NCBI RefSeq assembly: GCF_026191915.1 | Contig: NZ_JAIMBY010000001.1 | Location: 620,001 to 684,000, forward strand | DNA length: 64,000 nt | Direction: 5' to 3' | DNA from: Acidiphilium sp. PA | GTDB lineage: Bacteria; Pseudomonadota; Alphaproteobacteria; Acetobacterales; Acetobacteraceae | Shown: positions 1 through 64,000 of the stretch, piece by piece | Numbering within the stretch: the first letter of the stretch is position 1 | Layout of the letters: each line of letters begins with the position of its first letter | Made by a program: the position numbers and the translations under genes | The notes under the pieces: generated by a model | What the model was told of the DNA's origin: nothing | The model's input: the letters and a program-made list of their open reading frames with translations, nothing else | The model's database searches: none

Positions 1-516
1 ATCGGTCACGGTCGGCGCATTGTTGAACGTGATGCCCCAGAACAGCGACTTGCCGAACACCCGGCCAGGCCGCGCGATCCGGATATCGATATTATCCCAA
101 TGCCATTGCTTGGCGATCCCGTCGTAGGTCACCTGAATGAACGCGCCGAGCCCCGCACTCGCATCGAGCGCACCGCCGAAAAACAGGCTGGTCTGCTGGG
201 CCGCCCAGGCATCGTTCGATTTAAAGCCCGGCGCGAGCCCGCCGGGCACCTTGTCGTGCTGGGTGGTAAACCCGATCTGCGACATCAGCGCGAAGTTTTT
301 CCAGGTCGGAAACGTGCCCCCCGCAACATACCCTTCCAGCTTGAATGCCCGGCCATAGGCGGTGAGTTGCGGAAACCCGATATGGCAAGCCGAACATTCC
401 TCACCCGTCTGCGCCGCAAACGCGGGAATCGCCTGCGCCGTGGCAGGCGCCAAAGCAAGCAGTCCCAGCCCCAGGACGGCCGCCGTGGTGCGATTGGGCG
501 TCGATCTGAACATCAT
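1..516 (-). CDS. CxxCH cytochrome c-family protein, 3' end cut by window edge
   Basis: The first 172 codons of a gene that runs off the left edge are visible. The N-terminus is a Sec signal (hydrophobic run ending APATAQA), followed by one heme-binding motif, CSACH, in the context FPQLTAYGRAFKLEGY. That context is typical of a family of exported, probably outer-membrane-associated cytochrome-like proteins of about 400-450 residues; the downstream part (aromatic-rich, alternating residues) fits a beta-barrel. Two tandem ATG codons (516 and 513) could start it; GAGGGG lies about 9-15 bases upstream. An FNR-type box sits about 60 bases upstream, suggesting expression under low oxygen. The physiological electron partner cannot be told from the sequence. 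Confidence 0.75.
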   Translation of the reverse strand, partial: MMFRSTPNRTTAAVLGLGLLALAPATAQAIPAFAAQTGEECSACHIGFPQLTAYGRAFKLEGYVAGGTFPTWKNFALMSQIGFTTQHDKVPGGLAPGFKSNDAWAAQQTSLFFGGALDASAGLGAFIQVTYDGIAKQWHWDNIDIRIARPGRVFGKSLFWGITFNNAPTVTD

Positions 517-569
517 AGGAAGAACCCCTCTTTTGCAGCGCACAATGCGCGCGCGCGGGCTCTCCGTCA

Positions 570-583
570 TTGATCCAGATCAA
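570..583 (-). promoter_or_regulatory. FNR/FixK/Anr-type operator
   Basis: TTGAT-CCAG-ATCAA is a perfect match to the palindromic consensus TTGAT-N4-ATCAA of the CRP/FNR family. It is centred about 60 bp upstream of the start of the leftward cytochrome gene, a usual place for activation. It lies in the 165 bp between that gene and the aldehyde dehydrogenase stop. Confidence 0.7.
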
Positions 584-681
584 GCGCCCCAGATGAAACG
601 ACGGCCCTGCCCGCCGCCCCGGCGCGCATGTCAGGCGTCCATTCTCCCAAAAACCGTGCGCCTGCCCCCGATCGCGCCGCC

Positions 682-2097
682 TCAGGTCAGGAACCGCAGA
701 ACCAGCTTGATCATGCGCCGCACCCCGCGCGCGTAGGGCGGAAACAGCATCGGTGCCGCGCTGAACCGGTCCGTCAACACCGCACGCTCATGCGAAAACG
801 CCCGAAAACCATAATGGCCATGCGCGCTGCCGATCCCCGAATTATTGATGCCACCGAACGGCAGGTTGGCGTGCAGATACTGCGCCATCACCGCATTCAC
901 GCACGACCCGCCGGCCGCGGTTTGCGCCATGATCCGCTCGACGGCCGCCGTATCGCGCGAGAATACATACAGCGCCAGCGGTTTCGGCTGCGTATTGATC
1001 GCGCGGATCGGCTCGCCGATGTCGTCAAACGGCACGATCGGCAGCACAGGGCCAAAAATCTCCTCCTGCATGATCAAGGCATCCGCCGGCACGCCGGACA
1101 GCAGGGTCGGCGCGATGAATTTGTCAGCCGCGTCATACACGCCACCGGCATGTACAATTGCCCCCCGGCCACGCGCATCCTCGATCAGCCGCCTGATCCG
1201 CTCGAAATGCTGCGGCGTGACGATCCGGCAGTAATCCGGGCCGCGACCGCCCTCGCCATACATCGCGGTCATGTGCCGCAGCACCGCCTCGATGAACGGC
1301 GCCATGCAGTCCCGCTGCACATAGGCATGATCGGGGGCGATGCAGGTCTGCCCGTTATTGGCGAACTTGCCCCACGCGATGCTGCGCGCCGCTTTGTCCA
1401 GATCAGCGCTCCGCTCCACGATCACCGGGCTCTTGCCACCCAGTTCCAGCGTAACCGAGGCAAGATGCCGCGCGGCGGCCGCCATCACAATCTTGCCGAC
1501 CGCCGGACTGCCCGTAAAGAAAACATGATCGAACGGCAGCTCGAGCAGCGCAGTCGCCAGTGCGGCATCCCCCTCGAACAGGGCGACCTCATCGGTCTCG
1601 AAACACGCCGCGACGATGGCGCCGATCAGCGCAGCCGTCCGCGGCGCGAATTCCGAGGGTTTGATGACCGCGGTACACCCTGCCGCGATCGCCGAAACCA
1701 GCGGGCCGAGCGCGAGATTGAACGGATAATTCCACGGCGCGATGATCAGAGCGACCCCGCGCGGTTGGGCGCGCACGCTGGCCCTGGTTCCCAGCATCAC
1801 CCGCGTCGGGCGCACCCGGCGCGGCGCCATCCAGCCCGCCAGATGCCGGCACGCATGTCGGATCTCCTGGATCACCGGCATCAATTCGGCCAGATCGACC
1901 TCAGCCTCCGGCTTGCGCAGATCGTCGTGCAACGCCGCATACAAGGCAGAACGCCTGCGAAAAATCTCCGCCTCCAGCCGGCGCAGCGTCGCGATCCGCG
2001 CCGCCGCCGAGGACGTCCGCAGCGCCAGCGCCCGCAGGCGCTGCCGCTCGAACACCGGGCCGATCGCGTCCAGCCCCGGCGCGCCGGCGCTCACCAC
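682..2097 (-). CDS. NAD(P)-dependent aldehyde dehydrogenase (coniferyl-aldehyde dehydrogenase-like)
   Basis: 471 residues, a complete short-type (class 3-like) aldehyde dehydrogenase. Visible motifs: APWNYPFNL cofactor-site motif, FFTGSPAVGK nucleotide loop, LELGGKSP with the general-base Glu, and NNGQTCIAPDH with the catalytic Cys. The length and motif wording match the CalB/coniferyl aldehyde dehydrogenase branch; the real substrate is unknown. The start is GTG (two tandem GTGs at 2097 and 2094) overlapping the SDR stop, so it is the last gene of a three-gene hydrolase-SDR-ALDH operon. Such a set would suit hydrolysis of an ester followed by alcohol and aldehyde oxidation, but this is inference. 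Confidence 0.9.
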   Translation of the reverse strand: MVSAGAPGLDAIGPVFERQRLRALALRTSSAAARIATLRRLEAEIFRRRSALYAALHDDLRKPEAEVDLAELMPVIQEIRHACRHLAGWMAPRRVRPTRVMLGTRASVRAQPRGVALIIAPWNYPFNLALGPLVSAIAAGCTAVIKPSEFAPRTAALIGAIVAACFETDEVALFEGDAALATALLELPFDHVFFTGSPAVGKIVMAAAARHLASVTLELGGKSPVIVERSADLDKAARSIAWGKFANNGQTCIAPDHAYVQRDCMAPFIEAVLRHMTAMYGEGGRGPDYCRIVTPQHFERIRRLIEDARGRGAIVHAGGVYDAADKFIAPTLLSGVPADALIMQEEIFGPVLPIVPFDDIGEPIRAINTQPKPLALYVFSRDTAAVERIMAQTAAGGSCVNAVMAQYLHANLPFGGINNSGIGSAHGHYGFRAFSHERAVLTDRFSAAPMLFPPYARGVRRMIKLVLRFLT

Positions 2098-2795
2098 GCC
2101 ACGGTCTGTCCCCGATAATCCAGATAGCGCAACCCCGGCTTGCCGGAATGCGCGGTCAGCACATCGACCACGCGCGGAATACTCTCCTCGATCGCAAGCG
2201 ACGCCCCCGGCCCGCCCATATCGGTCCGCACCCAGCCGGGCGCGATGATCGCCATGCTCCGCGCATCCCCGGCGTGGCGGGCGGCAAAACTGCGCATCAG
2301 CGTGTTCAGCGCCGCCTTGCTCGCGCGATACACTTCCCAGCCGCCGCCCGTGTTATCCGCGACACTGCCCAACCCCGACGACATCACCGCGATCGTCCCG
2401 CTCTGCGGCACCAGGCCCTCGAACGCCTCGACCGCGCGCATCGGGCTGAGCGCATTGGTCACCATTGTGCGGATGAAACTGTCCGTGCTCACCGTCGCGA
2501 TGGTTTCAGCCGCGCCGTTCGAAATCCCCGCGTTCACGAACAGCAGATCGATCACCCGTCCCGCCAGCGTCGCGCGCAGCGCCTCCATCTGCGCCGGCTC
2601 GTTGATATCGGCCTGCTCGATCTCGAGCCGACCCCCGGCCGTCGCGGCGAGCGCATGCAGCCCGGTCCCCGTGGCACGGCGTACCGTGCCGATCACGTGC
2701 CAGCCGCGCGCCAGATAGGTCTCGGCCAGCGCAAGCCCAAGCCCGCGCGATGCGCCGATGATCAGCGCCGTCCCGGTCGGTGTCGAAGCCGCCAT
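2091..2795 (-). CDS. Short-chain dehydrogenase/reductase
   Basis: 234 residues with the classical SDR layout: N-terminal Rossmann motif GASRGLG (about residues 14-20), NAG segment (VNAGISNG), SSGLGS strand with the catalytic Ser, and YRASKAALN with the Tyr-x3-Lys pair. A strong AGGAGG lies about 7 bases before the ATG. It follows the alpha/beta hydrolase by 12 bases and overlaps the aldehyde dehydrogenase, so all three are cotranscribed. It is of the csgA/YbbO-like type without a diagnostic substrate motif; it probably interconverts an alcohol and a carbonyl with NAD(P)(H). Confidence 0.88.
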   Translation of the reverse strand: MAASTPTGTALIIGASRGLGLALAETYLARGWHVIGTVRRATGTGLHALAATAGGRLEIEQADINEPAQMEALRATLAGRVIDLLFVNAGISNGAAETIATVSTDSFIRTMVTNALSPMRAVEAFEGLVPQSGTIAVMSSGLGSVADNTGGGWEVYRASKAALNTLMRSFAARHAGDARSMAIIAPGWVRTDMGGPGASLAIEESIPRVVDVLTAHSGKPGLRYLDYRGQTVAW

Positions 2796-2807
2796 CGAAT
2801 GATCCTC

Positions 2808-3650
2808 CTACCGTCCGCCAAATCGTTCAAGATCGAGAATACAGCGGATCAACCGGCTGTCCGGTTCGCGCAGCTGCGCAATGATCGTGAAATGATCCGC
2901 ATGAGCGACCGGCAGCAGCACGCCCGGCGCCTGGCGCGCGGCGCGGTGGGCATGAAAATCCCGGCTGCTATAAATCAGCGCCGGCAATTCCGCCGCGCCA
3001 TAGGCAATCGCAAACTCCTTGTCCACCACCGGCAACCGCAGCGGCGAGGCTTGCGTCAGATCATCATCACTCAGGCGCAGATACTGATTGAGATTGGTAT
3101 CGCGCAGCGGCCCCAGCTCATAAACCCCGGAAATCCCCATCCCCGCCGCGATCAGCGGATGATCGAGCGCCATCGCCGCCAGATGCCCCCCGGCCGACCA
3201 GCCCGACACGATCACCCGCCCCGCAATGCCATGCGCCGCGCCATGCGCCTGCAACCAGTCGAGTGCGGCGCGGATCTGCGCCACGATCGCACTCACCGAA
3301 ACCGCCGGTGCCAGATCATACCCGGGGATCGCGACCGACCAGCCATGCGCCGCAATGCCCGCGGCGAGACACGCAAAATCCTGCCGCCGGTTCTTCCACC
3401 AATAGCCGCCATGAATGAACACGAGGCACGGTGCCGCCGGATCGGCCGCCGGATACAAATCCCACGCCGTCCGCTCGCCCGGCAGATACGCCAGATCGAG
3501 CGCGCCGCCATGCGCCGCCCGATACGCCGCCGAAGCCTCGATCCGCTCCTGGTTCAGCGCCGCACTGTTCGCGACGGCATTGGTATTGTCATAAGCCGCC
3601 GACCGCGCCGCGGCGCCAAGGGTTGACCAGATCGTATCGGGGTTCTGCAT
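2808..3650 (-). CDS. Alpha/beta hydrolase, kynurenine formamidase/arylformamidase-like
   Basis: 280 residues. An oxyanion-hole motif HGGYW (in VFIHGGYWW) and a nucleophile elbow GWSAGGH are both visible, with the C-terminal catalytic His likely in VAHADHF. HGGYW plus GxSAGG is shared by the arylformamidase/esterase branch related to hormone-sensitive lipase. There is no tryptophan-catabolism gene nearby, so the kynurenine assignment is only a family resemblance. Good AAGGAGG before the ATG; first gene of the operon with the SDR and aldehyde dehydrogenase, which argues for an esterase feeding a dehydrogenation pathway. Confidence 0.85.
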   Translation of the reverse strand: MQNPDTIWSTLGAAARSAAYDNTNAVANSAALNQERIEASAAYRAAHGGALDLAYLPGERTAWDLYPAADPAAPCLVFIHGGYWWKNRRQDFACLAAGIAAHGWSVAIPGYDLAPAVSVSAIVAQIRAALDWLQAHGAAHGIAGRVIVSGWSAGGHLAAMALDHPLIAAGMGISGVYELGPLRDTNLNQYLRLSDDDLTQASPLRLPVVDKEFAIAYGAAELPALIYSSRDFHAHRAARQAPGVLLPVAHADHFTIIAQLREPDSRLIRCILDLERFGGR

Positions 3651-3832
3651 GTTCGTTATCCTCCTTGGCTGATCGCCACGTCGCCGGCAGCATCCCGAGA
3701 CTGCCCCGCCCCACCGGCAATGACAAGCCGATCACCGCCGCTGCACGGCACCCCCTCATCGAACGAAACGGCAGATACACGGTGTGGAGCGCATGGCGGC
3801 CGGTTTCGCGTGGATGGCGGCACGCCCGCGCC

Positions 3833-4612
3833 TCATAGATGCGGCACCGGGAAACTGCGGACCAGACTGCCGCAGATCAATTGCCAGCCGTTGATCACCA
3901 CGAAAAAGATCAGCTTGAACGGCAGCGACACGGCGGTGGGCGGCAGCATCATCATGCCCAGGCTCATCAGAATCGCCGACACGACCAGATCGATCACCAT
4001 AAACGGCAGAAAGATCATGAAGCCCATCTCGAAGCCCCGCCGCAATTCACCGACCACGAAGCTGGGGATCAGGATGCGCCACGATACGTCGGCCTTGTGC
4101 GCCGGGATCTGGGCATGGGCGATGGCGGAGAACATGCGAATGTCCGGCGCGCGCGCGTTCTGGGCCAGAAACGCATGAAACGGCACCGCCGCCTGGCGGA
4201 TCCCGGTCAAGGTATCAACAGCGCCCTGCGTCATCGGCAGCAATCCGGCCTGCCACGCCTCGGCAAACACCGGCTGCATCACGAAATAGGTCAAAAACAA
4301 CGCGAGCCCGATCAGCACCGTATTCGGCGGCGTCGTCTGCAAACCCAGCGCCGTGCGCAGGATCGACAGCACGATGATGATGCGGGTGAACGCGGTCAGC
4401 ATCACCAGCAAACTAGGCGCGAGCGCCATCAACCCGATGAACAGCACCAGCTGGATCAGTTTCGCGGTCTCCGGCGCGCCGCCATGCCCGAGATCGACCG
4501 AGACCGACTGCGCATGGGCCACCCCCACCGCAGCGAACGATACCAAAAGACCCGCGCTGCCCGCCCGCAACACACGCCGCATCACATTGGCCGGCATCAC
4601 ATCGGCCGGCAT
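3833..4612 (-). CDS. fliP: Flagellar type III export gate protein FliP
   Basis: 259 residues with a cleavable signal (ends GVAHAQ) and the FliP signature in the first membrane segments (FIGLMALAPSLLVMLTAF, then RIIIVLSILRTALG) and the C-terminal pair (FMVIDLVVSAILMSLGMMML, LIFFVVINGW). FliP forms the pentameric core of the export gate with FliQ and FliR, encoded about 2 kb away on the other strand. Three closely spaced in-frame ATGs (4612, 4597, 4585) come from a short repeated MPA(D/N)VM segment, so the exact start is uncertain; the first shares one base with the fliO stop (TAATG) and would be coupled. Confidence 0.95.
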   Translation of the reverse strand: MPADVMPANVMRRVLRAGSAGLLVSFAAVGVAHAQSVSVDLGHGGAPETAKLIQLVLFIGLMALAPSLLVMLTAFTRIIIVLSILRTALGLQTTPPNTVLIGLALFLTYFVMQPVFAEAWQAGLLPMTQGAVDTLTGIRQAAVPFHAFLAQNARAPDIRMFSAIAHAQIPAHKADVSWRILIPSFVVGELRRGFEMGFMIFLPFMVIDLVVSAILMSLGMMMLPPTAVSLPFKLIFFVVINGWQLICGSLVRSFPVPHL

Positions 4613-4893
4613 TACATTGACTCCGGCGTCGGCGCATCGCCCAGTCGCACCAATTGATCGGAGCGCCCGCCGGTCAGCACGGCAAACCGGTATCCCTCCA
4701 CCTGCACGATCGACAATTTACGAACCCGATCGATCTGCACGACACTCCGCCCGCTCGCACCCGGCCGCAGCGATAACCGCCCGCCCAGATGCTGCGGCAC
4801 GCCCGATCGCCTGGCCGCATACCACAGCCCGATCATGATCCCGACAAGCACGATCAGCGTGATCGTCGCATTCAACAGGTCCGGTTGCATCAT
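4612..4893 (-). CDS. fliO: Flagellar biosynthesis protein FliO
   Basis: 93 residues: one N-terminal membrane helix (about residues 8-27, ITLIVLVGIMIGLWYAA) followed by a small basic cytoplasmic domain. It contains the FliO-like segment LSIVQVEGYRFAVLTGG, in which the family has 'vvrvgg..llLGvt'. FliO is a chaperone for FliP assembly, and it lies directly upstream of and overlaps fliP, as is usual. It is short and weakly conserved, so the assignment leans on context. It is transcribed divergently from flgB. Confidence 0.85.
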   Translation of the reverse strand: MMQPDLLNATITLIVLVGIMIGLWYAARRSGVPQHLGGRLSLRPGASGRSVVQIDRVRKLSIVQVEGYRFAVLTGGRSDQLVRLGDAPTPESM

Positions 4894-5111
4894 GGCCGCA
4901 TCGCTCTCCTCAACCTGGCCGCAACAATATGTGTCGGGTGTTCGAAGCGCCGCACCACGCGATCAGGTGAGGATCAGACTAGCGACGATTTATTAATTTT
5001 CTGTTGCCAGATTTCATCAGGACAACAGAATTAAAAATGCCTGTTCCCGGACAAGTTAGTCATTCGTTTACTTTTCTCCGCTATCTAGCATCCAGAGATC
5101 ATGAGGGCACC
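4894..5111. promoter_or_regulatory. Divergent promoter region between fliO and flgB
   Basis: 218 bp, clearly AT-richer than its surroundings, especially 4985-5090. It must hold the promoters of fliOP (left) and flgBC-fliE-fliQR-flhB (right). A TTAA-N7-TTGC sequence at 4993-5007 loosely resembles a CtrA box (TTAA-N7-TTAA) but is imperfect. No convincing sigma-54 or sigma-28 promoter was seen. Confidence 0.4.
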
Positions 5112-5492
5112 ATGGCAGACAATCTGATGGCAATCGCCGCGCAGCGCATATCCTACCTGGCTGACTCCCAGAACGTGCTGGCGCGCAACATCGCCAACAT
5201 CGACACACCCGGTTTCTCCCCGCAAACGATGACGCCGTTTCAGGACTATCTGAGCCGCACCTCACCGATCGTCCCCGCCATGACCCACGCCGACGACCTG
5301 CCCGGCCAGTCCGATCCGGCAACGGCCAGCACACCCGCCGCGATAAGTCAGCGCGCGCCCGATGGCAATGCCGTCTCACTGACCCAGGAACTCGCCGCCG
5401 TCGCAAAGACGCAAATCGAACAACAATACAGTGTCAATATATACAAATCCTATATTGGCATGTTCACCACGGCACTTGGTCCGAACATTTAA
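5112..5492 (+). CDS. flgB: Flagellar basal-body rod protein FlgB
   Basis: 126 residues. It carries the rod/hook N-terminal motif NVLARNIANIDTPGF (variant of xxANNxANxxTPGY) and the C-terminal QIEQQYSVNIYKSYIGMFTTALG helix typical of FlgB. The frame is open further upstream, but the ATG at 5112 is preceded by GAGGG at the right distance and gives the family's usual length. FlgB is the proximal rod subunit and is exported through the FliPQR/FlhB gate encoded alongside. First gene of the flgB-flgC-fliE-fliQ-fliR-flhB series. Confidence 0.93.
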   Translation: MADNLMAIAAQRISYLADSQNVLARNIANIDTPGFSPQTMTPFQDYLSRTSPIVPAMTHADDLPGQSDPATASTPAAISQRAPDGNAVSLTQELAAVAKTQIEQQYSVNIYKSYIGMFTTALGPNI

Positions 5493-5523
5493 TCGGACAA
5501 AATTGTCCCAGAAGGAGTCTTCA

Positions 5524-5928
5524 ATGGAATTCGGCACCTCACTCGCAATTTCCGCGTCGGGCATATCCGCCCAAAGCGCCCGTCTGCGGGTCATCGCGGA
5601 AAATCTGGCGAATGCCAACAGCACCGGCGCAACACCGGGCAGCAATCCCTACCGGCGCCAGACCATTACGTTCCAGGACGCCTATAATCAGAAGCTCAAC
5701 GCCGATCTCGTGACCGTCGCCAATATCGGCACCGATCCTTCCTCGTTCCCGGTCAAATACGATCCCTCGAATCCGGCCGCCAACGCCCAGGGCTATGTGA
5801 AATTGCCAAATGTCAACAGTTTCGTGGAATTGATGGATATGCAGCAGGCCGAACGCTCGTACGATGCCAATCTGTCCGTCATGAACGCCACCCGCGGCAT
5901 GTTGACGCGCACCCTGGGGCTGATCTGA
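5524..5928 (+). CDS. flgC: Flagellar basal-body rod protein FlgC
   Basis: 134 residues. The N-terminus has ISASGISAQSARLRVIAENLANANST, the rod-protein D0 motif, and the C-terminus SYDANLSVMNATRGMLTRTLGLI is the matching D0 helix. The middle PYRRQTITFQ is the FlgC type. AGAAGGAG lies 6-8 bases before ATG 5524, which decides the start over an upstream in-frame ATG at 5431 that would overlap flgB. The stop overlaps the fliE start (TGATG). Confidence 0.95.
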   Translation: MEFGTSLAISASGISAQSARLRVIAENLANANSTGATPGSNPYRRQTITFQDAYNQKLNADLVTVANIGTDPSSFPVKYDPSNPAANAQGYVKLPNVNSFVELMDMQQAERSYDANLSVMNATRGMLTRTLGLI

Positions 5929-6239
5929 TGTCCGGCACCGTCAGTTCCATCACCAAGGCCGTACAAGGTCTCGCCGCCTATCAAACGACGGATGCGTCAA
6001 CCAGTCCAGGCAACACCTCCGGCAAGGACTTCGCGAGTTACATCTCGGGCGTCCTGACCAATACCGTCAAGCAGGGTGCGAACGCCGAAACGCTCGCGCA
6101 GAACGGCCTGATGGGAAATGGCAATCTCACCCAGGTCGTCACCTCGGTCGCCCAGGCGCAACTGGCCCTGCAAACCACGGTCGCCATCCGCGATCGTCTG
6201 ATCACCGCCTACCAGTCGATCATGAGCATGCCGATCTGA
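5928..6239 (+). CDS. fliE: Flagellar hook-basal body complex protein FliE
   Basis: 103 residues, small and helical, with the FliE C-terminal signature LTQVVTSVAQAQLALQTTVAIRDRLITAYQSIMSMPI (here in two pieces of the family pattern: 'vvtavqkAelalqtlvaVRdkvvsAYqeImrM.i'). FliE joins the MS ring to the rod and is the first substrate of the export gate. Its start overlaps the flgC stop by one base. Confidence 0.93.
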   Translation: MSGTVSSITKAVQGLAAYQTTDASTSPGNTSGKDFASYISGVLTNTVKQGANAETLAQNGLMGNGNLTQVVTSVAQAQLALQTTVAIRDRLITAYQSIMSMPI

Positions 6240-6308
6240 CCCCCCCGAACCACCGATCCGCTCGAAACCCTTCGCCGCGCACGACGACCAACCAGGAATG
6301 AGGGACCC

Positions 6309-6575
6309 ATGCCCGACCCGTCGATTGCCATCGTGCTGCACGAGGCGCTCTACATCACCGCCCGGCTGGCGGCACCGCCCCTGCTTGCCTCCCTCGCAAC
6401 CGGTCTGATCATCTCGGTTCTGCAATCGATCACACAGATCAACGAACCCAGCCTGATCTTCCTGCCCAAGGTGGTCGCCGTCGCCGGAGCCGTGATGATG
6501 TTGGGGGGATATTCGGTCACCATCCTGACCGAGTTTTCCCACAATATATTCTCCGCAATCGTCCATGTCGGCTGA
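6309..6575 (+). CDS. fliQ: Flagellar type III export gate protein FliQ
   Basis: 88 residues with two membrane helices (about 18-40 and 52-76) and the characteristic SVLQSITQINEPSLIFLPKV segment between them. FliQ is the four-copy peripheral subunit of the FliPQR gate. GAGGG is placed 4-8 bases before the ATG. The reading frame overlaps the fliR start by 11 bases, so the two are coupled. Confidence 0.95.
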   Translation: MPDPSIAIVLHEALYITARLAAPPLLASLATGLIISVLQSITQINEPSLIFLPKVVAVAGAVMMLGGYSVTILTEFSHNIFSAIVHVG

Positions 6576-7356
6576 CCCAGGCCAGGTGCTGCTGACCAAC
6601 ACGGTCTTCGACTTCCTGATCGTGTTCGTCAGGGTCAGCAGCATGGTGATGGTCCTGCCGGGGCTGGGCGCCAGCACTGTGCCGGCGATGGCAAAAATCG
6701 GCGTCTCCCTCGCACTGACCACCATCATCGCCCCCCTGGCCGCCGCGACCCTACCGCCGATGCCGCAGACACCGGCACTCCTCATCGCCCTCATCGTCGG
6801 ACAACTCGTAGTCGGCCTCACGATCGGCTGGCTGGTCAACACCATCTTGTACGCGTTACCAATCGCCGGACAGGCCATCTCGTACCAGATCGGCCTATCG
6901 AGCGTGCTGCTGCCGAGCAACGACATCGGTGCCGAAAGCACATTGGTCTCGAGCATCTTCAGCATGCTGCTGCCGGTCCTGTTTTTCAGCTCGACCCTGG
7001 TAATCGTACCAATCATCGCGCTGGTCCACTCGTTCCATCGCATTCCCGCCGATTTGATCGGGCAGTCCCACGGCGCCGGCTTGATCGTCCTGCTGATCAA
7101 GCTCGTGATCAAATCAGTCGCTTTCGAATTCCTCCTGGCAACCCAGATCGCAGCGCCGTTCCTTGCCATCGGGATGATCTGGCAGGCGGGCCTTGCCTTG
7201 ATGGCGAAGGCCTCCCCGCAAATGCAGATATTTTTCGTCGCGGCACCGCTGCAAATCCTGGTCGGGCTCGGCATGCTCGCCGCGCTCCTCGGCCCGATCC
7301 TGGCAACCTGGCAGGCCGATGCCGGCCGTGTGCTGGTTCGCTATGTCGCGCTATGA
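6565..7356 (+). CDS. fliR: Flagellar type III export gate protein FliR
   Basis: 263 residues, strongly hydrophobic with five to six predicted membrane segments. Typical FliR features are the early 'RVSSMVMVLPGLGASTVPAMAKIG' region (R then PxxG), LIVGQLVVGLTIGWLVN, and the central GQAISYQIGL. It is the single-copy member of the export gate, structurally fused in function to FliP and FlhB. It overlaps fliQ and is followed by flhB after 35 bases. Confidence 0.94.
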   Translation: MSADPGQVLLTNTVFDFLIVFVRVSSMVMVLPGLGASTVPAMAKIGVSLALTTIIAPLAAATLPPMPQTPALLIALIVGQLVVGLTIGWLVNTILYALPIAGQAISYQIGLSSVLLPSNDIGAESTLVSSIFSMLLPVLFFSSTLVIVPIIALVHSFHRIPADLIGQSHGAGLIVLLIKLVIKSVAFEFLLATQIAAPFLAIGMIWQAGLALMAKASPQMQIFFVAAPLQILVGLGMLAALLGPILATWQADAGRVLVRYVAL

Positions 7357-7391
7357 AACACACGAACCCGCCCTGATGCGAAAGCCTCATC

Positions 7392-8462
7392 GTGGCTGAA
7401 TCCGACGATCGCACCGAAGCCGCCACACCGGCGCGCATGGGCAAGGCGATCGCCCAGGGCGATATCGTCGTCTCACGCGAAGTGACCGCATTCGCAACGC
7501 TCGGCGCCGGCGTGGCCGCGCTCGCCGTCCTGCTGCCACCCCTGGTCACGCGGCTCGAACACGCCGTCACCACGCTGATGTCAAGCGCCGGCCCGACCGA
7601 TAGCCCCGCAGGCATTCTGCTTCTGATCAAGCCAATCGTCCAGGGCGGCTTTGAAATCGTCCTGCTCATCGGTGCGCTCACGGTCGCAGGCGCCGTCGCA
7701 GCAACCCTGTTGCAAACCGGGTTCAAACTCCGCACCAATGCCATCGGGTTCTCTTTGGGCAGGATCAACCCGCTGACTGGATTTTCCAACCTGTTCTCAC
7801 TGCGCCACACAGTCGCCTCGGCGCAATCGATCGTGAAAATCATCCTTGTCGGCATCATCATGTATGTCGTCATCGCCGACAAGATCAGCGGGCTGCGCGC
7901 CCAGATGATCCTGCCCGCGACCAATCTGCCAACGGCGATCGGCACGGCGCTGCTCGCAGTCGCCATAGCCGGCGTCATGGTCCAGGGCGTCATCGGCGCG
8001 GTCGATTTCGCGTGGTCGAAGCGCCAATTCGCCACGCGCAATCAAATGTCCCAGCACGAGGTCAAGGACGAGCAACGCGAAGCCGATGGCGATCCAGCGA
8101 TCAAGGCAAAATTCAAGGCGCTGCGGGCGCAGCAGGCAAAACGAAACCTGCGCGCCGCGATGGCACGCGCCACCGTCGTCATCACCAACCCCACCCACTA
8201 CGCCGTGGCACTCGAATACCAGGCCGGGCAGACCCAGGCACCGCGCGTCGTCGCCAAAGGGGCGGATCATCTGGCAAAGATCATCCGCGAAATGGCCGCC
8301 GAGCTTCACCTGCCGATCGTCGCAAACCCGCCGCTGGCGCGCGCACTTTACACGCTGGACGAAGATAGCGAGATCACACCGGAACACTACCGCGCGGTCG
8401 CCGAAGTCATCGCCTATGTCTGGAAACTCGCCGAGCGCAACGCGGCCCGGTTTCAGGTGTGA
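7392..8462 (+). CDS. flhB: Flagellar type III export switch protein FlhB
   Basis: 356 residues. N-terminal SDDRTEAATPARMGKA (FlhB 'EKTEkATpkRl' motif), four membrane helices, and the cytosolic domain with the self-cleaving NPTH (ITNPTHYAVAL) that drives the switch from hook to filament export. Full length, with a normal C-terminus (DEDSEITPEHYRAVAEVIAYVW). The start is GTG; no nearer ATG fits. Its last 10 bases overlap the end of the convergent LON-domain gene. Confidence 0.95.
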   Translation: MAESDDRTEAATPARMGKAIAQGDIVVSREVTAFATLGAGVAALAVLLPPLVTRLEHAVTTLMSSAGPTDSPAGILLLIKPIVQGGFEIVLLIGALTVAGAVAATLLQTGFKLRTNAIGFSLGRINPLTGFSNLFSLRHTVASAQSIVKIILVGIIMYVVIADKISGLRAQMILPATNLPTAIGTALLAVAIAGVMVQGVIGAVDFAWSKRQFATRNQMSQHEVKDEQREADGDPAIKAKFKALRAQQAKRNLRAAMARATVVITNPTHYAVALEYQAGQTQAPRVVAKGADHLAKIIREMAAELHLPIVANPPLARALYTLDEDSEITPEHYRAVAEVIAYVWKLAERNAARFQV

Positions 8463-9109
8463 CTGTCGTGACTGTTGATTTCCAACAGCGCCAGCAACGC
8501 CGCCGCGCGGTCCGCCTCGGTCTTCGCCTCCAACAGCGCCTGTTTCTCGATCGGGCTGAACGGGCAGGCCATGCACAACGTCACGATCAACGCCGGCTCC
8601 GATATCTCCTCGATTGCATCCCAGTTCGCATCCACGCCGGTCGCCACGAAATACCGCTGCAATGCCCCCATCAACTGATCGCGCGTCACCGCCTGCGCCG
8701 CCGCCGCCGGGGCCGGCGCGGTGCCGAGGTCGTGGCGAAATTTCGTCACATCACCCTGCACACGCCGATAGCCGCGGCGCATCTCCGCCTCCTCCACCAC
8801 GCTGTAGCGCACCAGCCCGGTCAGCGTGATCAGATAGCGCCCATCATCGGTCTCGCTGAACGCGGAAATCCGCCCCAGGCACCCATGCCGATACAGCGCC
8901 GGCCCCGTCTCGCCCGCCGGCGCATCGTAATCGGGCTGAATCATCCCCAGAATCCGCCCCGCGCCGAGCGCATCGTCCACCATCGCAAGATAGCGCGGCT
9001 CGAATATGTTGAGCGGCAACCGCCCGCCGGGCAGCAGCAAAGCGCCAGTCAGTGGAAAGATCGGGAATATTTCTGGAATACCCTCGATCCTGCTCACCCC
9101 CGCACTCAT
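8453..9109 (-). CDS. LON substrate-binding domain protein (non-proteolytic)
   Basis: 218 residues consisting of the N-terminal (substrate-recognition) domain of Lon only: IFPLTGALLLPGGRLPLNIFEPRYLAMV is the diagnostic start, then GCLGRI and a helical C-terminal half. It lacks the AAA+ and protease domains. The frame is open 129 bases further upstream, but ATG 9109 starts right before the conserved domain and avoids overlap with the thioredoxin gene. It directly follows a CnoX-type thioredoxin gene (14 bases), an arrangement common in alphaproteobacteria, so a shared protein quality-control role is plausible. Confidence 0.85.
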   Translation of the reverse strand: MSAGVSRIEGIPEIFPIFPLTGALLLPGGRLPLNIFEPRYLAMVDDALGAGRILGMIQPDYDAPAGETGPALYRHGCLGRISAFSETDDGRYLITLTGLVRYSVVEEAEMRRGYRRVQGDVTKFRHDLGTAPAPAAAAQAVTRDQLMGALQRYFVATGVDANWDAIEEISEPALIVTLCMACPFSPIEKQALLEAKTEADRAAALLALLEINSHDSHT

Positions 9110-9123
9110 GCCCAGCGTCCGGC

Positions 9124-10071
9124 TCAACTGAACAACAACGTCGAAAGTTTTCGCCGCGCCGCCATCGTCTCCGGCGCATCGACCCCCCAGGCATCGAAAA
9201 ACTTCAACAATTGCAACCGCGCCGCATCCTCGTTCCACCCGCGCTGCCGCCGCATGATCTCGAGCAGGGCCGCCGCGGCGCCCTCCCGGTCGTCGGACGC
9301 GTTGAGCGCCGTCGCATACGCATACCGCGCTTCATGATCATTCGGGTCCGCCGCGAGCCTCGCCTCCAGCTCCGTGCGCGCCCCCGCCGCCGCACGGCCC
9401 TCGCGCGCCACAGCCAGCGCCGTCCGCGCCGCGGCAATCTCCGCGTGCTCGGCGAGTTTCGCCGGCACATCCGCCAGAATCGCCTCCGCCTGATCGTCGT
9501 CACCCAGCGCGATCAGGCTGCGTACCAGCCCCACCCAGGGCTCCGGCCGCTCCGGATCATCGTTCAACGCCGCCGCAAACAACTCGGCCGCCCGTTCATG
9601 TTCGCCCGCGTCCGCCGCCTTGCGTGCCTCGGCAATCACATCCGCCGCTGGCGCCGCCGAACCAGCCAGCTTCAGCACAGCGTCCACAAACCGCCGCGCC
9701 TCGCTCTCCGGCAGCGCGCCCTGAAACAGATCCGCAATCTGCCCCTGCCAGAACGCCGCCACCGTCGGCACCGACTGCAGCGGCAGCCCCAAACTCGCCA
9801 ACTGCTGCACCAGCGCCCGGTTCTGGTCGATGTCGATCTTCACCAGCCCGATCCGCCCGCCCATCGAGCGCACGATTTTCTCGAGCGTCGGCGTCAGCGT
9901 CTTGCACGGACCGCACCAGGTCGCCCAGAAATCGACCAGGATCGGCCGCTCGCGCGATGCCTCGATCACATCGCTCATGAACGTAGCCTGCGTGCCATCG
10001 ATAATCATCGCGGCCCCGCGCGGGGCCGATTTCAATTCAGGTGCCTGGTCCATCATCGTCGATCCATCCAT
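9124..10071 (-). CDS. cnoX: Thioredoxin-TPR protein, CnoX/YbbN-like chaperedoxin
   Basis: About 315 residues. The N-terminal thioredoxin fold carries a WCGPC active site (DFWATWCGPCK) and SVPTVAAF cis-Pro loop; the C-terminal half is alanine-rich helical repeats of TPR type (ERAAELFAAALNDDPE, LEARLAADPNDHEARYAYA). This is the CnoX/YbbN architecture, a holdase that passes clients to GroEL; the redox-active CGPC is present, as in other alphaproteobacterial versions and unlike E. coli YbbN. Start choice is uncertain: ATG 10071 or the tandem ATGs at 10056/10053, preceded by a GGATGGA; the open frame beyond is not conserved-looking. Confidence 0.85.
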   Translation of the reverse strand: MDGSTMMDQAPELKSAPRGAAMIIDGTQATFMSDVIEASRERPILVDFWATWCGPCKTLTPTLEKIVRSMGGRIGLVKIDIDQNRALVQQLASLGLPLQSVPTVAAFWQGQIADLFQGALPESEARRFVDAVLKLAGSAAPAADVIAEARKAADAGEHERAAELFAAALNDDPERPEPWVGLVRSLIALGDDDQAEAILADVPAKLAEHAEIAAARTALAVAREGRAAAGARTELEARLAADPNDHEARYAYATALNASDDREGAAAALLEIMRRQRGWNEDAARLQLLKFFDAWGVDAPETMAARRKLSTLLFS

Positions 10072-10373
10072 AGTGATCGATAGATGATAGCCAGACCGCG
10101 TCCTGCAAGCCAGACCGATCCCGCACGGGGCGAATGCCGCCTCCAATTCGCACCGCACCGCCAATCCCGCCGGCCCGATTTACCCGCCCGCGCAATATCA
10201 TGTCGTAAATCCACCACCGGCATACGGGAGACATCGTAACAGCCCGCCCGAACGTAACACGATGTCGTGTTGGTTTATCGCTTTACCACCCCCCCCGAAT
10301 TGCGCGAAACAACCCTCCCCGGCGCCCGAACGGCCGGGCAGGCAGTCAATTCGGCTTCACCCAGGAGAGTTCA
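10072..10373. other. 302 bp divergent intergenic region
   Basis: Lies between the leftward cnoX-like gene and the rightward efflux operon and should hold both promoters. The only clear structure is the inverted repeat at 10230-10266, with a CGTAACA direct repeat inside it. AGGAGAG lies 4-10 bases before the membrane fusion gene. No small gene was seen. Confidence 0.5.
10230..10266. promoter_or_regulatory. Candidate operator of the RND efflux operon
   Basis: Perfect 8 bp inverted repeat GACATCGT ... ACGATGTC with a 21 bp spacer, and a CGTAACA direct repeat (10235 and 10253) overlapping both arms. It lies about 110 bp before the efflux operon. No regulator gene is adjacent, so the binding protein is unknown. 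Confidence 0.35.
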
Positions 10374-11471
10374 ATGCCAGGCCGCCCACCGGCCCCGTAC
10401 CCCCTTTGCGCCCTGACGGCCCTGTTCATGGCGGTCGTCTCGCCCTGCGCCCGCGCCGATGCGCCCCCGCCTGCCCCGCATGTGCCGGTCACAGCGCCGC
10501 GCGCCACCATGTTCCGCCCAACCATCGCCGTCTCCGGCCAGATCGCGGCCGTCCAATCCGCCACCCTCGCCGCCCAGCGCGCCGGTGTCGCGGCCCAGGT
10601 GCTGTTCCATTCCGGCGAAACCGTCGCGAAAGGCACCGTACTGCTCCGCATGGACGATGCCGAGCAACGCGCCCAGGTCGCCCTCGACCGCGCCAAGCTC
10701 GCCGCCGCCAACCGTATCGTCGCGCGCGACCTCCGCCTGCGCGCCATCTCCGGCATCGCCATCGCCCAGCTGGAATCCGATCAGGCCGCCCGCGACGAAG
10801 CCGCCGCCCAACTCGCGCTCGACACCGCACGGCAAAACCGCCGCACCATCCGCGCCCCCTTCGCCGGCGTGCTCGGCATCCGCCGCCTCTCCGCCGGCGA
10901 CTACATCGGCGCCGGCGCCGTCATCACCACCATCACCCAGACCAGCCCGCTGCGCATCCTGTTCGCGGTGCCGGAAACCGAGCTTACCGGCATCGGCTTC
11001 GGCGACGCCTTCACCTTCACCCTGCCAAGCGCCGATGCCACGCCCCACCAGGGCCGCATCCTCGCCCTCAGCCCGGCGCTCAACGTCACCACCCGCGCCC
11101 GCATGGTCGAAGGCCGCATCGCCAACAACGCCGGCACCCTGCTGCCCGGCGCATTCGGCCAGGTCGATATCGCGACGGGCACCCCCACCGCCGCGCTCGA
11201 TGTCCCCGCCACCGCCATCGACTACGGCCCCCTCGGCAGCTTCGTCTACGCGGTCGCTCACCGCGGCAACGCCGATGTCGTCCACGCCCTCTACGTCCGC
11301 GTGCTGGCCACCAAAGGTGCCACCACCACCATCGCCACCCCGGTCCCGGCCGCACCCCGCCGCATCGTCGCGATCGGCGGCTTCAAACTGGACGACGGCG
11401 AAACCATCATCCCCACCGCGCCCGCAACCGCACTCCAGGCGACGCCCCCCGCCGCCGGCCGTAAATCGTGA
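10374..11471 (+). CDS. RND efflux periplasmic adaptor (membrane fusion) subunit
   Basis: 365 residues with a Sec signal (ends SPCARA). The usual adaptor order is visible: lipoyl half (ATLAAQRAGVAAQVLFHSGETVAKGTVLLRMD), a short helical hairpin (QVALDRAKLAAANRIVARDL), second lipoyl half (IRAPFAGVLGIRRLSAGDYI) and beta-barrel domain. It couples the inner-membrane permease to the outer-membrane channel. The stop overlaps the permease GTG start (GTGA). Codon use is saturated with GCC and other C-ending codons, unlike the outer-membrane gene behind the repeat. Confidence 0.92.
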   Translation: MPGRPPAPYPLCALTALFMAVVSPCARADAPPPAPHVPVTAPRATMFRPTIAVSGQIAAVQSATLAAQRAGVAAQVLFHSGETVAKGTVLLRMDDAEQRAQVALDRAKLAAANRIVARDLRLRAISGIAIAQLESDQAARDEAAAQLALDTARQNRRTIRAPFAGVLGIRRLSAGDYIGAGAVITTITQTSPLRILFAVPETELTGIGFGDAFTFTLPSADATPHQGRILALSPALNVTTRARMVEGRIANNAGTLLPGAFGQVDIATGTPTAALDVPATAIDYGPLGSFVYAVAHRGNADVVHALYVRVLATKGATTTIATPVPAAPRRIVAIGGFKLDDGETIIPTAPATALQATPPAAGRKS

Positions 11472-14400
11472 CCCCCGAACGCGGCTGGACCAGCCCTTGG
11501 GCGCGCCTGCTCAACCACCCCATCCTGGTCGGGCTGGGCGTCGCCGCGCTGCTGCTGTTCGGCACCATTTCGCTGCTCACCCTGCCCATCCGTCCCAGCC
11601 CCCCCATCCCCGCCAACCGGATCAAGATCCGCACCGCCTATCCCGGCGCCTCCGCCTCGGTCGTCAACCGCTTCGTCACCATCCCGACCGAAGCAAGCGT
11701 CGCCGCGGTCAACGGCGTCTCCTACGTCACCGGCACCTCGCGTGAGGGCCGATCGACCATCCGCGCCTATCTCGGCGGCGGGGTCGATCCCAACACGGTC
11801 TACGCGGAAGTCCTCTCGGCGGTGAACGCCGCCCGCAACGACCTGCCAAGCGCCGCCCGCCTGCCCAGCGTCGCCCTGGTCGGCCGCCAAAGCGCCAATC
11901 AGGAGCTCAACGTCGCCGCCCTCTTCGCCCCCGGCATCTCGGAAACCGCCGTCACCAGCTACCTGAAAACCGATGTCATCCCCCGGCTCGAAACCGTGCC
12001 GGACATCGGCCCCGTCACCATCTTCGCCCCCGACCCCGCCATCCGCGTCGCCATGAACCCGGCCCGCATGGCCGCCCTCGGCGTCACGCCGGCCGACATC
12101 ACCAACGCCCTGGCCAGCGCCGCCAGCCTCGCCGCCGCAGGCTCGCTGCGCAACCAGGCCGGCGTCATCCCGGTCCAGGCCCGCACCGGCCTCGCCGCGA
12201 TCACCGATTTCCGCCACATCCCCATCGTCACCCGTGCCGGCGTCACCATCCCGCTCTCCACGGTAGCCAATGTCGCGGTCGGCCCGCCCTCCGATACATT
12301 CGAAAACTGGTGGCAGGGCCGGCGCGCCGTCTACCTCGCGGCCGGCGTCGCCCCCGGCGGCAACATCATCGCCGTCTCGCGCGCCTTTCGCCACATGCTC
12401 ACCACCATCCGCGCCACGGCCCCGCCCGGGCTGAAACTGCCGCTCATCTACGACCAGTCGGTCAGCATCATGCGCAGCCTGCGCGACCTCGCCTTCACCC
12501 TGCTGATCACCGTCGGCCTGGTCATCGTCATCGTCCGCCTCTCGCTCGGCACCACCCGCGCCGCCGTCGCGCCCTTCCTCGCCATCGTGCTCTCTTTGCT
12601 CGGCACCGCCATCGTGATGCATCTGCTCGGCCAGAGCCTCAACCTGTTCACCATCATCGCCCTGGTCCTCGCCGTCGGCCTGGTGGTCGACGACGCGATC
12701 GTGGTGGTCGAAGACATCTTCCGCCGCATCAACGAAGGCGAATCCCCGCTCGATGCCGCCTCCGCCAGCGTCACCCGCCTCGCACCCGTCCTCGCCGCCA
12801 TCTCCTCCACCCTGGTGGTCGCCTTCCTGCCGCTGGTCTTCCTGCAAGGCCTCACCGCCGCCCTGTTCCGCCCCTTCGCCACCGTGCTGATCACCGCCTT
12901 CCTGCTCTCGCTGGTCATCGCCCTCACCATCGTGCCGCTCATCGCCCTTTGGGCCGGTCGCCACTCCACGCGCGAGGCCCATACCGGCCCGCTCGATCGC
13001 CTGCGCGATCTCTACACCGGTCTGCTGCGCCCGACGCTGCGCCATCCCGCGCTCGTCGTTCTCGTCGCCGCCGGCCTCGCCGGTTTCAGCGGCGTTCTCT
13101 ACGCCCGCGCGCCGCGCAACCTCACCCCCGCGGCCGACGGCCTCTCGGTCAACATCTTCGCCGCCGGCCCCTACGGCGCCTCGCTCGCCTATCTGAAAAC
13201 CCAGTACCACGCGATCCAGACCGTGCTCGACCGGCTCGAACCCGGCATGCCGGACTGGATGGTCGCCGATGAAAACGCCCACAGCCTGTTCGGCGGCTAC
13301 ACGTTCAACACGCCGGACGATGCCCTCCACGCCACCGCCGTCCTCGGCGCAGCACTCGCCAAACTCCCCGGCGTCAAAGCCTATGTCAACGAAAACAACG
13401 GCCTGCCCGGCCTCAACGGCCTGCCGATCGACGTGCTGATCTCAGGCCAGGCCAGCTACCGCACCCTGCTCGCCGTCGCCCAGCAGGTCATCGACGCCGG
13501 CTACGCCAGCGGCAAATTCGACTTCCTGCAAGCCTCGCCCGGCGCCAGCCAGCCGCAATACGACATCTCGATCCGCCGCAACCTCGCCGAATCCCTCGGT
13601 ATCCCCACCGCCGCGATCGGCGACGCCCTGGCCGATTCGCTATCCGGCGGCACCATCGGCCACGTCAGCCTCGGCCACACCACGCTCGACATCATCCCGA
13701 CCGGCCCGCGCAACACCACCCCCACCGGCCTCGGCACCTACACCGTCCACACCAGCACCGGCAGTCTCGTGCCCCTGGCCGATGTCACCCGCATCGCCCT
13801 CCGCCAGGAACCCAACGCCATCGGCTCCTGGCAAGGACTGCCCACCGTCACCATCCAGGGCGAGCCCGTCCTCGGCGTCTCCCTCTCGGATGCACTGAAA
13901 ACCCTGCACCACAGCTTCGCCAGCCTCCGCAAACCAGGCCTCTCCTTCGGTTACGCCGGCCCCTCCGCCACCTTCCGCCGCTCGCAACACGAAAACAACC
14001 TCCTGTTCCTGATGGGATTCGCCGGCCTGTTCTTCCTGCTCGCCGGCCAGTTCCGCTCGCTGCGCGACCCGTTCGTCGTCATCACCACCGTCCCGCTCGC
14101 CAGCCTCGGCCCCCTCACCCTCATCGCGCTCGGCGGCGCCACCCTCAACATCGTCACCGAAATCGCCCTCCTCGCCGTCTGGGGCCTCATCGCGCGCCAG
14201 GGCATCCTGTTCGTCCAGGTCGCCCACGAACGCGCCCGCGAAGGCCATAAAATCAGCGAAGCCGCCATGGACGCCGCCCGGCTGCGCTTCCGCCCCATCC
14301 TCATGATCACCCTCGCCCTGATCGGCGGCGCCGTTCCCCTCATGCTCGCCAACGGACCCCAGGCCGTCATCCGCTACGATATCGGCGCCATCCTGGCCAC

Positions 14401-14476
14401 CGGCATGGCCTCAGGCTTCGTCCTGTCCCTGTTCGCCGTGCCCGCTATGTATTGCCTCGTGCACGGGCGGCGATGA
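11468..14476 (+). CDS. RND family multidrug efflux permease (AcrB/MexF-like)
   Basis: 1002 residues, GTG start overlapping the adaptor stop. Twelve membrane helices split by two large periplasmic loops. The proton-relay Asp-Asp pair in TM4 is present (GLVVDDAIVVVEDIFRRI). The TM10 motif reads GLIARQGILFVQ where AcrB has GLSAKNAILIVE, so the relay Lys is replaced by Arg and the next Asn by Gln. The N-terminus is unusually hydrophilic before TM1 (about 17 residues). It drives proton-coupled export of small molecules together with the adaptor and outer-membrane protein around it; substrate unknown. Confidence 0.93.
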   Translation: MTPERGWTSPWARLLNHPILVGLGVAALLLFGTISLLTLPIRPSPPIPANRIKIRTAYPGASASVVNRFVTIPTEASVAAVNGVSYVTGTSREGRSTIRAYLGGGVDPNTVYAEVLSAVNAARNDLPSAARLPSVALVGRQSANQELNVAALFAPGISETAVTSYLKTDVIPRLETVPDIGPVTIFAPDPAIRVAMNPARMAALGVTPADITNALASAASLAAAGSLRNQAGVIPVQARTGLAAITDFRHIPIVTRAGVTIPLSTVANVAVGPPSDTFENWWQGRRAVYLAAGVAPGGNIIAVSRAFRHMLTTIRATAPPGLKLPLIYDQSVSIMRSLRDLAFTLLITVGLVIVIVRLSLGTTRAAVAPFLAIVLSLLGTAIVMHLLGQSLNLFTIIALVLAVGLVVDDAIVVVEDIFRRINEGESPLDAASASVTRLAPVLAAISSTLVVAFLPLVFLQGLTAALFRPFATVLITAFLLSLVIALTIVPLIALWAGRHSTREAHTGPLDRLRDLYTGLLRPTLRHPALVVLVAAGLAGFSGVLYARAPRNLTPAADGLSVNIFAAGPYGASLAYLKTQYHAIQTVLDRLEPGMPDWMVADENAHSLFGGYTFNTPDDALHATAVLGAALAKLPGVKAYVNENNGLPGLNGLPIDVLISGQASYRTLLAVAQQVIDAGYASGKFDFLQASPGASQPQYDISIRRNLAESLGIPTAAIGDALADSLSGGTIGHVSLGHTTLDIIPTGPRNTTPTGLGTYTVHTSTGSLVPLADVTRIALRQEPNAIGSWQGLPTVTIQGEPVLGVSLSDALKTLHHSFASLRKPGLSFGYAGPSATFRRSQHENNLLFLMGFAGLFFLLAGQFRSLRDPFVVITTVPLASLGPLTLIALGGATLNIVTEIALLAVWGLIARQGILFVQVAHERAREGHKISEAAMDAARLRFRPILMITLALIGGAVPLMLANGPQAVIRYDIGAILATGMASGFVLSLFAVPAMYCLVHGRR

Positions 14477-14494
14477 TGAAGGCAGTGAGCAAGA

Positions 14495-14726
14495 CGGGGC
14501 TTCGCCCCGAACCCCACCAGGGGGCTTTGCCCCCTGGACCCCCACTAAGGGCGGAGCCCTTAGAACCCGCTAGTTTCAGGCAAGGGGAGGGCGTTGCCTC
14601 GGTAGTTCCGTCGATCTGGCCTGTGTCGCCCTCCCCTTGCCTGAAACAAATGGATTATAAAGGCTCCGCCTTTAACGGGGTTCCAAGGGGCAGAGCCCCT
14701 TGGTGGGGCATGGGGCGAAGCCCCAT
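14495..14726. repeat. Large nested palindromic repeat, copy 1
   Basis: About 230 bp made almost wholly of stem-loops: CGGGGCTTCGCCCCG (14495-14509), CCAGGGGG...CCCCCTGG (14518-14538), CTAAGGGCGGAGCCCTTAG (14545-14563), a long outer pair GTTTCAGGCAAGGGGAGGGC / its complement (14573-14592 with 14628-14647), AAAGGCTCCGCCTTT (14659-14673), CCAAGGGGC...GCCCCTTGG (14683-14703) and ATGGGGCGAAGCCCCAT (14710-14726). Left and right arms are also reverse complements of one another, so the whole can fold back. It sits between the efflux permease and the outer-membrane gene and its last hairpin contains that gene's start codon. A second copy is at 36029-36256. Confidence 0.85.
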
Positions 14727-16071
14727 CCTTCTCACCGCCCTCATCCTCACCGCCTGTGCCGTGCCGATCAAGCCGGTAACCATCGCACCGGCGCCGCGGT
14801 CGTATCTGCCCGGTGTCCCGACCGCCGGCGCGCGGTTGCAATCCGCCTGGTGGCGCGGGTTTGCCGATCCTGCGCTCGATCGTCTGGTGGCGGCGGGCGA
14901 GCGCCGATCCCCGAGTATTGCCGCGGCGGATGCCTTGGTGGCGCAGGCGGCGGCAAACCAGGCGGCGGCGACCGGGGCGTTTCTGCCGCAGGTGTCGGTG
15001 AACCCGAACGTGTCGCGCCAATCCTTCCCGACCGGCCCGAACGGCTATGGCGCCTACACGATCGACGAGTTCACCGGCACGATCACCTATAATCCGGGCC
15101 TGTTCGGCGCGCGGTCCTATGCGTTCCGCAACGGCCGTGCGCTCACCGCATACGAACGCGCCAATGCGGCGGCGGCGCGGCTCACGCTGGCCGACAACAT
15201 CGTGGTGGCGGCGATCACCGAGGCCGGGTTGGAAGCCCAGATCGCAACCGATCGCGCAATGGCGGCAAGCGAGCAGCGCCTGCTGACCTTGCTGCAGGGC
15301 GAGTATGCGGCGGGTGCCATCGCGCGACTGCCGGTCCTGCAGCAGCAGGCGCAGGTCCAGGCGACCATGGCGGCCCTGCCCGGTCTGCTGGCGCAGGCGA
15401 GCGCACAACGCCACGCGCTGGCGGTGCTCAGCGGCGTCGCCCCGGCTGATTTCGCGGGCGGTCATTTCCGCCTGACCGATTTCACCGTGCCCGCGGACAG
15501 CATCGCTTCGGTGCCCTCCGCGCTGGTCGCCGGCCGGCCGGATATCGTGGCGGCCCGCGCGCTGGTGTCCGCCGACCATGCCGCCGTCGGGCAGGCGGTC
15601 GCGGCGCTCTACCCCAGCCTCACCCTGTCGGCGCAGGGCGGCTACGCCTCGGAGACGTTCAACACATTGTTCGAACCGGGTGCCGCCCTCTGGACGCTCG
15701 CCGGCTCGCTGCTCGCCCCGATTTTCGACGGCGGCGTCCTGCACGCCCACGAAGCCGCGGCACGCGCCACCCTGGCCAATGCGCTGGCGACCTATCGCGG
15801 CACCGTGCTCACCGCCTTTCAGCAGGTGGCGGACGCGCTGCGTCGCACCGCCGACGACCGTGCCTCGGTCGCCCAGAACAACGCCGCCGCCGCAACCGCG
15901 GACGACGCCTACACCCTGGCCCGTCAGCAGTTCAAACTCGGCGCCGCCAGCTACAACACGGTCCTGACCGCGCAGATCACCTGGCGCCAGGCCCAGTTCA
16001 CCGCCGTCCAGGCGGCAACGCAGCAATTGCTGGATCAGGCCGCGCTGGGGGCGGCGTTGGCGGGGGAGTGA
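14710..16071 (+). CDS. Outer-membrane efflux lipoprotein (NodT/OprM family)
   Basis: 453 residues. Lipoprotein signal with lipobox LTAC (Cys about residue 16), then the two TolC-type repeats: WWRGFADPALDRLV start, long helices, and the second-repeat landmark LVAGRPDIVAARALVSADHAAVGQAVAALYPSLTL. It forms the outer-membrane tunnel for the RND pair upstream. ATG 14710 and the next five codons (MGRSPI) are provided by the terminal hairpin of the palindromic repeat, giving an unusually short signal n-region. Its codon use is richer in GCG than that of the two genes before the repeat. Confidence 0.9.
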   Translation: MGRSPILLTALILTACAVPIKPVTIAPAPRSYLPGVPTAGARLQSAWWRGFADPALDRLVAAGERRSPSIAAADALVAQAAANQAAATGAFLPQVSVNPNVSRQSFPTGPNGYGAYTIDEFTGTITYNPGLFGARSYAFRNGRALTAYERANAAAARLTLADNIVVAAITEAGLEAQIATDRAMAASEQRLLTLLQGEYAAGAIARLPVLQQQAQVQATMAALPGLLAQASAQRHALAVLSGVAPADFAGGHFRLTDFTVPADSIASVPSALVAGRPDIVAARALVSADHAAVGQAVAALYPSLTLSAQGGYASETFNTLFEPGAALWTLAGSLLAPIFDGGVLHAHEAAARATLANALATYRGTVLTAFQQVADALRRTADDRASVAQNNAAAATADDAYTLARQQFKLGAASYNTVLTAQITWRQAQFTAVQAATQQLLDQAALGAALAGE

Positions 16072-16072
16072 G

Positions 16073-16110
16073 GCTTCTTTTTTGTAAAAAAGAAGCAAAA
16101 AACTTTTTTA
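16073..16110. terminator. A/T-rich hairpin terminator (half copy of repeat family 2)
   Basis: Perfect 11 bp stem GCTTCTTTTTT / AAAAAAGAAGC with a 2-base loop (16073-16096), two bases after the outer-membrane gene stop, followed by AAAAAACTTTTTT. It is a plausible bidirectional intrinsic terminator. It matches the left arm of the elements at 43913 and 54741 but lacks their right arm. Confidence 0.65.
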
Positions 16111-16213
16111 ATCTGGGACTTGGGCTTGGGGCGGCTGGTTGCCTCACTGAAAACTAACGGATGCCCTAACAAAACGCTTTCTCACCCCCCGGCCTGCCGC
16201 CTATCATGCCTGC

Positions 16214-16798
16214 GTGCGCGCAACCCCAACCAATCCCCCCTTCGTCATCCGCTGCTTCATCGTCATGATGAACGCGCTGTGCGACGCCGTGGCCGAACAC
16301 GGACCCGCCGGCTACGTCCCCATCCCCATGGTCAACCGGATCTGGACCCGCCTGCAAAACCTCACCACCCGCTTCCTCGCCGCCCTCGCCCGCGGCCCCA
16401 TCCAACCCCGCGCCAAACCAACCGCCAAACCAACCCCCGAACCCAACCCCGAAGCCCAACCCGACCCCCAGCCACCCCGCGCCCGCCGCAAACGCCTCAC
16501 CCTGCCGTGCCGCGAAGCCTGGCTCTACCGCCTCATCCCCGAAACCGGCTTCACCCGCTTCGCCCTGCAAACCATCCTCACCGACCCCGAATTCGCCGGC
16601 CTCCTCGAAGCCAACCCCCGCCTCATCCGCATCCTCGCCCCGCTCTACCACGCCATGGGCATCGACCTGCCCGCACAACCCCCCGTCACCACATCCCCAC
16701 CACCAGACTCCCGCCGCCACATCCTCTTCGGCACGTCAGACCCCACCCCACCCGACACCCAAACCCCAACCCCCCATTTCAAAATTCAACCCGCCTGA
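16214..16798 (+). CDS. Hypothetical proline-rich protein
   Basis: About 194 residues (GTG 16214; an internal ATG at 16265 is possible, and neither has a clear ribosome site). An N-terminal helical part, a linker very rich in Pro/Lys/Arg (about residues 55-95), then a conserved-looking domain: LPCREAWLYRLIPETGFTRF, LQTILTDPEFAGLLEANPRLIRILAPLYHAMGID. I recall similar short proteins with 'LLADPEMAALLAAAPQAGRILRPLCRMLGV' in Acetobacteraceae, of unknown function. Strong codon bias (C-ending) supports coding. No signal peptide or membrane helix. Stands alone between a terminator and a glycosyltransferase. Confidence 0.6.
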   Translation: MRATPTNPPFVIRCFIVMMNALCDAVAEHGPAGYVPIPMVNRIWTRLQNLTTRFLAALARGPIQPRAKPTAKPTPEPNPEAQPDPQPPRARRKRLTLPCREAWLYRLIPETGFTRFALQTILTDPEFAGLLEANPRLIRILAPLYHAMGIDLPAQPPVTTSPPPDSRRHILFGTSDPTPPDTQTPTPHFKIQPA

Positions 16799-16989
16799 TA
16801 ACCGCACTTCCGCACACCTATATCATTACGATATCGAAACGACTGAATGACGCCAACCCACCCTGGATCCCGGCTTCAAACCACCCGCTTGCTTTTCCCG
16901 GCCGGTCCAGCGAAGTAGATTTCGCACAAATACCGCGACACCGATCAAACCTTGGGAACGAACACCATCATGACAGGCAAGGCACCGTA

Positions 16990-17739
16990 ATGCTGGCGGG
17001 CCAACGAATCGCGGTCGTGCTGCCGGCCTACAATGCGGCGCGCACACTGGAACGCACCGTCAGCGAGATCGATCGCGACATCGTCGACGATTTGATCCTG
17101 ACCGACGACGCCAGCACCGACGCCACCGCGATCCTGGCCAAATCGCTCGGCCTGTACACCATCATCCACGACCGCAACCGCGGCTACGGCGCCAACCAGA
17201 AAACCTGCTACGCCGCAGCGGTGGGTCGCGGTGCCGATATCGTCGTCATGCTCCACCCCGACTACCAATACTCTCCACGCCTGATCCCGGCGATGGCTTC
17301 GATGATCGTGTCCGGTCATTACGACGCCGTGCTGGCCTCGCGCATCATGGGCGTCGGCGCCTTGGCCGGCGGCATGCCCCTGTGGAAATTCCTCGCCAAC
17401 CGCGCCCTCACCTTGGCGGAAAATATCCTGCTCGCCCAACATTTCTCAGAATACCACACTGGATTTCGTGCCTGGTCGCGCCACGTCCTCGAAACCCTGC
17501 CGCTCGATCGCTGCTCGGACGATTTCGTCTTCGACAATCAAATGATCGTGCAGGCGCTGCACGCCGGCTACCAGTTCGGCGAAATCTCCTGCCCGACCCG
17601 CTATTTCAAGGAAGCCTCCTCGATCAATTTCCAGCGCTCGGTCACCTACGGCTTCGGCGTGCTCGATACCGCGCTGCGCTTCCGGCTCGATCACGCAGGC
17701 ATCCGCCCCTGGCCGCTGTTGGGCAAATCCAAACCGTGA
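16990..17739 (+). CDS. Family 2 glycosyltransferase
   Basis: 249 residues with the GT-A start RIAVVLPAYNAARTLERTV, nucleotide/metal residues in LILTDDASTD and HPDYQYSP (DxD-like), and an acceptor-side segment DDFVFDNQMIVQALHAGYQFGEISCPTRYF. This resembles the polyprenyl-phosphate mannosyl/glucosyl transferase branch but lacks C-terminal membrane helices. The frame is open far upstream, but ATG 16990 directly precedes the domain and follows AGGCAAGG. Its stop overlaps the TVP38-type gene (GTGA), so a membrane-linked glycan role is likely. Confidence 0.88.
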   Translation: MLAGQRIAVVLPAYNAARTLERTVSEIDRDIVDDLILTDDASTDATAILAKSLGLYTIIHDRNRGYGANQKTCYAAAVGRGADIVVMLHPDYQYSPRLIPAMASMIVSGHYDAVLASRIMGVGALAGGMPLWKFLANRALTLAENILLAQHFSEYHTGFRAWSRHVLETLPLDRCSDDFVFDNQMIVQALHAGYQFGEISCPTRYFKEASSINFQRSVTYGFGVLDTALRFRLDHAGIRPWPLLGKSKP

Positions 17740-18422
17740 AACCACGGCTGATTGCAATCGCCGCCGGTTTCGCCATCCTCGCCGCCGCTCTGGCACTCAG
17801 CCTGGCGGGCGGCGCCACCTGGGCCGCCCGCATCCTCGATTGGCTCGACCGGTTGCGCGCCCTCGGCGTGTTGGGCTGGTTGATCTTCGTGCTGCTGCAA
17901 ACCCTGGTTGCCCTGATCGGCTTTCTACCTGCATCGCTGCTCGGCCTTGCCGCCGGCGCGGTCTATGGCGTGGCCCTCGGGTTCGGACTGTCCAGTATCG
18001 GCCTGCTGCTCGGCGCCGGCGCCGCCTTCTCGCTCGCCCGTTCCGCCCTGCGCCCGGCCATCATCCGGCTCGTCGCCCGGCGCGACGGCTTGCGCCGCTT
18101 CGATGCCGCAATCAAGCGCGACGGCTGGCGCCTGGTGCTGCTCATGCGGGTCTCGCCGGTGATGCCGTTTTCGATCACCTCCTTCGCCCTGGGATTATCC
18201 GGCATCGGCCGGCGCGATTATGCCCTCGGCACCCTCGCCTCACTGCCAGCCCTCGCGCTCTATGTCACCCTTGGCGCGCTCGGCGTCCAAGGCCTCACCG
18301 CACTGCGAACCGCACCGGGCTGGCTCCATCTCACCCTGATCGGCGCCGGACTCGCGGCGACCCTCATGTTGACACTGCGCATCGGCCAGTTGGTCGCACG
18401 CGCAGCGCGCATTCCAGGCTGA
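17736..18422 (+). CDS. TVP38/TMEM64 (VTT/DedA-like) membrane protein
   Basis: 228 residues with about six hydrophobic segments. The VTT-domain landmarks are FLPASLLGLAAGAVYGVALGF, followed by GAGAAFSLARSALRP and LLMRVSPVMPFSITSFALGLSGI (the conserved 'R..P..P....ny..G.' segment). Proteins of this class move or scramble phospholipids or undecaprenyl phosphate. The GTG start overlaps the stop of the glycosyltransferase (17736-17739), so both are translated together; a lipid-carrier partnership is inferred. Confidence 0.85.
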   Translation: MKPRLIAIAAGFAILAAALALSLAGGATWAARILDWLDRLRALGVLGWLIFVLLQTLVALIGFLPASLLGLAAGAVYGVALGFGLSSIGLLLGAGAAFSLARSALRPAIIRLVARRDGLRRFDAAIKRDGWRLVLLMRVSPVMPFSITSFALGLSGIGRRDYALGTLASLPALALYVTLGALGVQGLTALRTAPGWLHLTLIGAGLAATLMLTLRIGQLVARAARIPG

Positions 18423-18580
18423 ACCTGACCTGACGCGGCAAAAAAGCCGGCACCTCTTGTCTGCACCAAAGACCCACAAAACATTCCCTACTCTGCAGCC
18501 TCGTCGGTTTCATCGTGACAGGCTGAACCGAACGAGCTTCGGTCGCTCGACATTCAAACCCCAAACCAAACAGCGCCCCC

Positions 18581-18931
18581 TCAAAACGCCTCGAATTCAC
18601 CAGCCTCATGCGTCGATAATTGCGCCGGCGCGCCGCGCAGCCGGCACGACAGATCAGACAGTGTCACCACGCGCGCCGCCGGCTCCGGATCGACCGACCA
18701 CGCCTCCGGCACCGAGGGGCGCAACGCACGCATGAAATCGCTCAGCCCATATAGTCTTTGCGTGATCAGATCGATAATCTGCGCCTCCTGATGGCAGGCG
18801 AAATCATCGGCTGCACGCAGTATCGCCGGACCCAGAACCGCCTGGAATTGTTCTGCCAGACGTCCGAGTTCGACAAGTTCCGCCTCAACGGTAATCAGCA
18901 GATCACCGAACAACACCTGTGAATTGCTCAA
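18581..18931 (-). CDS. Short helical protein ending the che operon; possible minimal CheZ-like phosphatase
   Basis: 116 residues, last gene of the chemotaxis operon, its start overlapping the cheD stop by 4 bases. Predicted all-helical with a disordered tail. The segment around residues 50-63 ([14 protein letters not shown]) places Asp54 and Gln58 in a D-x3-Q pattern; CheZ has its catalytic Asp143 and Gln147 in the same spacing within DLTGQ on a long helix. The rest is too divergent for recognition, and CheZ is about 214 residues. Function therefore uncertain; a CheY-P phosphatase is the leading guess from motif and context. Confidence 0.6.
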
Positions 18932-19506
18932 AACAGCTCCACCATGCCGGCCGTGCTCAGCGATGGCGGCGGGGCCCGGTTGGCCTCGGCCCGGAAAACC
19001 GCACCACTGCCGCTGCTCAACAACGTCTGGCGCGCCCGCCCCGATACCGGCCAGAACTGAATCCGCCGCCCCTGGTTGCCCCGCAGACTGCCGCCGACAA
19101 CCGCAATTCCCTCCGCCTGTAAAAACCGCTCCGCAAATGCCGCATTCAACTGCCCTACATCCGTCAAACCGGCCATCATGCAGGACCCACCAAACAACTT
19201 CGCCTGCAACCGCCGCCGCTGTGCGCCATGCCGGAGGAGGCCGTTGATCAATAGCTCCATCGAATATGCGCCATAGCGCATCGCATCACCGCCTCGGCTC
19301 GCCTGTCCAGCGTCGGTCCGATCACCCGGCAACAGAAAATGATTCATCCCACCGACCCCCGCCTCGCGATCCCACATGCAGGCCGCAATGCACGATCCCA
19401 GAATCGTCGTCAGCACCACACCAGGATCATTCGAAACGTGTTGCTCACCTTGCACGATGTTGATTTTGCGTTCGACAACGACATCCAGATCAGTCGGTGA
19501 ACTCAT
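18928..19506 (-). CDS. cheD: Chemoreceptor glutamine deamidase CheD
   Basis: 192 residues. The CheD core is clear: [16 protein letters not shown] holds the catalytic Cys (about residue 39) and [10 protein letters not shown] the catalytic His (about 56); KLFGGSCMM is a further family block. The protein deamidates Gln side chains of chemoreceptors and can be sequestered by phosphatases in some species. Start overlaps the cheY stop by four bases. Confidence 0.93.
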
Positions 19507-19898
19507 TTCAGCGCACCGATCACCGCCTCGATTTTTTCGCGCAATGAGTCCGGCGTGAACGGTTTGACCAGATAGTTATTGACGCCATGCTCAACCGCGC
19601 TCAACACCATCTGCTTGTCGGCACGACCGGTCAGCATGATAAAGGCAGTCTTGCTGATCGGCCCATGAGCGCGCACCGCCCGCAATAGACTCAATCCGTT
19701 CAGATTGGGCATGTTGTAGTCGGAGATGATCAGATGGATCGGCGTCTTGTGCGTCAGAATGGCCTTGAGCGCCTCTTCGCCATCGGCCGCCTCCAAAATC
19801 GTGCCAACCCCCCATTGCTCCAGCGCCATTCTCGCCAGGCTCCGAATGGTCTGCTGATCATCGACGACCAGAATTGTCAGGCTGCTTGCAAGAGGCAT
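19503..19898 (-). CDS. cheY: Chemotaxis response regulator CheY (first copy)
   Basis: About 131 residues, single receiver domain. The acidic pair is in ILVVDDQ, the phospho-acceptor Asp in [10 protein letters not shown] (about residue 60), the Thr in FIMLTGRA and the Lys in NNYLVKPF (about 112). ATG 19898 shares one base with the cheB stop; a GTG one codon earlier is also possible. Together with a second cheY at 24588 this operon has two single-domain receivers, one likely for the motor and one likely a phosphate sink, but the sequence alone does not say which. Confidence 0.92.
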
Positions 19899-20935
19899 CA
19901 CACTCTCTCCCTATGATGAAGGTTGGTGCTGCGCAGAATGTGATCGGCCATTTTGCCGAGTGGTAATTGGCGTGAGACGGCGCCGATCTCGAACGCGACT
20001 TTCGGCATGCCGTAGACGATGCAACTCGCCTCGTCCTGCCCGACCGTCTCCGCCCCGGCTTGGCGCATCTCCAGCAGCCCCTGTGCCCCATCCCGTCCCA
20101 TGCCGGTCAGGATCACACCAAGCGATCTGGCACCGATCACCCGCGCCACCGAGCCGAACAACACATCCGCCGACGGCCGGTGCCCACTGACCCGCTCGCC
20201 CTCATGCAACCGGCAGCGCGGCTTGCTGGGATTGGCAATCTCCAGATGCGCGCTGCCCGGCGCCAGATAGATATGCCCCGGCAGTACCAACATCCCGTCT
20301 TCCGCCTCCGCGACTTCAGGAGCACACAGACGGTTGAGCCGCTCGGAAAAACTCTTGGTGAACGTCGCCGGCATATGCTGGGTGATCATCACGGGCGGGC
20401 AATTCGCCGGAAACCGGGATAGTATCGCAATCAATGCCTCGACCCCGCCGGTGGAGGAACCGATCGCCACGACCCGGCCATCCGGCGCGAACCGCCCGCC
20501 CCGATCAGGCGTCACCGGTTCGGCGGGCACAAAACTGCGCGGTTGCACGCGCGATTTTGCCGCCGCCCTCACCTTCTCGGGCAATTGGTCGAAATCGTGA
20601 TAATCGCCATTGGATGGTTTCGCGACGCAGTCGAACGCGCCACATTCGAGCGCCCGCAATGTCACCGAGGCGCCGGCCTGGGTCAGTGTCGAAACCATGA
20701 TAACCGGGGTTGGCCTCAACCGCATGATCTTTTCGAGAAACTCGAGACCGTTCATGTTCGGCATCTCGACGTCCAGCGTGATCACATCGGGATTCAACTG
20801 CTTGATCGCCGTCCGCGCCTCCAGCGGATCTGCGGCATGCCCGACCACCTCGATCAGCGGGTCCCGCCTGAGCACCGCGGAAATCAACTCCCGCATCGTG
20901 GCGGAATCATCAACCACCAGAACCTTGACGCTCAT
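19898..20935 (-). CDS. cheB: Protein-glutamate methylesterase CheB
   Basis: 345 residues. N-terminal receiver ([10 protein letters not shown], phospho-Asp about residue 55 in [10 protein letters not shown]) and C-terminal esterase with Ser in [12 protein letters not shown], His in ITQHMPATF and Asp in GMGRDGAQG. It removes methyl groups from receptors in adaptation, opposing CheR encoded just before. Four-base overlap with cheR. Confidence 0.96.
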
Positions 20936-21825
20936 CGGCGCGCCTCCTTGCCGACCAGCGGCCGATACGTGGTAATCCCATCGCTGCGCAGCAGCCGCTC
21001 GGCCGGCCCGCTCACCCGTTCGGAATGTCCGATGTAGAGCGCACCCGCCGGATCAAGCAGGGGCACCATGCGCGACCAGATCGCCGCCTGCGTCGGATCG
21101 TCAAAATAGATCGCGACATTGCGACAGAAAATCGCCTGGAACCGCCCCTGCATCGGCCAATCCCCGATCAGGTTGAGCCTGCGGAACTCCACCAGTACGC
21201 GCGCCGCATCGGCGATCTTCACCATACCCCGGTTCTCATCGGCCGGTGCAAACCAGCGCTGGCGCAGATCAGGCGGTACCGGCTCGATGGCAGACTTTTC
21301 ATACAAGCCAGCCTTGCCGATCGCGATCATGTTGGGATCGATGTCGGTGGCCAGAATCCGGACATCGTGTTGCGCCGCATCCGGCAGCAATGACAGAACT
21401 GTCAACGCCATCGAATACGGCTCCTGGCCGCTCGAAGACGCGGCCGACCACAGCCGAACTCGCCCACCCTTGCGGGCACTGGCAATCAACGGCGGCAGAA
21501 TCTGCGTGCGCAAATGCTCGAAATGATGCGGCTCACGATAAAATCGCGTCACATTGGTCGTCAGCGCCGCCAGCATTTCCTGCCGCTCGTCGCCGCCCGT
21601 GGGACTGCCCACGAGTTCACAATATTCGGAGAAATTTTTCAGCCCCAGGGCGCGCAACCGCTTGGCCAGCCGCGAATACACCAAAGTCGCCTTGTGATCG
21701 GGCATCGCGATCCCGGCATCCGCATAAATCATCGCCGAAATCTGGCGAAAATCCTCCGCGGTCAGGCGATACTCACCACCCTCGATCAGGCTGCGTCCAC
21801 CGGCTGCATTGAGTGTCGCGCTCAT
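20932..21825 (-). CDS. cheR: Chemoreceptor glutamate methyltransferase CheR
   Basis: 297 residues with the CheR N-terminal helical domain ([25 protein letters not shown]-like region) and SAM-binding C-domain ([38 protein letters not shown]). The beta-subdomain that docks on receptor pentapeptides is present, in keeping with the WxxF ends of both chemoreceptors in this window. Overlaps cheW and cheB by four bases each. Confidence 0.95.
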
Positions 21826-22286
21826 GCTGCCTGACGTTCTTCCAACGGCAGGATATGATCCAGCGAGATAAGACTGATCATCCGCCCATCCACCGGCAGA
21901 AGGCCGCGCACAAACGCCTTGACCAGATCGGACGCGACATCCGGGGTCGGTTGAATTGCGTTTTCGTTCAGCGTCAGGATATCCGAAACCGCATCGACCA
22001 GCAGCCCGACCTGCTGGTTATGGATCTGCGTCACGATGATCACGTGCCGCGCGGTCGGCGCCGATCCCGGCAACCCGAGCCGCACCGCGAAATCCACGAT
22101 CGGCAGCACCGCGCCGCGCAGGTTGATCACGCCGCAAATATACCGCGGCGCCTGTGGCAGCGCGGTCGCCGCCGTCCATCCGCGGATCTCCCGGACCGCC
22201 ATGATGTTGACGCAGAACTCCTGCTGACCAACCCGAAATGCAATAAATTCGCGGCCCTCGGCCCCGTTCGTGAGCGATTCATTCAT
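21822..22286 (-). CDS. cheW: Chemotaxis coupling protein CheW
   Basis: 154 residues, SH3-like CheW fold. Typical blocks are [43 protein letters not shown] and [12 protein letters not shown]. It bridges CheA and chemoreceptors in signalling arrays. It starts three bases after the cheA stop and overlaps cheR. Confidence 0.95.
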
Positions 22287-22289
22287 GGC

Positions 22290-24572
22290 TTAACTCGCTT
22301 GTAAAAGAGTTGGTTCGGCCCGCAGTGCGTCACCACGGATAAGTTCAGTCCTTGTCACCGAGACGATCGCATCGACATCGAGAATTAGGGCAACGCGCCC
22401 ATCGCCCATTACCGTTGCGGCGGCGATGCCGGGCACCGCGCGATAGTTCGCCTCGAGACTCTTGATCACGACCTGCCGCTGGCCCTGGATTGCATCGACA
22501 ATCAGCACCGCGCGAATGCCGCCCTCACCTTCGACCAGCAAAGCCACGCTCTTGTCAGCCTCGAGCGGGACCTCACTATAGCCGAGCGCCATGCCGACAT
22601 CGACAAGCGGAATATAACGCCCGCGCATCGCCACAACCCGCACATCCGTCCCAAGCGTGTGAACATTGGCAGCCTGCGGCTGCAATGTTTCGATGATCGC
22701 GCTGAGCGGAACGATCAGCGTATGGCCTGCCACGCTGACCACCATGCCATCGAGCACAGCAAGCGTCAGCGGCAGGCTCAACGTAAAGGTCGAACCGGCC
22801 CCCGGCCGCGACGCAATCGAAATTCGCCCGCCGAGCGACTGAACCGAGCGCCGCACCACATCCATGCCGACCCCCCGGCCAGAGATGTCGGAAACTTCAC
22901 TCGCGGTCGAAAAGCCTGGCAGGAAGATCAGATTGTCGGTTTCTTCATCGCTGAGCTGCGCTTCCGGCGCGACCAACCCCTTCTCGATCGCCTTCGCCTT
23001 GACCCGTTCCCGATTGATCCCGGCCCCATCATCCGCCACCTCGATCACGATTCGCCCGGAGCGATGCAGAGCCGTCAGCCTGACCACCCCTTCCTCCGGC
23101 TTACCAGCCGCAAGCCGTGCATCGGTTGACTCCAACCCGTGATCGATCGCGTTGCGGATCATATGGGTCAGCGGATCGGCAATCCGTTCGATGACTGTTT
23201 TGTCGACCTCGGTGCCCTCGCCATCGGTCAGCAAACGGACTTGTTTTCCCGTCATTGCCGCGACCTCACGCACCAGTCGGGGCATGCGCTGGAACACCGA
23301 TCGCACCGGCTGCGCACGGATCGCCATCACGCTGTCCTGAATCTCGCGCGTCAGGTGTTCGAGCTCGTCGAGCGCGGCCGCCACGCCGGAGGCGCGCGCA
23401 AGCCCGGCTTCCATGACGCGCTGGGTCAGCATCGCCTCATTGATGACCAGTTCGCCGACCAGGTCGATCAGGCGATCAACCCGGTCGAGATCCACCCGGA
23501 TCGTCGCCCCGACGGCAGACCCGGTGTCATTTTTCGATGGCGCGCCGTCCGTGCCGGGCGCTGCATCCTGCCGGGATCGAACCGCCGGCGGCGATGGATT
23601 TTGTGCCCCGCCGGCAATGGCTCCTGGCTGTTCACGATCGGATGACGATACGCTCTGTTGAGCTTTGCGAATCATTGCGAGCACATCGGCGTCGGAAGGC
23701 ATGCCACTGTTCGCCGTGACGTTGGCTGCCGTGACGGGATCGGGTGTCGGGATCGTCTCCGCGGTTCCCCCGCCGGCTACCTCTGCGTCTGGCTGTGGCA
23801 GATTCAACCGATCAGACTGGTCTGACGCACGGCTGATCACCAATTCGCAATCGTCCTCGACGAATTCGAACGCGCTGCGAATCGCCTGCTCATCACACTC
23901 GGCGTGTAATGCGATCGTCCAGGCCAAATACGCGCCTTCCGGATCGAGTTCGGCAAAGTCGGGCAGTGCTGAGCGATCGACCGTCACCCTGACCGGGCCG
24001 AGCATGCTGACTTCGCGCAGCAGCAGCGCCGCCTCGTTCGCATTGGCGTAAAGATCGGCGAACGGCCGAAACTTGATGACCCAACCACCGGTCTGCAGCG
24101 TCTCGTCTTCGACCGGGACCGGCAACGGCAGGAAGGTCAAATCGCCGAGCCCATCATCCTCCGCTGGATCGCTCTGCTCCGTCGCGTCCCCGTTGGTGAG
24201 TGCCTTGAGCGCCGCAGCCAGCGATGTCGTCTGCGCTTCATCAGGTGTTGCGCCATCGCGGGCGCACCGAACCTGATCGGCCAGCGCATCCGAAGCGCGG
24301 AGCAGCAGCCGCATCGCGTTTGCGGATGCCTCAAGCTTGCCCGAGCGCACCCGATCGAGCGCGGTCTCGAAGACATGGGCAAAGCGTACCAGATCCTCCA
24401 GCCCGAACGCGCCAGCGCCACCCTTGATCGAATGAACGGCCCGGAAGACGGCATTGACCGTCTCCTGGTCGGTCTCGCCGCCCTCCATCCGCATCAGGCC
24501 GCTCTCTAGTTCGCACAGCTGCTCTTCACATTCCTGAAAGAAGGTCTCACGGATTGCCGCCATCGGGTCCAT
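22290..24572 (-). CDS. cheA: Chemotaxis histidine kinase CheA
   Basis: 760 residues. P1 HPt domain with phosphoryl-accepting His47 in AVHSIKGGAGAFGL; a P2-like region (about 165-255); a disordered Pro/Ala/Asp-rich linker (about 260-335); dimerisation helices (VDRLIDLVGELVINEAML); kinase domain with N-box NAIDHGLES, G1 DDGAGI and G2 GRGVGMDVVRRSV; and a C-terminal CheW-like domain. AAGGAGG lies about 9 bases before the ATG. Complete, with all catalytic boxes intact. Confidence 0.96.
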   Translation of the reverse strand: MDPMAAIRETFFQECEEQLCELESGLMRMEGGETDQETVNAVFRAVHSIKGGAGAFGLEDLVRFAHVFETALDRVRSGKLEASANAMRLLLRASDALADQVRCARDGATPDEAQTTSLAAALKALTNGDATEQSDPAEDDGLGDLTFLPLPVPVEDETLQTGGWVIKFRPFADLYANANEAALLLREVSMLGPVRVTVDRSALPDFAELDPEGAYLAWTIALHAECDEQAIRSAFEFVEDDCELVISRASDQSDRLNLPQPDAEVAGGGTAETIPTPDPVTAANVTANSGMPSDADVLAMIRKAQQSVSSSDREQPGAIAGGAQNPSPPAVRSRQDAAPGTDGAPSKNDTGSAVGATIRVDLDRVDRLIDLVGELVINEAMLTQRVMEAGLARASGVAAALDELEHLTREIQDSVMAIRAQPVRSVFQRMPRLVREVAAMTGKQVRLLTDGEGTEVDKTVIERIADPLTHMIRNAIDHGLESTDARLAAGKPEEGVVRLTALHRSGRIVIEVADDGAGINRERVKAKAIEKGLVAPEAQLSDEETDNLIFLPGFSTASEVSDISGRGVGMDVVRRSVQSLGGRISIASRPGAGSTFTLSLPLTLAVLDGMVVSVAGHTLIVPLSAIIETLQPQAANVHTLGTDVRVVAMRGRYIPLVDVGMALGYSEVPLEADKSVALLVEGEGGIRAVLIVDAIQGQRQVVIKSLEANYRAVPGIAAATVMGDGRVALILDVDAIVSVTRTELIRGDALRAEPTLLQAS

Positions 24573-24587
24573 TGCGCACCATCCTCC

Positions 24588-24953
24588 TTAAGCGGCGACG
24601 CGTCGGATAACGTCGACCAACTTGACCGGATCAAACGGCTTGACGATCCAGCCCGTCGCACCCGCCGCCTTCGCTCGGCTCTTCTTTTCGGCGTCGACCT
24701 CCGTGGTCAGCACCAGCACCGGCGTCGACCGCCAGGTGACATCGCGCCGCACCGCTTCGATGAAACCGAACCCGTCCATGCGCGGCATGTTGATGTCAGT
24801 GACGATAACGTCCGGTGTCTCATCACGCAGCACTTCAAGCCCGTGCACGCCATCCTCCGCCTGCACGACCCGGAAACCGGCCTCCACCAGGGACAGGCGC
24901 AGCATGTCGCGCATTGTCCGTGAATCGTCGACCGTCAATATTGTCTTGATCAA
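24588..24953 (-). CDS. cheY: Chemotaxis response regulator CheY (second copy)
   Basis: 121 residues, single receiver. Acidic pair in LTVDDSRTMR, phospho-Asp53 in VTDINMPRMDG, Thr in VLTTEVDAEKK and Lys105 in WIVKPFDP. The EVDAEKKSRAKAAGATGWIVKPF block is typical of the CheY directly upstream of cheA in alphaproteobacterial operons. The start is TTG, overlapping the STAS gene stop (TTGA); no ATG or GTG fits better. Confidence 0.93.
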   Translation of the reverse strand: MIKTILTVDDSRTMRDMLRLSLVEAGFRVVQAEDGVHGLEVLRDETPDVIVTDINMPRMDGFGFIEAVRRDVTWRSTPVLVLTTEVDAEKKSRAKAAGATGWIVKPFDPVKLVDVIRRVAA

Positions 24954-25267
24954 GCGCCCATTTCCCTTCGATGATCAAACGCCGTGGGCTCGATGCCCAT
25001 CAATTCCAGCGTGGCGATCACGCCGGGTGAAAACCCCTCGACCAGAAACCCGCGCTGATCGGCGGCCCAACGTGCACGCGCTGCAAGCAACACTTGGAGA
25101 CACTGCCCGCCAAATCGTTCGACGGCACTGGCATCAATGACCAGGTCGCGGCCACGGTGGCGGGATAGAAGCGCATACAACGGTGCGGATGCCTTGATAT
25201 CGAGAATCGGATCAAGCCTGAGTTTGACAGCTGCAGCGCCTTTGGGCGGGTTGGATCTCTTTGGCAT
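24950..25267 (-). CDS. STAS-domain protein of the che operon
   Basis: About 105 residues (ATG 25267; a TTG at 25276 overlapping the receptor stop is the alternative). A short basic N-terminus, then a STAS fold: KLRLDPILDIKASAPLYALL and LVIDASAVERFGGQCLQVLLAARA. In SpoIIAA-like anti-anti-sigma factors this loop is DSSGL with a phosphorylated Ser; here it is FGGQC, so regulation by Ser phosphorylation is unlikely. STAS genes next to cheA occur in many alphaproteobacteria; the partner is unknown. Confidence 0.85.
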   Translation of the reverse strand: MPKRSNPPKGAAAVKLRLDPILDIKASAPLYALLSRHRGRDLVIDASAVERFGGQCLQVLLAARARWAADQRGFLVEGFSPGVIATLELMGIEPTAFDHRREMGA

Positions 25268-25272
25268 CTTGT

Positions 25273-26793
25273 TCAAAACTCCTCCCAGCTATCGACATCC
25301 GCTGCGACCGCAAGCTTGCGGGCCGCGGCCGCCCCGCTCGACCTGAGCTGCGAGACCGCCGGACGGACCGCCCTGATCGAGCGCTCCGCCGGCGCAGGTC
25401 GGCCGGCTGCTTTGCGCGGTCCCTGACGGGACGATGGGTCGGCGATCTCGCCGATCTGAAATTGGGCGATCAAGGCAGCAAGTTGCTCGGTCTCCTGCGC
25501 TAGTGCATGGCTTGCCGCGGTCGATTGCTCGACCATCGCAGCGTTCTGCTGAGTGACCTGATCCATCTGGTTGACCGCCACATTCACCTGATGCAGCCCG
25601 GTCGCCTGCTCCTGCGCGGACGCAGCGATCTGCACGACAACCTCATTGATCTCGCCGATCTGAATAACCAGTCGCTGCAAGGCCTTGCCCGTCTGCCCGA
25701 CCAGTTCGACACCGCTGCCGACCTGTTTGGACGACGTTGAAATCAACGCCTTGATCTCCTTGGCCGCATCGGCCGATCGTTGTGCGAGCGCCCGCACTTC
25801 GGAGGCGACCACGGCAAATCCACGCCCGGCATCACCGGCTCGGGCGGCCTCGACCCCTGCATTCAATGCCAGCAGATTGGTCTGGAAGGCGATTTCATCG
25901 ATTACACCGATAATGTTGCTGATCTGCAGCGATGAAGCTTCGATGCCGCTCATCGCCGCCACGGCTTCACGCACCACCGCCCCGCTGCGTTCGGCGTCCG
26001 CCTGCGCCGTACCGACGACGTCGCGCGCATGGGTGGCGCCGTCGGCCGTCTTGCCTACCGTTGCGGTGATCTGATCCAGCGCAGCTGCCGTCTCCTCAAG
26101 GCTGGCCGCCTGTTGCTCGGTACGACGGGACAAATCATCCGCAGCCGATGAGATCTCGCCCGTACCGGCACGGATCGCCCCCGTATTGGTCGCAATCGTC
26201 CTCATCGTGTCCTGAAGCCGACCAAGCGCGTTATTGAAATCGCTACGCAACCGTTCGTATCCGGGGGCGAAAGCCTCGGTGATACGGTAGGTCAGCGCCC
26301 CGGAAGAGAGGCGCTCGAGCCCTTCGGCCAGTGAATGAACCACATGCTCCAACTCCTTCGCGGCGGCATCACGTTCTGCTTCGGCGCGTGCACGTTGCGC
26401 TTCCAGCTCGATGCGCGAGGTCAGCCCCTCCTCAGCTTTATTGCGGGCAATCAACGCGGTTCGAAACGCATTCATCGCCTTGGTCATTCGACCGACGCAA
26501 TCACGATGCTGCGTAAACCGGACCGGTGAATCGAGATCGCCCGCCGCCAATGCCTCCATTCGCTCGACCGTCGTGACATAGGGATCGGCGATCGCTCCCC
26601 GTAAAACGAAGCCAAGCACGGTTGAGACCAGCAATGCGACCGCGCAGACTGCGATCGAAATTCGGCCCAGCGCCGGCTGGGCATAGATCATCGCCGCAGC
26701 GGCAAGGCAGATGAGCAGTAAGCCGCTCTCCATTGCAAACGCCAGGGTGAGCTTCAAACGGATCGGAGCCGTCTCACGAAACCATGTTAGCAT
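25273..26793 (-). CDS. Methyl-accepting chemotaxis protein with minimal periplasmic part
   Basis: About 506 residues. Two adjacent membrane helices with only a few residues between them ([15 protein letters not shown], then [20 protein letters not shown]), HAMP ([27 protein letters not shown]), and a signalling hairpin with the canonical tip [27 protein letters not shown] region. There is almost no room for an external sensor, so it probably senses within the membrane or cytoplasm. The C-terminus DSWEEF is a CheR/CheB-tethering WxxF pentapeptide. ATG 26793 with upstream GAGG is preferred to an unsupported ATG at 26841. First gene of the che operon. Confidence 0.9.
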
Positions 26794-27237
26794 GCGTGCC
26801 TCGTTACTTGTCGCGCCAGTTGATGATGAGGTCGAAATCATTGGGATGACTGAGCATGAACGTCCCGACCGCAGTCCGTATGATCACGATAGGAGACAAA
26901 GATTACGCCATCGTTAACGATGACCCTTGACCGATTATCCTTTTGGGAGGGGGTGCCAGCGCCAAGCCGTGAAACGTACCACCGGCGCGGCGATGTCTCC
27001 CCCGACCGCCGCCGCTCAAAGGCATCAACGCCCGTCCGTATTGGCGCTGCTGACGGAACCAGTCGCCGTCCACACACAGACGAACCGGCGGCAATTATCC
27101 GTCTGTTAAGATTCCGCGCGCATTATGACCGCGCGTCGCGCTTATCGGCAGTAAATGGAGACACCTTCCTTGAACAGAACTCTCACGATGAGCATGGACC
27201 GTGCCGGAACGCACTCTCCTCCGCAGGGGCAACCACT
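26794..27237. other. 444 bp divergent intergenic region between two chemoreceptor genes
   Basis: Should hold the promoter of the leftward che operon and that of the rightward receptor gene. The most distinct element is the 12 bp palindrome at 26910-26921. The frame of the right-hand receptor stays open across much of this stretch, but the predicted protein there is low-quality and arginine-rich, so I see it as non-coding. No small gene recognised. Confidence 0.5.
26910..26921. promoter_or_regulatory. Perfect 12 bp palindrome ATCGTTAACGAT
   Basis: Self-complementary 12-mer in the spacer between the divergent chemoreceptor genes, about 120 bp from the che operon start. AT-rich core in GC-rich DNA. 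A regulator-binding site is possible; it does not fit the CtrA TTAA-N7-TTAA pattern. Confidence 0.35.
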
Positions 27238-29052
27238 ATGAATATGGTTCTTCTGACCGGCGCCGGGATCGTCGTTGTTGGCCTTGGTTTCAAGATCATG
27301 CAAGCGTGGGTCCGCCATCAGTTGACGCCTGTGTGCGAACATATTGCTGCCGTGGTCGAGCGGGCAGCGGAGCATGAGCGCATGGTACTGGCGCAGAATG
27401 CCCTCGGTCAGAACATCGACATGCTGCGCACGTTAACACAGGCTTATGGTGACGCACGGCTGGAGGGCGAGGATCTGTGGTTCGGTGAGCATCGCATCAA
27501 CGGGGATTTCGAACTCGTTGATCAGGTAAAATCGAAATTTGGGGGTGCAGCCACCATTTTTGCGCGGGATCGGCGGGTGTCCACCAATATCCTGAGCGCA
27601 ACCGGCGCGCGGGCGACCGGCACCTGCCTGGCGGCGGGTCCGGTGCGCGATCGTGTACTCGGACAGGGGCTCAGCTATCGCGGCGTGACCGAAATCCTCG
27701 GCGAGCCTTACGTGACGGTATACGAGCCGATCCTGCGCGACGATCAGGTCATCGGCATCTTGTTCGTCGGCGTCCCGGCCGCATCAATCGTTGGATCGCG
27801 TACCAAGACCGCCTCAACCACGCCATGCTTCAAGGCGATTGCCGCCAACATCGACAATCTGGAGGCAATCGAGTCGGGACAACTGGCGGCTGCGGAACTC
27901 GCATTTGCGAAGCGTCAGGAAGCCGATGACGTCAACCGGCGATTTACAGCCGAACGGCAATCGATCGCCCGAAGTCAGGCGCTGGCAATCACGGCGGTCG
28001 CAGCCGGTCTGGAGCAACTGGAAGCTGGCAACCTGACCTATCGGATCGATGGCGTTCTACCCGGCAGCTATGAAAAGCTCGGACGCGATTTCAACAGCGC
28101 CATCGCAAAATTGCAGACGACCATGACAGCGATCGCCGCGAGCAGCGCCGGCGTGCGGGCCGGGGCGAGCGAAATCACCCATGCGTCGGACGATCTCGCC
28201 CGGCGCACGGAGCAACAGGCGGCGACGCTCGAAGAAACGGCCGCAGCGATGGACCAGATCACCGCAACGGTCCAGACCACGGCACGCCGCAGCAGCGATG
28301 CGCGGGACCTGGTATCGGCGGCAGGACAGGACGCAAAGCATTCGAGTGATGTCGTACTCGAAACGGTGAACGCGATGAGTGCCATCGAGGGATCGTCCCG
28401 CCAGATCGACAAGATTGTCGGTCTGATCGATGAAATCGCCTTTCAGACGAATCTGCTGGCCCTGAACGCCGGGATCGAGGCCGCTCGCGCGGGCGATGCC
28501 GGGCGGGGATTCGCCGTCGTCGCCACCGAGGTGCGCGCGCTGGCGCAGCGCTCGGCCGACGCGGCGAAAGAGATCCAAGGATTGATCACCGCATCGGGGC
28601 AACAGGTTGCGGTTGGCGTCCGCCTGGTCGGCGAGACCGGGCAGGCGCTGACCCGTATCGCCGAACAGGTTACAAGCCTCAATGCGCTGATCACCGACAT
28701 CGCCGCCTCGGCCAGCGAGCAGTCCACCGGGCTGCATGAGGTCAACACGGCGGTCAACCAGATGGATCAGGTCACGCAGCAGAACGCCGCCATGGTCGAA
28801 CAGGCGACCGCCGCAAGCCATGGTCTCGCTAACGAAGCGGATGAACTCGCGCGCTTGGTCGAGGCATTCGTCATCGGTGACGACCTGCGCCAACCGGTCA
28901 ATGAGCCCCTGGTCGAACGGCGGAATTTGGCTACGCGTCCTTTCGCGGCTACGCCTGTCAGGCAGCGCACGAAACCGCCGCCGGTGTTAGCGACGGGCAA
29001 GCCGAAACTGGTCGCCGTCAGTTCAAGCGACCCGGCGTGGCAAGAATTCTGA
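27238..29052 (+). CDS. Methyl-accepting chemotaxis protein with single-Cache sensor domain
   Basis: About 604 residues. One N-terminal membrane helix ([17 protein letters not shown]), then a Cache-type ligand domain (about 55-185) with [40 protein letters not shown] and [18 protein letters not shown], the Cache_3/Cache_2 fusion pattern. Then a coiled region and signalling hairpin with [20 protein letters not shown]. The C-terminus AWQEF is a WxxF adaptation tether. Only one clear membrane helix is visible, so the sensor may be cytoplasmic unless a second, weaker helix exists. ATG 27238 follows AGGGGC and directly precedes the helix. Confidence 0.88.
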
Positions 29053-29081
29053 CAGAACCCACCCATGGCAGCTTATTGGCA

Positions 29082-32000
29082 ATGAGGTCAGGTCTGGTTG
29101 GTCCTCGCCTCGCTCGATCGCTTCTGTTGTGGTTTGCGCCAGGAGTGGTTTTGCTGGGCATCCTGAGTTTCGAGACGATCGAATTGATGTCTGCGCAACA
29201 GACGATCGTCCATCGCGCCCGGACTGATGCGACCGAATATGCGGGCAGTATCGCGCGCCATTTGTTCGCACAATTCGCAGAGCTTGAATTCATCGGCGTC
29301 AGCCTGCTCGCACCCCGTCCAGATGGAACGATGCGGCCAACCGGCCGGTCGGTTGTCGCTCTGCGCCGCTTCATGGCGCTCCACCGGAGCCTGTACGCTT
29401 TCAATATCCAGTCGGCCGACGGCAACACGATCGTGTGGTCGACCCAGAAACAGGCCGCAAGGCCAATCACCCGCGCCGCCGGGTTCACCCCCCTGCCCGG
29501 TCATCCGGATTACCTGCTCGGTCGATCGCGCTACGCGGCCCGAGTTGGTACCTATGCGATCACAATGCGCTTTCGCGCCGTCGCGGCAACCGGCGTCACG
29601 CGGTACTTCGTCGGCACGCCCTACCGACTCGAACAACTATTGGCTTATCCAAACGTTTTCTCATCCCCTTGGGTTCTAACCACGGTGGACGTGCGCAACC
29701 GGCGCCCAATCGGGCAATGGCGAGGCGGACTGATGTTTTTCCCGCCCAATCGACCGGGCGTTGGGAATCCGCTGAAGCCAACCGGTACTAACAAAAGTGA
29801 GGTCAACGTACCGGGACTGCCGTTGAAAGTGCTGATCTCCTGGCCCATCACCTGCGCACCCCGGCTCTGGGCCACGGATGGCTGGGTGCGCTGGATCATG
29901 GAACTGCTCGTTCTGGTCGGTATCGTCGTTCTGACCCGCCAGATTGAACAGAGCCAGCGCGCTCGCGAGGATACCGTTTTCGCCATCGAGCACGCGCGCC
30001 GCCTTGATCGCCTGACCGGCACATTGTCACGCGTTGGCTTCGACGAGCAGATTATCGGCCTTGCTGACCGGCTCGCACCGGGGGCGCAGTTGGCCGCATT
30101 CGTGATCGACATCTGCAATTTTACCGCCCTGAACAAGCGACTCGGCGCCACCGCCGGCGACCGCATATTGATCGAACTTGCGGCGCGCCTGAGCGCACTT
30201 CCCGGTGCGCTCCTTGTCGCGCGGGTCGGCGGCGATTCTTTCGCATTTGCGCGGATCGATCCCCGTCGCACCGCCGTTCATGGTCATATCGAAACGGCGC
30301 TCAGCGTGGCGGAGGAGCGATTCCGCCCGCTCGAAGGGATCGCGGAGCGTCTGACCTTGTCACTCGGCTGTGCCATCCATGGCGACGACACCGAGATTGC
30401 GAACGCCCTTCTCGCAGTCGCCGAAGCCTCGTTGTTCGGACAGGTGCAACGCCAGTCAGCAATCAGACGGCAGACTCTCGATCCATATGGCGATCAAGCC
30501 GGGCTGTTGCTGGGTTGGGCGCATCGGTTTCTGGCTGGCCGTTTCGATGAACTTGCCGCCGGCCTCCTCGACCACGTACGGGCGGACCAGCGCAATAAAG
30601 CCGTAACCGCGGCGATGACGCCGCAGGTGATAGCAAGGTTTGCCACGCTGCTGCCGAGCTATATCGAAATGCTGCTCGATCCCGGGCTGACGCGTGCGCA
30701 GCACGCGGAACGCGCTCGTCAGCTTGGCCGGTTGCATGCCGCCCTCGGCGTTGGCGCGAACGGGATAACCGCGACGATGAGTTGGCTCTATCAGACGATC
30801 ACGGTCATGAGTCAGCAGGTTCCAGGTCGCTTCAGCCAGCGTCAGATCTACCTCGACATTGTTCTGCGGCGGATCGAGTTCGATCTTGAATTGCAACAAG
30901 AGGCCGCGGAGTCGCTGCGTCAGGACATCCACGGCAGAATGCGCGAGCTCGCTCATAGCCTCCGCCCTCTGCGTCGGCGGATCGATATCCTCGATGCAGT
31001 CGTCGCTGCCTTCGATGGCTGGCCGTTCATCGCCTTCGCCGCGGTATATGGGCAGGACCCCGACGGCGCCTTTATCGTTGAAGCGGAAAGCGATGCTCAT
31101 CGCGCCTGGTTTGACCAGCATCCCGACCAGAAACTTCATGGCAGGCGCCTGACTCCGGCCAGCCTGCATCCCATGGCCGAGGCTTGGGCGTCCGGTGAAC
31201 CCGTCGATATCCCGTTGATCGACGGGCAGACAGATCAGGGCCCGGCATGGGCCGTAACCCTCGGCAATGCCGGGATTCGCAGCATCGCCGCGCTGCCGGT
31301 GCTCGACGCCACAGGACGCATCCTGGGCATGATCAAACTTTATGGTCGCCTGCCCAACCTGTTCCGCACCAGGCATATGCGCGAGACTGCCGAAGCCCTG
31401 AGCCTGTTGATCAGCCGCGCGATCGAACGTACGCACAGTGCTGACACTGTGATGATCTCCGCGGACGATCGAAAAAACTGGCGCGAGCAATTGTTCAATG
31501 GCGGTTTGCGGATGTTCCTCCAGCCAATCGTCGATCTTGCAAGCGGCACGTGTACCAAGTTTGAAGCCCTTGCGCGCATCGAACTCGCCAATGGCCAGAT
31601 CATCAGTCCAGGGCAGTTCCTGCCCGCGCTCAGCGAACAGGAACTCGATCATCTGTTCGTCGAGAGCCTCAACCACGCCCTCGACGCCATTCTTGAGTTT
31701 CAGAGCAAAGGCTTTCCTCTCGATATCTCAGTCAATCTGCCTCCGTCGACCTTGCGCAAACCCGCCTGCGTCGATTGGATACGAACGGCGCTGTCCGCAC
31801 ATCGGATCGACGGCGCACGCCTGACCTTGGAATTGCTGGAGGATCAGGGCTTCGCCGGCGACGATGAACTTTGTGCGCAGGACGCGGCGCGATTGCTCGA
31901 ACTGGGCGTGCACCTCGCGCTCGATGACCTCGGTGCCGGCTATGGCAGCCTCACGCGCCTGCGCGCCCTGCCGTTCGACATTCTCAAGATCGATCAGAGC

Positions 32001-32339
32001 CTCGTCCGGGGCATTTCAGCGGGTGACCGCCGCAGCGTGCCGCTGGTCGAGGGGCTGGTGCAAATGGGCCGTAAGCTCGGCATCAAGGTTGCGATCGAAG
32101 GTCTTGAAACGCGGGAATTGATCGACTTCGCCCGCAGTATGGGCGCTGAGCTGGGTCAGGGGTATGGCATCGCGCCGCCCATGGCGCAAAGCGCGGTCCT
32201 GCCGTGGCTGGTCCGCTTCGCCGCGCGATCGGCACGAGGCGGGGTGCAGGTACGCGCTGGCGCGCATGCGCCCCAAACGGCGCAGCATGACGACGCTGAT
32301 GACGAGGCCCCCACACTCGTTGGCCTGCATGGCGCGTGA
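29082..32339 (+). CDS. c-di-GMP phosphodiesterase: periplasmic sensor, degenerate GGDEF, globin-like, GAF, EAL
   Basis: About 1085 residues. Membrane helices at about 11-29 and 270-288 flank a periplasmic sensor region. A GGDEF domain follows (about 300-455) whose signature is GGDSF and which lacks an RxxD inhibitory site, so cyclase activity is unlikely. Residues about 480-600 resemble a sensor globin, with candidate proximal His552 in GRLHAALGVGANGI. A GAF-like domain (about 640-785) precedes an EAL domain with all key residues: EAL at 828-830, N in NLPPSTL, LELLE, DDLGAGYGS, K in LKID, EGLE and GQGYG. It probably degrades c-di-GMP. A GTG at 29037 overlapping the receptor stop is an alternative start. 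Confidence 0.85.
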   Translation: MRSGLVGPRLARSLLLWFAPGVVLLGILSFETIELMSAQQTIVHRARTDATEYAGSIARHLFAQFAELEFIGVSLLAPRPDGTMRPTGRSVVALRRFMALHRSLYAFNIQSADGNTIVWSTQKQAARPITRAAGFTPLPGHPDYLLGRSRYAARVGTYAITMRFRAVAATGVTRYFVGTPYRLEQLLAYPNVFSSPWVLTTVDVRNRRPIGQWRGGLMFFPPNRPGVGNPLKPTGTNKSEVNVPGLPLKVLISWPITCAPRLWATDGWVRWIMELLVLVGIVVLTRQIEQSQRAREDTVFAIEHARRLDRLTGTLSRVGFDEQIIGLADRLAPGAQLAAFVIDICNFTALNKRLGATAGDRILIELAARLSALPGALLVARVGGDSFAFARIDPRRTAVHGHIETALSVAEERFRPLEGIAERLTLSLGCAIHGDDTEIANALLAVAEASLFGQVQRQSAIRRQTLDPYGDQAGLLLGWAHRFLAGRFDELAAGLLDHVRADQRNKAVTAAMTPQVIARFATLLPSYIEMLLDPGLTRAQHAERARQLGRLHAALGVGANGITATMSWLYQTITVMSQQVPGRFSQRQIYLDIVLRRIEFDLELQQEAAESLRQDIHGRMRELAHSLRPLRRRIDILDAVVAAFDGWPFIAFAAVYGQDPDGAFIVEAESDAHRAWFDQHPDQKLHGRRLTPASLHPMAEAWASGEPVDIPLIDGQTDQGPAWAVTLGNAGIRSIAALPVLDATGRILGMIKLYGRLPNLFRTRHMRETAEALSLLISRAIERTHSADTVMISADDRKNWREQLFNGGLRMFLQPIVDLASGTCTKFEALARIELANGQIISPGQFLPALSEQELDHLFVESLNHALDAILEFQSKGFPLDISVNLPPSTLRKPACVDWIRTALSAHRIDGARLTLELLEDQGFAGDDELCAQDAARLLELGVHLALDDLGAGYGSLTRLRALPFDILKIDQSLVRGISAGDRRSVPLVEGLVQMGRKLGIKVAIEGLETRELIDFARSMGAELGQGYGIAPPMAQSAVLPWLVRFAARSARGGVQVRAGAHAPQTAQHDDADDEAPTLVGLHGA

Positions 32340-32346
32340 AACACGT

Positions 32347-32838
32347 TCAAATCGGCGGCGGGCTCGATTTCATCCGCTCCATCGCAAACCGCGACGATAC
32401 GTTGCGCAGCGGAATCGCCGCGATCAGGCGGCGGTAGAAGGCGTCATAGGCGGGAATATCCGCCACCATGATGTGCAGCAGGTAATCGACATCGCCGCTC
32501 ATCCGCCAGGCGCCGACGATTTCCGGCATGGTGGCGACGAGTTCGGCAAAGCGCGCGATCCAGGCTTCCGAATGGTCTGCCGTTTCGATCGAGGCGAACA
32601 CGGAAACCGGGTATCCCAGCCGTTCGGGTGACAGCATCGCGACCCGGCCGGTAATCACCCCGGCCTCTTCCATCCGCTTGATGCGCTTCCAACACGGTGT
32701 CGCAGACAGGCCGACCTGGCTCGCGATCGTGGCAAGTTGCATGGTGCAATCGCGCGCGATCAACCGCAAAATGGCACGATCGATCTTGTCGAGCATCGGA
32801 GCGGCGCTGGGCGGCGGCAATTCAGAAAGCTCCGGCAT
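32347..32838 (-). CDS. Lrp/AsnC family transcriptional regulator
   Basis: 163 residues: N-terminal helix-turn-helix (LDKIDRAILRLIARDCTMQLATIASQVGLSATPCWKRIKRME) and a C-terminal RAM ligand domain (MPEIVGAWRMSGDVDYLLHIMVADIPAYDAFYRRLI). It is divergent from the sulfate-assimilation genes, which it may control, sensing an amino acid such as cysteine; this is inferred from position. ATG 32838 has GGGAG upstream; the open frame further out is antisense to the next gene. Confidence 0.9.
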   Translation of the reverse strand: MPELSELPPPSAAPMLDKIDRAILRLIARDCTMQLATIASQVGLSATPCWKRIKRMEEAGVITGRVAMLSPERLGYPVSVFASIETADHSEAWIARFAELVATMPEIVGAWRMSGDVDYLLHIMVADIPAYDAFYRRLIAAIPLRNVSSRFAMERMKSSPPPI

Positions 32839-32982
32839 GGCGTGGAATCTCCCGCATGGATGACCGGTTTCTCTTTGCGATCGCCAGGATAGAAAATCAA
32901 TCTTATTTCCCCGAATTTGAGCGCTAGGCGGAGAATGCGGTTTTACGACACGTGCAGGACCGCTATATCCAGCCCAGGAGAT

Positions 32983-33585
32983 ATGATGATTCCGATTGCG
33001 CTCGATCCTCGTTTTGCGCGTCTTGCGGTCGCCGGCAACGGTGCCTTGGCGCTGCGCCGGTTTCGCGCCCTGCGCGCCGCAGGTGCTGCCAACGCGCTGT
33101 TGTTTTCCGACGCCCCCGATGATGAAGCGGTGGCCGAAGCTGGCGACAAGCTCCGTCGCGCGGTGCCCGGCCCCGATGATCTCGCCGCGCTGCACGTTCT
33201 GTGGATCGTCGATCTGCCGCGCGACCGCGCCGAACCGCTCGCCGCCACCGCCCGGGCGCTGCGGCTGCTCGTCAATGTCGAAGACGTGCCGCCCTTGTGC
33301 GATTTTCACTCAGTCGCCGAAGTGCGGCGCGGCGATCTGCTGCTCACCATTTCCACCAACGGCCGCGCCCCCGGCCTCGCCGGCATGATCCGGCGCAATC
33401 TGGAACTGCGCTACGGCGCGGAATGGGCCGATCGCGTCGCGGAAATCGGCTCCCTGCGCGCCGCCTGGCAGCGTGAAGGCGTCTCGATGCCGGAAGCCGC
33501 GAAACGCATCGCGGCGATTGCCGCGGACCGGAAATGGCTGTGCGACCGGGTGTGCGATTTCGCTGCCCCGCAACCTCAAGGCTGA
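32983..33585 (+). CDS. Siroheme synthase N-terminal domain (precorrin-2 dehydrogenase/ferrochelatase)
   Basis: 200 residues. CysG N-terminal type: NAD-binding start FARLAVAGNGALALRRFRALRAAGA, VNVEDVPPLCDFHSVAEVRRGDLLLTISTNGRAPGLA (the 'NvvDdp.lC.Fi.pA...rg.l.iaIStgG.sP.lA' block), and a helical tail. It makes siroheme from precorrin-2, the cofactor of the sulfite reductase encoded downstream. It lacks the methyltransferase half of CysG. AGGAG sits 3-6 bases before tandem ATGs (32983, 32986). Four bases from cysJ. Confidence 0.9.
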   Translation: MMIPIALDPRFARLAVAGNGALALRRFRALRAAGAANALLFSDAPDDEAVAEAGDKLRRAVPGPDDLAALHVLWIVDLPRDRAEPLAATARALRLLVNVEDVPPLCDFHSVAEVRRGDLLLTISTNGRAPGLAGMIRRNLELRYGAEWADRVAEIGSLRAAWQREGVSMPEAAKRIAAIAADRKWLCDRVCDFAAPQPQG

Positions 33586-33589
33586 TATC

Positions 33590-35338
33590 ATGACAAGAAC
33601 CGCCAAACTGCCCCGCACCGCGCCCTTCGCGCCCGAGGAAATCATCGCGCTCGATCAGGTGATCGGCCGCGCCTCCGCGGTGCAGCGCGCCTGGCTGACC
33701 GGATTTCTGGCGGGCATCGATGCCGCGGGCAGCGAAGCGGCACCCGTCGCTGCGGCACCCGCGGTCAAAACCAAACTCACCATCCTGTACGGCACCGAAT
33801 CGGGCAACGCCGAAGCCCTCGCCGGTGCCGCCAAGCGCGATGCCCAGAAGCGCGGCTTCGCCCCCCGCCTGCTCGACATGGCGGATGCCGACCTCGCCAC
33901 GCTGAAAGACACCGTCAACCTGCTGGTCATCGCTTCCACCTGGGGCGAAGGCGAGCCGCCGCAACGCGCCGCCCCGTTCATGCGCGCGCTGATGGCCGAC
34001 GGCGCACCGACGCTCGATGGCGTGAATTTCGCGGTGCTCGCGCTCGGCGATTCCTCCTACGCGCAGTTCTGCGAAACCGGCAAACAGATCGACGCCCGGT
34101 TCGAAGCGCTCGGCGGCGTCCGCATCGCCGAACGGCTCGATTGCGACCTCGATTACGAAACCCCGGCCGCCGGGTTCATCGCGTCCCTGCTCGAAAAACT
34201 GACCCCCGCGGCCGACGCCGGCTCGGTCATCCATGTCGATTTCCACCGCGCCGAAGCCGAACCGGTCGGCAAGAACGCGCCCTTTGCCGCCGAAATCGCC
34301 GCCCTGCATCCCATCACCTCGTCACGTTCCTCCTCGGAAACGCTGCACCTCGAACTCGATCTGACCGGCTCGGGGATCGTCTACCAGCCCGGCGATACGC
34401 TGGGAATCGCGCCGGAAAACGATCCCGCCCTGGTCGGTGCGGTCCTGCGCGCCACCGGCCTGTTCGATGACAGCGCCGCCCATAGCGCGCTCACCCGCGA
34501 ACGCGACATCACGACCCTCAGCGGCAAATTGATCCAGGATTACGCCGCCCTCACCGGCGATGCGCGCCTCACCGCCCTCGCCGCCGATGCCGAGGCGCGC
34601 GGCCGCTTCATCGCCGGGCGCCAGCCGATCGACCTGTTCGAAGCCTATCCCCACACCCTGACGACCGCCCAACTCACCACCCTGCTGCGCAAATTGCCGC
34701 CGCGCTACTATTCGATCGCATCATCGCAACGCCTGGTCGGTGAAGCCGCGCATCTCGCGATCGCCAAAGTCGCCTACGAAAGCGAAGGCCGCGCCCGGCT
34801 CGGCGTCGCCTCCGGCATGATCGCGGAACGGCGCAAAACCGGCGGCAGCGTCAATGTCCACGTCAAGGCCAATCCGCATTTCCGCCTGCCCGATCGCAGC
34901 GAAACCCCGATCGTGATGATCGGCGCCGGCACCGGCATCGCGCCCTACCGGGCGTTCCTGCAGGAGCGCGAAGCCCTCGGCATCGCCGGCAAATCCTGGC
35001 TCATCTTCGGCCACCGTCACTTTCTGCACGATTTCCTCTACCAGCTCGACATTCAGGAGTGGCTGAAATCCGGCGTGCTCGGCCGGCTCGACCTCGCCTT
35101 CTCGCGCGATCAGCCGGAAAAACGCTACGTCCAGCACGTGCTCTGGAACCAGCGCAACGACCTGCGCGCCCAGCTCGACCAGGGGGCCACGCTCTACCTC
35201 TGCGGCGACGCCAAGGCGATGGCGCGCGATGTCGATGCCACCCTCGTTCGTATTCTCGGCAAGGACGACGCCGACCGCGGCCAGCACGAACTCGATGCGC
35301 TGATCGCCGCCGGCCGTTACAAAAAGGACGTCTACTGA
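33590..35338 (+). CDS. cysJ: Sulfite reductase (NADPH) flavoprotein alpha subunit
   Basis: 582 residues. Flavodoxin domain (ILYGTESGNAEALA, ASTWGEGEPP, ALGDSSYAQFC), connecting/FAD domain (RYYSIASSQ with the RxYS motif, GVASGMIAER) and NADPH domain (PIVMIGAGTGIAPYRAFLQER, IFGHRH, YLCGDAKAMARDV) ending in the typical YKKDVY. It passes electrons from NADPH via FAD and FMN to the CysI hemoprotein. Start ATG 33590 lies just past the siroheme synthase stop, and the stop overlaps the cysH start (TGATG). Confidence 0.95.
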   Translation: MTRTAKLPRTAPFAPEEIIALDQVIGRASAVQRAWLTGFLAGIDAAGSEAAPVAAAPAVKTKLTILYGTESGNAEALAGAAKRDAQKRGFAPRLLDMADADLATLKDTVNLLVIASTWGEGEPPQRAAPFMRALMADGAPTLDGVNFAVLALGDSSYAQFCETGKQIDARFEALGGVRIAERLDCDLDYETPAAGFIASLLEKLTPAADAGSVIHVDFHRAEAEPVGKNAPFAAEIAALHPITSSRSSSETLHLELDLTGSGIVYQPGDTLGIAPENDPALVGAVLRATGLFDDSAAHSALTRERDITTLSGKLIQDYAALTGDARLTALAADAEARGRFIAGRQPIDLFEAYPHTLTTAQLTTLLRKLPPRYYSIASSQRLVGEAAHLAIAKVAYESEGRARLGVASGMIAERRKTGGSVNVHVKANPHFRLPDRSETPIVMIGAGTGIAPYRAFLQEREALGIAGKSWLIFGHRHFLHDFLYQLDIQEWLKSGVLGRLDLAFSRDQPEKRYVQHVLWNQRNDLRAQLDQGATLYLCGDAKAMARDVDATLVRILGKDDADRGQHELDALIAAGRYKKDVY

Positions 35339-36018
35339 TGCTCGAAACCCTCACCAGACACGAAGCCGAAGCGCTCGATCTGCTGCGCACCAGCATCGCG
35401 GCCCACCCCGGCCGCGTCGCCCTGGTATCGTCCTTCGGCACCGAATCCGCCGCCCTGCTCGACCTCGTCGCGCGGATCGACCGCACCCTGCCGGTCATTT
35501 TCCTCGATACCGGCAAACTCTTCCCCGATACCATTGCCTATCGCAACGCTTTGATCACGAGGCTGCGCCTGTCGGACGTGCGGACCATCCGCCCCGACCC
35601 CGCCCACCTCGCCAGCTTCGACCCTAACGGCACCCTGTTCGCCCGCGACCCCGATTTATGCTGCACCCTGCGTAAAACCATGCCGCTGGACGACGCCCTG
35701 CTGCCGTTCGAAGCCTGGATCAGCGGGCGCAAACATACCCAGTCCGACAGCCGCGCCACCCTGCAAGCCACCGAAACCGGCCCCGATGGCCGCATCATCG
35801 TCAACCCGCTGCGCGCCTGGACCCAGACCGATATCGAAACCTACTTCGCCAGCCGCAACCTGCCACACCACCCGCTCCAGGCCGACGGTTTCGCCTCGAT
35901 CGGCTGCCATACCTGCACCCGCCGCATCCAGCCCGGCGAACCCCCCCGCGCCGGACGCTGGAGCGGTACCGGTAAAATCGAATGCGGCATCTTCCTCCCA
36001 CGGCCGGTCGCGGCATGA
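35338..36018 (+). CDS. cysH: Assimilatory (phospho)adenylylsulfate reductase with Fe-S cysteine pairs
   Basis: 226 residues. PAPS-reductase fold: VSSFGTESAALLDLVARID, IFLDTGKLFPDT. It has the two cysteine pairs of the [4Fe-4S] type, LCCTLRK and GCHTCT, plus a C-terminal catalytic Cys in ECGIF (family: ECGLH). Enzymes with both pairs usually reduce APS directly, so this is probably an APS reductase. Translationally coupled to cysJ. The palindromic repeat begins about 10 bases after its stop and separates it from cysI. Confidence 0.92.
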   Translation: MLETLTRHEAEALDLLRTSIAAHPGRVALVSSFGTESAALLDLVARIDRTLPVIFLDTGKLFPDTIAYRNALITRLRLSDVRTIRPDPAHLASFDPNGTLFARDPDLCCTLRKTMPLDDALLPFEAWISGRKHTQSDSRATLQATETGPDGRIIVNPLRAWTQTDIETYFASRNLPHHPLQADGFASIGCHTCTRRIQPGEPPRAGRWSGTGKIECGIFLPRPVAA

Positions 36019-36028
36019 GCCGGCAAGG

Positions 36029-36256
36029 CGGGGCTTCGCCCCGGACCCCGACCAGGGGGCTCTGCCCCCTGGACCCCCGCCAGGAACTTAGTTCCTGGAC
36101 CTCATTAGTTTCAGATGAGAGGGGGCTTGCGACGCCCTTTGAAAGGCAACGGAATTGATGCCCCCTCTCATCTGAAACGAGCGGGGTCTGGGGCCTAAGG
36201 CCCCAGCGGGGTCCAGGGGCGGAGCCCCTGGTGGGGCGTGGGGCGAACCCCCAAGC
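36029..36256. repeat. Large nested palindromic repeat, copy 2
   Basis: Same design as copy 1 at 14495: CGGGGCTTCGCCCCG (36029-36043), CCAGGGGGCTCTGCCCCCTGG-type stem (36052-36072), CCAGGAACTTAGTTCCTGG (36080-36098), long pair GTTTCAGATGAGAGGGGGC / complement (36108-36126 with 36160-36178), CTGGGGCCTAAGGCCCCAG (36188-36206), CCAGGGGCGGAGCCCCTGG (36213-36231), and a final GGGGCGTGGGGCGAACCCC. Several stems differ in sequence from copy 1 yet remain fully paired. It lies between cysH and cysI in the same orientation. Confidence 0.85.
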
Positions 36257-36285
36257 CTTCGGCACATATCGCGAAAGGACGCACG

Positions 36286-37944
36286 ATGGCTAATTTGGCG
36301 CGCAATGAGACGATCAAGGCGCGGAGTGATTTTCTGCGTGGCACTCTGGCGGATGAGCTGGATGTGCAGGCGTTTGGCGGGTTGGGCGAGGACGATGGCC
36401 AGCTCATCAAGTTTCATGGCGTCTATGTGCAGGACGACCGTGATTTGCGGCCGGAGCGCGCCAAGCGGAAGCTGGATCTGGCGTATATGTTCATGGCGCG
36501 GCTGCGGGTTCCCGGCGGCGTCCTGACGCCGCGGCAGTATCTGGCGATGGACCGGCTGGCGACCGAGCGCGGCAATGGCACGGTGCGGCTCACCACGCGG
36601 CAGACGATTCAGTTTCACGGTGTCATCAAGAGCAACGTGCGCGAGGCGATGCGGGCGATGGACGCTGCTTTGCTCGACACGATCGCGGCGTGCGGCGACG
36701 TCAACCGCAACGTGATGGCGGCGTCGAACCCGTATTTGTCGCGCGCGCATGGCGAGGCGGTGGAGGCGGCGCGGCAGTTGTCGGCGCATTTCCTGCCGCG
36801 CACGGGGGCGTGGCGCGAGATTTTCATTGGTGACGAGCGGGTGCTTGGCGGCGAGCCGGAGGCGGAGCCGATTTACGGACCGACCTATCTGCCCCGCAAA
36901 TTCAAGATGACCGTGGCCGTGCCGCCGTCGAACGATGTCGATGTGTTCGCGCATGATCTATCGTTCATCGCGATTGTCGAGGGCGAGACGATCGTCGGCT
37001 ACAATGTGGTGGCGGGTGGCGGCATGGGCGCCTCGCATGGCGAGCCCGCGACCTATCCGCGGGTGGGTGACGTGATTGGCTATTGCGCGGCGGCGGATCT
37101 GATTCCGGTGGCCGAGGCGGTGGTCACAGTGCAGCGCGATTACGGCGACCGCACCAACCGCAAGCACGCCCGACTGAAATACACGATCGACACGCACGGG
37201 CTGGAGTGGTTCAAGCGCGAGGTCAACGCGCGGCTGGCGACGCCGCTGGCACCGGCGCGGGATTTCACGTTCACCGGCAATGGGGATGCGCTCGGCTGGC
37301 TGACCGATCACGAAGGGCTGCATCACCTCACGCTGTTCATCGAAAACGGCCGGATCGCGGATGTCGGCGAGCGGCGCCTGAAATCGGCACTGGTCGCGAT
37401 CAATTCGATGCCGGATTTCATCGATCGTGGTGCGATCATCATGACCCCCAACCAGAACATCATCGTTGCGCGCGCGAACGATGCCGAGCGGGCGACAATT
37501 GAGCGGATTCTGGCCGAGCATGGCGTCGTGCAGCATGTGTCGGTGTTGCGTGAGGGCGCGATGGCCTGCGTCGCACTGCCGACCTGCGGCCTCGCTTTGG
37601 CCGAGAGCGAGCGGTATCTGCCGCATCTGATCACCGCGATCGATGCGCTGCTGGCCGAACATAACCTGTCGGATCAGCGGATGACCGTGCGCATGACCGG
37701 CTGCCCGAACGGCTGCGCGCGGCCCTATATTGCCGAGATCGGCCTGGTCGGCCGCAATCCTGGCCGGTACAATCTGCTGCTCGGCGGCGCCGCCGACGGA
37801 TCGCGGTTGAACACGCTCTACCGCGAAAACGCCGACGAGGCTGAGATCATTGCCGCCCTGTCGCCGCTGTTCGCGCAATTTGCCAAGGATCGTTTGCCCG
37901 GCGAGGGATTTGGCGACTACACCAGGCGCGCCGGCATCGTGTGA
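36286..37944 (+). CDS. cysI: Sulfite reductase hemoprotein beta subunit
   Basis: 552 residues. Siroheme/Fe-S signatures are present: TTRQTIQFHGV near the N-terminus and the four cluster cysteines in ACVALPTCGLALAES and TGCPNGCARPY. It reduces sulfite to sulfide with electrons from CysJ. ATG 36286 follows GAAAGGA; the frame extends into the repeat upstream but that part is not coding. Codon use (many GCG, CTG, GTG-ending choices) differs from the C-ending style of cysJ and cysH before the repeat. Confidence 0.95.
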   Translation: MANLARNETIKARSDFLRGTLADELDVQAFGGLGEDDGQLIKFHGVYVQDDRDLRPERAKRKLDLAYMFMARLRVPGGVLTPRQYLAMDRLATERGNGTVRLTTRQTIQFHGVIKSNVREAMRAMDAALLDTIAACGDVNRNVMAASNPYLSRAHGEAVEAARQLSAHFLPRTGAWREIFIGDERVLGGEPEAEPIYGPTYLPRKFKMTVAVPPSNDVDVFAHDLSFIAIVEGETIVGYNVVAGGGMGASHGEPATYPRVGDVIGYCAAADLIPVAEAVVTVQRDYGDRTNRKHARLKYTIDTHGLEWFKREVNARLATPLAPARDFTFTGNGDALGWLTDHEGLHHLTLFIENGRIADVGERRLKSALVAINSMPDFIDRGAIIMTPNQNIIVARANDAERATIERILAEHGVVQHVSVLREGAMACVALPTCGLALAESERYLPHLITAIDALLAEHNLSDQRMTVRMTGCPNGCARPYIAEIGLVGRNPGRYNLLLGGAADGSRLNTLYRENADEAEIIAALSPLFAQFAKDRLPGEGFGDYTRRAGIV

Positions 37945-37968
37945 GGCAGCGCCGCCCGGCGGGTGGCG

Positions 37969-38349
37969 TCATTTACTGCCCGCCGGCGGGATATAGATCG
38001 TTTCCTGCGCGGTAAAGCGGATCGGGATGAGGTGATAGGTCTGTTTGCCGGCGGGTGCCGCGTCGAACGGCGTGGCCTCGATCGCGGCGATCGCTTCGTC
38101 ATCATCGGTCGCATCGCCCGACGAACGGGCGATGCCGATTTTCGTCAGCTTGCCCTTGGCATCGATGGTGAATTGATAGAACCCGACACGGGCGACGCCG
38201 GGCTGTTTCAGCATGGTCGCCTGCGTTTGGTTCACCGCCGCCGCCACACCATCGGAAAGGGGCGGGAACGCGCTGGGGGCGATGAAGTCGCCCTGCCCGG
38301 CCCAGGCGGACAGGGGCAGTGCAACAAGGCAGATCAGTAAACGCTTCAT
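37969..38349 (-). CDS. Secreted protein with TonB C-terminal-like domain
   Basis: 126 residues: Sec signal (MKRLLICLVALPLSAWAG), then a domain resembling the TonB C-terminus: QPGVARVGFYQFTIDAKGKL, IARSSGD, DDDEAIAAIEATPFDAAPAG, LIPIRFTAQETI. There is no membrane anchor after signal cleavage, so it is likely a free periplasmic protein rather than a TonB energiser. CGGGAG precedes the ATG. It is convergent with cysI, 24 bases away, and precedes the cytochrome gene in the opposite transcription sense of that operon only by position; no functional link is evident. Confidence 0.7.
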   Translation of the reverse strand: MKRLLICLVALPLSAWAGQGDFIAPSAFPPLSDGVAAAVNQTQATMLKQPGVARVGFYQFTIDAKGKLTKIGIARSSGDATDDDEAIAAIEATPFDAAPAGKQTYHLIPIRFTAQETIYIPPAGSK

Positions 38350-38413
38350 CCGGTGGCTCCCGTATCATGACGATGCGCCAGATTACCGGGCGCCATCCGG
38401 ATTTAGCAACTAC

Positions 38414-39664
38414 TCACTTGACCGGGCATACACCCAGCTTGTTGGGCGTACCGGCCGGGTGAACCTGAGCTGCCAGCGGTGCAGTCCCAAAGCTCGATGG
38501 CGGGTTGGTCGGAAAAGCGGTCTTACCGGCGGGATAACAGTTCGACGCCAGAAGATAGGCCATGACCTCGGCGTATTCGCCGGGCTTGAGCGAACCGGGA
38601 TTATTGAACGGCATGTTCTGCGTCACGATCGTGTTGAGAATCGAGACGGTGTATTTATTGCTCGCCGCGGTTTTCAGGAACTCCGTGCCGGCGATCGCGG
38701 GCGCCGCGACGCCCTGCAGATTGGCGCCATGGCAACTGGCGCAATTGGTGGCATATACTGCCTTACCGCTGGCCGCCTGGGCCGCCGTGTAGAGAGCCGG
38801 GCTCGCCGCGGTGTGCGCCGCTGCATCGATCAGCAAGGACGGGCGCTTGGCGGGGAGGGTGTCGGCCACCGGCCTGATCATCGCGGGCGCGGCCGCATGT
38901 TTCGTGGTGGCTGCCGCCGCATGGGCGGCGCAGTGGTGCTGCACCATCGGTGCCGCGGCAGTGTAGAGAACCAGCATACCATTTTCCTTCTTGACGGATG
39001 CGGTGCCTGTCGCCGGAATCGACACGGCACCGGGTTTCACGGCGTGCCAGATTAGCCAGCCGTGATGAAGACCATAACCGACCGCCTTGGGTGCCGCGCA
39101 GCCGTTCGCCGTCGGGGCGCCATCCGGCACCGCGAGGCTGGTGTTGGCAATCGCGCCCAGCATGCCGCCGAGCACGTCGTACTGGCTGGTGCGACCCTCC
39201 GCGACTTCGAGGTTTTCGAGCGCGCTGGATGATGCGGTCTGAAATGCGTTGAGGCCGCGTGCCTTCACAGCTTCCTGCAGATAGGCGACGGCGGCGAGTT
39301 CGTTGACCTGCACGCCGTGCAGCGCGGGGACGTAAGGCGGCGTCGCTGTCTGGTCGAGCAGGGCGTTGACCTGGCCCATCGAGCCGGTGGCATCACCGGG
39401 GTTGGGCACATGCGGGTCGAACGCCGGGTCCTTGCTGCCAACGAGCGCATTGATGGCACTCTGCGCCGCCCGGACGTAATTGGCGGGGCCGCTGGTCGTG
39501 CCGTTCTCGGCCGCCATAATGGTGGAAATGGCAACCTGGATATCGGCCAGGGCGGCGGCCGCGCGCGCATGCGCCGATGGCGAGGCGGTGGCGGCGAAAG
39601 CAGCAGGGGTGGCAAATGCCACCCCTGCGCCCAGGATCAATCCGATCCGGTTCGCCCGCCTCAT
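38414..39664 (-). CDS. Secreted cytochrome c with long N-terminal extension, partner of quinoprotein
   Basis: 416 residues with signal (ends PAAFA). The first about 270 residues are a helical, unrecognised region rich in Ala, with a His-rich stretch (QHHCAAHAAAATTKHAAA). A class I cytochrome c domain follows with CASCH in YATNCASCHGANLQG and a likely distal Met in TQNMPFNNPG. The start overlaps the quinoprotein stop (ATGA), so it is the obvious electron acceptor of that enzyme, like the cytochrome subunits of PQQ alcohol dehydrogenases. The N-terminal domain may hold the pair together or bind metal; unknown. Confidence 0.82.
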   Translation of the reverse strand: MRRANRIGLILGAGVAFATPAAFAATASPSAHARAAAALADIQVAISTIMAAENGTTSGPANYVRAAQSAINALVGSKDPAFDPHVPNPGDATGSMGQVNALLDQTATPPYVPALHGVQVNELAAVAYLQEAVKARGLNAFQTASSSALENLEVAEGRTSQYDVLGGMLGAIANTSLAVPDGAPTANGCAAPKAVGYGLHHGWLIWHAVKPGAVSIPATGTASVKKENGMLVLYTAAAPMVQHHCAAHAAAATTKHAAAPAMIRPVADTLPAKRPSLLIDAAAHTAASPALYTAAQAASGKAVYATNCASCHGANLQGVAAPAIAGTEFLKTAASNKYTVSILNTIVTQNMPFNNPGSLKPGEYAEVMAYLLASNCYPAGKTAFPTNPPSSFGTAPLAAQVHPAGTPNKLGVCPVK

Positions 39665-41331
39665 TTCGAAAGGGTGAACATTGTCAGCATGGTGCCTTTA
39701 TTGTCTTTCGGCATCGTCGGCAGTTGCTGGTTGCCGGCTGGGCCGGACGCGACCGCGACATACTCGGTGCCGCCCTGGGTAAAGGCGACCGGCGGAGCGA
39801 TGATCGGCGAACCAGTGTCATAGCTCCACAATTTCTTGCCGCTGTCTCCATCGAACGCGGCGAAATCGCCGTTTTCCATGCCGGTGAACACCAACCCGGT
39901 CGAGGTCGAGAGCGCGCCGCCGGCCATCGGCAGTTTTTCCGGCTTGCGCCAGGCGAACACGCCGTTGCTCACGTCGATCGCATTGAGCTGCCCGGTGTTC
40001 GGACCGACGAAGGTCGGGAACGCACCGCCGAGGTAGAACTGTCCGGCGATGTAGACCACCGATTTGGTCGATTTCCAGAAGCCGCACTCGTTGCTGCTGG
40101 GCAGATAGATCATGTTGGTCTTGGGGTCGTAGGTACCGCCGTTGTATTCGACGCCGCCATTGGTGTTCGGGCAGGCAACGTTGCCTTTCAGGGACGGATC
40201 GACCTTCTGGTGATATTGCATGCTGACCTGCAGATGATTGACCAGAGCGCCGGTCTTTGAGTTCAGCAGCCAGAAATTGCCGGCCTTGTCACCATCGGCC
40301 ACCAGCGGCATCACCTTGCCGTCGACCTTGCCGTTGAACAGCACCGGCGGCATCACCGGATCCCAGTCATGCGTGTCGTGCGGAATGAACTGGTGATACC
40401 AGACCAGCTTGGGCTTGGCACCGGAAATATTCAGCGCCACCAGCGAGTCGCTGTAGAGGTTACTGCCTTTGCGGGCCGGGCCGTTGAAATCCGGCTGCGG
40501 GTTGCCGGCGTTGGCATAGAGCATGTCGGTTTTCGGATCGATCGCCATCATGGTCCAGACCGCGCCGCCGCCGCGCTTCCAGCTGTCGCCGCTCCAAGTC
40601 GAATGACCCTTCTGGCCCGGGCCGGGAACCGCGTTCCACTGCCACAACTCGTCGCCATTGGCGGGGTTATAGGCCGCAACATTGCCAATGCCGCCCCAGT
40701 CGCCGTTCGAGACGCCCAGGATCAGCATCGCCTTGCCGGTCTTGGGGTCCTTATAGGGCAGCGGCGCCATGGTGTAGAATGAGTTGGCCGGGTCCTTGAC
40801 CAGCAGCTTGCTGAATACGACCTTGCCGGTATTCGCATCGAGCGCGATCAGCTTACCATCGAGTGTCGCGATATAGACCTTGCCATCCAGCAGCGCGATG
40901 CCGCGGTTGGCGGCGAACGCGATCACATGCGGATTGTCGGAAAACTGCCATTTCAGCTTGCCGGTCTTCACGTCGATTGCGTAGACGTGATCATGCGCGG
41001 AGCTGATATAGGCGGTGCCGTGCCAGATGATCGGCGCCGCTTCGATCGGGCCGTTGTCATCGATCTTGAAGGTCCACGCCGGCTTGAGTTTCGTCACGTT
41101 GGCCGGCGTGATGTCGTTCAGATCGACATAGCGATCGTTGTTGTAGTTCTTGGCCGGCAGGATCCAGTTCGAATGATCGCCCTGGGTCGAGACGTAATCC
41201 TTCAGCGTCGGTGTGGTGGTATTGGCCATGGCACCGGCATAGGCAAGACCGCCGAGGCCGATCGCAAGTGCGGCGCCGGCAATGCCCGCCATGATCGCGC
41301 GTTTGCGCCGATGAGTTCTGGTTTTTTCCAT
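39661..41331 (-). CDS. Divergent PQQ-dependent alcohol dehydrogenase-like quinoprotein
   Basis: 556 residues, exported (RRKR then a hydrophobic run ending LAYAG). Eight-bladed propeller with Trp-docking repeats (YAIDVKTGKLKWQF, IALDANTGKVVF). The catalytic region reads PHDTHDWD: catalytic Asp plus a second Asp two residues on, as in lanthanide enzymes. However, the adjacent-Cys disulfide of most PQQ dehydrogenases is absent (AFAANRGIALLDG), the metal-ligand Glu of GGEYG is Asp in SNGDWGG, and Lys (GDKAGNF) stands where methanol dehydrogenases have Arg. Substrate uncertain, probably an alcohol. Coupled to a cytochrome c. Confidence 0.85.
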   Translation of the reverse strand: MEKTRTHRRKRAIMAGIAGAALAIGLGGLAYAGAMANTTTPTLKDYVSTQGDHSNWILPAKNYNNDRYVDLNDITPANVTKLKPAWTFKIDDNGPIEAAPIIWHGTAYISSAHDHVYAIDVKTGKLKWQFSDNPHVIAFAANRGIALLDGKVYIATLDGKLIALDANTGKVVFSKLLVKDPANSFYTMAPLPYKDPKTGKAMLILGVSNGDWGGIGNVAAYNPANGDELWQWNAVPGPGQKGHSTWSGDSWKRGGGAVWTMMAIDPKTDMLYANAGNPQPDFNGPARKGSNLYSDSLVALNISGAKPKLVWYHQFIPHDTHDWDPVMPPVLFNGKVDGKVMPLVADGDKAGNFWLLNSKTGALVNHLQVSMQYHQKVDPSLKGNVACPNTNGGVEYNGGTYDPKTNMIYLPSSNECGFWKSTKSVVYIAGQFYLGGAFPTFVGPNTGQLNAIDVSNGVFAWRKPEKLPMAGGALSTSTGLVFTGMENGDFAAFDGDSGKKLWSYDTGSPIIAPPVAFTQGGTEYVAVASGPAGNQQLPTMPKDNKGTMLTMFTLSK

Positions 41332-41400
41332 TGGGTCCGTTTCCTTCTTTTGAGACGCAGCCTACGGGAAGTCGCCTGATGCGGCGGCCACTCGTTTCAC

Positions 41401-41414
41401 TGGTAACGCTACCA
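41401..41414. promoter_or_regulatory. Candidate operator TGGTAACGCTACCA
   Basis: Inverted repeat TGGTA-ACGC-TACCA, the style of LacI/GntR-family operators, 70 bp upstream of the quinoprotein start and so near its promoter. No LacI or GntR gene lies in the window. Confidence 0.4.
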
Positions 41415-41592
41415 TAACGCGAGTGTGATGCAAGAGGGCAAAATTCGATGGGGGGTTGGCGTCAAAACCAGTCACGGGCTGCACCAAATGGCCGCCGGCA
41501 CGTCACGCGAAGCAAAACCGCCGTCGGCTTGGTCTAAAAAGCGGGCAAAGGACAATCAATACGTGCCCATCCGGAGTCAAAAAGTTTTCTTT

Positions 41593-41616
41593 GTCATTCG
41601 GACGGCGACGAATGAC
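41593..41616 (-). terminator. Hairpin downstream of the IclR gene
   Basis: GTCATTCG ... CGAATGAC, perfect 8 bp stem with an 8-base loop, 25 bp past the IclR stop. On the minus strand it is followed by AAAGAAAACTTTTT, an imperfect U-tract, so termination is possible but not certain. Confidence 0.4.
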
Positions 41617-41640
41617 TTCATCTTACTCACGTATTTCTTG

Positions 41641-42420
41641 TCATGTGAGGCAATTCGAAGCCACAGCATCCGCTGAAATCCGGTCAGCGGCGGTTTTCAC
41701 CTCCGGCGCCAGGGTCGCAAGCCGGGCGTTGTCCATTCTCATCGCCGGCGCCGTCACACTCAGGCTCGCGACCGGGCGGCCGGCACGATCGAAAATCGGC
41801 GCGGCAACGCAGACAATACCGATCTCGTGCTCTTCCCGGTCGAACGCCAGCCCCGCCGTGCGAATCTCGTCGAACGCCGCGCGCAGCAAGTGGCGCGACG
41901 TGATGGTGTGCGGCGTATGCTCGGTCAATGTGATCGCGTCGATGATCTCGTCCCGTTCGGCCTGCGGCAGAAACGCCAGAATCGCCTTGCCCACGCCGGT
42001 ACAGTGCAGCGGCCCGCGCCGCCCGACCGAGGAAAACAGCCGCAGCGTCTTGGGACTCTCGCGCTTGTCGATGTAGATGATCTCGTGCCCGTCCCGAACT
42101 GCGAGATGCACGGTTTCGTCGGTGCTGCGCCACAGCGTATCGACATGGCGCGACGCGACCGCCTTCAGATCGATCGATTCCCACGCCCGGTAGGCGAGTT
42201 CGAGCAAACCGAGCGCCGGGCGGTATGTGCGGTCGGGCGCGGTGCGGATCAGGCCAGCGGTGACAAGCTCCTGCAGCAGGCGATGCAGCGTTGCCTTCGG
42301 CAGGCCGGTCTGCTCCAGCAGGGTCGAAAAACTGGCGGGCGGTTCGCTCATACTCACGCAGCGCAGCAACGCGAAGGCCTTTGCGATGCTGGTCGGCAGA
42401 TCGGTAATGGGGATGGTCAT
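41641..42420 (-). CDS. IclR family transcriptional regulator
   Basis: About 259 residues. Winged helix N-terminus (SIAKAFALLRCVSMSEPPASFSTLLEQTGLPKATLHRLLQELV) and an IclR effector domain (VHLAVRDGHEIIYIDKRES, LHCTGVGKAILAFLP, GIVCVAAPIFDRAGRPVASLSVTAP). Start either ATG 42420 or GTG two codons earlier. It is divergent from an FAD-linked oxidase gene and an IclR-like operator lies between them, so it likely controls that gene and itself; the ligand would then be a 2-hydroxy acid or its product. Confidence 0.92.
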   Translation of the reverse strand: MTIPITDLPTSIAKAFALLRCVSMSEPPASFSTLLEQTGLPKATLHRLLQELVTAGLIRTAPDRTYRPALGLLELAYRAWESIDLKAVASRHVDTLWRSTDETVHLAVRDGHEIIYIDKRESPKTLRLFSSVGRRGPLHCTGVGKAILAFLPQAERDEIIDAITLTEHTPHTITSRHLLRAAFDEIRTAGLAFDREEHEIGIVCVAAPIFDRAGRPVASLSVTAPAMRMDNARLATLAPEVKTAADRISADAVASNCLT

Positions 42421-42456
42421 GGGCACAGAGTAAGCCGGGCCCCTCGCTTGTCAATT

Positions 42457-42471
42457 CGGAAACAGGTTCCG
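42457..42471. promoter_or_regulatory. IclR-type operator CGGAAAC-A-GGTTCCG
   Basis: 15 bp near-perfect palindrome (one mismatch) very like the IclR box TGGAAAT-N-ATTTCCA, midway between the divergent IclR and FAD-oxidase starts (about 37 bp and 56 bp away). Confidence 0.6.
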
Positions 42472-42526
42472 CGATTTGAAAGCCGGTTGCCTTCCGAAGC
42501 GCCGATCGAGCGGATATAGCAGGGGA

Positions 42527-43906
42527 ATGGATGCTCTGATCTCCCGCCTCACCGCCGCGCTGGGGCCAGCCGCCGTTCTGACCGAACCGCACGATATCGC
42601 GCCCTATGGCGAGGATTGGCGCGGCCTGTATCGCAACACCCCGCGCGCCGTGCTCCGCCCCGCCGATACCGCGGGCGTTGCCGCCGCCGTGGCGCTGTGC
42701 GCGGCCGCCGGCATCGCCATCGTGCCGCAGGGCGGCAACACCTCGATGGTCGCCGGCGGCATTCCGAGCGCGCCGGATGCCGAAATCGTTCTCAGCCTGG
42801 CGCGTCTGAACCGCTTGCGCAGTCTCGATCGCGCCGGCCTCACTCTGGTGGTCGAAGCCGGCATGACCCTGCGCGACGCGCAACTGGCCGCCGAGGCGGC
42901 GGGCGCGCTGCTGCCGCTCTCGATCAGTTCCGAAGGCAGCGCGCAGATCGGCGGCGTCATCGCGACCAACGCGGGCGGCAACAACACGCTGCGCTTCGGT
43001 AACGCGCGCGACCTGGTTCTCGGCCTCGAGGTCGTGCTGCCGGATGGCGCGATCTGGCACGGGCTGCGCGGCCTGCGCAAGGACAACACCGGCTATGCCC
43101 TGCGCCATCTGTTCGCCGGATCGGAAGGCACGCTCGGCATCATCACCGCCGCCGTGCTCAAACTATCGCCCGCGCCGCGCGAACGCGCAACCTGCCTGGT
43201 CGGTCTCGCCAGCGTCGCCGCCGTGCTCGACCTGTTCGCCCGCTTCCGCGACGAGGACGATGCCGCGCTCTACGCCTTCGAATACATCTCGGGCACCGCG
43301 ATGGAGATCAATTTGCGGCACATGCCGGATGGCCGTTTGCCGCTCGGCCAATCTGCCGCGCATTACGCGCTGATCGAACTCGCGACCACCCGGCGCAACG
43401 CGGCCCTGCGCACCACGATCGAGGCGGTGCTGGGCGATGCACTCGAAGCCGGCCTCATCGAGGATGCCGCCATCGCCCTGTCCGAAGCCCAGCGCCTCGC
43501 CTTCTGGGCGCTGCGCGAACACGTCTCGGAATCCCAGAAACGCGAAGGCGCCTCGATCAAGAACGACGTCTCGGTGCCGGTCGCATCAGTGCCCGCGCTG
43601 CTCGACCGTGCGGCAACCATGCTCGCCAAAACCTACCCCGACGCACGGATGGCCGCGTTCGGCCATATCGGCGACGGCAATATCCACCTCAACGTCATCA
43701 CCACCGCCGATCCCGCGGCGCTGATGGCGGATGTCAACGCCATCGTCGCCGACCTCGGCGGCAGTTTCTCGGCCGAACACGGCGTCGGCCTGGTCAAACG
43801 CGCAGCGTTCGGGCAGTGGCGCGATGAGACGGAACGGGGGGTGATGCGGCGAATCAAGCTGGCGCTTGATCCAGGCGCGGGGATGGGGCCTGGGAAGCTG
43901 TTTTAA
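42527..43906 (+). CDS. FAD-linked oxidase, D-2-hydroxyacid dehydrogenase type
   Basis: 459 residues of the GlcD/D-2-hydroxyglutarate dehydrogenase family. FAD-binding PCMH half: IVPQGGNTSMVAGGIP, LARLNRLRSLDR, ISSEGSAQIGGVIATNAGG, FAGSEGTLGIITAAVL; C-terminal half: AAFGHIGDGNIHLNV (metal/substrate His) and FSAEHGVGLVKR. It oxidises a 2-hydroxy acid, probably passing electrons via ETF or quinone. AGGGG is immediately before ATG 42527. Divergent from IclR. The double-hairpin repeat follows its stop. Confidence 0.88.
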   Translation: MDALISRLTAALGPAAVLTEPHDIAPYGEDWRGLYRNTPRAVLRPADTAGVAAAVALCAAAGIAIVPQGGNTSMVAGGIPSAPDAEIVLSLARLNRLRSLDRAGLTLVVEAGMTLRDAQLAAEAAGALLPLSISSEGSAQIGGVIATNAGGNNTLRFGNARDLVLGLEVVLPDGAIWHGLRGLRKDNTGYALRHLFAGSEGTLGIITAAVLKLSPAPRERATCLVGLASVAAVLDLFARFRDEDDAALYAFEYISGTAMEINLRHMPDGRLPLGQSAAHYALIELATTRRNAALRTTIEAVLGDALEAGLIEDAAIALSEAQRLAFWALREHVSESQKREGASIKNDVSVPVASVPALLDRAATMLAKTYPDARMAAFGHIGDGNIHLNVITTADPAALMADVNAIVADLGGSFSAEHGVGLVKRAAFGQWRDETERGVMRRIKLALDPGAGMGPGKLF

Positions 43907-43912
43907 GGGAGA

Positions 43913-44034
43913 CTTCTTTTTTATAAAAAAGAAGCAAAAAATTTTTTGACTCTGGGCCATGGGCGTTGGCGGTGCCGACGCCCATGGCCCAGCAAAATAA
44001 AAGTTTTTTGGTTCTTTTTTACAAAAAAGAACCC
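43913..44034. repeat. A/T-rich double-hairpin repeat, full copy; bidirectional terminator
   Basis: Between two convergent genes. Left hairpin CTTCTTTTTT ... AAAAAAGAAG (43913-43935), then AAAAAATTTTTT, a GC-rich central stem CTGGGCCATGGGCGT / ACGCCCATGGCCCAG (about 43952-43992), then AAAAGTTTTTT and a right hairpin GGTTCTTTTTT ... AAAAAAGAACC. Each outer hairpin carries its own A and T runs, so it can stop transcription from both sides. Same arms as the elements at 16073 and 54741; the central stem is different in each. Confidence 0.75.
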
Positions 44035-44036
44035 TT

Positions 44037-46151
44037 CTAAAACCTATACTTCGCCGTCGCCCCCAAAACAAAATTCCGTCCCGGCGAAGGCTCATAATAC
44101 TGCCCATTATTCGCAGCAACGACGACCGCGCCGACATAGGTCCGGTTGAACAGATTATCGACCCGCGCGAATTCATCGAACCCGAATTTGCCGATCGTCT
44201 GGCGAAACCCGCCGGCGATACCTGCGGTGAAATAGCCGGCGGCGTAGGCGGAGTTCTGATTGTCGACATACATCCGGCTCTGCCACTGGCCATCGACCGA
44301 GGTATAGAAACCGCTGGCCGGATCATGCCAGCTTACCTCGGTAAAGATGCGCTGCTGCGGCACGCCGGGCAGCGCCTTGCCGGCAATCGCGCTGTGCTGG
44401 AAAAACGCCTTCAGCAGCGTGTACGAGCCGTATAATTCGATGTGGTGCGGCAGAAAACTGTCGACACTGGCATCGACACCGTTGCGCCCGGTCTGCCCTT
44501 CGTTGGCATAGGCGGTGCGCCCGTTGTTCGAGGACGATACCACGATCTGATTATTGGTATGAATATGAAACGCCGCAACTTGCACATAGGTGCGCGACCC
44601 GAGCAGGGATTTGATGCCCGCCTCGTAATTCTGGCTGGTGGTCGGCACCAGGGCGGCGTTGAACCCCGCCTCGCCGTTCGGCAGATAGGCGAGCTGGTCG
44701 AGGGTCGGCGTCTCGAACCCTTCGCCATAATCGGCGAACAGATTGGTGGTCGGTGTCAGATGATAGGTCGCGCCCGCGACCAGGCTGGTGTGCGAATAGC
44801 TGACCGAACCGGTGTCATTGGTCAGTTTCGGCGTCACGTACAGATCCTGCACGCTGAAATAATCCTGGCTATGCCGCAAACCGGCGTCGAAAATGATGTT
44901 CGGCGTCAAATTCGCGTTGATTTGCGCATATTCGGCGATGTTGCGCGCAATATCCTGCTCGTTGCGCCGCAACGCACCGACCGTGCCGTAATTATTCACA
45001 TAGCCTTTGCGGTGCTGATCCTCATACCCGAAATCGACCCCCGCGACCGCGGTGATCGGCACGCCCGCGATCTGGTCCTTATGCGTAAATCGCGCGCCGA
45101 CGCCGCCCGATTTGCGCGCGAGATCGACCACCCCGCCGCCGGATGCCGCGAAACTGCCGGTGAACGGCAAATATTGCAGCACGTCGTGGTTCACGTCGTA
45201 TACCAGCAGGCGGATGCTGTTATCGGCATCGATCCGGTGGCGCATGATGAAGCCGAACTGGAAATGCCGCAGCGATTTGCGGGTGTCGAACTTCACCGCG
45301 CCGTTGCCGGCCGCCTGCGGATCGGCATGATATTGCGCCGCCGTCAGCCCGCCGGGATCGAGCGAGCGCGGCTCGTTCAGCGCATCGACCAGCAAGGTAT
45401 AGCTGGTGTCGGCATCGACCTGCACCCGATACTTGCCGTAAAACTGCTGGCGCCGCGCCGCGCTGTGATCGCGATACCCGCCGGAATAGAAATCCGATGC
45501 GTTCATCATGTAGTTGAACGAACCATCGGCGCCGAATTTCCGCGTCCCGCCATAGGATGCGCTGGCCCTCCAACTGCCGTAGCTCGCCGCCAGAATACCG
45601 CCGCTCACGGTCGGCACCGCCGGCCCATCCTTGCTGAAAACCTGGATCACGCCACCAGCGGCGTTGCCGTACAGCACCGAAAACGGCCCGCTCAACACCT
45701 CGATCCGCGATACGTCGCCGAGATCGATCACCTCCGAATCGCCGGTGCCATCGGGTTGCGTCGCCGGCACGCCATCGATCAGGATCTTGACGTTGCGGGT
45801 GCCGAACGCGGTCTGCGCGCCGAACCCGCGCGAGGTGATGCGCACGCCGGTCGCGTAGTTCTGCTGGTTCTGCACATCGATCCCGGGTACCCGGTCGAGG
45901 CTTTCCGACAGGTTCTCCTGCTCGTTCGCCGTACGCACCTGCCGGCCCGTTACGGCGTAGATCGAGACCGGCACATCGAAGCTCGACTGGCGGGTGCGCG
46001 TTGCGCTGACCACGATCCGCTTGATCGCGATCGCCCCCGGCGAGGGAATGATCACCGGCGGCGCGGTCTGCGCCCAGGCAGCCAGCCCGACGGAACAAAG
46101 CGCCGTGCCCGCAAGCAGCGAGACGGCGCCACGCGCCAGCCGTGCCGGCAT
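44037..46151 (-). CDS. TonB-dependent outer-membrane receptor, PqqU/YncD-like
   Basis: 704 residues. Signal peptide (ends LAAWAQ), plug domain (SLDRVPGIDVQNQQNY, ITSRGFGAQTAFGTRN, IDGVPATQPDGTGDSE, RIEVLSGPFSVLYGNAAGG) and 22-strand barrel ending in an aromatic residue (AKYRF). The plug wording, LDPGGLTAAQYHADPQ, RKGYVNNYG, YGEGFETPTLDQLAY and the C-terminal YYEPSPGRN closely follow what I recall of E. coli YncD/PqqU, the PQQ importer. Its ATG shares a base with the formaldehyde dehydrogenase stop, tying it to the xoxF gene set. A lanthanophore receptor is the alternative. Confidence 0.85.
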   Translation of the reverse strand: MPARLARGAVSLLAGTALCSVGLAAWAQTAPPVIIPSPGAIAIKRIVVSATRTRQSSFDVPVSIYAVTGRQVRTANEQENLSESLDRVPGIDVQNQQNYATGVRITSRGFGAQTAFGTRNVKILIDGVPATQPDGTGDSEVIDLGDVSRIEVLSGPFSVLYGNAAGGVIQVFSKDGPAVPTVSGGILAASYGSWRASASYGGTRKFGADGSFNYMMNASDFYSGGYRDHSAARRQQFYGKYRVQVDADTSYTLLVDALNEPRSLDPGGLTAAQYHADPQAAGNGAVKFDTRKSLRHFQFGFIMRHRIDADNSIRLLVYDVNHDVLQYLPFTGSFAASGGGVVDLARKSGGVGARFTHKDQIAGVPITAVAGVDFGYEDQHRKGYVNNYGTVGALRRNEQDIARNIAEYAQINANLTPNIIFDAGLRHSQDYFSVQDLYVTPKLTNDTGSVSYSHTSLVAGATYHLTPTTNLFADYGEGFETPTLDQLAYLPNGEAGFNAALVPTTSQNYEAGIKSLLGSRTYVQVAAFHIHTNNQIVVSSSNNGRTAYANEGQTGRNGVDASVDSFLPHHIELYGSYTLLKAFFQHSAIAGKALPGVPQQRIFTEVSWHDPASGFYTSVDGQWQSRMYVDNQNSAYAAGYFTAGIAGGFRQTIGKFGFDEFARVDNLFNRTYVGAVVVAANNGQYYEPSPGRNFVLGATAKYRF

Positions 46152-47260
46152 CAGTAGACGACGACGCTGCGAATGCTCTCGCCTTTGCGCATCAGCTCGA
46201 ACCCCTCGTTGATCTGTTCGAACGGCAGCACATGCGTGATCAGGTCGTCAATGTTGATTTTGCCATCCATATACCAATCGACGATCTTCGGTACATCGGT
46301 CCGGCCGCGCGCGCCGCCGAACGCCGTGCCGCGCCAGTTGCGCCCGGTCACCAGCTGGAACGGCCGCGTCGAAATCTCCTGCCCGGCGCCGGCCACGCCC
46401 ACGATGATCGAGGTGCCCCAGCCACGATGGCAGCATTCCAGCGCCTGGCGCATCACTTTCACATTGCCGATGCACTCGAAGGAGAAATCGGCCCCGCCGT
46501 CGGTCAGGTTGACCAGATAGGGTACCAGATCCTCGCCGATTTCGGACGGGTTGACGAAATGGGTCAGCCCGAATTTCTCAGCCATCGCCTTGCGGCCGTT
46601 GTTCAGATCGACGCCGATGATCTTGTCGGCGCCTGCAATCCGCGCGCCCTGGATGACGTTCAGCCCGATGCCGCCTAGGCCGAAAATCACCACATTGTCG
46701 CCCGGCTGCACCTTGGCGGTGTTGATCACCGCACCGATGCCGGTCGTCACACCGCAGCCGATGTAGCAGATCTTGTCGAACGGCGCGTCCTCGCGCACCT
46801 TGGCCAGCGCGATTTCCGGCAGCACGGTGAAATTCGCGAAGGTCGAGCAGCCCATATAGTGCATCACCGGCTCACCCTCGCAGGAGAAGCGGCTGGTGCC
46901 GTCCGGCATCACGCCCTTGCCCTGGGTCGCGCGGATCGCGGTGCACAGATTGGTCTTGCGCGACAGGCACGATTTACATTGCCGGCATTCCGGCGTGTAA
47001 AGCGGAATGACGTGATCGCCTTTTTTCAGCGTGGTCACGCCGGGCCCGATATCGACGACGATCCCGGCCCCCTCATGGCCCAGAATCGCCGGGAACAGAC
47101 CTTCGGGGTCCGCGCCGGACAGCGTGTATTCATCGGTATGGCAGATGCCGGTGGCCTTGATTTCCACCAGCACCTCGCCCGCCTTCGGGCCTTCGAGCTT
47201 GACCATGCCGAGGTCGAGCGTCTTGCCTGCTTTCCACGCAATCGCGGCGCGAACGTCCAT
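46151..47260 (-). CDS. frmA: S-(hydroxymethyl)glutathione dehydrogenase (class III alcohol dehydrogenase)
   Basis: 369 residues, zinc-dependent medium-chain dehydrogenase. Catalytic zinc Cys in ATGICHTDEYTLSG and GHEGAG, structural zinc loop CRQCKSCLSRKTNLC, nucleotide motif IFGLGGIGLNVIQGA, and the class III-specific C-terminus FELMRKGESIRSVVVY. It oxidises S-hydroxymethylglutathione to S-formylglutathione with NAD. GGGGA upstream of ATG 47260. It follows gfa by 18 bases and is coupled to the TonB receptor. The S-formylglutathione hydrolase that normally follows is not in the window. Confidence 0.95.
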   Translation of the reverse strand: MDVRAAIAWKAGKTLDLGMVKLEGPKAGEVLVEIKATGICHTDEYTLSGADPEGLFPAILGHEGAGIVVDIGPGVTTLKKGDHVIPLYTPECRQCKSCLSRKTNLCTAIRATQGKGVMPDGTSRFSCEGEPVMHYMGCSTFANFTVLPEIALAKVREDAPFDKICYIGCGVTTGIGAVINTAKVQPGDNVVIFGLGGIGLNVIQGARIAGADKIIGVDLNNGRKAMAEKFGLTHFVNPSEIGEDLVPYLVNLTDGGADFSFECIGNVKVMRQALECCHRGWGTSIIVGVAGAGQEISTRPFQLVTGRNWRGTAFGGARGRTDVPKIVDWYMDGKINIDDLITHVLPFEQINEGFELMRKGESIRSVVVY

Positions 47261-47278
47261 TATCTTCAGTCCCCCTGT

Positions 47279-47851
47279 TTAAGCTGCGAGAGCGCCCGAG
47301 GCTTTCGCCACACTCGTGGCGATAGCGTCCATCAGCGGCGGCGACAAGCAGTCGTACGGCTCAAGGCCGAGTTCCTTCAACCGCGCGCGGATGCCCGCCA
47401 TTTCGGCCGGCGGCGTGCCCTGCTCGATCACCGAGGATACGAAAGCGGCGAATTCCGGCGCCGACCAGCCGGTCTCGTCGGACAGTTCGGTGTGGACGAA
47501 GTCGAGCCCATAGAACGGATGCGCCTTGTTCTCGATCCGGCCGAACATGTGCACGCCGCACTCGCGGCAGGCATGGCGCTGGATGGTCGCGTTGGGATCG
47601 ACGATGTGCAGCTTGCCGCCGTTTTCCGTCACATGCACCGCCTCGCGCGGGACGACAGCGATGATCGCGAATTTCGCGCCGGCCGGCTTCCAGCACTTCG
47701 AGCAGCCACAGGCATGGTTATGCGCTGTCTGCGCATCGATTTTCACGGCCACCTTGTGGCTGGGGCAATGGCAATGCAGCGTGCCGCCCGCAAAGCCGGA
47801 CGCGCCTGGTTTGATCCCGTGATCGATCGACGGGTGAAGAGCGATGGGCAT
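47279..47851 (-). CDS. gfa: S-(hydroxymethyl)glutathione synthase
   Basis: 190 residues, glutathione-dependent formaldehyde-activating enzyme. Zinc-binding Cys residues are in [19 protein letters not shown] and [11 protein letters not shown]. It speeds condensation of formaldehyde with glutathione, making the substrate of the next enzyme in the operon. Length matches the family. GGGAGAA lies before ATG 47851. Confidence 0.94.
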
Positions 47852-47911
47852 GTCTGGTGTTCTCCCGGTTATGTTATGAAAATTGTCGCGACGCGGATCG
47901 GCGGCACGATC

Positions 47912-48679
47912 TCAGTGCTTCGGTGTGCCCTGGTGGACCACCGCAACCGCGCGGGCATCCGTGTATTGGTAGATCGCCTTGATCTGGTGCGGTGTGAAAA
48001 ATCCCGCCCAGCTCGGCATGCCCTTGGCCTTGACCCCGGTCATGGCGATACTGAGGAACTTGCTCTCGGTCATGCCGTTGTTGAGTGAGTTGCGCAGGTT
48101 CGGCGCATAGGAACCACCATCGGCATCCGCGCCGTGGCAACGAAAGCAGTAGGAATTGAACAGTTCGTAGCCCCGGAACACCGTCGGCGTCACTTTATCG
48201 GTTCCCTTCTGAAAGATCGGGAAACTGGTGGTGACCGTCTTGCCCTTCACGGTGTAGGTGAATTTCTGCCCCGATGCTGCGCCGCCGGCTGCGGTGGTGC
48301 CGGGCTTTTTCAAGGTCAGGATCCAGGAAACGATCTCCTTGGTATCGGCCGCACTCAGCTGCGGGTGCGCCGGCATCGGCACATTGCCCCACGTGCCGAC
48401 GTGGCCTTTCATGATCGCGTCGCTCAGCGTCGTCTCCGCCCCGCTCTTGCCGGCAAATTTGGCGGCCACCGCATCGAAGGCCGGCCCCACGATTTTCTGG
48501 TTGATCGCGTGGCACGAAAAGCAGTCACTGCCCTTGGCCAGCATCTCGCCCTTGGGCATCGCGGCCGCCGTGCCGCTGCCTGAGGTATCCGCCGCGTAGC
48601 TGGCCATCGTGACCAGAGCCGCGGCAGCCACGCCAAGCACGCCGGCGCCGACGATGGTGGGGATCGATCTAATCTTCAT
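47912..48679 (-). CDS. Diheme c-type cytochrome, XoxG-like electron acceptor
   Basis: About 255 residues with an export signal (ends MASYAA). Two heme motifs: CFSCH in AKGSDCFSCHAINQKIVGP (a c551/c552-type domain with Met in NVPMPAHP) and CFRCH in LFNSYCFRCHGADADGG (methanol-dehydrogenase cytochrome style). XoxG is normally monoheme; the extra N-terminal heme domain is a fusion. ATG 48679 with AGGA five bases upstream is preferred to the ATG five codons earlier. It sits after the xoxJ-like gene and should take electrons from XoxF. Confidence 0.87.
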   Translation of the reverse strand: MKIRSIPTIVGAGVLGVAAAALVTMASYAADTSGSGTAAAMPKGEMLAKGSDCFSCHAINQKIVGPAFDAVAAKFAGKSGAETTLSDAIMKGHVGTWGNVPMPAHPQLSAADTKEIVSWILTLKKPGTTAAGGAASGQKFTYTVKGKTVTTSFPIFQKGTDKVTPTVFRGYELFNSYCFRCHGADADGGSYAPNLRNSLNNGMTESKFLSIAMTGVKAKGMPSWAGFFTPHQIKAIYQYTDARAVAVVHQGTPKH

Positions 48680-48707
48680 GCGTCCTGCTCTCATCCAGAA
48701 GTTTCAG

Positions 48708-49568
48708 TTACTGATTCGGAAAATTGACGTGCCGCGGGTTCGCCATCAGCTTGACGTCGTATTTCGCAAGCGTTGCGGCGATTTCGGTCTTGTGCGTGGC
48801 AATCACCTTGTCGAGCGCATCCTTCAGGGCCGTATCGTGCTTTCGCACCCCCATCGACATGCCATAGGTGTAGTTCACCGTCGGCAGGCCGGGCCCGTAT
48901 TCCTCGGATGGTACGCGCGCCATCTGCAGATCGGGGTAATCCTTAAGGAAATCGCCGATAGCGGGCTCCCACGTGATCATCACGCCAACCTTGCCGTCCT
49001 GCACCGCCTGCAACAATTCCCGGGGCGAGGCGGTTGGATTGCTGGCGACGTGAAACGGCACCGCATTGCCGATCAGGTCGAGCAGTTTGATCGCGGTTTC
49101 GGGCGTCGTATCCTCCTCGAAGCCGATCTTGACCATTTTGAGCGAGACCGAATTCATCGAGCGGATGTGCAGATGCTTATCCTTGCGGGTGATGAACACG
49201 TAGGACGACCGGTAATACGGCTTGGTGTAACCGTCTTCGTGATCGCCATACGGCAGGTTCATCACGACATCGCATTTGCGCGCGTCGAGATTTTCGGCGA
49301 GGAAATTCGAGTAGCCGCCATGACCGCGATAGCTCGCCCAGGTGTATTCGAGCTTGCGCCCCATCGCCTTGGCGACCAGTTCGGCCACCTTGTTCTCGAA
49401 ACCCTGTCCGGCGCGGTTCGAGTAGGGCAGGTAATCGGGATCGGCACAGACCCGCAGGACGTGGCTGTTTGCGGCAGGCTCGGCATTGGCGGCAGCGGCG
49501 TGCGACACGCCCGCGCCGGCGATGGCCATCGCGCCGAGCATTGCCCAACGAAAAGCCGGATTTTTCAT
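48708..49568 (-). CDS. xoxJ: Periplasmic solute-binding-like protein XoxJ/MxaJ
   Basis: 286 residues, signal peptide (ends GVSHAAA). Type 2 periplasmic-binding fold: LRVCADPDYLPYSNRAGQGFENKVAELVA is the hallmark of the MxaJ/XoxJ branch ('LRVCADPnnLPfSn..gqGFEnkiA'), with VVMNLPYGD and VMITWEPAIGDFL further on. It is encoded between xoxF and the cytochrome, as in methylotrophs, and is thought to help mature or load the dehydrogenase. GGAGTG precedes the ATG. Confidence 0.9.
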   Translation of the reverse strand: MKNPAFRWAMLGAMAIAGAGVSHAAAANAEPAANSHVLRVCADPDYLPYSNRAGQGFENKVAELVAKAMGRKLEYTWASYRGHGGYSNFLAENLDARKCDVVMNLPYGDHEDGYTKPYYRSSYVFITRKDKHLHIRSMNSVSLKMVKIGFEEDTTPETAIKLLDLIGNAVPFHVASNPTASPRELLQAVQDGKVGVMITWEPAIGDFLKDYPDLQMARVPSEEYGPGLPTVNYTYGMSMGVRKHDTALKDALDKVIATHKTEIAATLAKYDVKLMANPRHVNFPNQ

Positions 49569-49670
49569 GGTGTTTCACTCCAATCAGACAGTCGGATACA
49601 CAAGCGGATCGCTCGGGCGGATTGCGCGCCGGACCGCAGGAACCAGACAAACCAAGGCACGGCAAGACAG

Positions 49671-49704
49671 AAAAAACCAGCCCGGGCAGGGGAACCCGGG
49701 CTGG
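49671..49704 (-). terminator. Intrinsic terminator/attenuator after xoxF
   Basis: On the minus strand a perfect 10 bp stem CCAGCCCGGG / CCCGGGCTGG with an 8-base loop is followed at once by six U residues. It lies 15 bp past the xoxF stop and before xoxJ, so it would make xoxF mRNA more abundant than the downstream genes. Confidence 0.85.
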
Positions 49705-49718
49705 ATCGTCAGACGTGA

Positions 49719-51560
49719 TCAGTCCGCACTGGCCACTTTCGAGGGCAGCGCAAACACCATCAACGTACCGCCAAGGTTCGTATAGTCGGTCAGCGTCGCG
49801 TTCAGCCCGACCGCGCCAAGACCTGCACTGGCCTTGTGCAGATTGTCGGCCATGCCGATCGCGGCCCAGCCACCCACGCCACTCAGGATCGCAACATACT
49901 GCTTGCCATCATGCATGTAGGTGATCGGGTTGCCGATGATGCCCGACGGGGTCTTGAACTGATACAGGATTTTGCCCGTCTTCGCGTCGACCGCACGGAA
50001 CATGCCCTTCAGCGTGCCATAGAACGCGAGCCCGCCGCCCGTGGTCATCGCACCGCCCCAATCCTGGAACATATCGTGCTGCTGCCACACGGTCTTGCCG
50101 GTCACCGGGTTGTAGGCAATGAACCGGCCCCGATAGCCGCCCGGGCCCGGGATCATGTTCACGATCGCACCGACGAACGGGAAGCCTGATTTGTACTTCA
50201 CGTTGAACGCCTGATAGCTCATGCACAGGTGGTTCAGCGGCGCATAGAACAGTTTGGTCTGCGGATCGTAGGAAACCGGCTGTTCGTCCTTGTCGCCCTG
50301 CGAAGCCGGGCAGATGTCTTTCACATCCTTGCCATTGCTGGTCATCTTGGCGGGATCGACGATCGGCTCATTGGTTTTCGGGTCGATCCCCGTCGCCCAG
50401 TTCACCGACGGATCGTATTTGTGAATCGCAATCGGCGCGCCGGTTGCGCGGTTCATCACATACGAGAAGCCGTTACGGTCGAAATGCACCAGCGCCGGCA
50501 CGGTCTTGCCGTGATCATCGACATTGGCGAGCACCATTTCATTGACGCCGTCATAATCCCAGCCGTCGTGCGGGGTCATCTGATAGACCCACTTGGCTTC
50601 ACCGGTTTCCGGGTTACGCGCCATGATGGTCATCGACCAGCGGTTCTTGCCGGGGCGCTGGCTCGGGTTCCACGTGCCCGGGTTGCCGGTCCCGTAGTAC
50701 ATGAGGTTCAGCTTCGGATCGTACGAAAACCAGCCCCAGGTCGTGCCGCCGCCGACTTTCCACTCATTGCCCTGCCAGGTCTTGATGCTGGAATGCGCGC
50801 CGATCGGCTTGCCGGTCGCACCGTTGATGGTGTGTGTGGCGCTCATCAGCATGTCCTTGTTCGGACCTTCGCTGTAGGCGCGCCAGACCTGCTTGCCGGT
50901 TTTTGCGTCATAGGCCGTCAGGTAGCCACGTACCCCATATTCACCGCCGGCCACGCCGACGATCACGTTCTTGCCCACCACCATCGGTGCGCCGGTCATG
51001 GTCTGGCCATCCTGCGGATGCGCGTTCTTGGCTTGCCACACGACCTTGCCGGTCTTGGCATCGAGTGCGTAGAGCACACCGTCGAGCGCATCGGCATAGA
51101 CCATGCCGTCGCTGAACGCCGGACCGCGGTTCACCACGTCGCAGCAGGCAACCGGCGGCGCGTTGGAATCATGCGGCGGCTCGAATTTCCAGGCGATCGC
51201 GTCCGGATGATTGAGATCGATCGCATACACGTAATTCGGATACGATGTCTCGTAATACATCATGTTGCCGATCACGATCGGCTGCCCTTCCAGGCCGCGA
51301 TCGGTTCCGGTCGACATCGACCACGCAACCTGCAGATTCTTCACGTTGCTGGTGTTGATCTGTTTCAGCGGGCTGTAGCGCCAGTTATTGTAGGTGCCTG
51401 TCGGCATCACCCAGTTGTCGGGGTTCTTCTGCATCGACGTCAGCGAGGTGCTGGCCGGCGTCTGAGCCTGTGCGCCGAGCACGAAGGCGCCGGCACCGAT
51501 AACGCCCAGCGTCGCCAGCCTGAGCGAACGACTCAGCGACGATCCTCCTAGTTTTGCCAT
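49719..51560 (-). CDS. xoxF: Lanthanide-dependent PQQ methanol dehydrogenase XoxF
   Basis: 613 residues with signal (ends VLGAQAQ). All quinoprotein methanol dehydrogenase landmarks are present: adjacent Cys pair in PVACCDVVNRG, metal-ligand Glu in GGEYGVRGY, Asn in GTGNPGTWN, and PHDGWDYDGVNE with catalytic Asp and the extra Asp two residues on that marks lanthanide-binding XoxF. The PQQ-contact Arg is in FDRNGFSYV. It oxidises methanol (or formaldehyde) in the periplasm. GGAGG is seven bases from ATG 51560. Preceded by a sigma-54 type promoter; followed by a terminator and xoxJ, cytochrome, gfa, frmA and receptor genes. Confidence 0.96.
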   Translation of the reverse strand: MAKLGGSSLSRSLRLATLGVIGAGAFVLGAQAQTPASTSLTSMQKNPDNWVMPTGTYNNWRYSPLKQINTSNVKNLQVAWSMSTGTDRGLEGQPIVIGNMMYYETSYPNYVYAIDLNHPDAIAWKFEPPHDSNAPPVACCDVVNRGPAFSDGMVYADALDGVLYALDAKTGKVVWQAKNAHPQDGQTMTGAPMVVGKNVIVGVAGGEYGVRGYLTAYDAKTGKQVWRAYSEGPNKDMLMSATHTINGATGKPIGAHSSIKTWQGNEWKVGGGTTWGWFSYDPKLNLMYYGTGNPGTWNPSQRPGKNRWSMTIMARNPETGEAKWVYQMTPHDGWDYDGVNEMVLANVDDHGKTVPALVHFDRNGFSYVMNRATGAPIAIHKYDPSVNWATGIDPKTNEPIVDPAKMTSNGKDVKDICPASQGDKDEQPVSYDPQTKLFYAPLNHLCMSYQAFNVKYKSGFPFVGAIVNMIPGPGGYRGRFIAYNPVTGKTVWQQHDMFQDWGGAMTTGGGLAFYGTLKGMFRAVDAKTGKILYQFKTPSGIIGNPITYMHDGKQYVAILSGVGGWAAIGMADNLHKASAGLGAVGLNATLTDYTNLGGTLMVFALPSKVASAD

Positions 51561-51649
51561 TTAATTTCCTCCAGTTACGCGGCCGCGCCGTCAGGCAAAG
51601 TCCGCAAGTCGTTCATTGGGAGCCGGATTTGCCCGGCCGCATTTCCATC

Positions 51650-51666
51650 AGCAAGGATCATGCCAA
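51650..51666 (-). promoter_or_regulatory. Sigma-54 promoter of xoxF
   Basis: On the minus strand TTGGCATG-ATCC-TTGCT matches the consensus YTGGCACG-N4-TTGCW with one mismatch; GG and GC are at the required -24/-12 spacing. Predicted transcription start is about 80 bases before the xoxF ATG. Confidence 0.75.
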
Positions 51667-51739
51667 AACCACCGCTCGTCGCCCGGGTCACTAACTCCAA
51701 GGCGCGCACCCGTTCGACGCCCCTCGCCCATGACAGGTC

Positions 51740-51768
51740 TGTCACGCAGTCTTCAATCCTGCGTGACA
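51740..51768. promoter_or_regulatory. Upstream activator site candidate (perfect 10+10 dyad)
   Basis: TGTCACGCAG-N9-CTGCGTGACA, centred about 100 bp upstream of the sigma-54 promoter and about 90 bp from the activator gene start. A second palindrome TGACAG-GT-CTGTCA (51731-51744) overlaps its left end, repeating the TGTCA half-site. Position and form suit an enhancer-binding protein such as the divergent AcoR-like regulator. Confidence 0.65.
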
Positions 51769-51841
51769 ATATGCCCCAAAAGATGTGACACTCTGCTACA
51801 CTTGCGTGCAGCGGTCGCAATGTTATGTCTGACCGGGAAAA

Positions 51842-53929
51842 ATGGGGAAAACGTCCAGCATGACCCACGCCGCAACGGCAAGATCACCCTGGCTCGATCA
51901 GCGCACCCTGAGCCCCGAGGGTCTGGCAGCCGCCAGCCCCCAGCCACGCCCGGTCGCACGACCCGGGTCAGGTGCCGCCGTGCGTCTGCGCGAACCCTAT
52001 GTTCCGCGTGAAGCCTATATCGAGGCCGCCTGGCAGCGCTGCCGCGATATCTATCATCTTGACCCCGATCATCCGCCGCCAGGCGAGCACATCGGCGGCG
52101 CGGCGCTGAAACTGCTCAGAGAAGAGCGCGGCCTGTTCGAGCGGGTCGGCCGGGTCGAAATGCACCGCCTGCTGGGGCAGATCAATCATCAGGTCACCCA
52201 ATCCGCCGCCCCCTCGCGGTATGTGCTGATGCTGGCGGATGCCTCGGGCGCCATTCTCGATGCGTTTACCGACAGCGCCAACACCGATTGCGCCCGCACC
52301 GCCAATATGGCACCGGGGTTTCTCTGGAACGAGCGCCACGCTGGCGTCAACGGCCCGGGCACCTGCCTGCACGATCGCCGCGCCCGTGTCGTACATCGCG
52401 AAGACCATTATTTCACCCGCAACAGCCGCATGACCTGCTCGGCCGCGCCGATCTGGGGTGCGAACGGCACCTTGCTCGGCGTGCTCGACGCCTCCTCCCT
52501 CGATTGCGACGACAGCCGCGCCGCCCAGGTGCCCACCATCGCTCTGGTCAGCATGTCGGCCCGCATCATCGAACAGATGCACTTCACCCATAGCTATCGC
52601 GACTGTCTGATCCTGCGCTTTCACGAGCGCCCCGAACTGGTCGGCCTGCCCTACGACAGCCTGTTGGCGATCGACGAGCACGGCACCATCCGCGCCGTCG
52701 ACAGCACGGTGCCCGGCCAGCTCGGCAAAGCCGACCACACCGCCCTGCTCGGCCGCAGCGTCGCCGAATTGTTCGATCTCACGACCGATCGCCTGTTCGA
52801 ACACGCCGAAGCCGAACCCTTCGCGATCTGGCCGATCGCGCATGGCGCCGACCGCCATGGCTTCGCCAGTATCTGGCCCGCCAAACAGGTCCGCCCGCGC
52901 GCCCGCGCCGGCCTGCCCGGCAGCACCGCGCAATCCGGCAGCGGCAAGTCCAGCGCGGCACCGCGCGCCATCGCCAGGCCGCAACGGCCCGCCACCCCTC
53001 CGCTCGCCCGCTTCGCCGGCACCGACCCCGTGATGGCCGACAACGTCTGGCGTGCCGAGCGCGTGATGAACCGCGACATCAACATCCTCCTGCTCGGCGA
53101 GACCGGCACCGGCAAGGACAGTTTCGCCCGCGCCATCCACCGCGCCAGCGAGCGCCACGCCCAACCCTTCATCGCGATGAGCTGCGCCGCCATCCCCGAA
53201 CAGCTCATCGAGAGCGAATTGTTCGGCTACGAGGCCGGCGCCTTCACCGGGGCCCGCACCGGCGGCATGCGCGGCAAGGCGCTCGCCGCCCACGGCGGCA
53301 CCCTGTTCCTCGATGAAATCGGCGACATGCCGCTCTCCATCCAGGCCCGCCTGCTGCGCCTGCTCGAAGAGAAGGAGATCGTCCCGCTCGGCAGTTCGAC
53401 GCCAATCCCCGTCGATATCCGCGTCATCAGCGCCACCCACCGCGACCTCGAAGCCCTGGTCGCCAGCAACGATTTCCGGATGGATCTGTTCTACCGCCTC
53501 AATGGCGTCACCCTCACCATGCCGCCCCTGCGCGCCCGCGCCGATCGCGCCGCCCTGATCGAGCAGATCTGCCGCGAGGAAGCCTCGAGCGACATGACCA
53601 TCGCGCCGGACGCCACGCGCGATCTGCTGGCCCATGACTGGCCCGGCAACATCCGCGAACTACGCAACACGCTGCGCACTGCCATCGCCTTCGCCGAAGG
53701 CGGCATCATCGAACGCAGCCACCTGCCGCGGCTGCACAACACGGCGGCACCCAAGCCGTCCCTGCCTGCCACCATACCGGTGACCCCGCCGGACGAACGC
53801 GCCCATATCGTCGAGACGCTGGAACAACACCATTGGCGCATCGCAGCCTCCGCCGCCGCCCTCGGCATCAGCCGCAACACGCTCTATCGCAAAATGCACC
53901 GCTACGGGCTGATGGCCGATGGCACCTGA
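51842..53929 (+). CDS. AcoR-like sigma-54-dependent Fis family transcriptional activator
   Basis: About 695 residues (ATG 51842; ATG 51860 possible). N-terminal GAF sensor of the AcoR type (NERHAGVNGPGTCLHDRRAR, SAAPIWGANGTLLGVLDASS), a PAS-like segment (about 270-340), AAA+ domain with Walker A LLGETGTGKDS, the sigma-54-contacting loop GAFTGA (EAGAFTGARTGG), Walker B GGTLFLDEIGD, and a Fis helix-turn-helix (RIAASAAALGISRNTLYRKM). There is no receiver, so it likely senses a small molecule directly. Divergent from xoxF, which has a sigma-54 promoter. Confidence 0.93.
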   Translation: MGKTSSMTHAATARSPWLDQRTLSPEGLAAASPQPRPVARPGSGAAVRLREPYVPREAYIEAAWQRCRDIYHLDPDHPPPGEHIGGAALKLLREERGLFERVGRVEMHRLLGQINHQVTQSAAPSRYVLMLADASGAILDAFTDSANTDCARTANMAPGFLWNERHAGVNGPGTCLHDRRARVVHREDHYFTRNSRMTCSAAPIWGANGTLLGVLDASSLDCDDSRAAQVPTIALVSMSARIIEQMHFTHSYRDCLILRFHERPELVGLPYDSLLAIDEHGTIRAVDSTVPGQLGKADHTALLGRSVAELFDLTTDRLFEHAEAEPFAIWPIAHGADRHGFASIWPAKQVRPRARAGLPGSTAQSGSGKSSAAPRAIARPQRPATPPLARFAGTDPVMADNVWRAERVMNRDINILLLGETGTGKDSFARAIHRASERHAQPFIAMSCAAIPEQLIESELFGYEAGAFTGARTGGMRGKALAAHGGTLFLDEIGDMPLSIQARLLRLLEEKEIVPLGSSTPIPVDIRVISATHRDLEALVASNDFRMDLFYRLNGVTLTMPPLRARADRAALIEQICREEASSDMTIAPDATRDLLAHDWPGNIRELRNTLRTAIAFAEGGIIERSHLPRLHNTAAPKPSLPATIPVTPPDERAHIVETLEQHHWRIAASAAALGISRNTLYRKMHRYGLMADGT

Positions 53930-53952
53930 CGGCGCGGCACGCCCGGCCGATC

Positions 53953-54723
53953 TTACCCGGCCGGATCGGGGTGCAGGTCGATCCGCAGCGCCTGCAACAA
54001 CCCATCCCCCTGGCTCTGTGTGATCTTCAGCCGCGCAAAACTGGCGAGCGAGAGCAGATTGAGCGCGCCAAGATCACCACCCCGCACATCGGCGCCGGCC
54101 AGCGCCATCCCCGTCGTGATCGCCCCGGTGAAATCACCGCCGCTCAGATCGGCATCGGTGAAATCGACCCCGCCCAGATCCGCCTCGCGAAACCGGCAGC
54201 GCGCGAGATCGCACCCGGGCAGGCGCGCATCGGCGAGCTCCGCGAAATCGAAATTGCAATCATTGAACACCGCGCGGGTCACCACGTTCTTGCGGCCGAT
54301 CGCGCGGCTGAAATCGGCCTGATGCAGCCGCGCGCCGCGCAAATTGCAACCATGCATCTCGATCGCATGCAGATCGCTGCGCTCGAAGACCGCAAAAGAT
54401 AAATCGCACCGCCGGAACCGCGCATTGCGCAAATCCGCGAACGCAAACCGCGACCCGACCGGCGGATCGCCCGGCACGGTGAACCGGCATTCCTCGAAGC
54501 CCGCATCGCGCAGCACCGTCCGGGCAAATCCGCAGCGGGCAAACTGGCACCGCTCGAACCGCGCGCCGGTAAAATCGGCCGCACCGAAATCGGTATCCGC
54601 AAACTGGCAGTCGATGAAATGCGCATCCTCACAGACGGCGTCACCCCAATCGATCGACCGCAGGGTCTCGCCGCTGATCGTTCTGCGGTCGTTTATTGCG
54701 GCCATTACGTCGGCGAGGGTCAT
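53953..54723 (-). CDS. Qnr-like pentapeptide-repeat protein
   Basis: 256 residues, most of it five-residue A(D/N)Lxx/ADFxx repeats folding as a right-handed quadrilateral helix (CQFADTDFGAADFTGARF, DLGGVDFTDADLSGGDF). Two breaks match the positions of the Qnr loops: GDPPVGS before FAFADLRNARF, and AIGRKNVVTRAVF. The C-terminus LLQALRIDLHPD echoes the Qnr tail LLEPLGVIVLPD. An extra N-terminal part of about 30 residues is present. Qnr proteins shield DNA gyrase from quinolones; chromosomal relatives have unknown natural roles. No clear ribosome site; the double-hairpin repeat ends about 18 bases upstream. Confidence 0.8.
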   Translation of the reverse strand: MTLADVMAAINDRRTISGETLRSIDWGDAVCEDAHFIDCQFADTDFGAADFTGARFERCQFARCGFARTVLRDAGFEECRFTVPGDPPVGSRFAFADLRNARFRRCDLSFAVFERSDLHAIEMHGCNLRGARLHQADFSRAIGRKNVVTRAVFNDCNFDFAELADARLPGCDLARCRFREADLGGVDFTDADLSGGDFTGAITTGMALAGADVRGGDLGALNLLSLASFARLKITQSQGDGLLQALRIDLHPDPAG

Positions 54724-54740
54724 GGGTGTGGGGCGGAAGG

Positions 54741-54860
54741 AAAAAAGAAGTTCTTTTTGAAAAAAGAACCAAAAACTTTTATTCGTTTGGTCCGTGCTGG
54801 TGATACCGGCACGGACTCAAAAACGGAAAGTTTTTTGGTTCTTTTTTGCAAAAAAGAACC
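54741..54860. repeat. A/T-rich double-hairpin repeat, third copy
   Basis: Left arm with TTCTTTTTG / AAAAAAGAACC pairing (54741-54770), AAAAACTTTT, central stem GTCCGTGCTGGT / ACCGGCACGGAC (54790-54816), AAAGTTTTTT and right hairpin GGTTCTTTTTT-GC-AAAAAAGAACC (54837-54860). It lies just past the stop of the molybdenum hydroxylase FAD gene, so it can end that operon, and just before the pentapeptide gene. Confidence 0.7.
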
Positions 54861-54868
54861 GCTTGCCT

Positions 54869-55663
54869 TCACTTACAGGCCATCACCGCCCGCCGCGCCA
54901 TCACCCCCACCAGATGCGCCCGATACGCCGTCCCGGCATGGATATCGCCGTTCATCAGGCTCTCCGGCGTCGTCACATCCTTCAGCGCATCGGCGGTGAA
55001 GGATTGATCGAGCGCCGCCTCCATCGCCGCATGGCGGAACACGCCGTCATTGCCCGCGCCCGTCACCGCAACCCGCGCGCCCTCGGCGGTCTTGGCGACG
55101 AACACCCCTACCATCGCATAGCGCGAAGCCGGGTTTGGGAATTTGGCATAGGCCGCCTTTTCCGGGATCGGAAACGACACTTCAGTGATCAACTCGTCCG
55201 GCTCCAGCGCCGTGGTGAACATGCCCTGGAAATAATCCGCCGCCGCAATGCGGCGCCTGCTCGTCACGATCGTTGCCCCCAGCGCCAGCACCGCCGACGG
55301 ATAGCACGCCGACGGGTCGTTATTGGCGAGCGACCCGCCGATCGTGCCGCGATAACGCACCTGCCGGTCACCAATGTTGCCGGCCAGCGTCGCCAGCGCC
55401 GGAATCGCGCTCGCCACCTCGGATGACATCGCCACTTCACGATGCGTCGTCATCGCCTTAATCACCAGCGCATTGCCCTCGCGCCGGATGCCGGTCAGGC
55501 CGAGACCCGCCAGATCGACCACCGCACTCGGCTTCGCCAGGCGCTGCTTGAGCACGGGAATGAACGTCATGCCGCCCGCCAGCGCCTTCGCCTCCGCATC
55601 GGCGCCGAGCGCCTTGACGGCATCGTCGATCGCGCCCGGCTTGTGATATTCAAAATCATACAT
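54869..55663 (-). CDS. Molybdenum hydroxylase FAD-binding (medium, CoxM-like) subunit
   Basis: 264 residues. FAD-binding PCMH-type: AKALAGGMTFIPVLKQRL ('aGGqsLlp.mk.Rl'), GNIGDRQVRYRGTIGGSLANNDP with TIGG loop, and a C-terminal CO_deh_flav_C domain. It transfers electrons from the Fe-S subunit to an acceptor. GGAG before ATG 55663 decides the start. Last gene of the S-L-M operon; a repeat element follows its stop. Confidence 0.92.
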   Translation of the reverse strand: MYDFEYHKPGAIDDAVKALGADAEAKALAGGMTFIPVLKQRLAKPSAVVDLAGLGLTGIRREGNALVIKAMTTHREVAMSSEVASAIPALATLAGNIGDRQVRYRGTIGGSLANNDPSACYPSAVLALGATIVTSRRRIAAADYFQGMFTTALEPDELITEVSFPIPEKAAYAKFPNPASRYAMVGVFVAKTAEGARVAVTGAGNDGVFRHAAMEAALDQSFTADALKDVTTPESLMNGDIHAGTAYRAHLVGVMARRAVMACK

Positions 55664-55676
55664 CGCTCTGTCTCCT

Positions 55677-58082
55677 TTACTCGGCGGCCATGCGCGGCGC
55701 GCCCGCATTGATGATCGACCATATCTTCTGCGGCGTCGCCGGCATATCGATATGGCTCACGCCATAATCGCGCAACGCATCGACCACCGCATTGATCACC
55801 GCCGGCGGGCTGCCGATGGCGCCGACTTCGCCGACTCCCTTGGCGCCGAGCGGGTTATGGGTGCACAGGGTCGATTCCGTGCCGACATGGATATTCACGA
55901 CATTGTCCGCCCGCGGCATGGTGTAATCCATCAGCGACCCCGACAGCAGCTGCCCGGTCTCGTCATAGATCGCATGTTCCAGCAGCGCCTGCCCGATCCC
56001 CTGGGTGACGCCGCCATGCACCTGACCGTGCACGATCATCGGATTGATCACCCGCCCGATATCATCCACCGCGGTGAACCCGATCAACTGCACCACACCG
56101 GTATCGGGGTCGATCTCGACCTCGCAGATATGGCAGCCACCCGGAAAGGTGAAGTTCTTCGGATCATAGAACGCCGTCTCGTCGAGCCCGGGCTCGACCT
56201 CCTCGATCGGGTAGTTATGTGGCACATAGGCCGTAATCGCGATTTCGGCGAAGCTCTTCGACTTGTCGGTGCCGGCGACGGTGAATTTGCCGTCCTTGAA
56301 CTCGATGTCGTCGACCGCCGCCTCCATCAGATGTGCCGCGATCTTCTTGCCCTTGGCGATGATTTTATCCATCGCCTTGACCATCGCCGAACCACCGACC
56401 GCGAGCGACCGGCTGCCATACGTGCCCATGCCGAACGGGATTTTGGCGGTATCGCCATGCACCACCTCGACACTTTCGAACGGCACGCCCAACTGGTCCG
56501 CCACCAGCTGCGCGAATGTGGTTTCATGCCCCTGGCCATGGCTGTGCGTGCCGGTGAACACCGTGACCGATCCGGTCGGGTGCACCCGCACATTCGCCAC
56601 CTCATACAGCCCGGCCCGCGCGCCGAGCGCGCCCGCCACCGCCGAAGGCGCGATGCCGCACGCCTCGAGATAGGTCGACATGCCGATGCCGCGCAGCTTG
56701 CCCCGTTTGGCCGCCGCCGCCCGCCGCGCCTCGAACCCGTTCCAGTCCGCAATCTCCATGCAGCGCGCCAGCGTCGCCTCGTGGTTGCCGCTGTCATACA
56801 TCAGCGCAACCGGCGTCTGGTACGGATAGGCATCGATCGGAATGAAGTTCCGCCGGCGGATCGCCACCCGGTCCATCCCCATTTCCTTCGCCGCGACATC
56901 GACCAGCCGCTCCAGCAGAAACGTCGTCTCCGGCCGGCCCGCACCACGATACGCATCGACCGGCACGGTATTGGTGAACACCGCCTTCACCTCACCGTAA
57001 ATCGCGGGCGTGGTATAAACCCCGGCCAGCAGCGTCGCGGACAAATAGGTCGGCACCGATGGCGCGAATGTCGACAGATACGCCCCCATGTTCGCCATCG
57101 TGTTCACCCGCAGCCCGAGAAACTTGCCATCCTCGGCCAGCGCCAGCTCGGCGTGGGTGATATGATCGCGCCCATGCGCATCCGTAATAAACGCCTCGCC
57201 GCGCCCGCAGGTCCATTTCACGGGCCGGTTGATCTGCGCGGCCGCCCAGGTCACCGCCGCTTCCTCGATGTAATGGAAAATCTTCGCGCCGAACCCGCCG
57301 CCGACATCGGGTGCCACCACCCGCAATTTATGCTCGGGGATCTGCAGCACGAACGCACCCATCAGCAGCCGGATCACATGCGGATTCTGGCTCGTGGTAT
57401 ACAGCGTGTGCTCGCCCGATGATTGATCGAAATCACCGATCGCGGCGCGCGGCTCCATCGGGTTCGGGATCAACCGGTTGTTCACCACATCGATCCTGGC
57501 CACTTTGAACGCGGTCGCGAACGCCGCATCCACCGCGGCCTTGTCGCCGATATGCCAATCGAAACAAATATTGCCCGCCGCCGCGTCGTGCACCAGCGCG
57601 GCCCCCGGCGCGGTCGCCGCCCGCATCTCGGAGACCGCCGGCAAGGATTCGATGTCGATCACCAGCGCCTCGGCGGCATCCTTCGCCTGCTCGGTGGTCT
57701 CGGCAATCACCATCGCGATCGCATCGCCCACGTAGCGCACCTTGCCTTGCGCCAGAATCGGGTGCGGCGGCTCGACCATCGGTGAGCCGTCCTTGCTGTG
57801 CAACTGCCAGCCGCACGGCACGCCGCCGATGCCCGCCTTGGCGATATCCTCGCCGGTATAGATCGCAACCACCCCCGGCATCGCAGCGGCCGCCGCGGTA
57901 TCGATCGATTTGATCACGCCATGCGCCACATCGGAGCGCTTGAAATACGCATAGGCCTGACCCGGACGATTGATATCGTCGGTATAGCGGCCCTTGCCGG
58001 ACAGAAACCGGTGATCCTCGGTGCGCTTCGGCGAATCACCGATGCCACCCTTGATGATCACCGGATTTGACAGATCGTTCAT
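55677..58082 (-). CDS. Molybdenum hydroxylase large subunit, form II CO-dehydrogenase-like
   Basis: 801 residues. Full xanthine-oxidase-family large subunit: [33 protein letters not shown], active-site loop [29 protein letters not shown], and catalytic Glu in [16 protein letters not shown]. The loop is AYRGAGR (form II), not AYRCSFR of genuine CO dehydrogenase, so CO oxidation is unproven and the substrate is unknown. It binds Mo-cytosine-dinucleotide type cofactor. CGGGAG precedes the ATG. Confidence 0.92.
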
Positions 58083-58148
58083 GGATACGCTCCCGTTTTA
58101 TTGAACCCGCGCCGAACGATACCGGCGCGGCAGCACCCAGCCGCTCTT

Positions 58149-58646
58149 TTATTCGGCGGCTTGTGGCATTTGCTTGTCGTGCATCAGCGGCCAGGCCGCC
58201 GCGATCGCCTTGACGATATTATGATAGCCGGTGCAGCGGCAGATATTGCCCTCCAGACCCTCGCGGATCTGCTGCTCGGTCAGACCATCGGGGTGGCTTT
58301 CGACCAGATCGATCCCGCTCATCACCATGCCCGGCGTGCAGAAGCCGCACTGCAGACCGTGATGCTCGCGGAACATCTCCTGCATCGGGTGCAGCGTGCC
58401 ATCGGCCGCCGCGAGCCCTTCGATCGTGATGACCTGCGCGCCCTCGGCCTGGACCGCGAGCATGGTGCACGATTTCACCGATTTGCCGTCGACCGACACC
58501 ACACACGCGCCACACTGGCTGGTGTCGCAGCCGACATGAGTGCCGGTCAGATGCAGGTGGTCGCGCAGCAGCTCGACAAGCAGCGTCCGTGACTCGACCT
58601 CGGCATGCGCTGCCTTGCCGTTCACCGTGAGATTGATTTGGGCCAT
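58149..58646 (-). CDS. Molybdenum hydroxylase [2Fe-2S] (small, CoxS-like) subunit
   Basis: 165 residues with plant-ferredoxin [2Fe-2S] cysteines ([21 protein letters not shown]) and the second, helical cluster domain ([28 protein letters not shown]). It relays electrons from the Mo centre to FAD. CAGGAGGA lies seven bases before ATG 58646. First gene of the operon (S, L, M order). Confidence 0.95.
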
Positions 58647-58863
58647 TGGTTCCTCCTGGCTGATCGCCTCATGATGATGGCGCGGCAACGGTTTGGTCAA
58701 GAGCGGTATACCCCGGCAAAGCCGGTCGAACCAGTTTTTGAAACAATGTCTTCACAGTTTTTTGCGGGCAAACAACCTTCCTCCTCATTTTTGGACCGCC
58801 CAACCAGCCGCTCGGCCGAGCCGAAGCCTTTCCGCGCGCGCACCGGGCTGGTATCGAACGCGC

Positions 58864-59304
58864 GTGGCATCCCTCCCCTCCCCCATCGCCTTTCTTACCG
58901 CCCGTCTGCCCGCGCGCCATCGCGCCGCCGGCGGCGAGTTCCTGCGTTTCGGCCTGGTCGGTGCCCTCGGCTTCTGCCTCGACGTCGCCTTCGTCTACGC
59001 CCTGATCCCCAGCCTCGGTCTCTACGGCGCCGGCGCCGTCGCTTATTTCATCGTCGCAAGCATCAACTGGGCGCTGAACCGCCTGTGGACCTTCGGCCAC
59101 CGCACCCACCGTGCCGCCCACACGCAGTGGTTGCGCTTCCTCGCGGTCAATCTGCTCGGCTTCATTCTCAACCGGGGCGCGTACTCCCTGCTGCTCGCCC
59201 TGTTCGTCCTGCCGCGCCACTACCCCATCCTCGCCGTCGCAGCCGGGGCCGCATCTGGCTTTTTGGTCAATTTTTTGCTTTCGCGCCGCCTCGTTTTCGG
59301 TTAA
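58864..59304 (+). CDS. GtrA family membrane protein
   Basis: 146 residues, four membrane helices. GtrA signature: FLRFGLVGALGFCLDVAFVYAL at the start and ASINWALNRLWTFG in the middle ('fllNrrwtF'), ending FLVNFLLSRRLVFG. Such proteins help move polyprenyl-linked sugars across the membrane. The GTG start at 58864 is chosen because the upstream open frame is Arg/Ser-rich and unlike the family. Precedes a sugar-phosphate transferase gene by about 50 bases. Confidence 0.85.
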   Translation: MASLPSPIAFLTARLPARHRAAGGEFLRFGLVGALGFCLDVAFVYALIPSLGLYGAGAVAYFIVASINWALNRLWTFGHRTHRAAHTQWLRFLAVNLLGFILNRGAYSLLLALFVLPRHYPILAVAAGAASGFLVNFLLSRRLVFG

Positions 59305-59357
59305 CTCCATAAAACCTCCGGTTGCATATTGCGAACCCGAGGCGGAGCTGGACCGGC

Positions 59358-60848
59358 ATGCCGCATCGAGACGCCCATGTTTTTCTAATCGCCGCGGCCA
59401 AAACTGCGCCCGAACCCGCCCCCCTGCACAACCCTGACGTTTACCGGCTCCATCACGCCCTCGGCTGGGCCAGCGGCGTCGGCCTGCTGATCCTGGCCGA
59501 CGCTGTGTCTGCCCTCGCCGCCCCGCGCCTCGCCGGCCTGCTGATCGGGCCAGCGCCCACCCTGACCACCGGCCTCACCAACTGGCTCGCCTACGCCGCG
59601 TTCACCGTCGGGTTCATGCTGTTCGCCGGGCTCTACGCCGCCACCCCGGCCCGCGCCCCGCTCGATCACGCGCCCGCCATCCTGCGCACCCTGATCGCCG
59701 CCCACGTCGTCATCCTGCTCCGCCTCGCATTGCTCCGCACCGCGCCCACCACCCCGCCGGTCAGCGCCTCGATTGCCTGGGCCGCCACCGCCTTCACCCT
59801 GGCCGCCGGCCTCATCCTCGGCACCCGCACGCTGATTGCCGTGTGGTGGCGCCACGCCGAACGCACGGTCCCGCGCGGCAGCGTCGCCCTCGTGATCGCC
59901 GGCCCCTGCGACCGCGACCTGCGCGCCCGGCTCGATCGCCTGACCGGCCGCAATCTCGGCTACCTGTTCGCCTGGGGTATGCCGCAATCCGCCGGTCTGC
60001 GCGTCATTACCGCAGCCGACACCTTTGCCGCCATGATCCGCGCCGGCACCATCACCGATATCCTGGTCTTCACCCGCCGGTCCGACGATGCCGCCGCCCG
60101 CCGCCGGATCGACGCGCTGCTGGCAAGCCTCGCCGACCAGCCGGTGCGCGTGCGCCTTGCGTTCGACGCCGTCGCCGAAATCGGCGCCGGCGGCATCGCC
60201 CAGGGCCAGAGCCTGCGCATGGTCACCGTGCTCGACCGCCCGATCCGCCCGCTCGCCGCCGCCTACAAACGCGGCTTCGATCTGCTCGGCGCCACCGTCC
60301 TGCTCACCCTGTTCGGCCCGCTGATGGGCGTCATCGCCCTGCTGCTCGCCCCCTCCGGCGCCATCCTGTTCCGCCAGCGCCGCATCGGGCTCGATGGCGC
60401 GCCCTTCACCGTCTTCAAATTCCGCACGATGCGGACCACCCAACCGACCGCTTCCGCCCCGCTCCAGGCCCGGCGCGACGACCGCCGGATCACCCCGATC
60501 GGCGCCATCCTGCGTCGCCTGTCGCTCGATGAACTGCCGCAGATCTTCAATGTGCTGCGCGGCGACATGTCGTTGGTCGGCCCGCGCCCGCACGCGCCGC
60601 ACACCAGCGCGGGCGATTTCACCTTCGAACAGGCGATCGAATTCTACGGCGTGCGCCACCGCGTCAAACCCGGCCTCACCGGCCTCGCCCAGGTGCGCGG
60701 TCTGCGCGGCCCCACCGACCATCCGGACATGATCGCCGCCCGCGTCGCCGCCGATCTCGACTATATCGAACGCTGGTCGCCCAGTCTCGACCTCGCCATC
60801 CTGCTGCGCACCATCCCCGCCGTCATCGGGGGCCGCAATGCCTTCTGA
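59358..60848 (+). CDS. Undecaprenyl-phosphate sugar phosphotransferase (WbaP/PssY type)
   Basis: 496 residues. Several N-terminal membrane helices with a CoA-binding-like middle region, then the bacterial sugar transferase domain: KRGFDLLGATVLLTLFGPLMG, FRQRRIGLDGAPFTVFKFRTM, LRRLSLDELPQIFNVLRGDMSLVGPRP and VKPGLTGLAQVRG. It starts exopolysaccharide repeat synthesis by loading a sugar phosphate on undecaprenyl phosphate. ATG 59358 has GGAG upstream; a TTG 12 codons earlier is possible. Overlaps the next gene by 11 bases. Confidence 0.9.
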   Translation: MPHRDAHVFLIAAAKTAPEPAPLHNPDVYRLHHALGWASGVGLLILADAVSALAAPRLAGLLIGPAPTLTTGLTNWLAYAAFTVGFMLFAGLYAATPARAPLDHAPAILRTLIAAHVVILLRLALLRTAPTTPPVSASIAWAATAFTLAAGLILGTRTLIAVWWRHAERTVPRGSVALVIAGPCDRDLRARLDRLTGRNLGYLFAWGMPQSAGLRVITAADTFAAMIRAGTITDILVFTRRSDDAAARRRIDALLASLADQPVRVRLAFDAVAEIGAGGIAQGQSLRMVTVLDRPIRPLAAAYKRGFDLLGATVLLTLFGPLMGVIALLLAPSGAILFRQRRIGLDGAPFTVFKFRTMRTTQPTASAPLQARRDDRRITPIGAILRRLSLDELPQIFNVLRGDMSLVGPRPHAPHTSAGDFTFEQAIEFYGVRHRVKPGLTGLAQVRGLRGPTDHPDMIAARVAADLDYIERWSPSLDLAILLRTIPAVIGGRNAF

Positions 60849-61842
60849 ACCCGCAACGCTCCTCGCCGGCAATCCGCCGCCCGCCACACCCTACGCGGCC
60901 GACGTCATCATCCTCAGCCACCACCGCACCGAAGCCACCATCGCCGCAATCCGCTCCGCCGCCGCACAAACCGGCTGCGATCACCACGTCATCGTGCTCG
61001 ACCAGAACTCACCGCCCGAAACCCGCACAGCCCTTGCCACACTCGTTGCCACCCTGCCCAACACCGCGCTCTACGCCATCGCGGAAAATCGCGGCGTGCC
61101 CGGCGGGCGCAATCTCGCCACCGCGCTCGGCCGCGGCCGCGCCATCATCGCACTCGACAACGATGCCACCTTCGCGACACCCGATGTCGTCGCCCGCGCC
61201 GCCGCCCGCCTCGCCATCCTGCCCGATCTCGGCGCCATCGGCTTTCGCATCCTCGCCGGCGACGGCACCTCGCTCGACGCCTCGAGCTGGGGCTATCCGA
61301 AATCCCTGCTCGCCGCCGCCGCCCGCCGCTTCACCACCACCGTGTTCGTCGGCTGCGGCCACGCCCTGTCCCGCGCCTGCTTCGACAGCCTCGGCGGCTA
61401 TGACGCGAGCCTGTTCTTCGCCTGGGAGGAATACGAATTCGCCCGCCGTGCCATTGCCGCGGGCTGGCAGATCGAACACCACGGCGATCTCGCCATTACC
61501 CACGCAGTCTCGCCCGAAGCCCGCGTCAGCTGGCAGAACGGCCGCTGGCGCTACGTCGTGCGCAACCGCCTGCTGATCGCCCATGACTGGCACGGCACCG
61601 CCGGCATGCTGCCGCGCGCCACACTCTACCTCGCCCGCGGCTTGTTCGCCGGCCGGCTTGTCACCACCATCGGCGCCATCGCCGAAGCCACCCGCCTCGC
61701 CGCCACCCGCCCCCGCCATCATACCGACGCTTCCACGCGCAGCTACATTTTCGCCCATGAAACCGCCCACCGTCTGCCCCGCCCGACGCCGCGCGCGGCT
61801 CGCCCGGCGCTGATACCGGTGGGATTGGACTTCGATCGTTGA
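60838..61842 (+). CDS. Family 2 glycosyltransferase (rhamnosyltransferase-like)
   Basis: 334 residues. GT2 start VIILSHHRTEATIAAIRSA, VLDQNSPPET, NRGVPGGRNLATALGRGRAIIALDNDATF (the DND metal motif), a ..GGYDASLFFAWEEYEFARRA acceptor-loop ED-type motif, and a C-terminal region with RNRLLIAHDW. It extends a glycan on the lipid carrier charged by the preceding enzyme, with which it overlaps. Confidence 0.9.
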   Translation: MPSEPATLLAGNPPPATPYAADVIILSHHRTEATIAAIRSAAAQTGCDHHVIVLDQNSPPETRTALATLVATLPNTALYAIAENRGVPGGRNLATALGRGRAIIALDNDATFATPDVVARAAARLAILPDLGAIGFRILAGDGTSLDASSWGYPKSLLAAAARRFTTTVFVGCGHALSRACFDSLGGYDASLFFAWEEYEFARRAIAAGWQIEHHGDLAITHAVSPEARVSWQNGRWRYVVRNRLLIAHDWHGTAGMLPRATLYLARGLFAGRLVTTIGAIAEATRLAATRPRHHTDASTRSYIFAHETAHRLPRPTPRAARPALIPVGLDFDR

Positions 61843-61974
61843 GCGCCAGGCCATCGGTTTGGCGTCCCGAACAACACCGATGCCGCGCCTCGGTTGATAC
61901 TCCGCCCTGTTTAAATTCCCGCAAGAAACCGCGGCTTTATTGAAAGCGCCCGACCGCCGGACAATGTCGGCTGG

Positions 61975-63081
61975 ATGGCACTACACCAACCAGCCGTCAT
62001 CGCCATCCCTGTGCGCAACGAGGAGCGTCATCTCGATGCATGTCTCAATGCGTTAGTCTCTCAAACGCATGCACCCGATGAAATCGTTTTGCTTCTGAAC
62101 AATTGTACCGACGGCAGTCACGAAATTTGCCGTACCGCGCAACAAAAATATCCATGCATGACCATCGTTGTTTGCCGGTTGGAGGATTACGAAGCAAGCG
62201 CCGGCGAGGCCCGGCGCCGCACCATCGATCATGCGCTCCGGCTGGCGGGCGATGGCGTCGTCCTGACGACCGATGCCGACTCGGTGGTACCGGCGACCTG
62301 GGTTGCCGACAACCTTGCCGGGATCGCGGAGGATACGGATTGCGTCTGCGGGATGGCCGTGCTCGACCGCGAAGCGTGCAGCGAGGATCGCAAACGTCTT
62401 GAGCGCGATGCGGCGCACGAAACTTTGCTGCTCGGCTTGCAGGATGAAATCAGAGCGATGATCGATCCTGATCCTTGCGACCCCTGGCCGCGGCATCAGC
62501 AACACTCCGGCGCGAGTATCGCGGTGCGGGCCGCCGTCCTGCGCCGCATCGGAGGCGTTCCACGGGTCGTCTCGGGTGAAGACCGTGCACTGGTCGCAAA
62601 ACTCGCAAGTCTCGATGCCCGAATACGGCATGCACCGGATATAAAAGTCCGCGTCTCTGGCCGGCTGTACGGTCGCGCCGCCGGCGGCATGGCCGAAACA
62701 ATAGGACGCCGTCTGCACTGCCCGGATCAACTGACCGATGAGATGCTGGAACCGACAGTGGACGCCTATCGGCGCGTGCTCACGCGTGCGCGTCTGCGCG
62801 ACCTGCGCCACGGCGATATCGGCGCCCCGGCGCTTGACAGGGTCGCAACCGATTTACTGATCCCGCCGGTTACCGTGCGTGCTGCACGAGACGCACCGCA
62901 TTTCGGTGCAGCCTGGAACATCATTCAACACGCAAGCCCGATGTTGCGGCGCCGCCGCGTCGCCTTCGCCGAGCTGGCGCGCGAGACCCGCCAGGCATTG
63001 GTTTTGCGCGATCATCTCCGTTCGGGTCAGGTGCAGTGCCGCGAGAGTCTGGAGTGGAAAGATTTGCGTCATGCTCTGTGA
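61975..63081 (+). CDS. Family 2 glycosyltransferase heading a new cluster
   Basis: 368 residues. GT-A start AVIAIPVRNEERHLDACLNAL, EIVLLLNNCTDGS, and TTDADSVVP (DxD). The C-terminal third is basic and unusual for the family. Codon use is less GC-extreme than in the polysaccharide genes before it, and 132 AT-richer bases separate them, so it starts a separate unit. It overlaps an acyl-CoA dehydrogenase gene by 11 bases. From memory, such pairs recur with PIG-L deacetylase/methyltransferase genes in proteobacteria and actinobacteria; those would lie beyond the edge. Confidence 0.85.
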   Translation: MALHQPAVIAIPVRNEERHLDACLNALVSQTHAPDEIVLLLNNCTDGSHEICRTAQQKYPCMTIVVCRLEDYEASAGEARRRTIDHALRLAGDGVVLTTDADSVVPATWVADNLAGIAEDTDCVCGMAVLDREACSEDRKRLERDAAHETLLLGLQDEIRAMIDPDPCDPWPRHQQHSGASIAVRAAVLRRIGGVPRVVSGEDRALVAKLASLDARIRHAPDIKVRVSGRLYGRAAGGMAETIGRRLHCPDQLTDEMLEPTVDAYRRVLTRARLRDLRHGDIGAPALDRVATDLLIPPVTVRAARDAPHFGAAWNIIQHASPMLRRRRVAFAELARETRQALVLRDHLRSGQVQCRESLEWKDLRHAL

Positions 63082-64000
63082 AAGCGCTGCGTTAATCGAG
63101 GCATTGAGCGCCATCCTCCCCGCGCTGCAACGCCAGGCCATAATCGACGATGCCCTGGCGGCGTTCCCCACTGAGAGTTTTGAAAGGCTACAGAAGCTGG
63201 GGCTGCTGCGTGCCCCGCTCCCTGTAGCCCTCGGAGGCGCCGGCCTGGGCGACGGTGCGACGGGTGCCTCCGCATTGTTACGTGTGCTGACATTGCTGGG
63301 CGAAGCAAGCTTGCCGGTCGCGCGGCTGTACGAGGCACATGTCAACGCCCTGCAACTGGTCTGCCGTTACGCTCAAGACAGATTGATCCGCCGCTGCGCG
63401 CGCGATGCGGGCGCCGGGGCCCTATTCGCGTTGTGGGTCACCGATCCGCCCGAGTCCACGCTGGCCATGCACCGCGATGGCGACGGGTATCGTCTCGAAG
63501 GTTCCAAGGCATTCTGTTCCGGCGCAGGGATCGCAACCCGCGCGCTCATCACAGCGGCAATGCCGAGCGGCATCCGAATGCTCATCATCGACGTGGAGCC
63601 GGGCACCAGGGTGTTGCCAAGCCCGATAAAGCTCAGTGGTATGCGAGCGGCAATTACCGGCAGCATTGATCTCACCGGCATCCATGTGCCGGCCGACGCC
63701 CTGTTGGGTGAGGATGGCGATTACCTGCGCGAGCCGGTTTTTTCCGCCGGCGCCTGGCGCAGCGCCGCGGCGGCGCTTGGTGGTTTGAAGGCGCTTGTCG
63801 AAATTCACCGTGGCGAGATTCTTCGGCGCGGGCGTGCGCAGGACCCGCACCAGCAGGCGAGGTTCGGCGCGCTGGTGATGGCGTATGAAACCTCGCGCTT
63901 GTGGATGGCGCAGGCTGCGTTGCGCGCCTGCCTCGAAGATGACGACGCCGGTGCCATCGTCGCTTATGTCAATCTCGCCCGGCTGGCCGTCGAATCCGCG
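63071..64000 (+). CDS. Acyl-CoA dehydrogenase family protein, 3' end cut by window edge
   Basis: The first 310 codons are visible. N-terminal helical domain (LGLLRAPLPVALGGAGLGDG), middle beta domain (FALWVTDPPE, YRLEGSKAFCSGAGIATRALI) and the start of the C-terminal helical domain. It matches acyl-CoA dehydrogenases, but GT-partnered members may act on a different substrate. The usual catalytic Glu region is not yet reached. Its ATG lies inside the glycosyltransferase end (11-base overlap), so the two are coupled. Confidence 0.85.
   Translation, partial: MLCESAALIEALSAILPALQRQAIIDDALAAFPTESFERLQKLGLLRAPLPVALGGAGLGDGATGASALLRVLTLLGEASLPVARLYEAHVNALQLVCRYAQDRLIRRCARDAGAGALFALWVTDPPESTLAMHRDGDGYRLEGSKAFCSGAGIATRALITAAMPSGIRMLIIDVEPGTRVLPSPIKLSGMRAAITGSIDLTGIHVPADALLGEDGDYLREPVFSAGAWRSAAAALGGLKALVEIHRGEILRRGRAQDPHQQARFGALVMAYETSRLWMAQAALRACLEDDDAGAIVAYVNLARLAVESA

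Follow-up and report, generated by a model that had tools for sequence, protein, structure and literature searches.

Does the gene at positions 29082-32339 of the window, the whole stretch of 64,000 nucleotides of Acidiphilium sp. PA analyzed here, encode a c-di-GMP phosphodiesterase governed by a gas-binding globin, and if so, which gas would it bind? The first-pass annotation of this locus had placed a segment resembling a sensor globin between a degenerate GGDEF domain and a GAF-EAL module, and had suggested that, if heme is bound, sensing of O2 or NO would thereby be connected to c-di-GMP and motility.

Domain organization of the encoded protein

Hydropathy, Pfam searches, profile comparisons and structure prediction gave the following features:

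29082..32339, forward strand: coding sequence of the globin-containing GGDEF/EAL protein (open ORF, ATG start, 1085 aa)
29109..29171, forward strand: transmembrane segment 1 (about aa 10-30, by hydropathy)
29172..29879, forward strand: probable periplasmic sensor (aa 31-266, flanked by both transmembrane segments)
29880..29948, forward strand: transmembrane segment 2 (about aa 267-289, by hydropathy)
30003..30434, forward strand: degenerate GGDEF domain (aa 308-451, Pfam match above cut-off)
30477..30941, forward strand: sensor-globin domain (aa 466-620, from profiles and predicted structure)
31038..31424, forward strand: GAF domain (aa 653-781, Pfam match above cut-off)
31473..32180, forward strand: EAL domain (aa 798-1033, Pfam match above cut-off)

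A membrane protein with the order TM-periplasm-TM, degenerate GGDEF, sensor globin, GAF and EAL was thereby confirmed as the product of this ORF, and the GAF domain is present as annotated. The globin is internal (aa 466-620 of 1085), C-terminal to the transmembrane segments and the GGDEF domain, and not at the classical N-terminal position. An alternative GTG start at 29037 would overlap with the end of the upstream gene (29052).

The two transmembrane segments make the proposed periplasmic sensor plausible. AlphaFold2, run on the N-terminal segment with four sequences, gave no usable fold for it, the model being of low confidence (pLDDT 46.7). No Pfam match to aa 31-266 was obtained up to E 5; related N-terminal segments are present in two further genomes (G117 and G234). 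At the other end, the relatives carry a C-terminal extension that is missing from the window protein, and a Pfam search of this extension for CZB gave at best one match in four tails, at E 0.018 and under the cut-off.

The degenerate GGDEF motif was found where the first-pass annotation had it, as GGDSF at aa 383-387 (nucleotides 30228-30242, forward strand), and reads GADSF in the three other orthologues, so that neither the window protein nor these orthologues carry the GG[DE]EF signature. Judged from this motif, the cyclase signature is gone, and the domain probably does no more than couple modules. In the EAL domain, E828, N885, E917, E920, D948, D949, K969, E1006, and Q1026, which we take to be catalytic or metal-binding, are invariant among 14 aligned relatives and line up with the solved EAL proteins 2r6o and 5m3c. 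With these key residues intact, the domain has the appearance of a working c-di-GMP phosphodiesterase, in agreement with the earlier description of it as active-looking.

Evidence for a sensor-globin fold

The Pfam model Protoglobin (PF11563) scored 17.2 bits (E 0.005) over aa 483-606, short of the curated cut-off of 25 bits. This shortfall, together with the inflation of structural Z scores for helical bundles, is what could be expected of a non-globin helical linker with a mere resemblance to globins, an explanation that we nevertheless regard as very improbable. Protoglobin was matched at E <=0.01 in 16 of the 27 proteins scanned, a set that contains the window protein among the 16 and also includes two canonical globin-chemoreceptor proteins (L067 and L068). 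A profile built from six relatives matched the PDB sequences of Tlr1989 (8h17) at E 7.9e-6 and AfGcHK at E 0.066, and one built from 47 relatives matched 8h17 (1.1e-8), AfGcHK (7.5e-7), GsGCS (9e-7), and HemAT (3.6e-6), as well as a stressosome anti-anti-sigma factor chain and BpeGReg, all six matches falling between E 1.1e-8 and 0.011. The HMM search for sensor globins gave matches with the family's own profiles and a score under the cut-off with Pfam Protoglobin. Two designed repeat proteins were also listed with the 47-relative profile, at 2.5e-6 and 4e-6, with no single stretch passing alone.

For profile-profile comparison we used 16 canonical sensor globins, of which 14 were collected with the Pfam model from genomes of the class Alphaproteobacteria and two were one sequence from a 397-genome sample of the family and DosC. 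The four Acidiphilium globins matched this set with 88% probability (E 3.1e-6), with H552 falling on the invariant His of the canonical proteins, and the 47-member family did so with 98.5% (E 3.5e-15). The AlphaFold2 model of the globin segment (six sequences; pLDDT 87, pTM 0.81) predicted the sensor-globin fold, and sensor globins filled ranks 1-23 of the Foldseek search and ranks 1-13 of VIA-align (Z 15.2-17.2), the best structural matches being DosC, AfGcHK, BpeGReg, and HemAT. The positions of the proximal His and the flanking Gly also match those of sensor globins. On the basis of Foldseek, VIA-align, the 47-relative profile and both profile-profile comparisons, we rejected chance resemblance or a linker. 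Family profiles, profile-profile comparison and the AlphaFold2 model agree, and we consider it settled that aa 466-620 form a true sensor-globin fold in the place where the first-pass annotation had seen a globin-like segment. The VIA-align rows after rank 13 were occupied by the Bacillus sporulation inhibitors pXO2-61 and pXO1-118 (Z 14.1 and 13.8), presumably heme-free sensor globins.

The putative heme pocket and its predicted ligand

The motif GRLHAALGV occupies aa 549-557, so that its His is H552. Three positions of the putative pocket are of interest, the distal ones being assigned from an alignment at 13% identity to E. coli DosC:

30564..30569, forward strand: L495-L496, aligned with DosC Phe42-Tyr43, distal side
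30651..30653, forward strand: L524, aligned with DosC Met69, distal side
30735..30737, forward strand: codon of H552, aligned with DosC H98, the proximal heme ligand

In DosC, the text of PMC5549716 describes H98 as binding the heme, F42, Y43, and M69 as surrounding it, and Tyr43 as stabilizing O2. The candidate proximal His proposed earlier therefore lies at the expected place, and it is conserved in all four Acidiphilium orthologues. At the positions of DosC Tyr43 and Met69 these four have L, L, F, L and L, L, L, V, respectively, and none has the distal B10 Tyr of the O2-sensing type (DosC, HemAT), although His and distal Tyr are both invariant in the 16 canonical sensor globins. The Acidiphilium clade thus appears to have kept the iron ligand and lost the O2-binding Tyr. 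A doubt whether the E-helix Gln conserved in the family (L524 here) faces the heme was dropped in view of the alignment with DosC Met69 and the account in PMC5549716.

Heme binding through H552 is most likely, as predicted from these residues. For a proximal His combined with an apolar distal site, PMC10882959 quotes a rule by which Kd increases in the order NO < CO < O2; with NO set at 1, the value is about 10^3 for CO and about 10^6 for O2. Since the window protein combines such a distal side with a proximal His, NO or CO would be preferred over O2. Of the two gases named by the first-pass annotation, O2 is weakened as a candidate because Leu replaces the distal Tyr in the window protein and each of the four orthologues has an apolar residue there. 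NO, along with CO, is the ligand predicted from the apolar pocket.

An ordinary O2-sensing globin-coupled phosphodiesterase, in which another residue would stabilize O2, seems unlikely to us. PMC8846402 describes O2 as what globin-coupled sensors in c-di-GMP proteins usually bind, and proximal His, distal Tyr, and Gln occur together in 42 of the 95 rows outside the Acidiphilium clade in the family alignment described below. However, the distal Tyr that all 16 canonical sensor globins share is found in none of the four orthologues, and the window protein has no polar replacement at the positions of DosC residues 42, 43, and 69.

The reading that we favor, and to which we give about an even chance, is a membrane-anchored c-di-GMP phosphodiesterase whose globin binds heme through H552 and favors NO or CO over O2. 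NO (or CO) would bind the H552-ligated heme, the apolar distal side disfavoring O2; ligand binding, together with a signal from the periplasm, would shift the long final helix of the globin (helix 119-154 of the model), and this movement could be relayed through the GAF domain and alter EAL activity. Selection on the globin is purifying, weaker than on the EAL domain and much stronger than on the C-terminal tail: against the protein of A. rubrum ATCC 35905, which is 84% identical to the window protein and has the same sequence as that in genome G006 of the same genus as the window genome, dN/dS is 0.155 for the globin, 0.163 for GGDEF, 0.099 for GAF, 0.079 for EAL, and 0.818 for the tail. That the globin is among the less constrained domains counts against the favored reading.

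Distribution of the globin and loss of pocket residues

The gene was found in four of 13 Acidiphilium genomes, and the two distant orthologues are 49-50% identical to the window protein overall and 45-47% within the globin. The six-sequence globin profile matched 31 of the 397 genomes in the family sample. When genome contigs were searched with profiles, 79 loci were kept and 69 ORFs in them had a globin match, among these ORFs from Thiomonas, Acetobacter, Rhodanobacter, Oleiagrimonas, Hydrogenophilus, Halothiobacillus, Paraburkholderia, Methylomonas, and Acidithiobacillus, and from bins titled Nitrospirae, Eremiobacterota, and Acidimicrobiaceae.

L103, L118, and L110 duplicate L071, L057, and L051, respectively, and without them 99 globin rows remained; as the relatives were gathered with the family's own profiles, the counts are not a census. 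The alignment of pocket residues of orthologues and relatives was made without the identical globins L115 and L115b. In 61 of the 99 relatives a GGDEF precedes the globin and GAF-EAL follows it, so that this architecture is recurrent rather than unique, and GGDEF or GGEEF is kept in 46 of these 61; in another 30 the globin is the first recognized domain before GAF-EAL. The proximal residue is His in 74 rows, Tyr in 16 (one such member being L055), Gln in four, Leu in two, and Cys, Phe, and Ala in one each. Tyr occupies the distal B10 position in 51 of the 99, and Gln the position of DosC Met69 in 63. Pocket states within the family thus range from Tyr, Gln, and His together, through an apolar distal side with His, to a proximal Tyr, Gln, Leu, or Cys.

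A tree was calculated from 83 of 102 rows; left out were ten individually named rows that were outlying or partial, five that were identical or near-identical, and also those with fewer than 500 aa after the globin start. The state of the proximal position changes between His and non-His at least eight times on it. The sister of the Acidiphilium clade (support 99) is L128b, a protein of Thiomonas sp. FB-6, and L104 and L105 join next. Proximal and distal positions are both Leu in L128b, L104 and L105 have Tyr, Gln, and His, and all seven proteins have a degenerate GGDEF signature. From this quick tree, which has no bootstrap and no inferred root, we infer a plausible order of losses in which the cyclase signature was followed by the distal Tyr and, in one branch, by the His.

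Since the 25 rows without His include L128b, with Leu on both sides, the globin domain can evidently persist without its usual heme ligand. This bears on an explanation that we hold to be a real possibility, if well below even, namely that the globin is heme-free and acts as a dimerizing element or as a relay for something other than a gas ligand, with H552 as a remnant or a structural residue. Such a role would suit the disappearance of distal Tyr and Gln throughout the Acidiphilium clade, the additional loss of His in the closest paralogue L128b, and the finding that the best structural matches outside the globin-coupled sensors are pXO2-61 and pXO1-118. Against it stand the His kept in all four orthologues, including the two distant ones, and the combination of His and an apolar B10 residue in several other lineages (18 of 99 rows, the four Acidiphilium rows included). 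The heme-bound reading, in turn, draws its support from H552 in the orthologues and from the 74 relatives with His, and the same alignment counts against it through the 25 rows without His and the Leu of L128b.

Comparison with known systems

The globin of the closest structural match, E. coli DosC (YddV; 4zvb_A), has the same fold and superposes on the model with a VIA Z of 17.2 and an rmsd of 1.9 over 140 residues. Like the other globin-coupled diguanylate cyclases BpeGReg and PccGCS, DosC shares the aligned proximal His and an output in c-di-GMP metabolism. It synthesizes c-di-GMP and carries its globin, with Tyr43, at the N terminus, whereas the window protein has an internal globin, an apolar distal side and an EAL phosphodiesterase as output. 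DcpG from Paenibacillus dendritiformis, compared here by description, likewise combines globin, GGDEF, and EAL. Its globin is N-terminal. It is bifunctional with a working GGDEF, while in the window protein the GGDEF is degenerate and the globin stands between it and GAF-EAL; opposite responses of DcpG to O2 and NO are reported in the text of PMC10882959. The same text describes a GCS-HD-GYP protein of V. fluvialis, in which a globin that has a proximal His is likewise coupled to a c-di-GMP phosphodiesterase; it differs in its HD-GYP output, N-terminal globin and distal Tyr49. E. coli DosP is a heme-linked EAL phosphodiesterase whose EAL domain was among the PDB matches of the window EAL, but according to the text of PMC4263535 it senses through a heme PAS domain, not a globin.

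The domain kit as such is already known from acidophiles. Among 387 GGDEF-EAL proteins of Acidithiobacillia, the text of PMC6416229 counts 80 with Protoglobin, 130 with GAF, and 62 with CZB, and Protoglobin and CZB domains are also mentioned for At. caldus in PMC4331095. The Acidithiobacillus Protoglobin-GGDEF-EAL-CZB and GCS-EAL proteins of these papers resemble the window protein in domain kit and in their acidophile hosts; the printed order places the protoglobin first (PMC6416229). The passages of the two papers covered here discuss no internal globin, ligand loss or Acidiphilium, and the review text of PMC8846402 places heme protoglobin or PAS domains N-terminally. In the open-access text covered, we found no description of a globin placed internally, after GGDEF and before EAL, of the loss of distal Tyr, or of the repeated loss of His; Fig. 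1 of PMC4331095 may show related proteins.

We tentatively put forward, with rather less than even confidence, a NO- (or CO-) selective globin-coupled phosphodiesterase in which the globin, its distal Tyr and Gln replaced by apolar residues, has a dead cyclase on one side and GAF-EAL on the other, in a family that forms a natural series of pockets. If so, acidophile communities would have seen several rounds of re-tuning of the gas to which c-di-GMP turnover responds. In the characterized globin-coupled sensors of the literature texts covered, the globin is N-terminal and has a distal Tyr, and the gas sensed is mostly O2. An embedded-globin family with recurrent loss of the distal or the proximal residue under a retained fold would offer a direct route to how gas selectivity is set, and would allow one to ask if heme is needed at all for signal relay by a globin.

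Gene neighborhood and motility

The proposed link to motility depended on the adjacent chemoreceptor gene, beyond which a chemotaxis cluster lies on the opposite strand:

26920..29052, forward strand: upstream chemoreceptor (sCache_3, HAMP, MCPsignal); 29 bases separate its end from the ATG
18928..26841, reverse strand: chemotaxis cluster
25273-26841, reverse strand: second chemoreceptor
24622-25140, forward strand: unnamed ORF between CheA and the second chemoreceptor
22290-24572, reverse strand: CheA
21822-22286, reverse strand: CheW
20932-21825, reverse strand: CheR
19898-20935, reverse strand: CheB
18928-19506, reverse strand: CheD

Downstream of the phosphodiesterase gene are genes for an Lrp/AsnC regulator, siroheme and sulfite reductase, and A. 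rubrum keeps the order chemoreceptor, phosphodiesterase, Lrp, siroheme, flavoprotein. The first 53 residues of the upstream chemoreceptor ORF as listed are unmatched in A. rubrum. In the genomes of the two orthologues of about 50% identity (G007 and G003), tblastn gave no match to the chemoreceptor at E 1e-10 within 14-kb loci covering about 5 kb around the gene. The motility link thus holds up for the window genome and A. rubrum but not for these two, and is reasonable for the window without being a general property of the gene. A reduced level of c-di-GMP would then favor swimming, and in acidophiles such proteins would connect redox or gas conditions with attachment and swimming. The genome of the window contains 17 EAL stretches, which makes the globin protein one among many EAL proteins, and it is the only Protoglobin match in that genome at E 0.001.

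Relatives of the GGDEF-globin-GAF-EAL protein

At the proximal haem-ligand position (H552 in the window protein), a tyrosine, in one case a cysteine, was observed in the relatives at loci L055, L057, L061, L062, L064, L039-L047, and L054. These fall into at least two separate groups in the tree, and could represent ligand switches or haem-free globins. In Thiomonas sp. FB-6, we identified at least five globin-GAF-EAL paralogues (L124, two adjacent genes at L128, L154, and L155). Pfam matches to Autoind_bind (PF03472) were obtained for eight of the 27 relatives scanned (A2 members), where the match probably corresponds to an N-terminal GAF-like domain.

Most relatives extend ~100 residues beyond EAL, with conserved His/Cys (L055:5521-5850, L050, L056, and L132), a tail that is absent from the Acidiphilium clade. 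Among the four tails scanned, one gave a weak CZB match (E 0.018), under the cut-off. The N-terminal sensor of the window protein also occurs without a globin in genome G117 (L189:402-3259), followed by GAF-PAS-GAF-GGDEF-like sequence, in a gene broken across two frames.

Neighbouring ORFs

The first 53 residues of the chemoreceptor ORF as listed (window 26920-27078) are unmatched in A. rubrum, and the start at 26920 is probably too early. One further ORF was noted:

24622-25140, + strand, 172-aa ORF, with the CheA gene on one side and the second chemoreceptor on the other

A Pfam search with this ORF returned no match; its A. rubrum counterpart is 84% identical.

Follow-up and report, generated by a model that had tools for sequence, protein, structure and literature searches.

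The regulators described for xoxF and pedH are two-component or response-regulator systems, namely MxcQE, MxbDM, MxaB, MxaY and PedS2/PedR2 (PMC6115532). Like the regulator proposed here they act on xoxF or pedH transcription, but they serve the Ca/lanthanide switch whereas the one described below would be a one-component protein working with sigma-54 (PMC6115532).

One-component activators of sigma-54 promoters are known from neighbouring oxidation steps. BmoR, the alcohol-responsive activator of the butane monooxygenase promoter (Pbmo) of Thauera butanivorans, forms a hexamer, binds an upstream activating sequence, acts through DNA looping and has no phosphorylation site, as is proposed for the activator studied here (PMC8899819, PMC11967783). 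Compared by description, it differs in its target (an alkane monooxygenase), in its inducers (C4-C6 alcohols) and in its activating sequence, which is an inverted repeat located about 193 bp before the -24/-12 element where the present one is a direct repeat. MmoR is also a sigma-54 activator encoded with its C1-oxidation operon and grouped among the GAF-containing activators (PMC5874634); its target, again compared by description, is mmoX of the soluble methane monooxygenase and not a methanol dehydrogenase. The AcoR/EatR family has an architecture identical to that of the present activator, with members encoded beside acetoin dehydrogenase and eutB, but it differs from the xoxF-linked clade in its targets and is separated from it with full support. 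Finally, exaA of Azospirillum brasilense encodes a quinoprotein alcohol dehydrogenase and is, as proposed here for xoxF, sigma-54-dependent, its regulator being of the LuxR type (Singh et al. 2017, as summarized in PMC6115532).

In the open-access literature searched, with subscription papers largely outside it, no report was found of control of xoxF or methanol dehydrogenase by sigma-54, RpoN, AcoR or an enhancer-binding protein. The initial annotation of this DNA had proposed a distinct and undescribed system. The target, a lanthanide methanol dehydrogenase, appears to be new, whereas one-component sigma-54 control has precedents in MmoR, BmoR and AcoR; because MmoR and BmoR precede it at neighbouring oxidation steps, the locus appears to apply an established kind of switch to a new and important target. 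In bacteria of two families, a dedicated sigma-54 activator would explain, directly and in a testable way, how XoxF is regulated outside a few model methylotrophs, above all where MxaF and hence a Ca/lanthanide switch are lacking.

The methanol-oxidation unit

The window (the whole stretch of 64 kb that was analysed) contains on its minus strand a unit of six genes starting with xoxF (49719-51560), which encodes a PQQ methanol dehydrogenase of 613 aa. This protein falls in the PQQ methanol/ethanol family and its closest solved structures are the XoxF of 6oc5 and 6dam, with whose WDFDG and WDYDG its own WDYDG is aligned. The lanthanide Asp is present two residues past the catalytic Asp, and on family match, structures and the W-D-Y-D residues the enzyme is assigned to the lanthanide type. 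The next genes, all on the same strand, are xoxJ, for a periplasmic binding protein (48708-49568; TIGR03871 with 208.0 bits, cut-off 212.15), an xoxG-like gene for a di-haem cytochrome c (47912-48694; domain and family matches), gfa, for S-(hydroxymethyl)glutathione synthase (47279-47851; TIGR02820, over the cut-off), and adhC, for S-(hydroxymethyl)glutathione dehydrogenase (46151-47260; TIGR02818, over the cut-off). The last one encodes a PqqU-like TonB-dependent receptor (44037-46151; 551 bits against a cut-off of 1200), which ends the unit in four members of the genus. This receptor may serve the uptake of a lanthanide carrier or the scavenging of PQQ. Its interpretation as a sign of PQQ auxotrophy was discarded, pqqE being present in the genome and in all the xoxF-bearing relatives tested.

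The gap between xoxF and xoxJ contains a strong terminator-like hairpin (49677-49704, minus strand; an 11-bp stem followed by T6), identified also in the sister species and absent in four other members of the genus. Because it precedes xoxJ, the genes downstream of xoxF may be only partly coupled to it, and xoxF may be made in excess over the rest of the unit, with a high xoxF:xoxJ ratio.

No second gene of the MxaF/XoxF class was identified in the genome at E<=1e-150, and therefore no Ca/lanthanide switch would be needed. A search of the unit and its conserved neighbourhood identified no sensor kinase/response regulator pair.

Outside the unit, the minus strand of the window carries a second, divergent PQQ-type dehydrogenase gene (39661-41331), under the family cut-off, with a cytochrome c-like gene right after it (38414-39664). 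Downstream of the activator and of a pentapeptide-repeat gene, three further minus-strand genes (54869-58700) resemble the medium, large and small subunits of what we take to be an aerobic CO dehydrogenase-type enzyme. This trio adjoins the unit in the sister species too.

The xoxF promoter

A near-perfect -24/-12 promoter had been noted before xoxF, and this observation stands. The site (TGGCATGATCCTTGCT; TGGCATG-ATCC-TTGCT at 51650-51665, minus strand) has a single mismatch against TGGCACG-N4-TTGCW and is located 105 bp upstream of the xoxF ATG (51560); from the position of the -12 element, transcription is predicted to start at about 51639. Its consensus score, 18.5 of 20.9, is the best of the window by about 5 bits (runner-up, 13.6). 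Both the -24 GG and the -12 GC are present with the 4-bp spacing, and they are invariant in the aligned members of the genus. The strict pattern TGGCAYG-N4-TTGCW was found at 13 sites in the whole genome (4.5 Mb) and the reversed control pattern at none. For the 281 bp between xoxF and the divergent gene, read on the xoxF-sense strand, the chance expectation is about 1e-4 to 4e-4. Since an equally good window-wide best match was reached in 10 of 100 random windows, the case for this promoter is built on its position and on its conservation together with the activator. The genome contains one copy of rpoN (E 2.5e-63).

The characterized xoxF systems are of other types (PMC6115532), which would agree with a xoxF expressed mainly by a two-component system or a promoter of conventional type, the sigma-54 element being then a minor or nitrogen-responsive input (through another enhancer-binding protein such as NtrC). 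However, the region yielded no sigma-70-like site, the genomes with the sigma-54 site are those with the AcoR-type activator and the enhancer described below is unique to these promoters, so that such a scheme is considered highly improbable and sigma-54 control by the neighbouring activator is preferred.

In eight members of the genus the leader of xoxF (51558-51649, minus strand) has two stems, a small hairpin of conserved sequence (GCCGG-RCAAAT-CCGGY) and another one rich in GC. A structured and possibly lanthanide-sensing leader was considered and rejected: none of the Rfam families scored up to its gathering threshold and covariation is negligible. The covariance model built on the leader recovered the same genus plus weak or chance matches, one of them a weak match to a leader of the second genus described below and another one inside a coding gene.

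The divergent activator

The gene divergent from xoxF (51842-53929, plus strand) encodes an enhancer-binding protein of 695 aa placed in the AcoR family by domain matches, model and tree. Its layout comprises a helical N-terminus, a GAF domain, a PAS-like domain, an AAA+ domain with GAFTGA and a HTH of the Fis type (HTH_8). Pfam matches to Sigma54_activat, GAF and HTH_8 confirm the AcoR-like activator of the initial annotation, and the domain scan gave no match to a receiver domain. A PAS match was obtained in the relative from Nevskia. The nearest annotated plasmid-borne relative is EatR, with 40% identity.

A tree of 55 relatives unites the xoxF-linked activators of the window's family in a single clade (support 100/100), apart from the members located beside acetoin dehydrogenase, eutB or other quinoprotein dehydrogenases. 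Four residues of the sensor region (H177, D178, C222 and C255) are private or nearly private to this clade. Because no acetoin genes were found beside the activator and it belongs to a clade of its own, it is filed as a paralogue within the AcoR family and not as AcoR.

The sensor region was modelled with AlphaFold (residues 50-395, mean pLDDT 80), and the closest PDB fold by far was DhaR(N) bound to DhaK or DhaL, DhaR being a paralogous family. Of the GAF-sensing methanol unit suggested initially, the GAF domain is confirmed, but DhaR, the nearest solved fold of the sensor, is controlled by protein partners and not by a free small molecule. A variant of the proposal with the same promoter and enhancer, where the signal would be a protein partner (as in DhaR) or the supply of lanthanide or PQQ, draws on this fold, on the PqqU-type receptor that closes the unit and on the case of M. 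extorquens, where XoxF itself feeds into regulation (PMC6115532). Against it, no DhaK- or DhaL-like gene was seen in the unit, the relatives of the activator adjoin small-molecule pathways such as acetoin dehydrogenase (L157, L158), ethanolamine lyase (L041) and other quinoprotein dehydrogenases, and the periplasmic XoxF would not be directly visible to a cytoplasmic sensor. This variant is regarded as possible but rather unlikely. The most likely inducer would be methanol or formaldehyde, since the targets identified are genes of methanol or formaldehyde oxidation.

The upstream enhancer

Phylogenetic footprinting of the aligned intergenic regions identified a conserved bipartite element, a direct repeat CAGA-N-TGTCnC...TGTCAC with a step of 21-22 bp. 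In the window this element (CAGAGTGTCACATCTTTTGGGGCATATTGTCAC) occupies 51763-51795 on the minus strand, with half sites at 51785-51790 and 51763-51768 (22 bp apart), the second one 103 bp before the -24. With small variations it was present at the 14 promoters examined (14/14), which are those of xoxF and of the cytochrome/adhC operon in three genera. A search with the strict pattern gave exactly one match in the 4.5 Mb of the window's genome. In the first two genera, each further genome with an intact activator had one or two matches, whereas the searched genomes without the activator had zero and the reversed control pattern never matched. One strict match in G221 had no identified target. 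The sites of G094 and G196 are variants outside the strict pattern, and in G196, a member of the genus, the second half site is degenerate.

Half site 2 lies 81-83, 91-94 or 103 bp from the -24, i.e. in steps of about one helical turn (Rayleigh p ~0.002 over nine lineages, with a test picked post hoc). No convincing IHF site was found between enhancer and promoter. The element presumably serves as the defined upstream binding site of the activator.

The enhancer also sits 47-79 bp before the start codon of the activator (51842), a location that would suit a role mainly in autoregulation of the divergent gene. That is the least probable of the readings, as the element was identified as well at xoxF promoters away from the 5' end of the activator (G058, G134, G183 and G094). 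Autoregulation could coexist with the control of xoxF, which is the function preferred for the enhancer.

A perfect dyad had been reported upstream of the promoter. The inverted repeat TGTCACGCAG-N9-CTGCGTGACA is indeed exact at 51740-51768, but it is not the conserved operator, and as main operator it was rejected because only its left arm (in minus-strand sense) is strictly conserved. One arm (51759-51768) is half site 2 plus its flank and so the only part of the dyad in the direct repeat, and the other (51740-51749) is a third, poorly conserved half site (GTGACA, minus strand). The sister species keeps just the outer TGTCAC...GTGACA, and other species have lost the right arm. The 64 kb contain about ten inverted repeats of at least 10 bp and a short loop, so the perfect dyad is not exceptional by itself. 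With regard to the conservation in relatives that had been suggested as a check, the promoter is conserved together with the activator whereas the dyad mostly is not.

Conservation in the genus and the family

The activator was identified in seven further members of the genus. Five of them (G096, G153, G328, G232 and G309) have the divergent activator-xoxF pair intact on a single contig, with the full xoxF-xoxJ-xoxG-gfa-adhC-receptor series in four; the contig of G096 stops after xoxJ. The unit is divided between contigs in G382 and G196. In every activator-bearing member a sigma-54 site with a score of 16.3-19.9 precedes xoxF by about 105-110 bp, and five other members of the genus lack both xoxF and activator.

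Orthologous activators, mostly with about 58% identity, were identified in a second genus (G058, G134, G183 and G221) and in a third one (G094), the latter as two fragments on separate contigs. In the second genus the activator is located between xoxF-xoxJ and a cytochrome c/adhC operon. A perfect TGGCACG-N4-TTGCA precedes this operon in the four genomes (4/4), and in all three from which xoxF was recovered this gene has a separate sigma-54 site. The promoters on either side of the activator thus both carry enhancer and sigma-54 site.

The sigma-54 site is conserved alongside the activator and covaries with it across genomes. It was present in 12/12 sampled xoxF loci from genomes with the orthologous activator and, over the same cutoff, in 1/27 same-family xoxF loci without it, the exception scoring 14.4 bits (Fisher p ~3e-9, for loci that are not phylogenetically independent). 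Counted by genus, the figures are 3/3 against 1/25 (p ~0.001). Second xoxF copies in G328 and G382, whose genomes contain also the regulated copy, have no comparable site. This comparative evidence is strong, and it supports the initial proposal that xoxF is controlled by sigma-54 and a dedicated activator encoded divergently, unlike the two-component control of the described systems.

Proposed mechanism

From the sequence comparisons above, it is very probable that the xoxF unit is under sigma-54 control by the neighbouring AcoR-family activator through the tandem TGTCnC enhancer. The 281-bp region between both genes would be the control region, where a hexamer of the activator would bind the tandem element on a fixed face of the helix, some 80-125 bp before the -24. 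The GAF/PAS region would receive a signal of methanol oxidation, and the activator so signalled would reach the sigma-54 polymerase through DNA looping, its GAFTGA loop and ATP hydrolysis opening the xoxF promoter. Transcription is expected to pass through the xoxF-xoxJ hairpin, so that the genes behind xoxF, i.e. xoxJ, xoxG, those of glutathione-dependent formaldehyde oxidation and the TonB receptor, would also be switched on. The activator is apparently dedicated to the xoxF unit in the window's genome, with the strict site only there, and in the second genus it would additionally serve the promoter of the cytochrome c/adhC operon. If this is true, methanol oxidation in such bacteria would be tightly off without inducer, and the compact activator-promoter pair might work as a sensor of methanol or formaldehyde.

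A second family and a possible regulatory module

A contig scan with the activator alignment was swamped by the conserved AAA+ domain, yet it yielded loci from Dyella and Nevskia. Among Rhodanobacteraceae, Dyella ginsengisoli and at least six relatives encode a different AcoR-type activator with 42% identity. Its gene is convergent with a xoxF-xoxJ-xoxG-adhC-gfa-TonB receptor series and lies at its end or close to it; in one of these units gfa was undetected. A TGGCACG-N4-CTGCA site (17.7 bits) precedes xoxF in the four closest and a weaker one (12.6) in one more, and further Rhodanobacteraceae have the activator beside only some of the genes of the unit or without them. The Nevskia genome contains a xoxF with a sigma-54 site (19.9) and, nearby, the activator and adhC, in a looser unit.

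Two other features were observed in Rhodanobacteraceae. The TonB receptor that also ends their unit is of another type, and the xoxF promoters of L247, L248, L249 and L262 have in common an upstream block unlike the enhancer above (AATCTGCAGCAGCGGGTGTTGCGGAATGAGCACACC), on which their own activator may act.

The activators of Rhodanobacteraceae and Nevskia fall outside the window's clade in the tree of 55 relatives, whose deep branches are poorly resolved. In the XoxF tree, the Dyella protein joins those of the window's genus and the second and third genera form another lineage. One activator clade is therefore distributed over two XoxF lineages, a pattern that a functional unit of activator, enhancer and promoter would produce. 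Most simply read, these trees indicate that XoxF came under AcoR-type sigma-54 control repeatedly and that this control moves as a module. We consider it somewhat probable that the locus represents a distinct class of control, where a single cytoplasmic AcoR-type sigma-54 activator switches on a self-contained unit of XoxF, accessory proteins, formaldehyde oxidation and an outer-membrane receptor for uptake, and which was seemingly wired at least twice (with different activator branches in Acetobacteraceae and Rhodanobacteraceae) and on two XoxF lineages.

AcoR-type activators were identified also near other quinoprotein dehydrogenases, with 36-40% identity to XoxF, in L050:16113 (-), L051:10837 (-), L156:9251 (+) and L162:9235 (-). 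These loci often hold good sigma-54 sites, which suggests that AcoR-type sigma-54 control may be used more widely for quinoprotein alcohol dehydrogenases.
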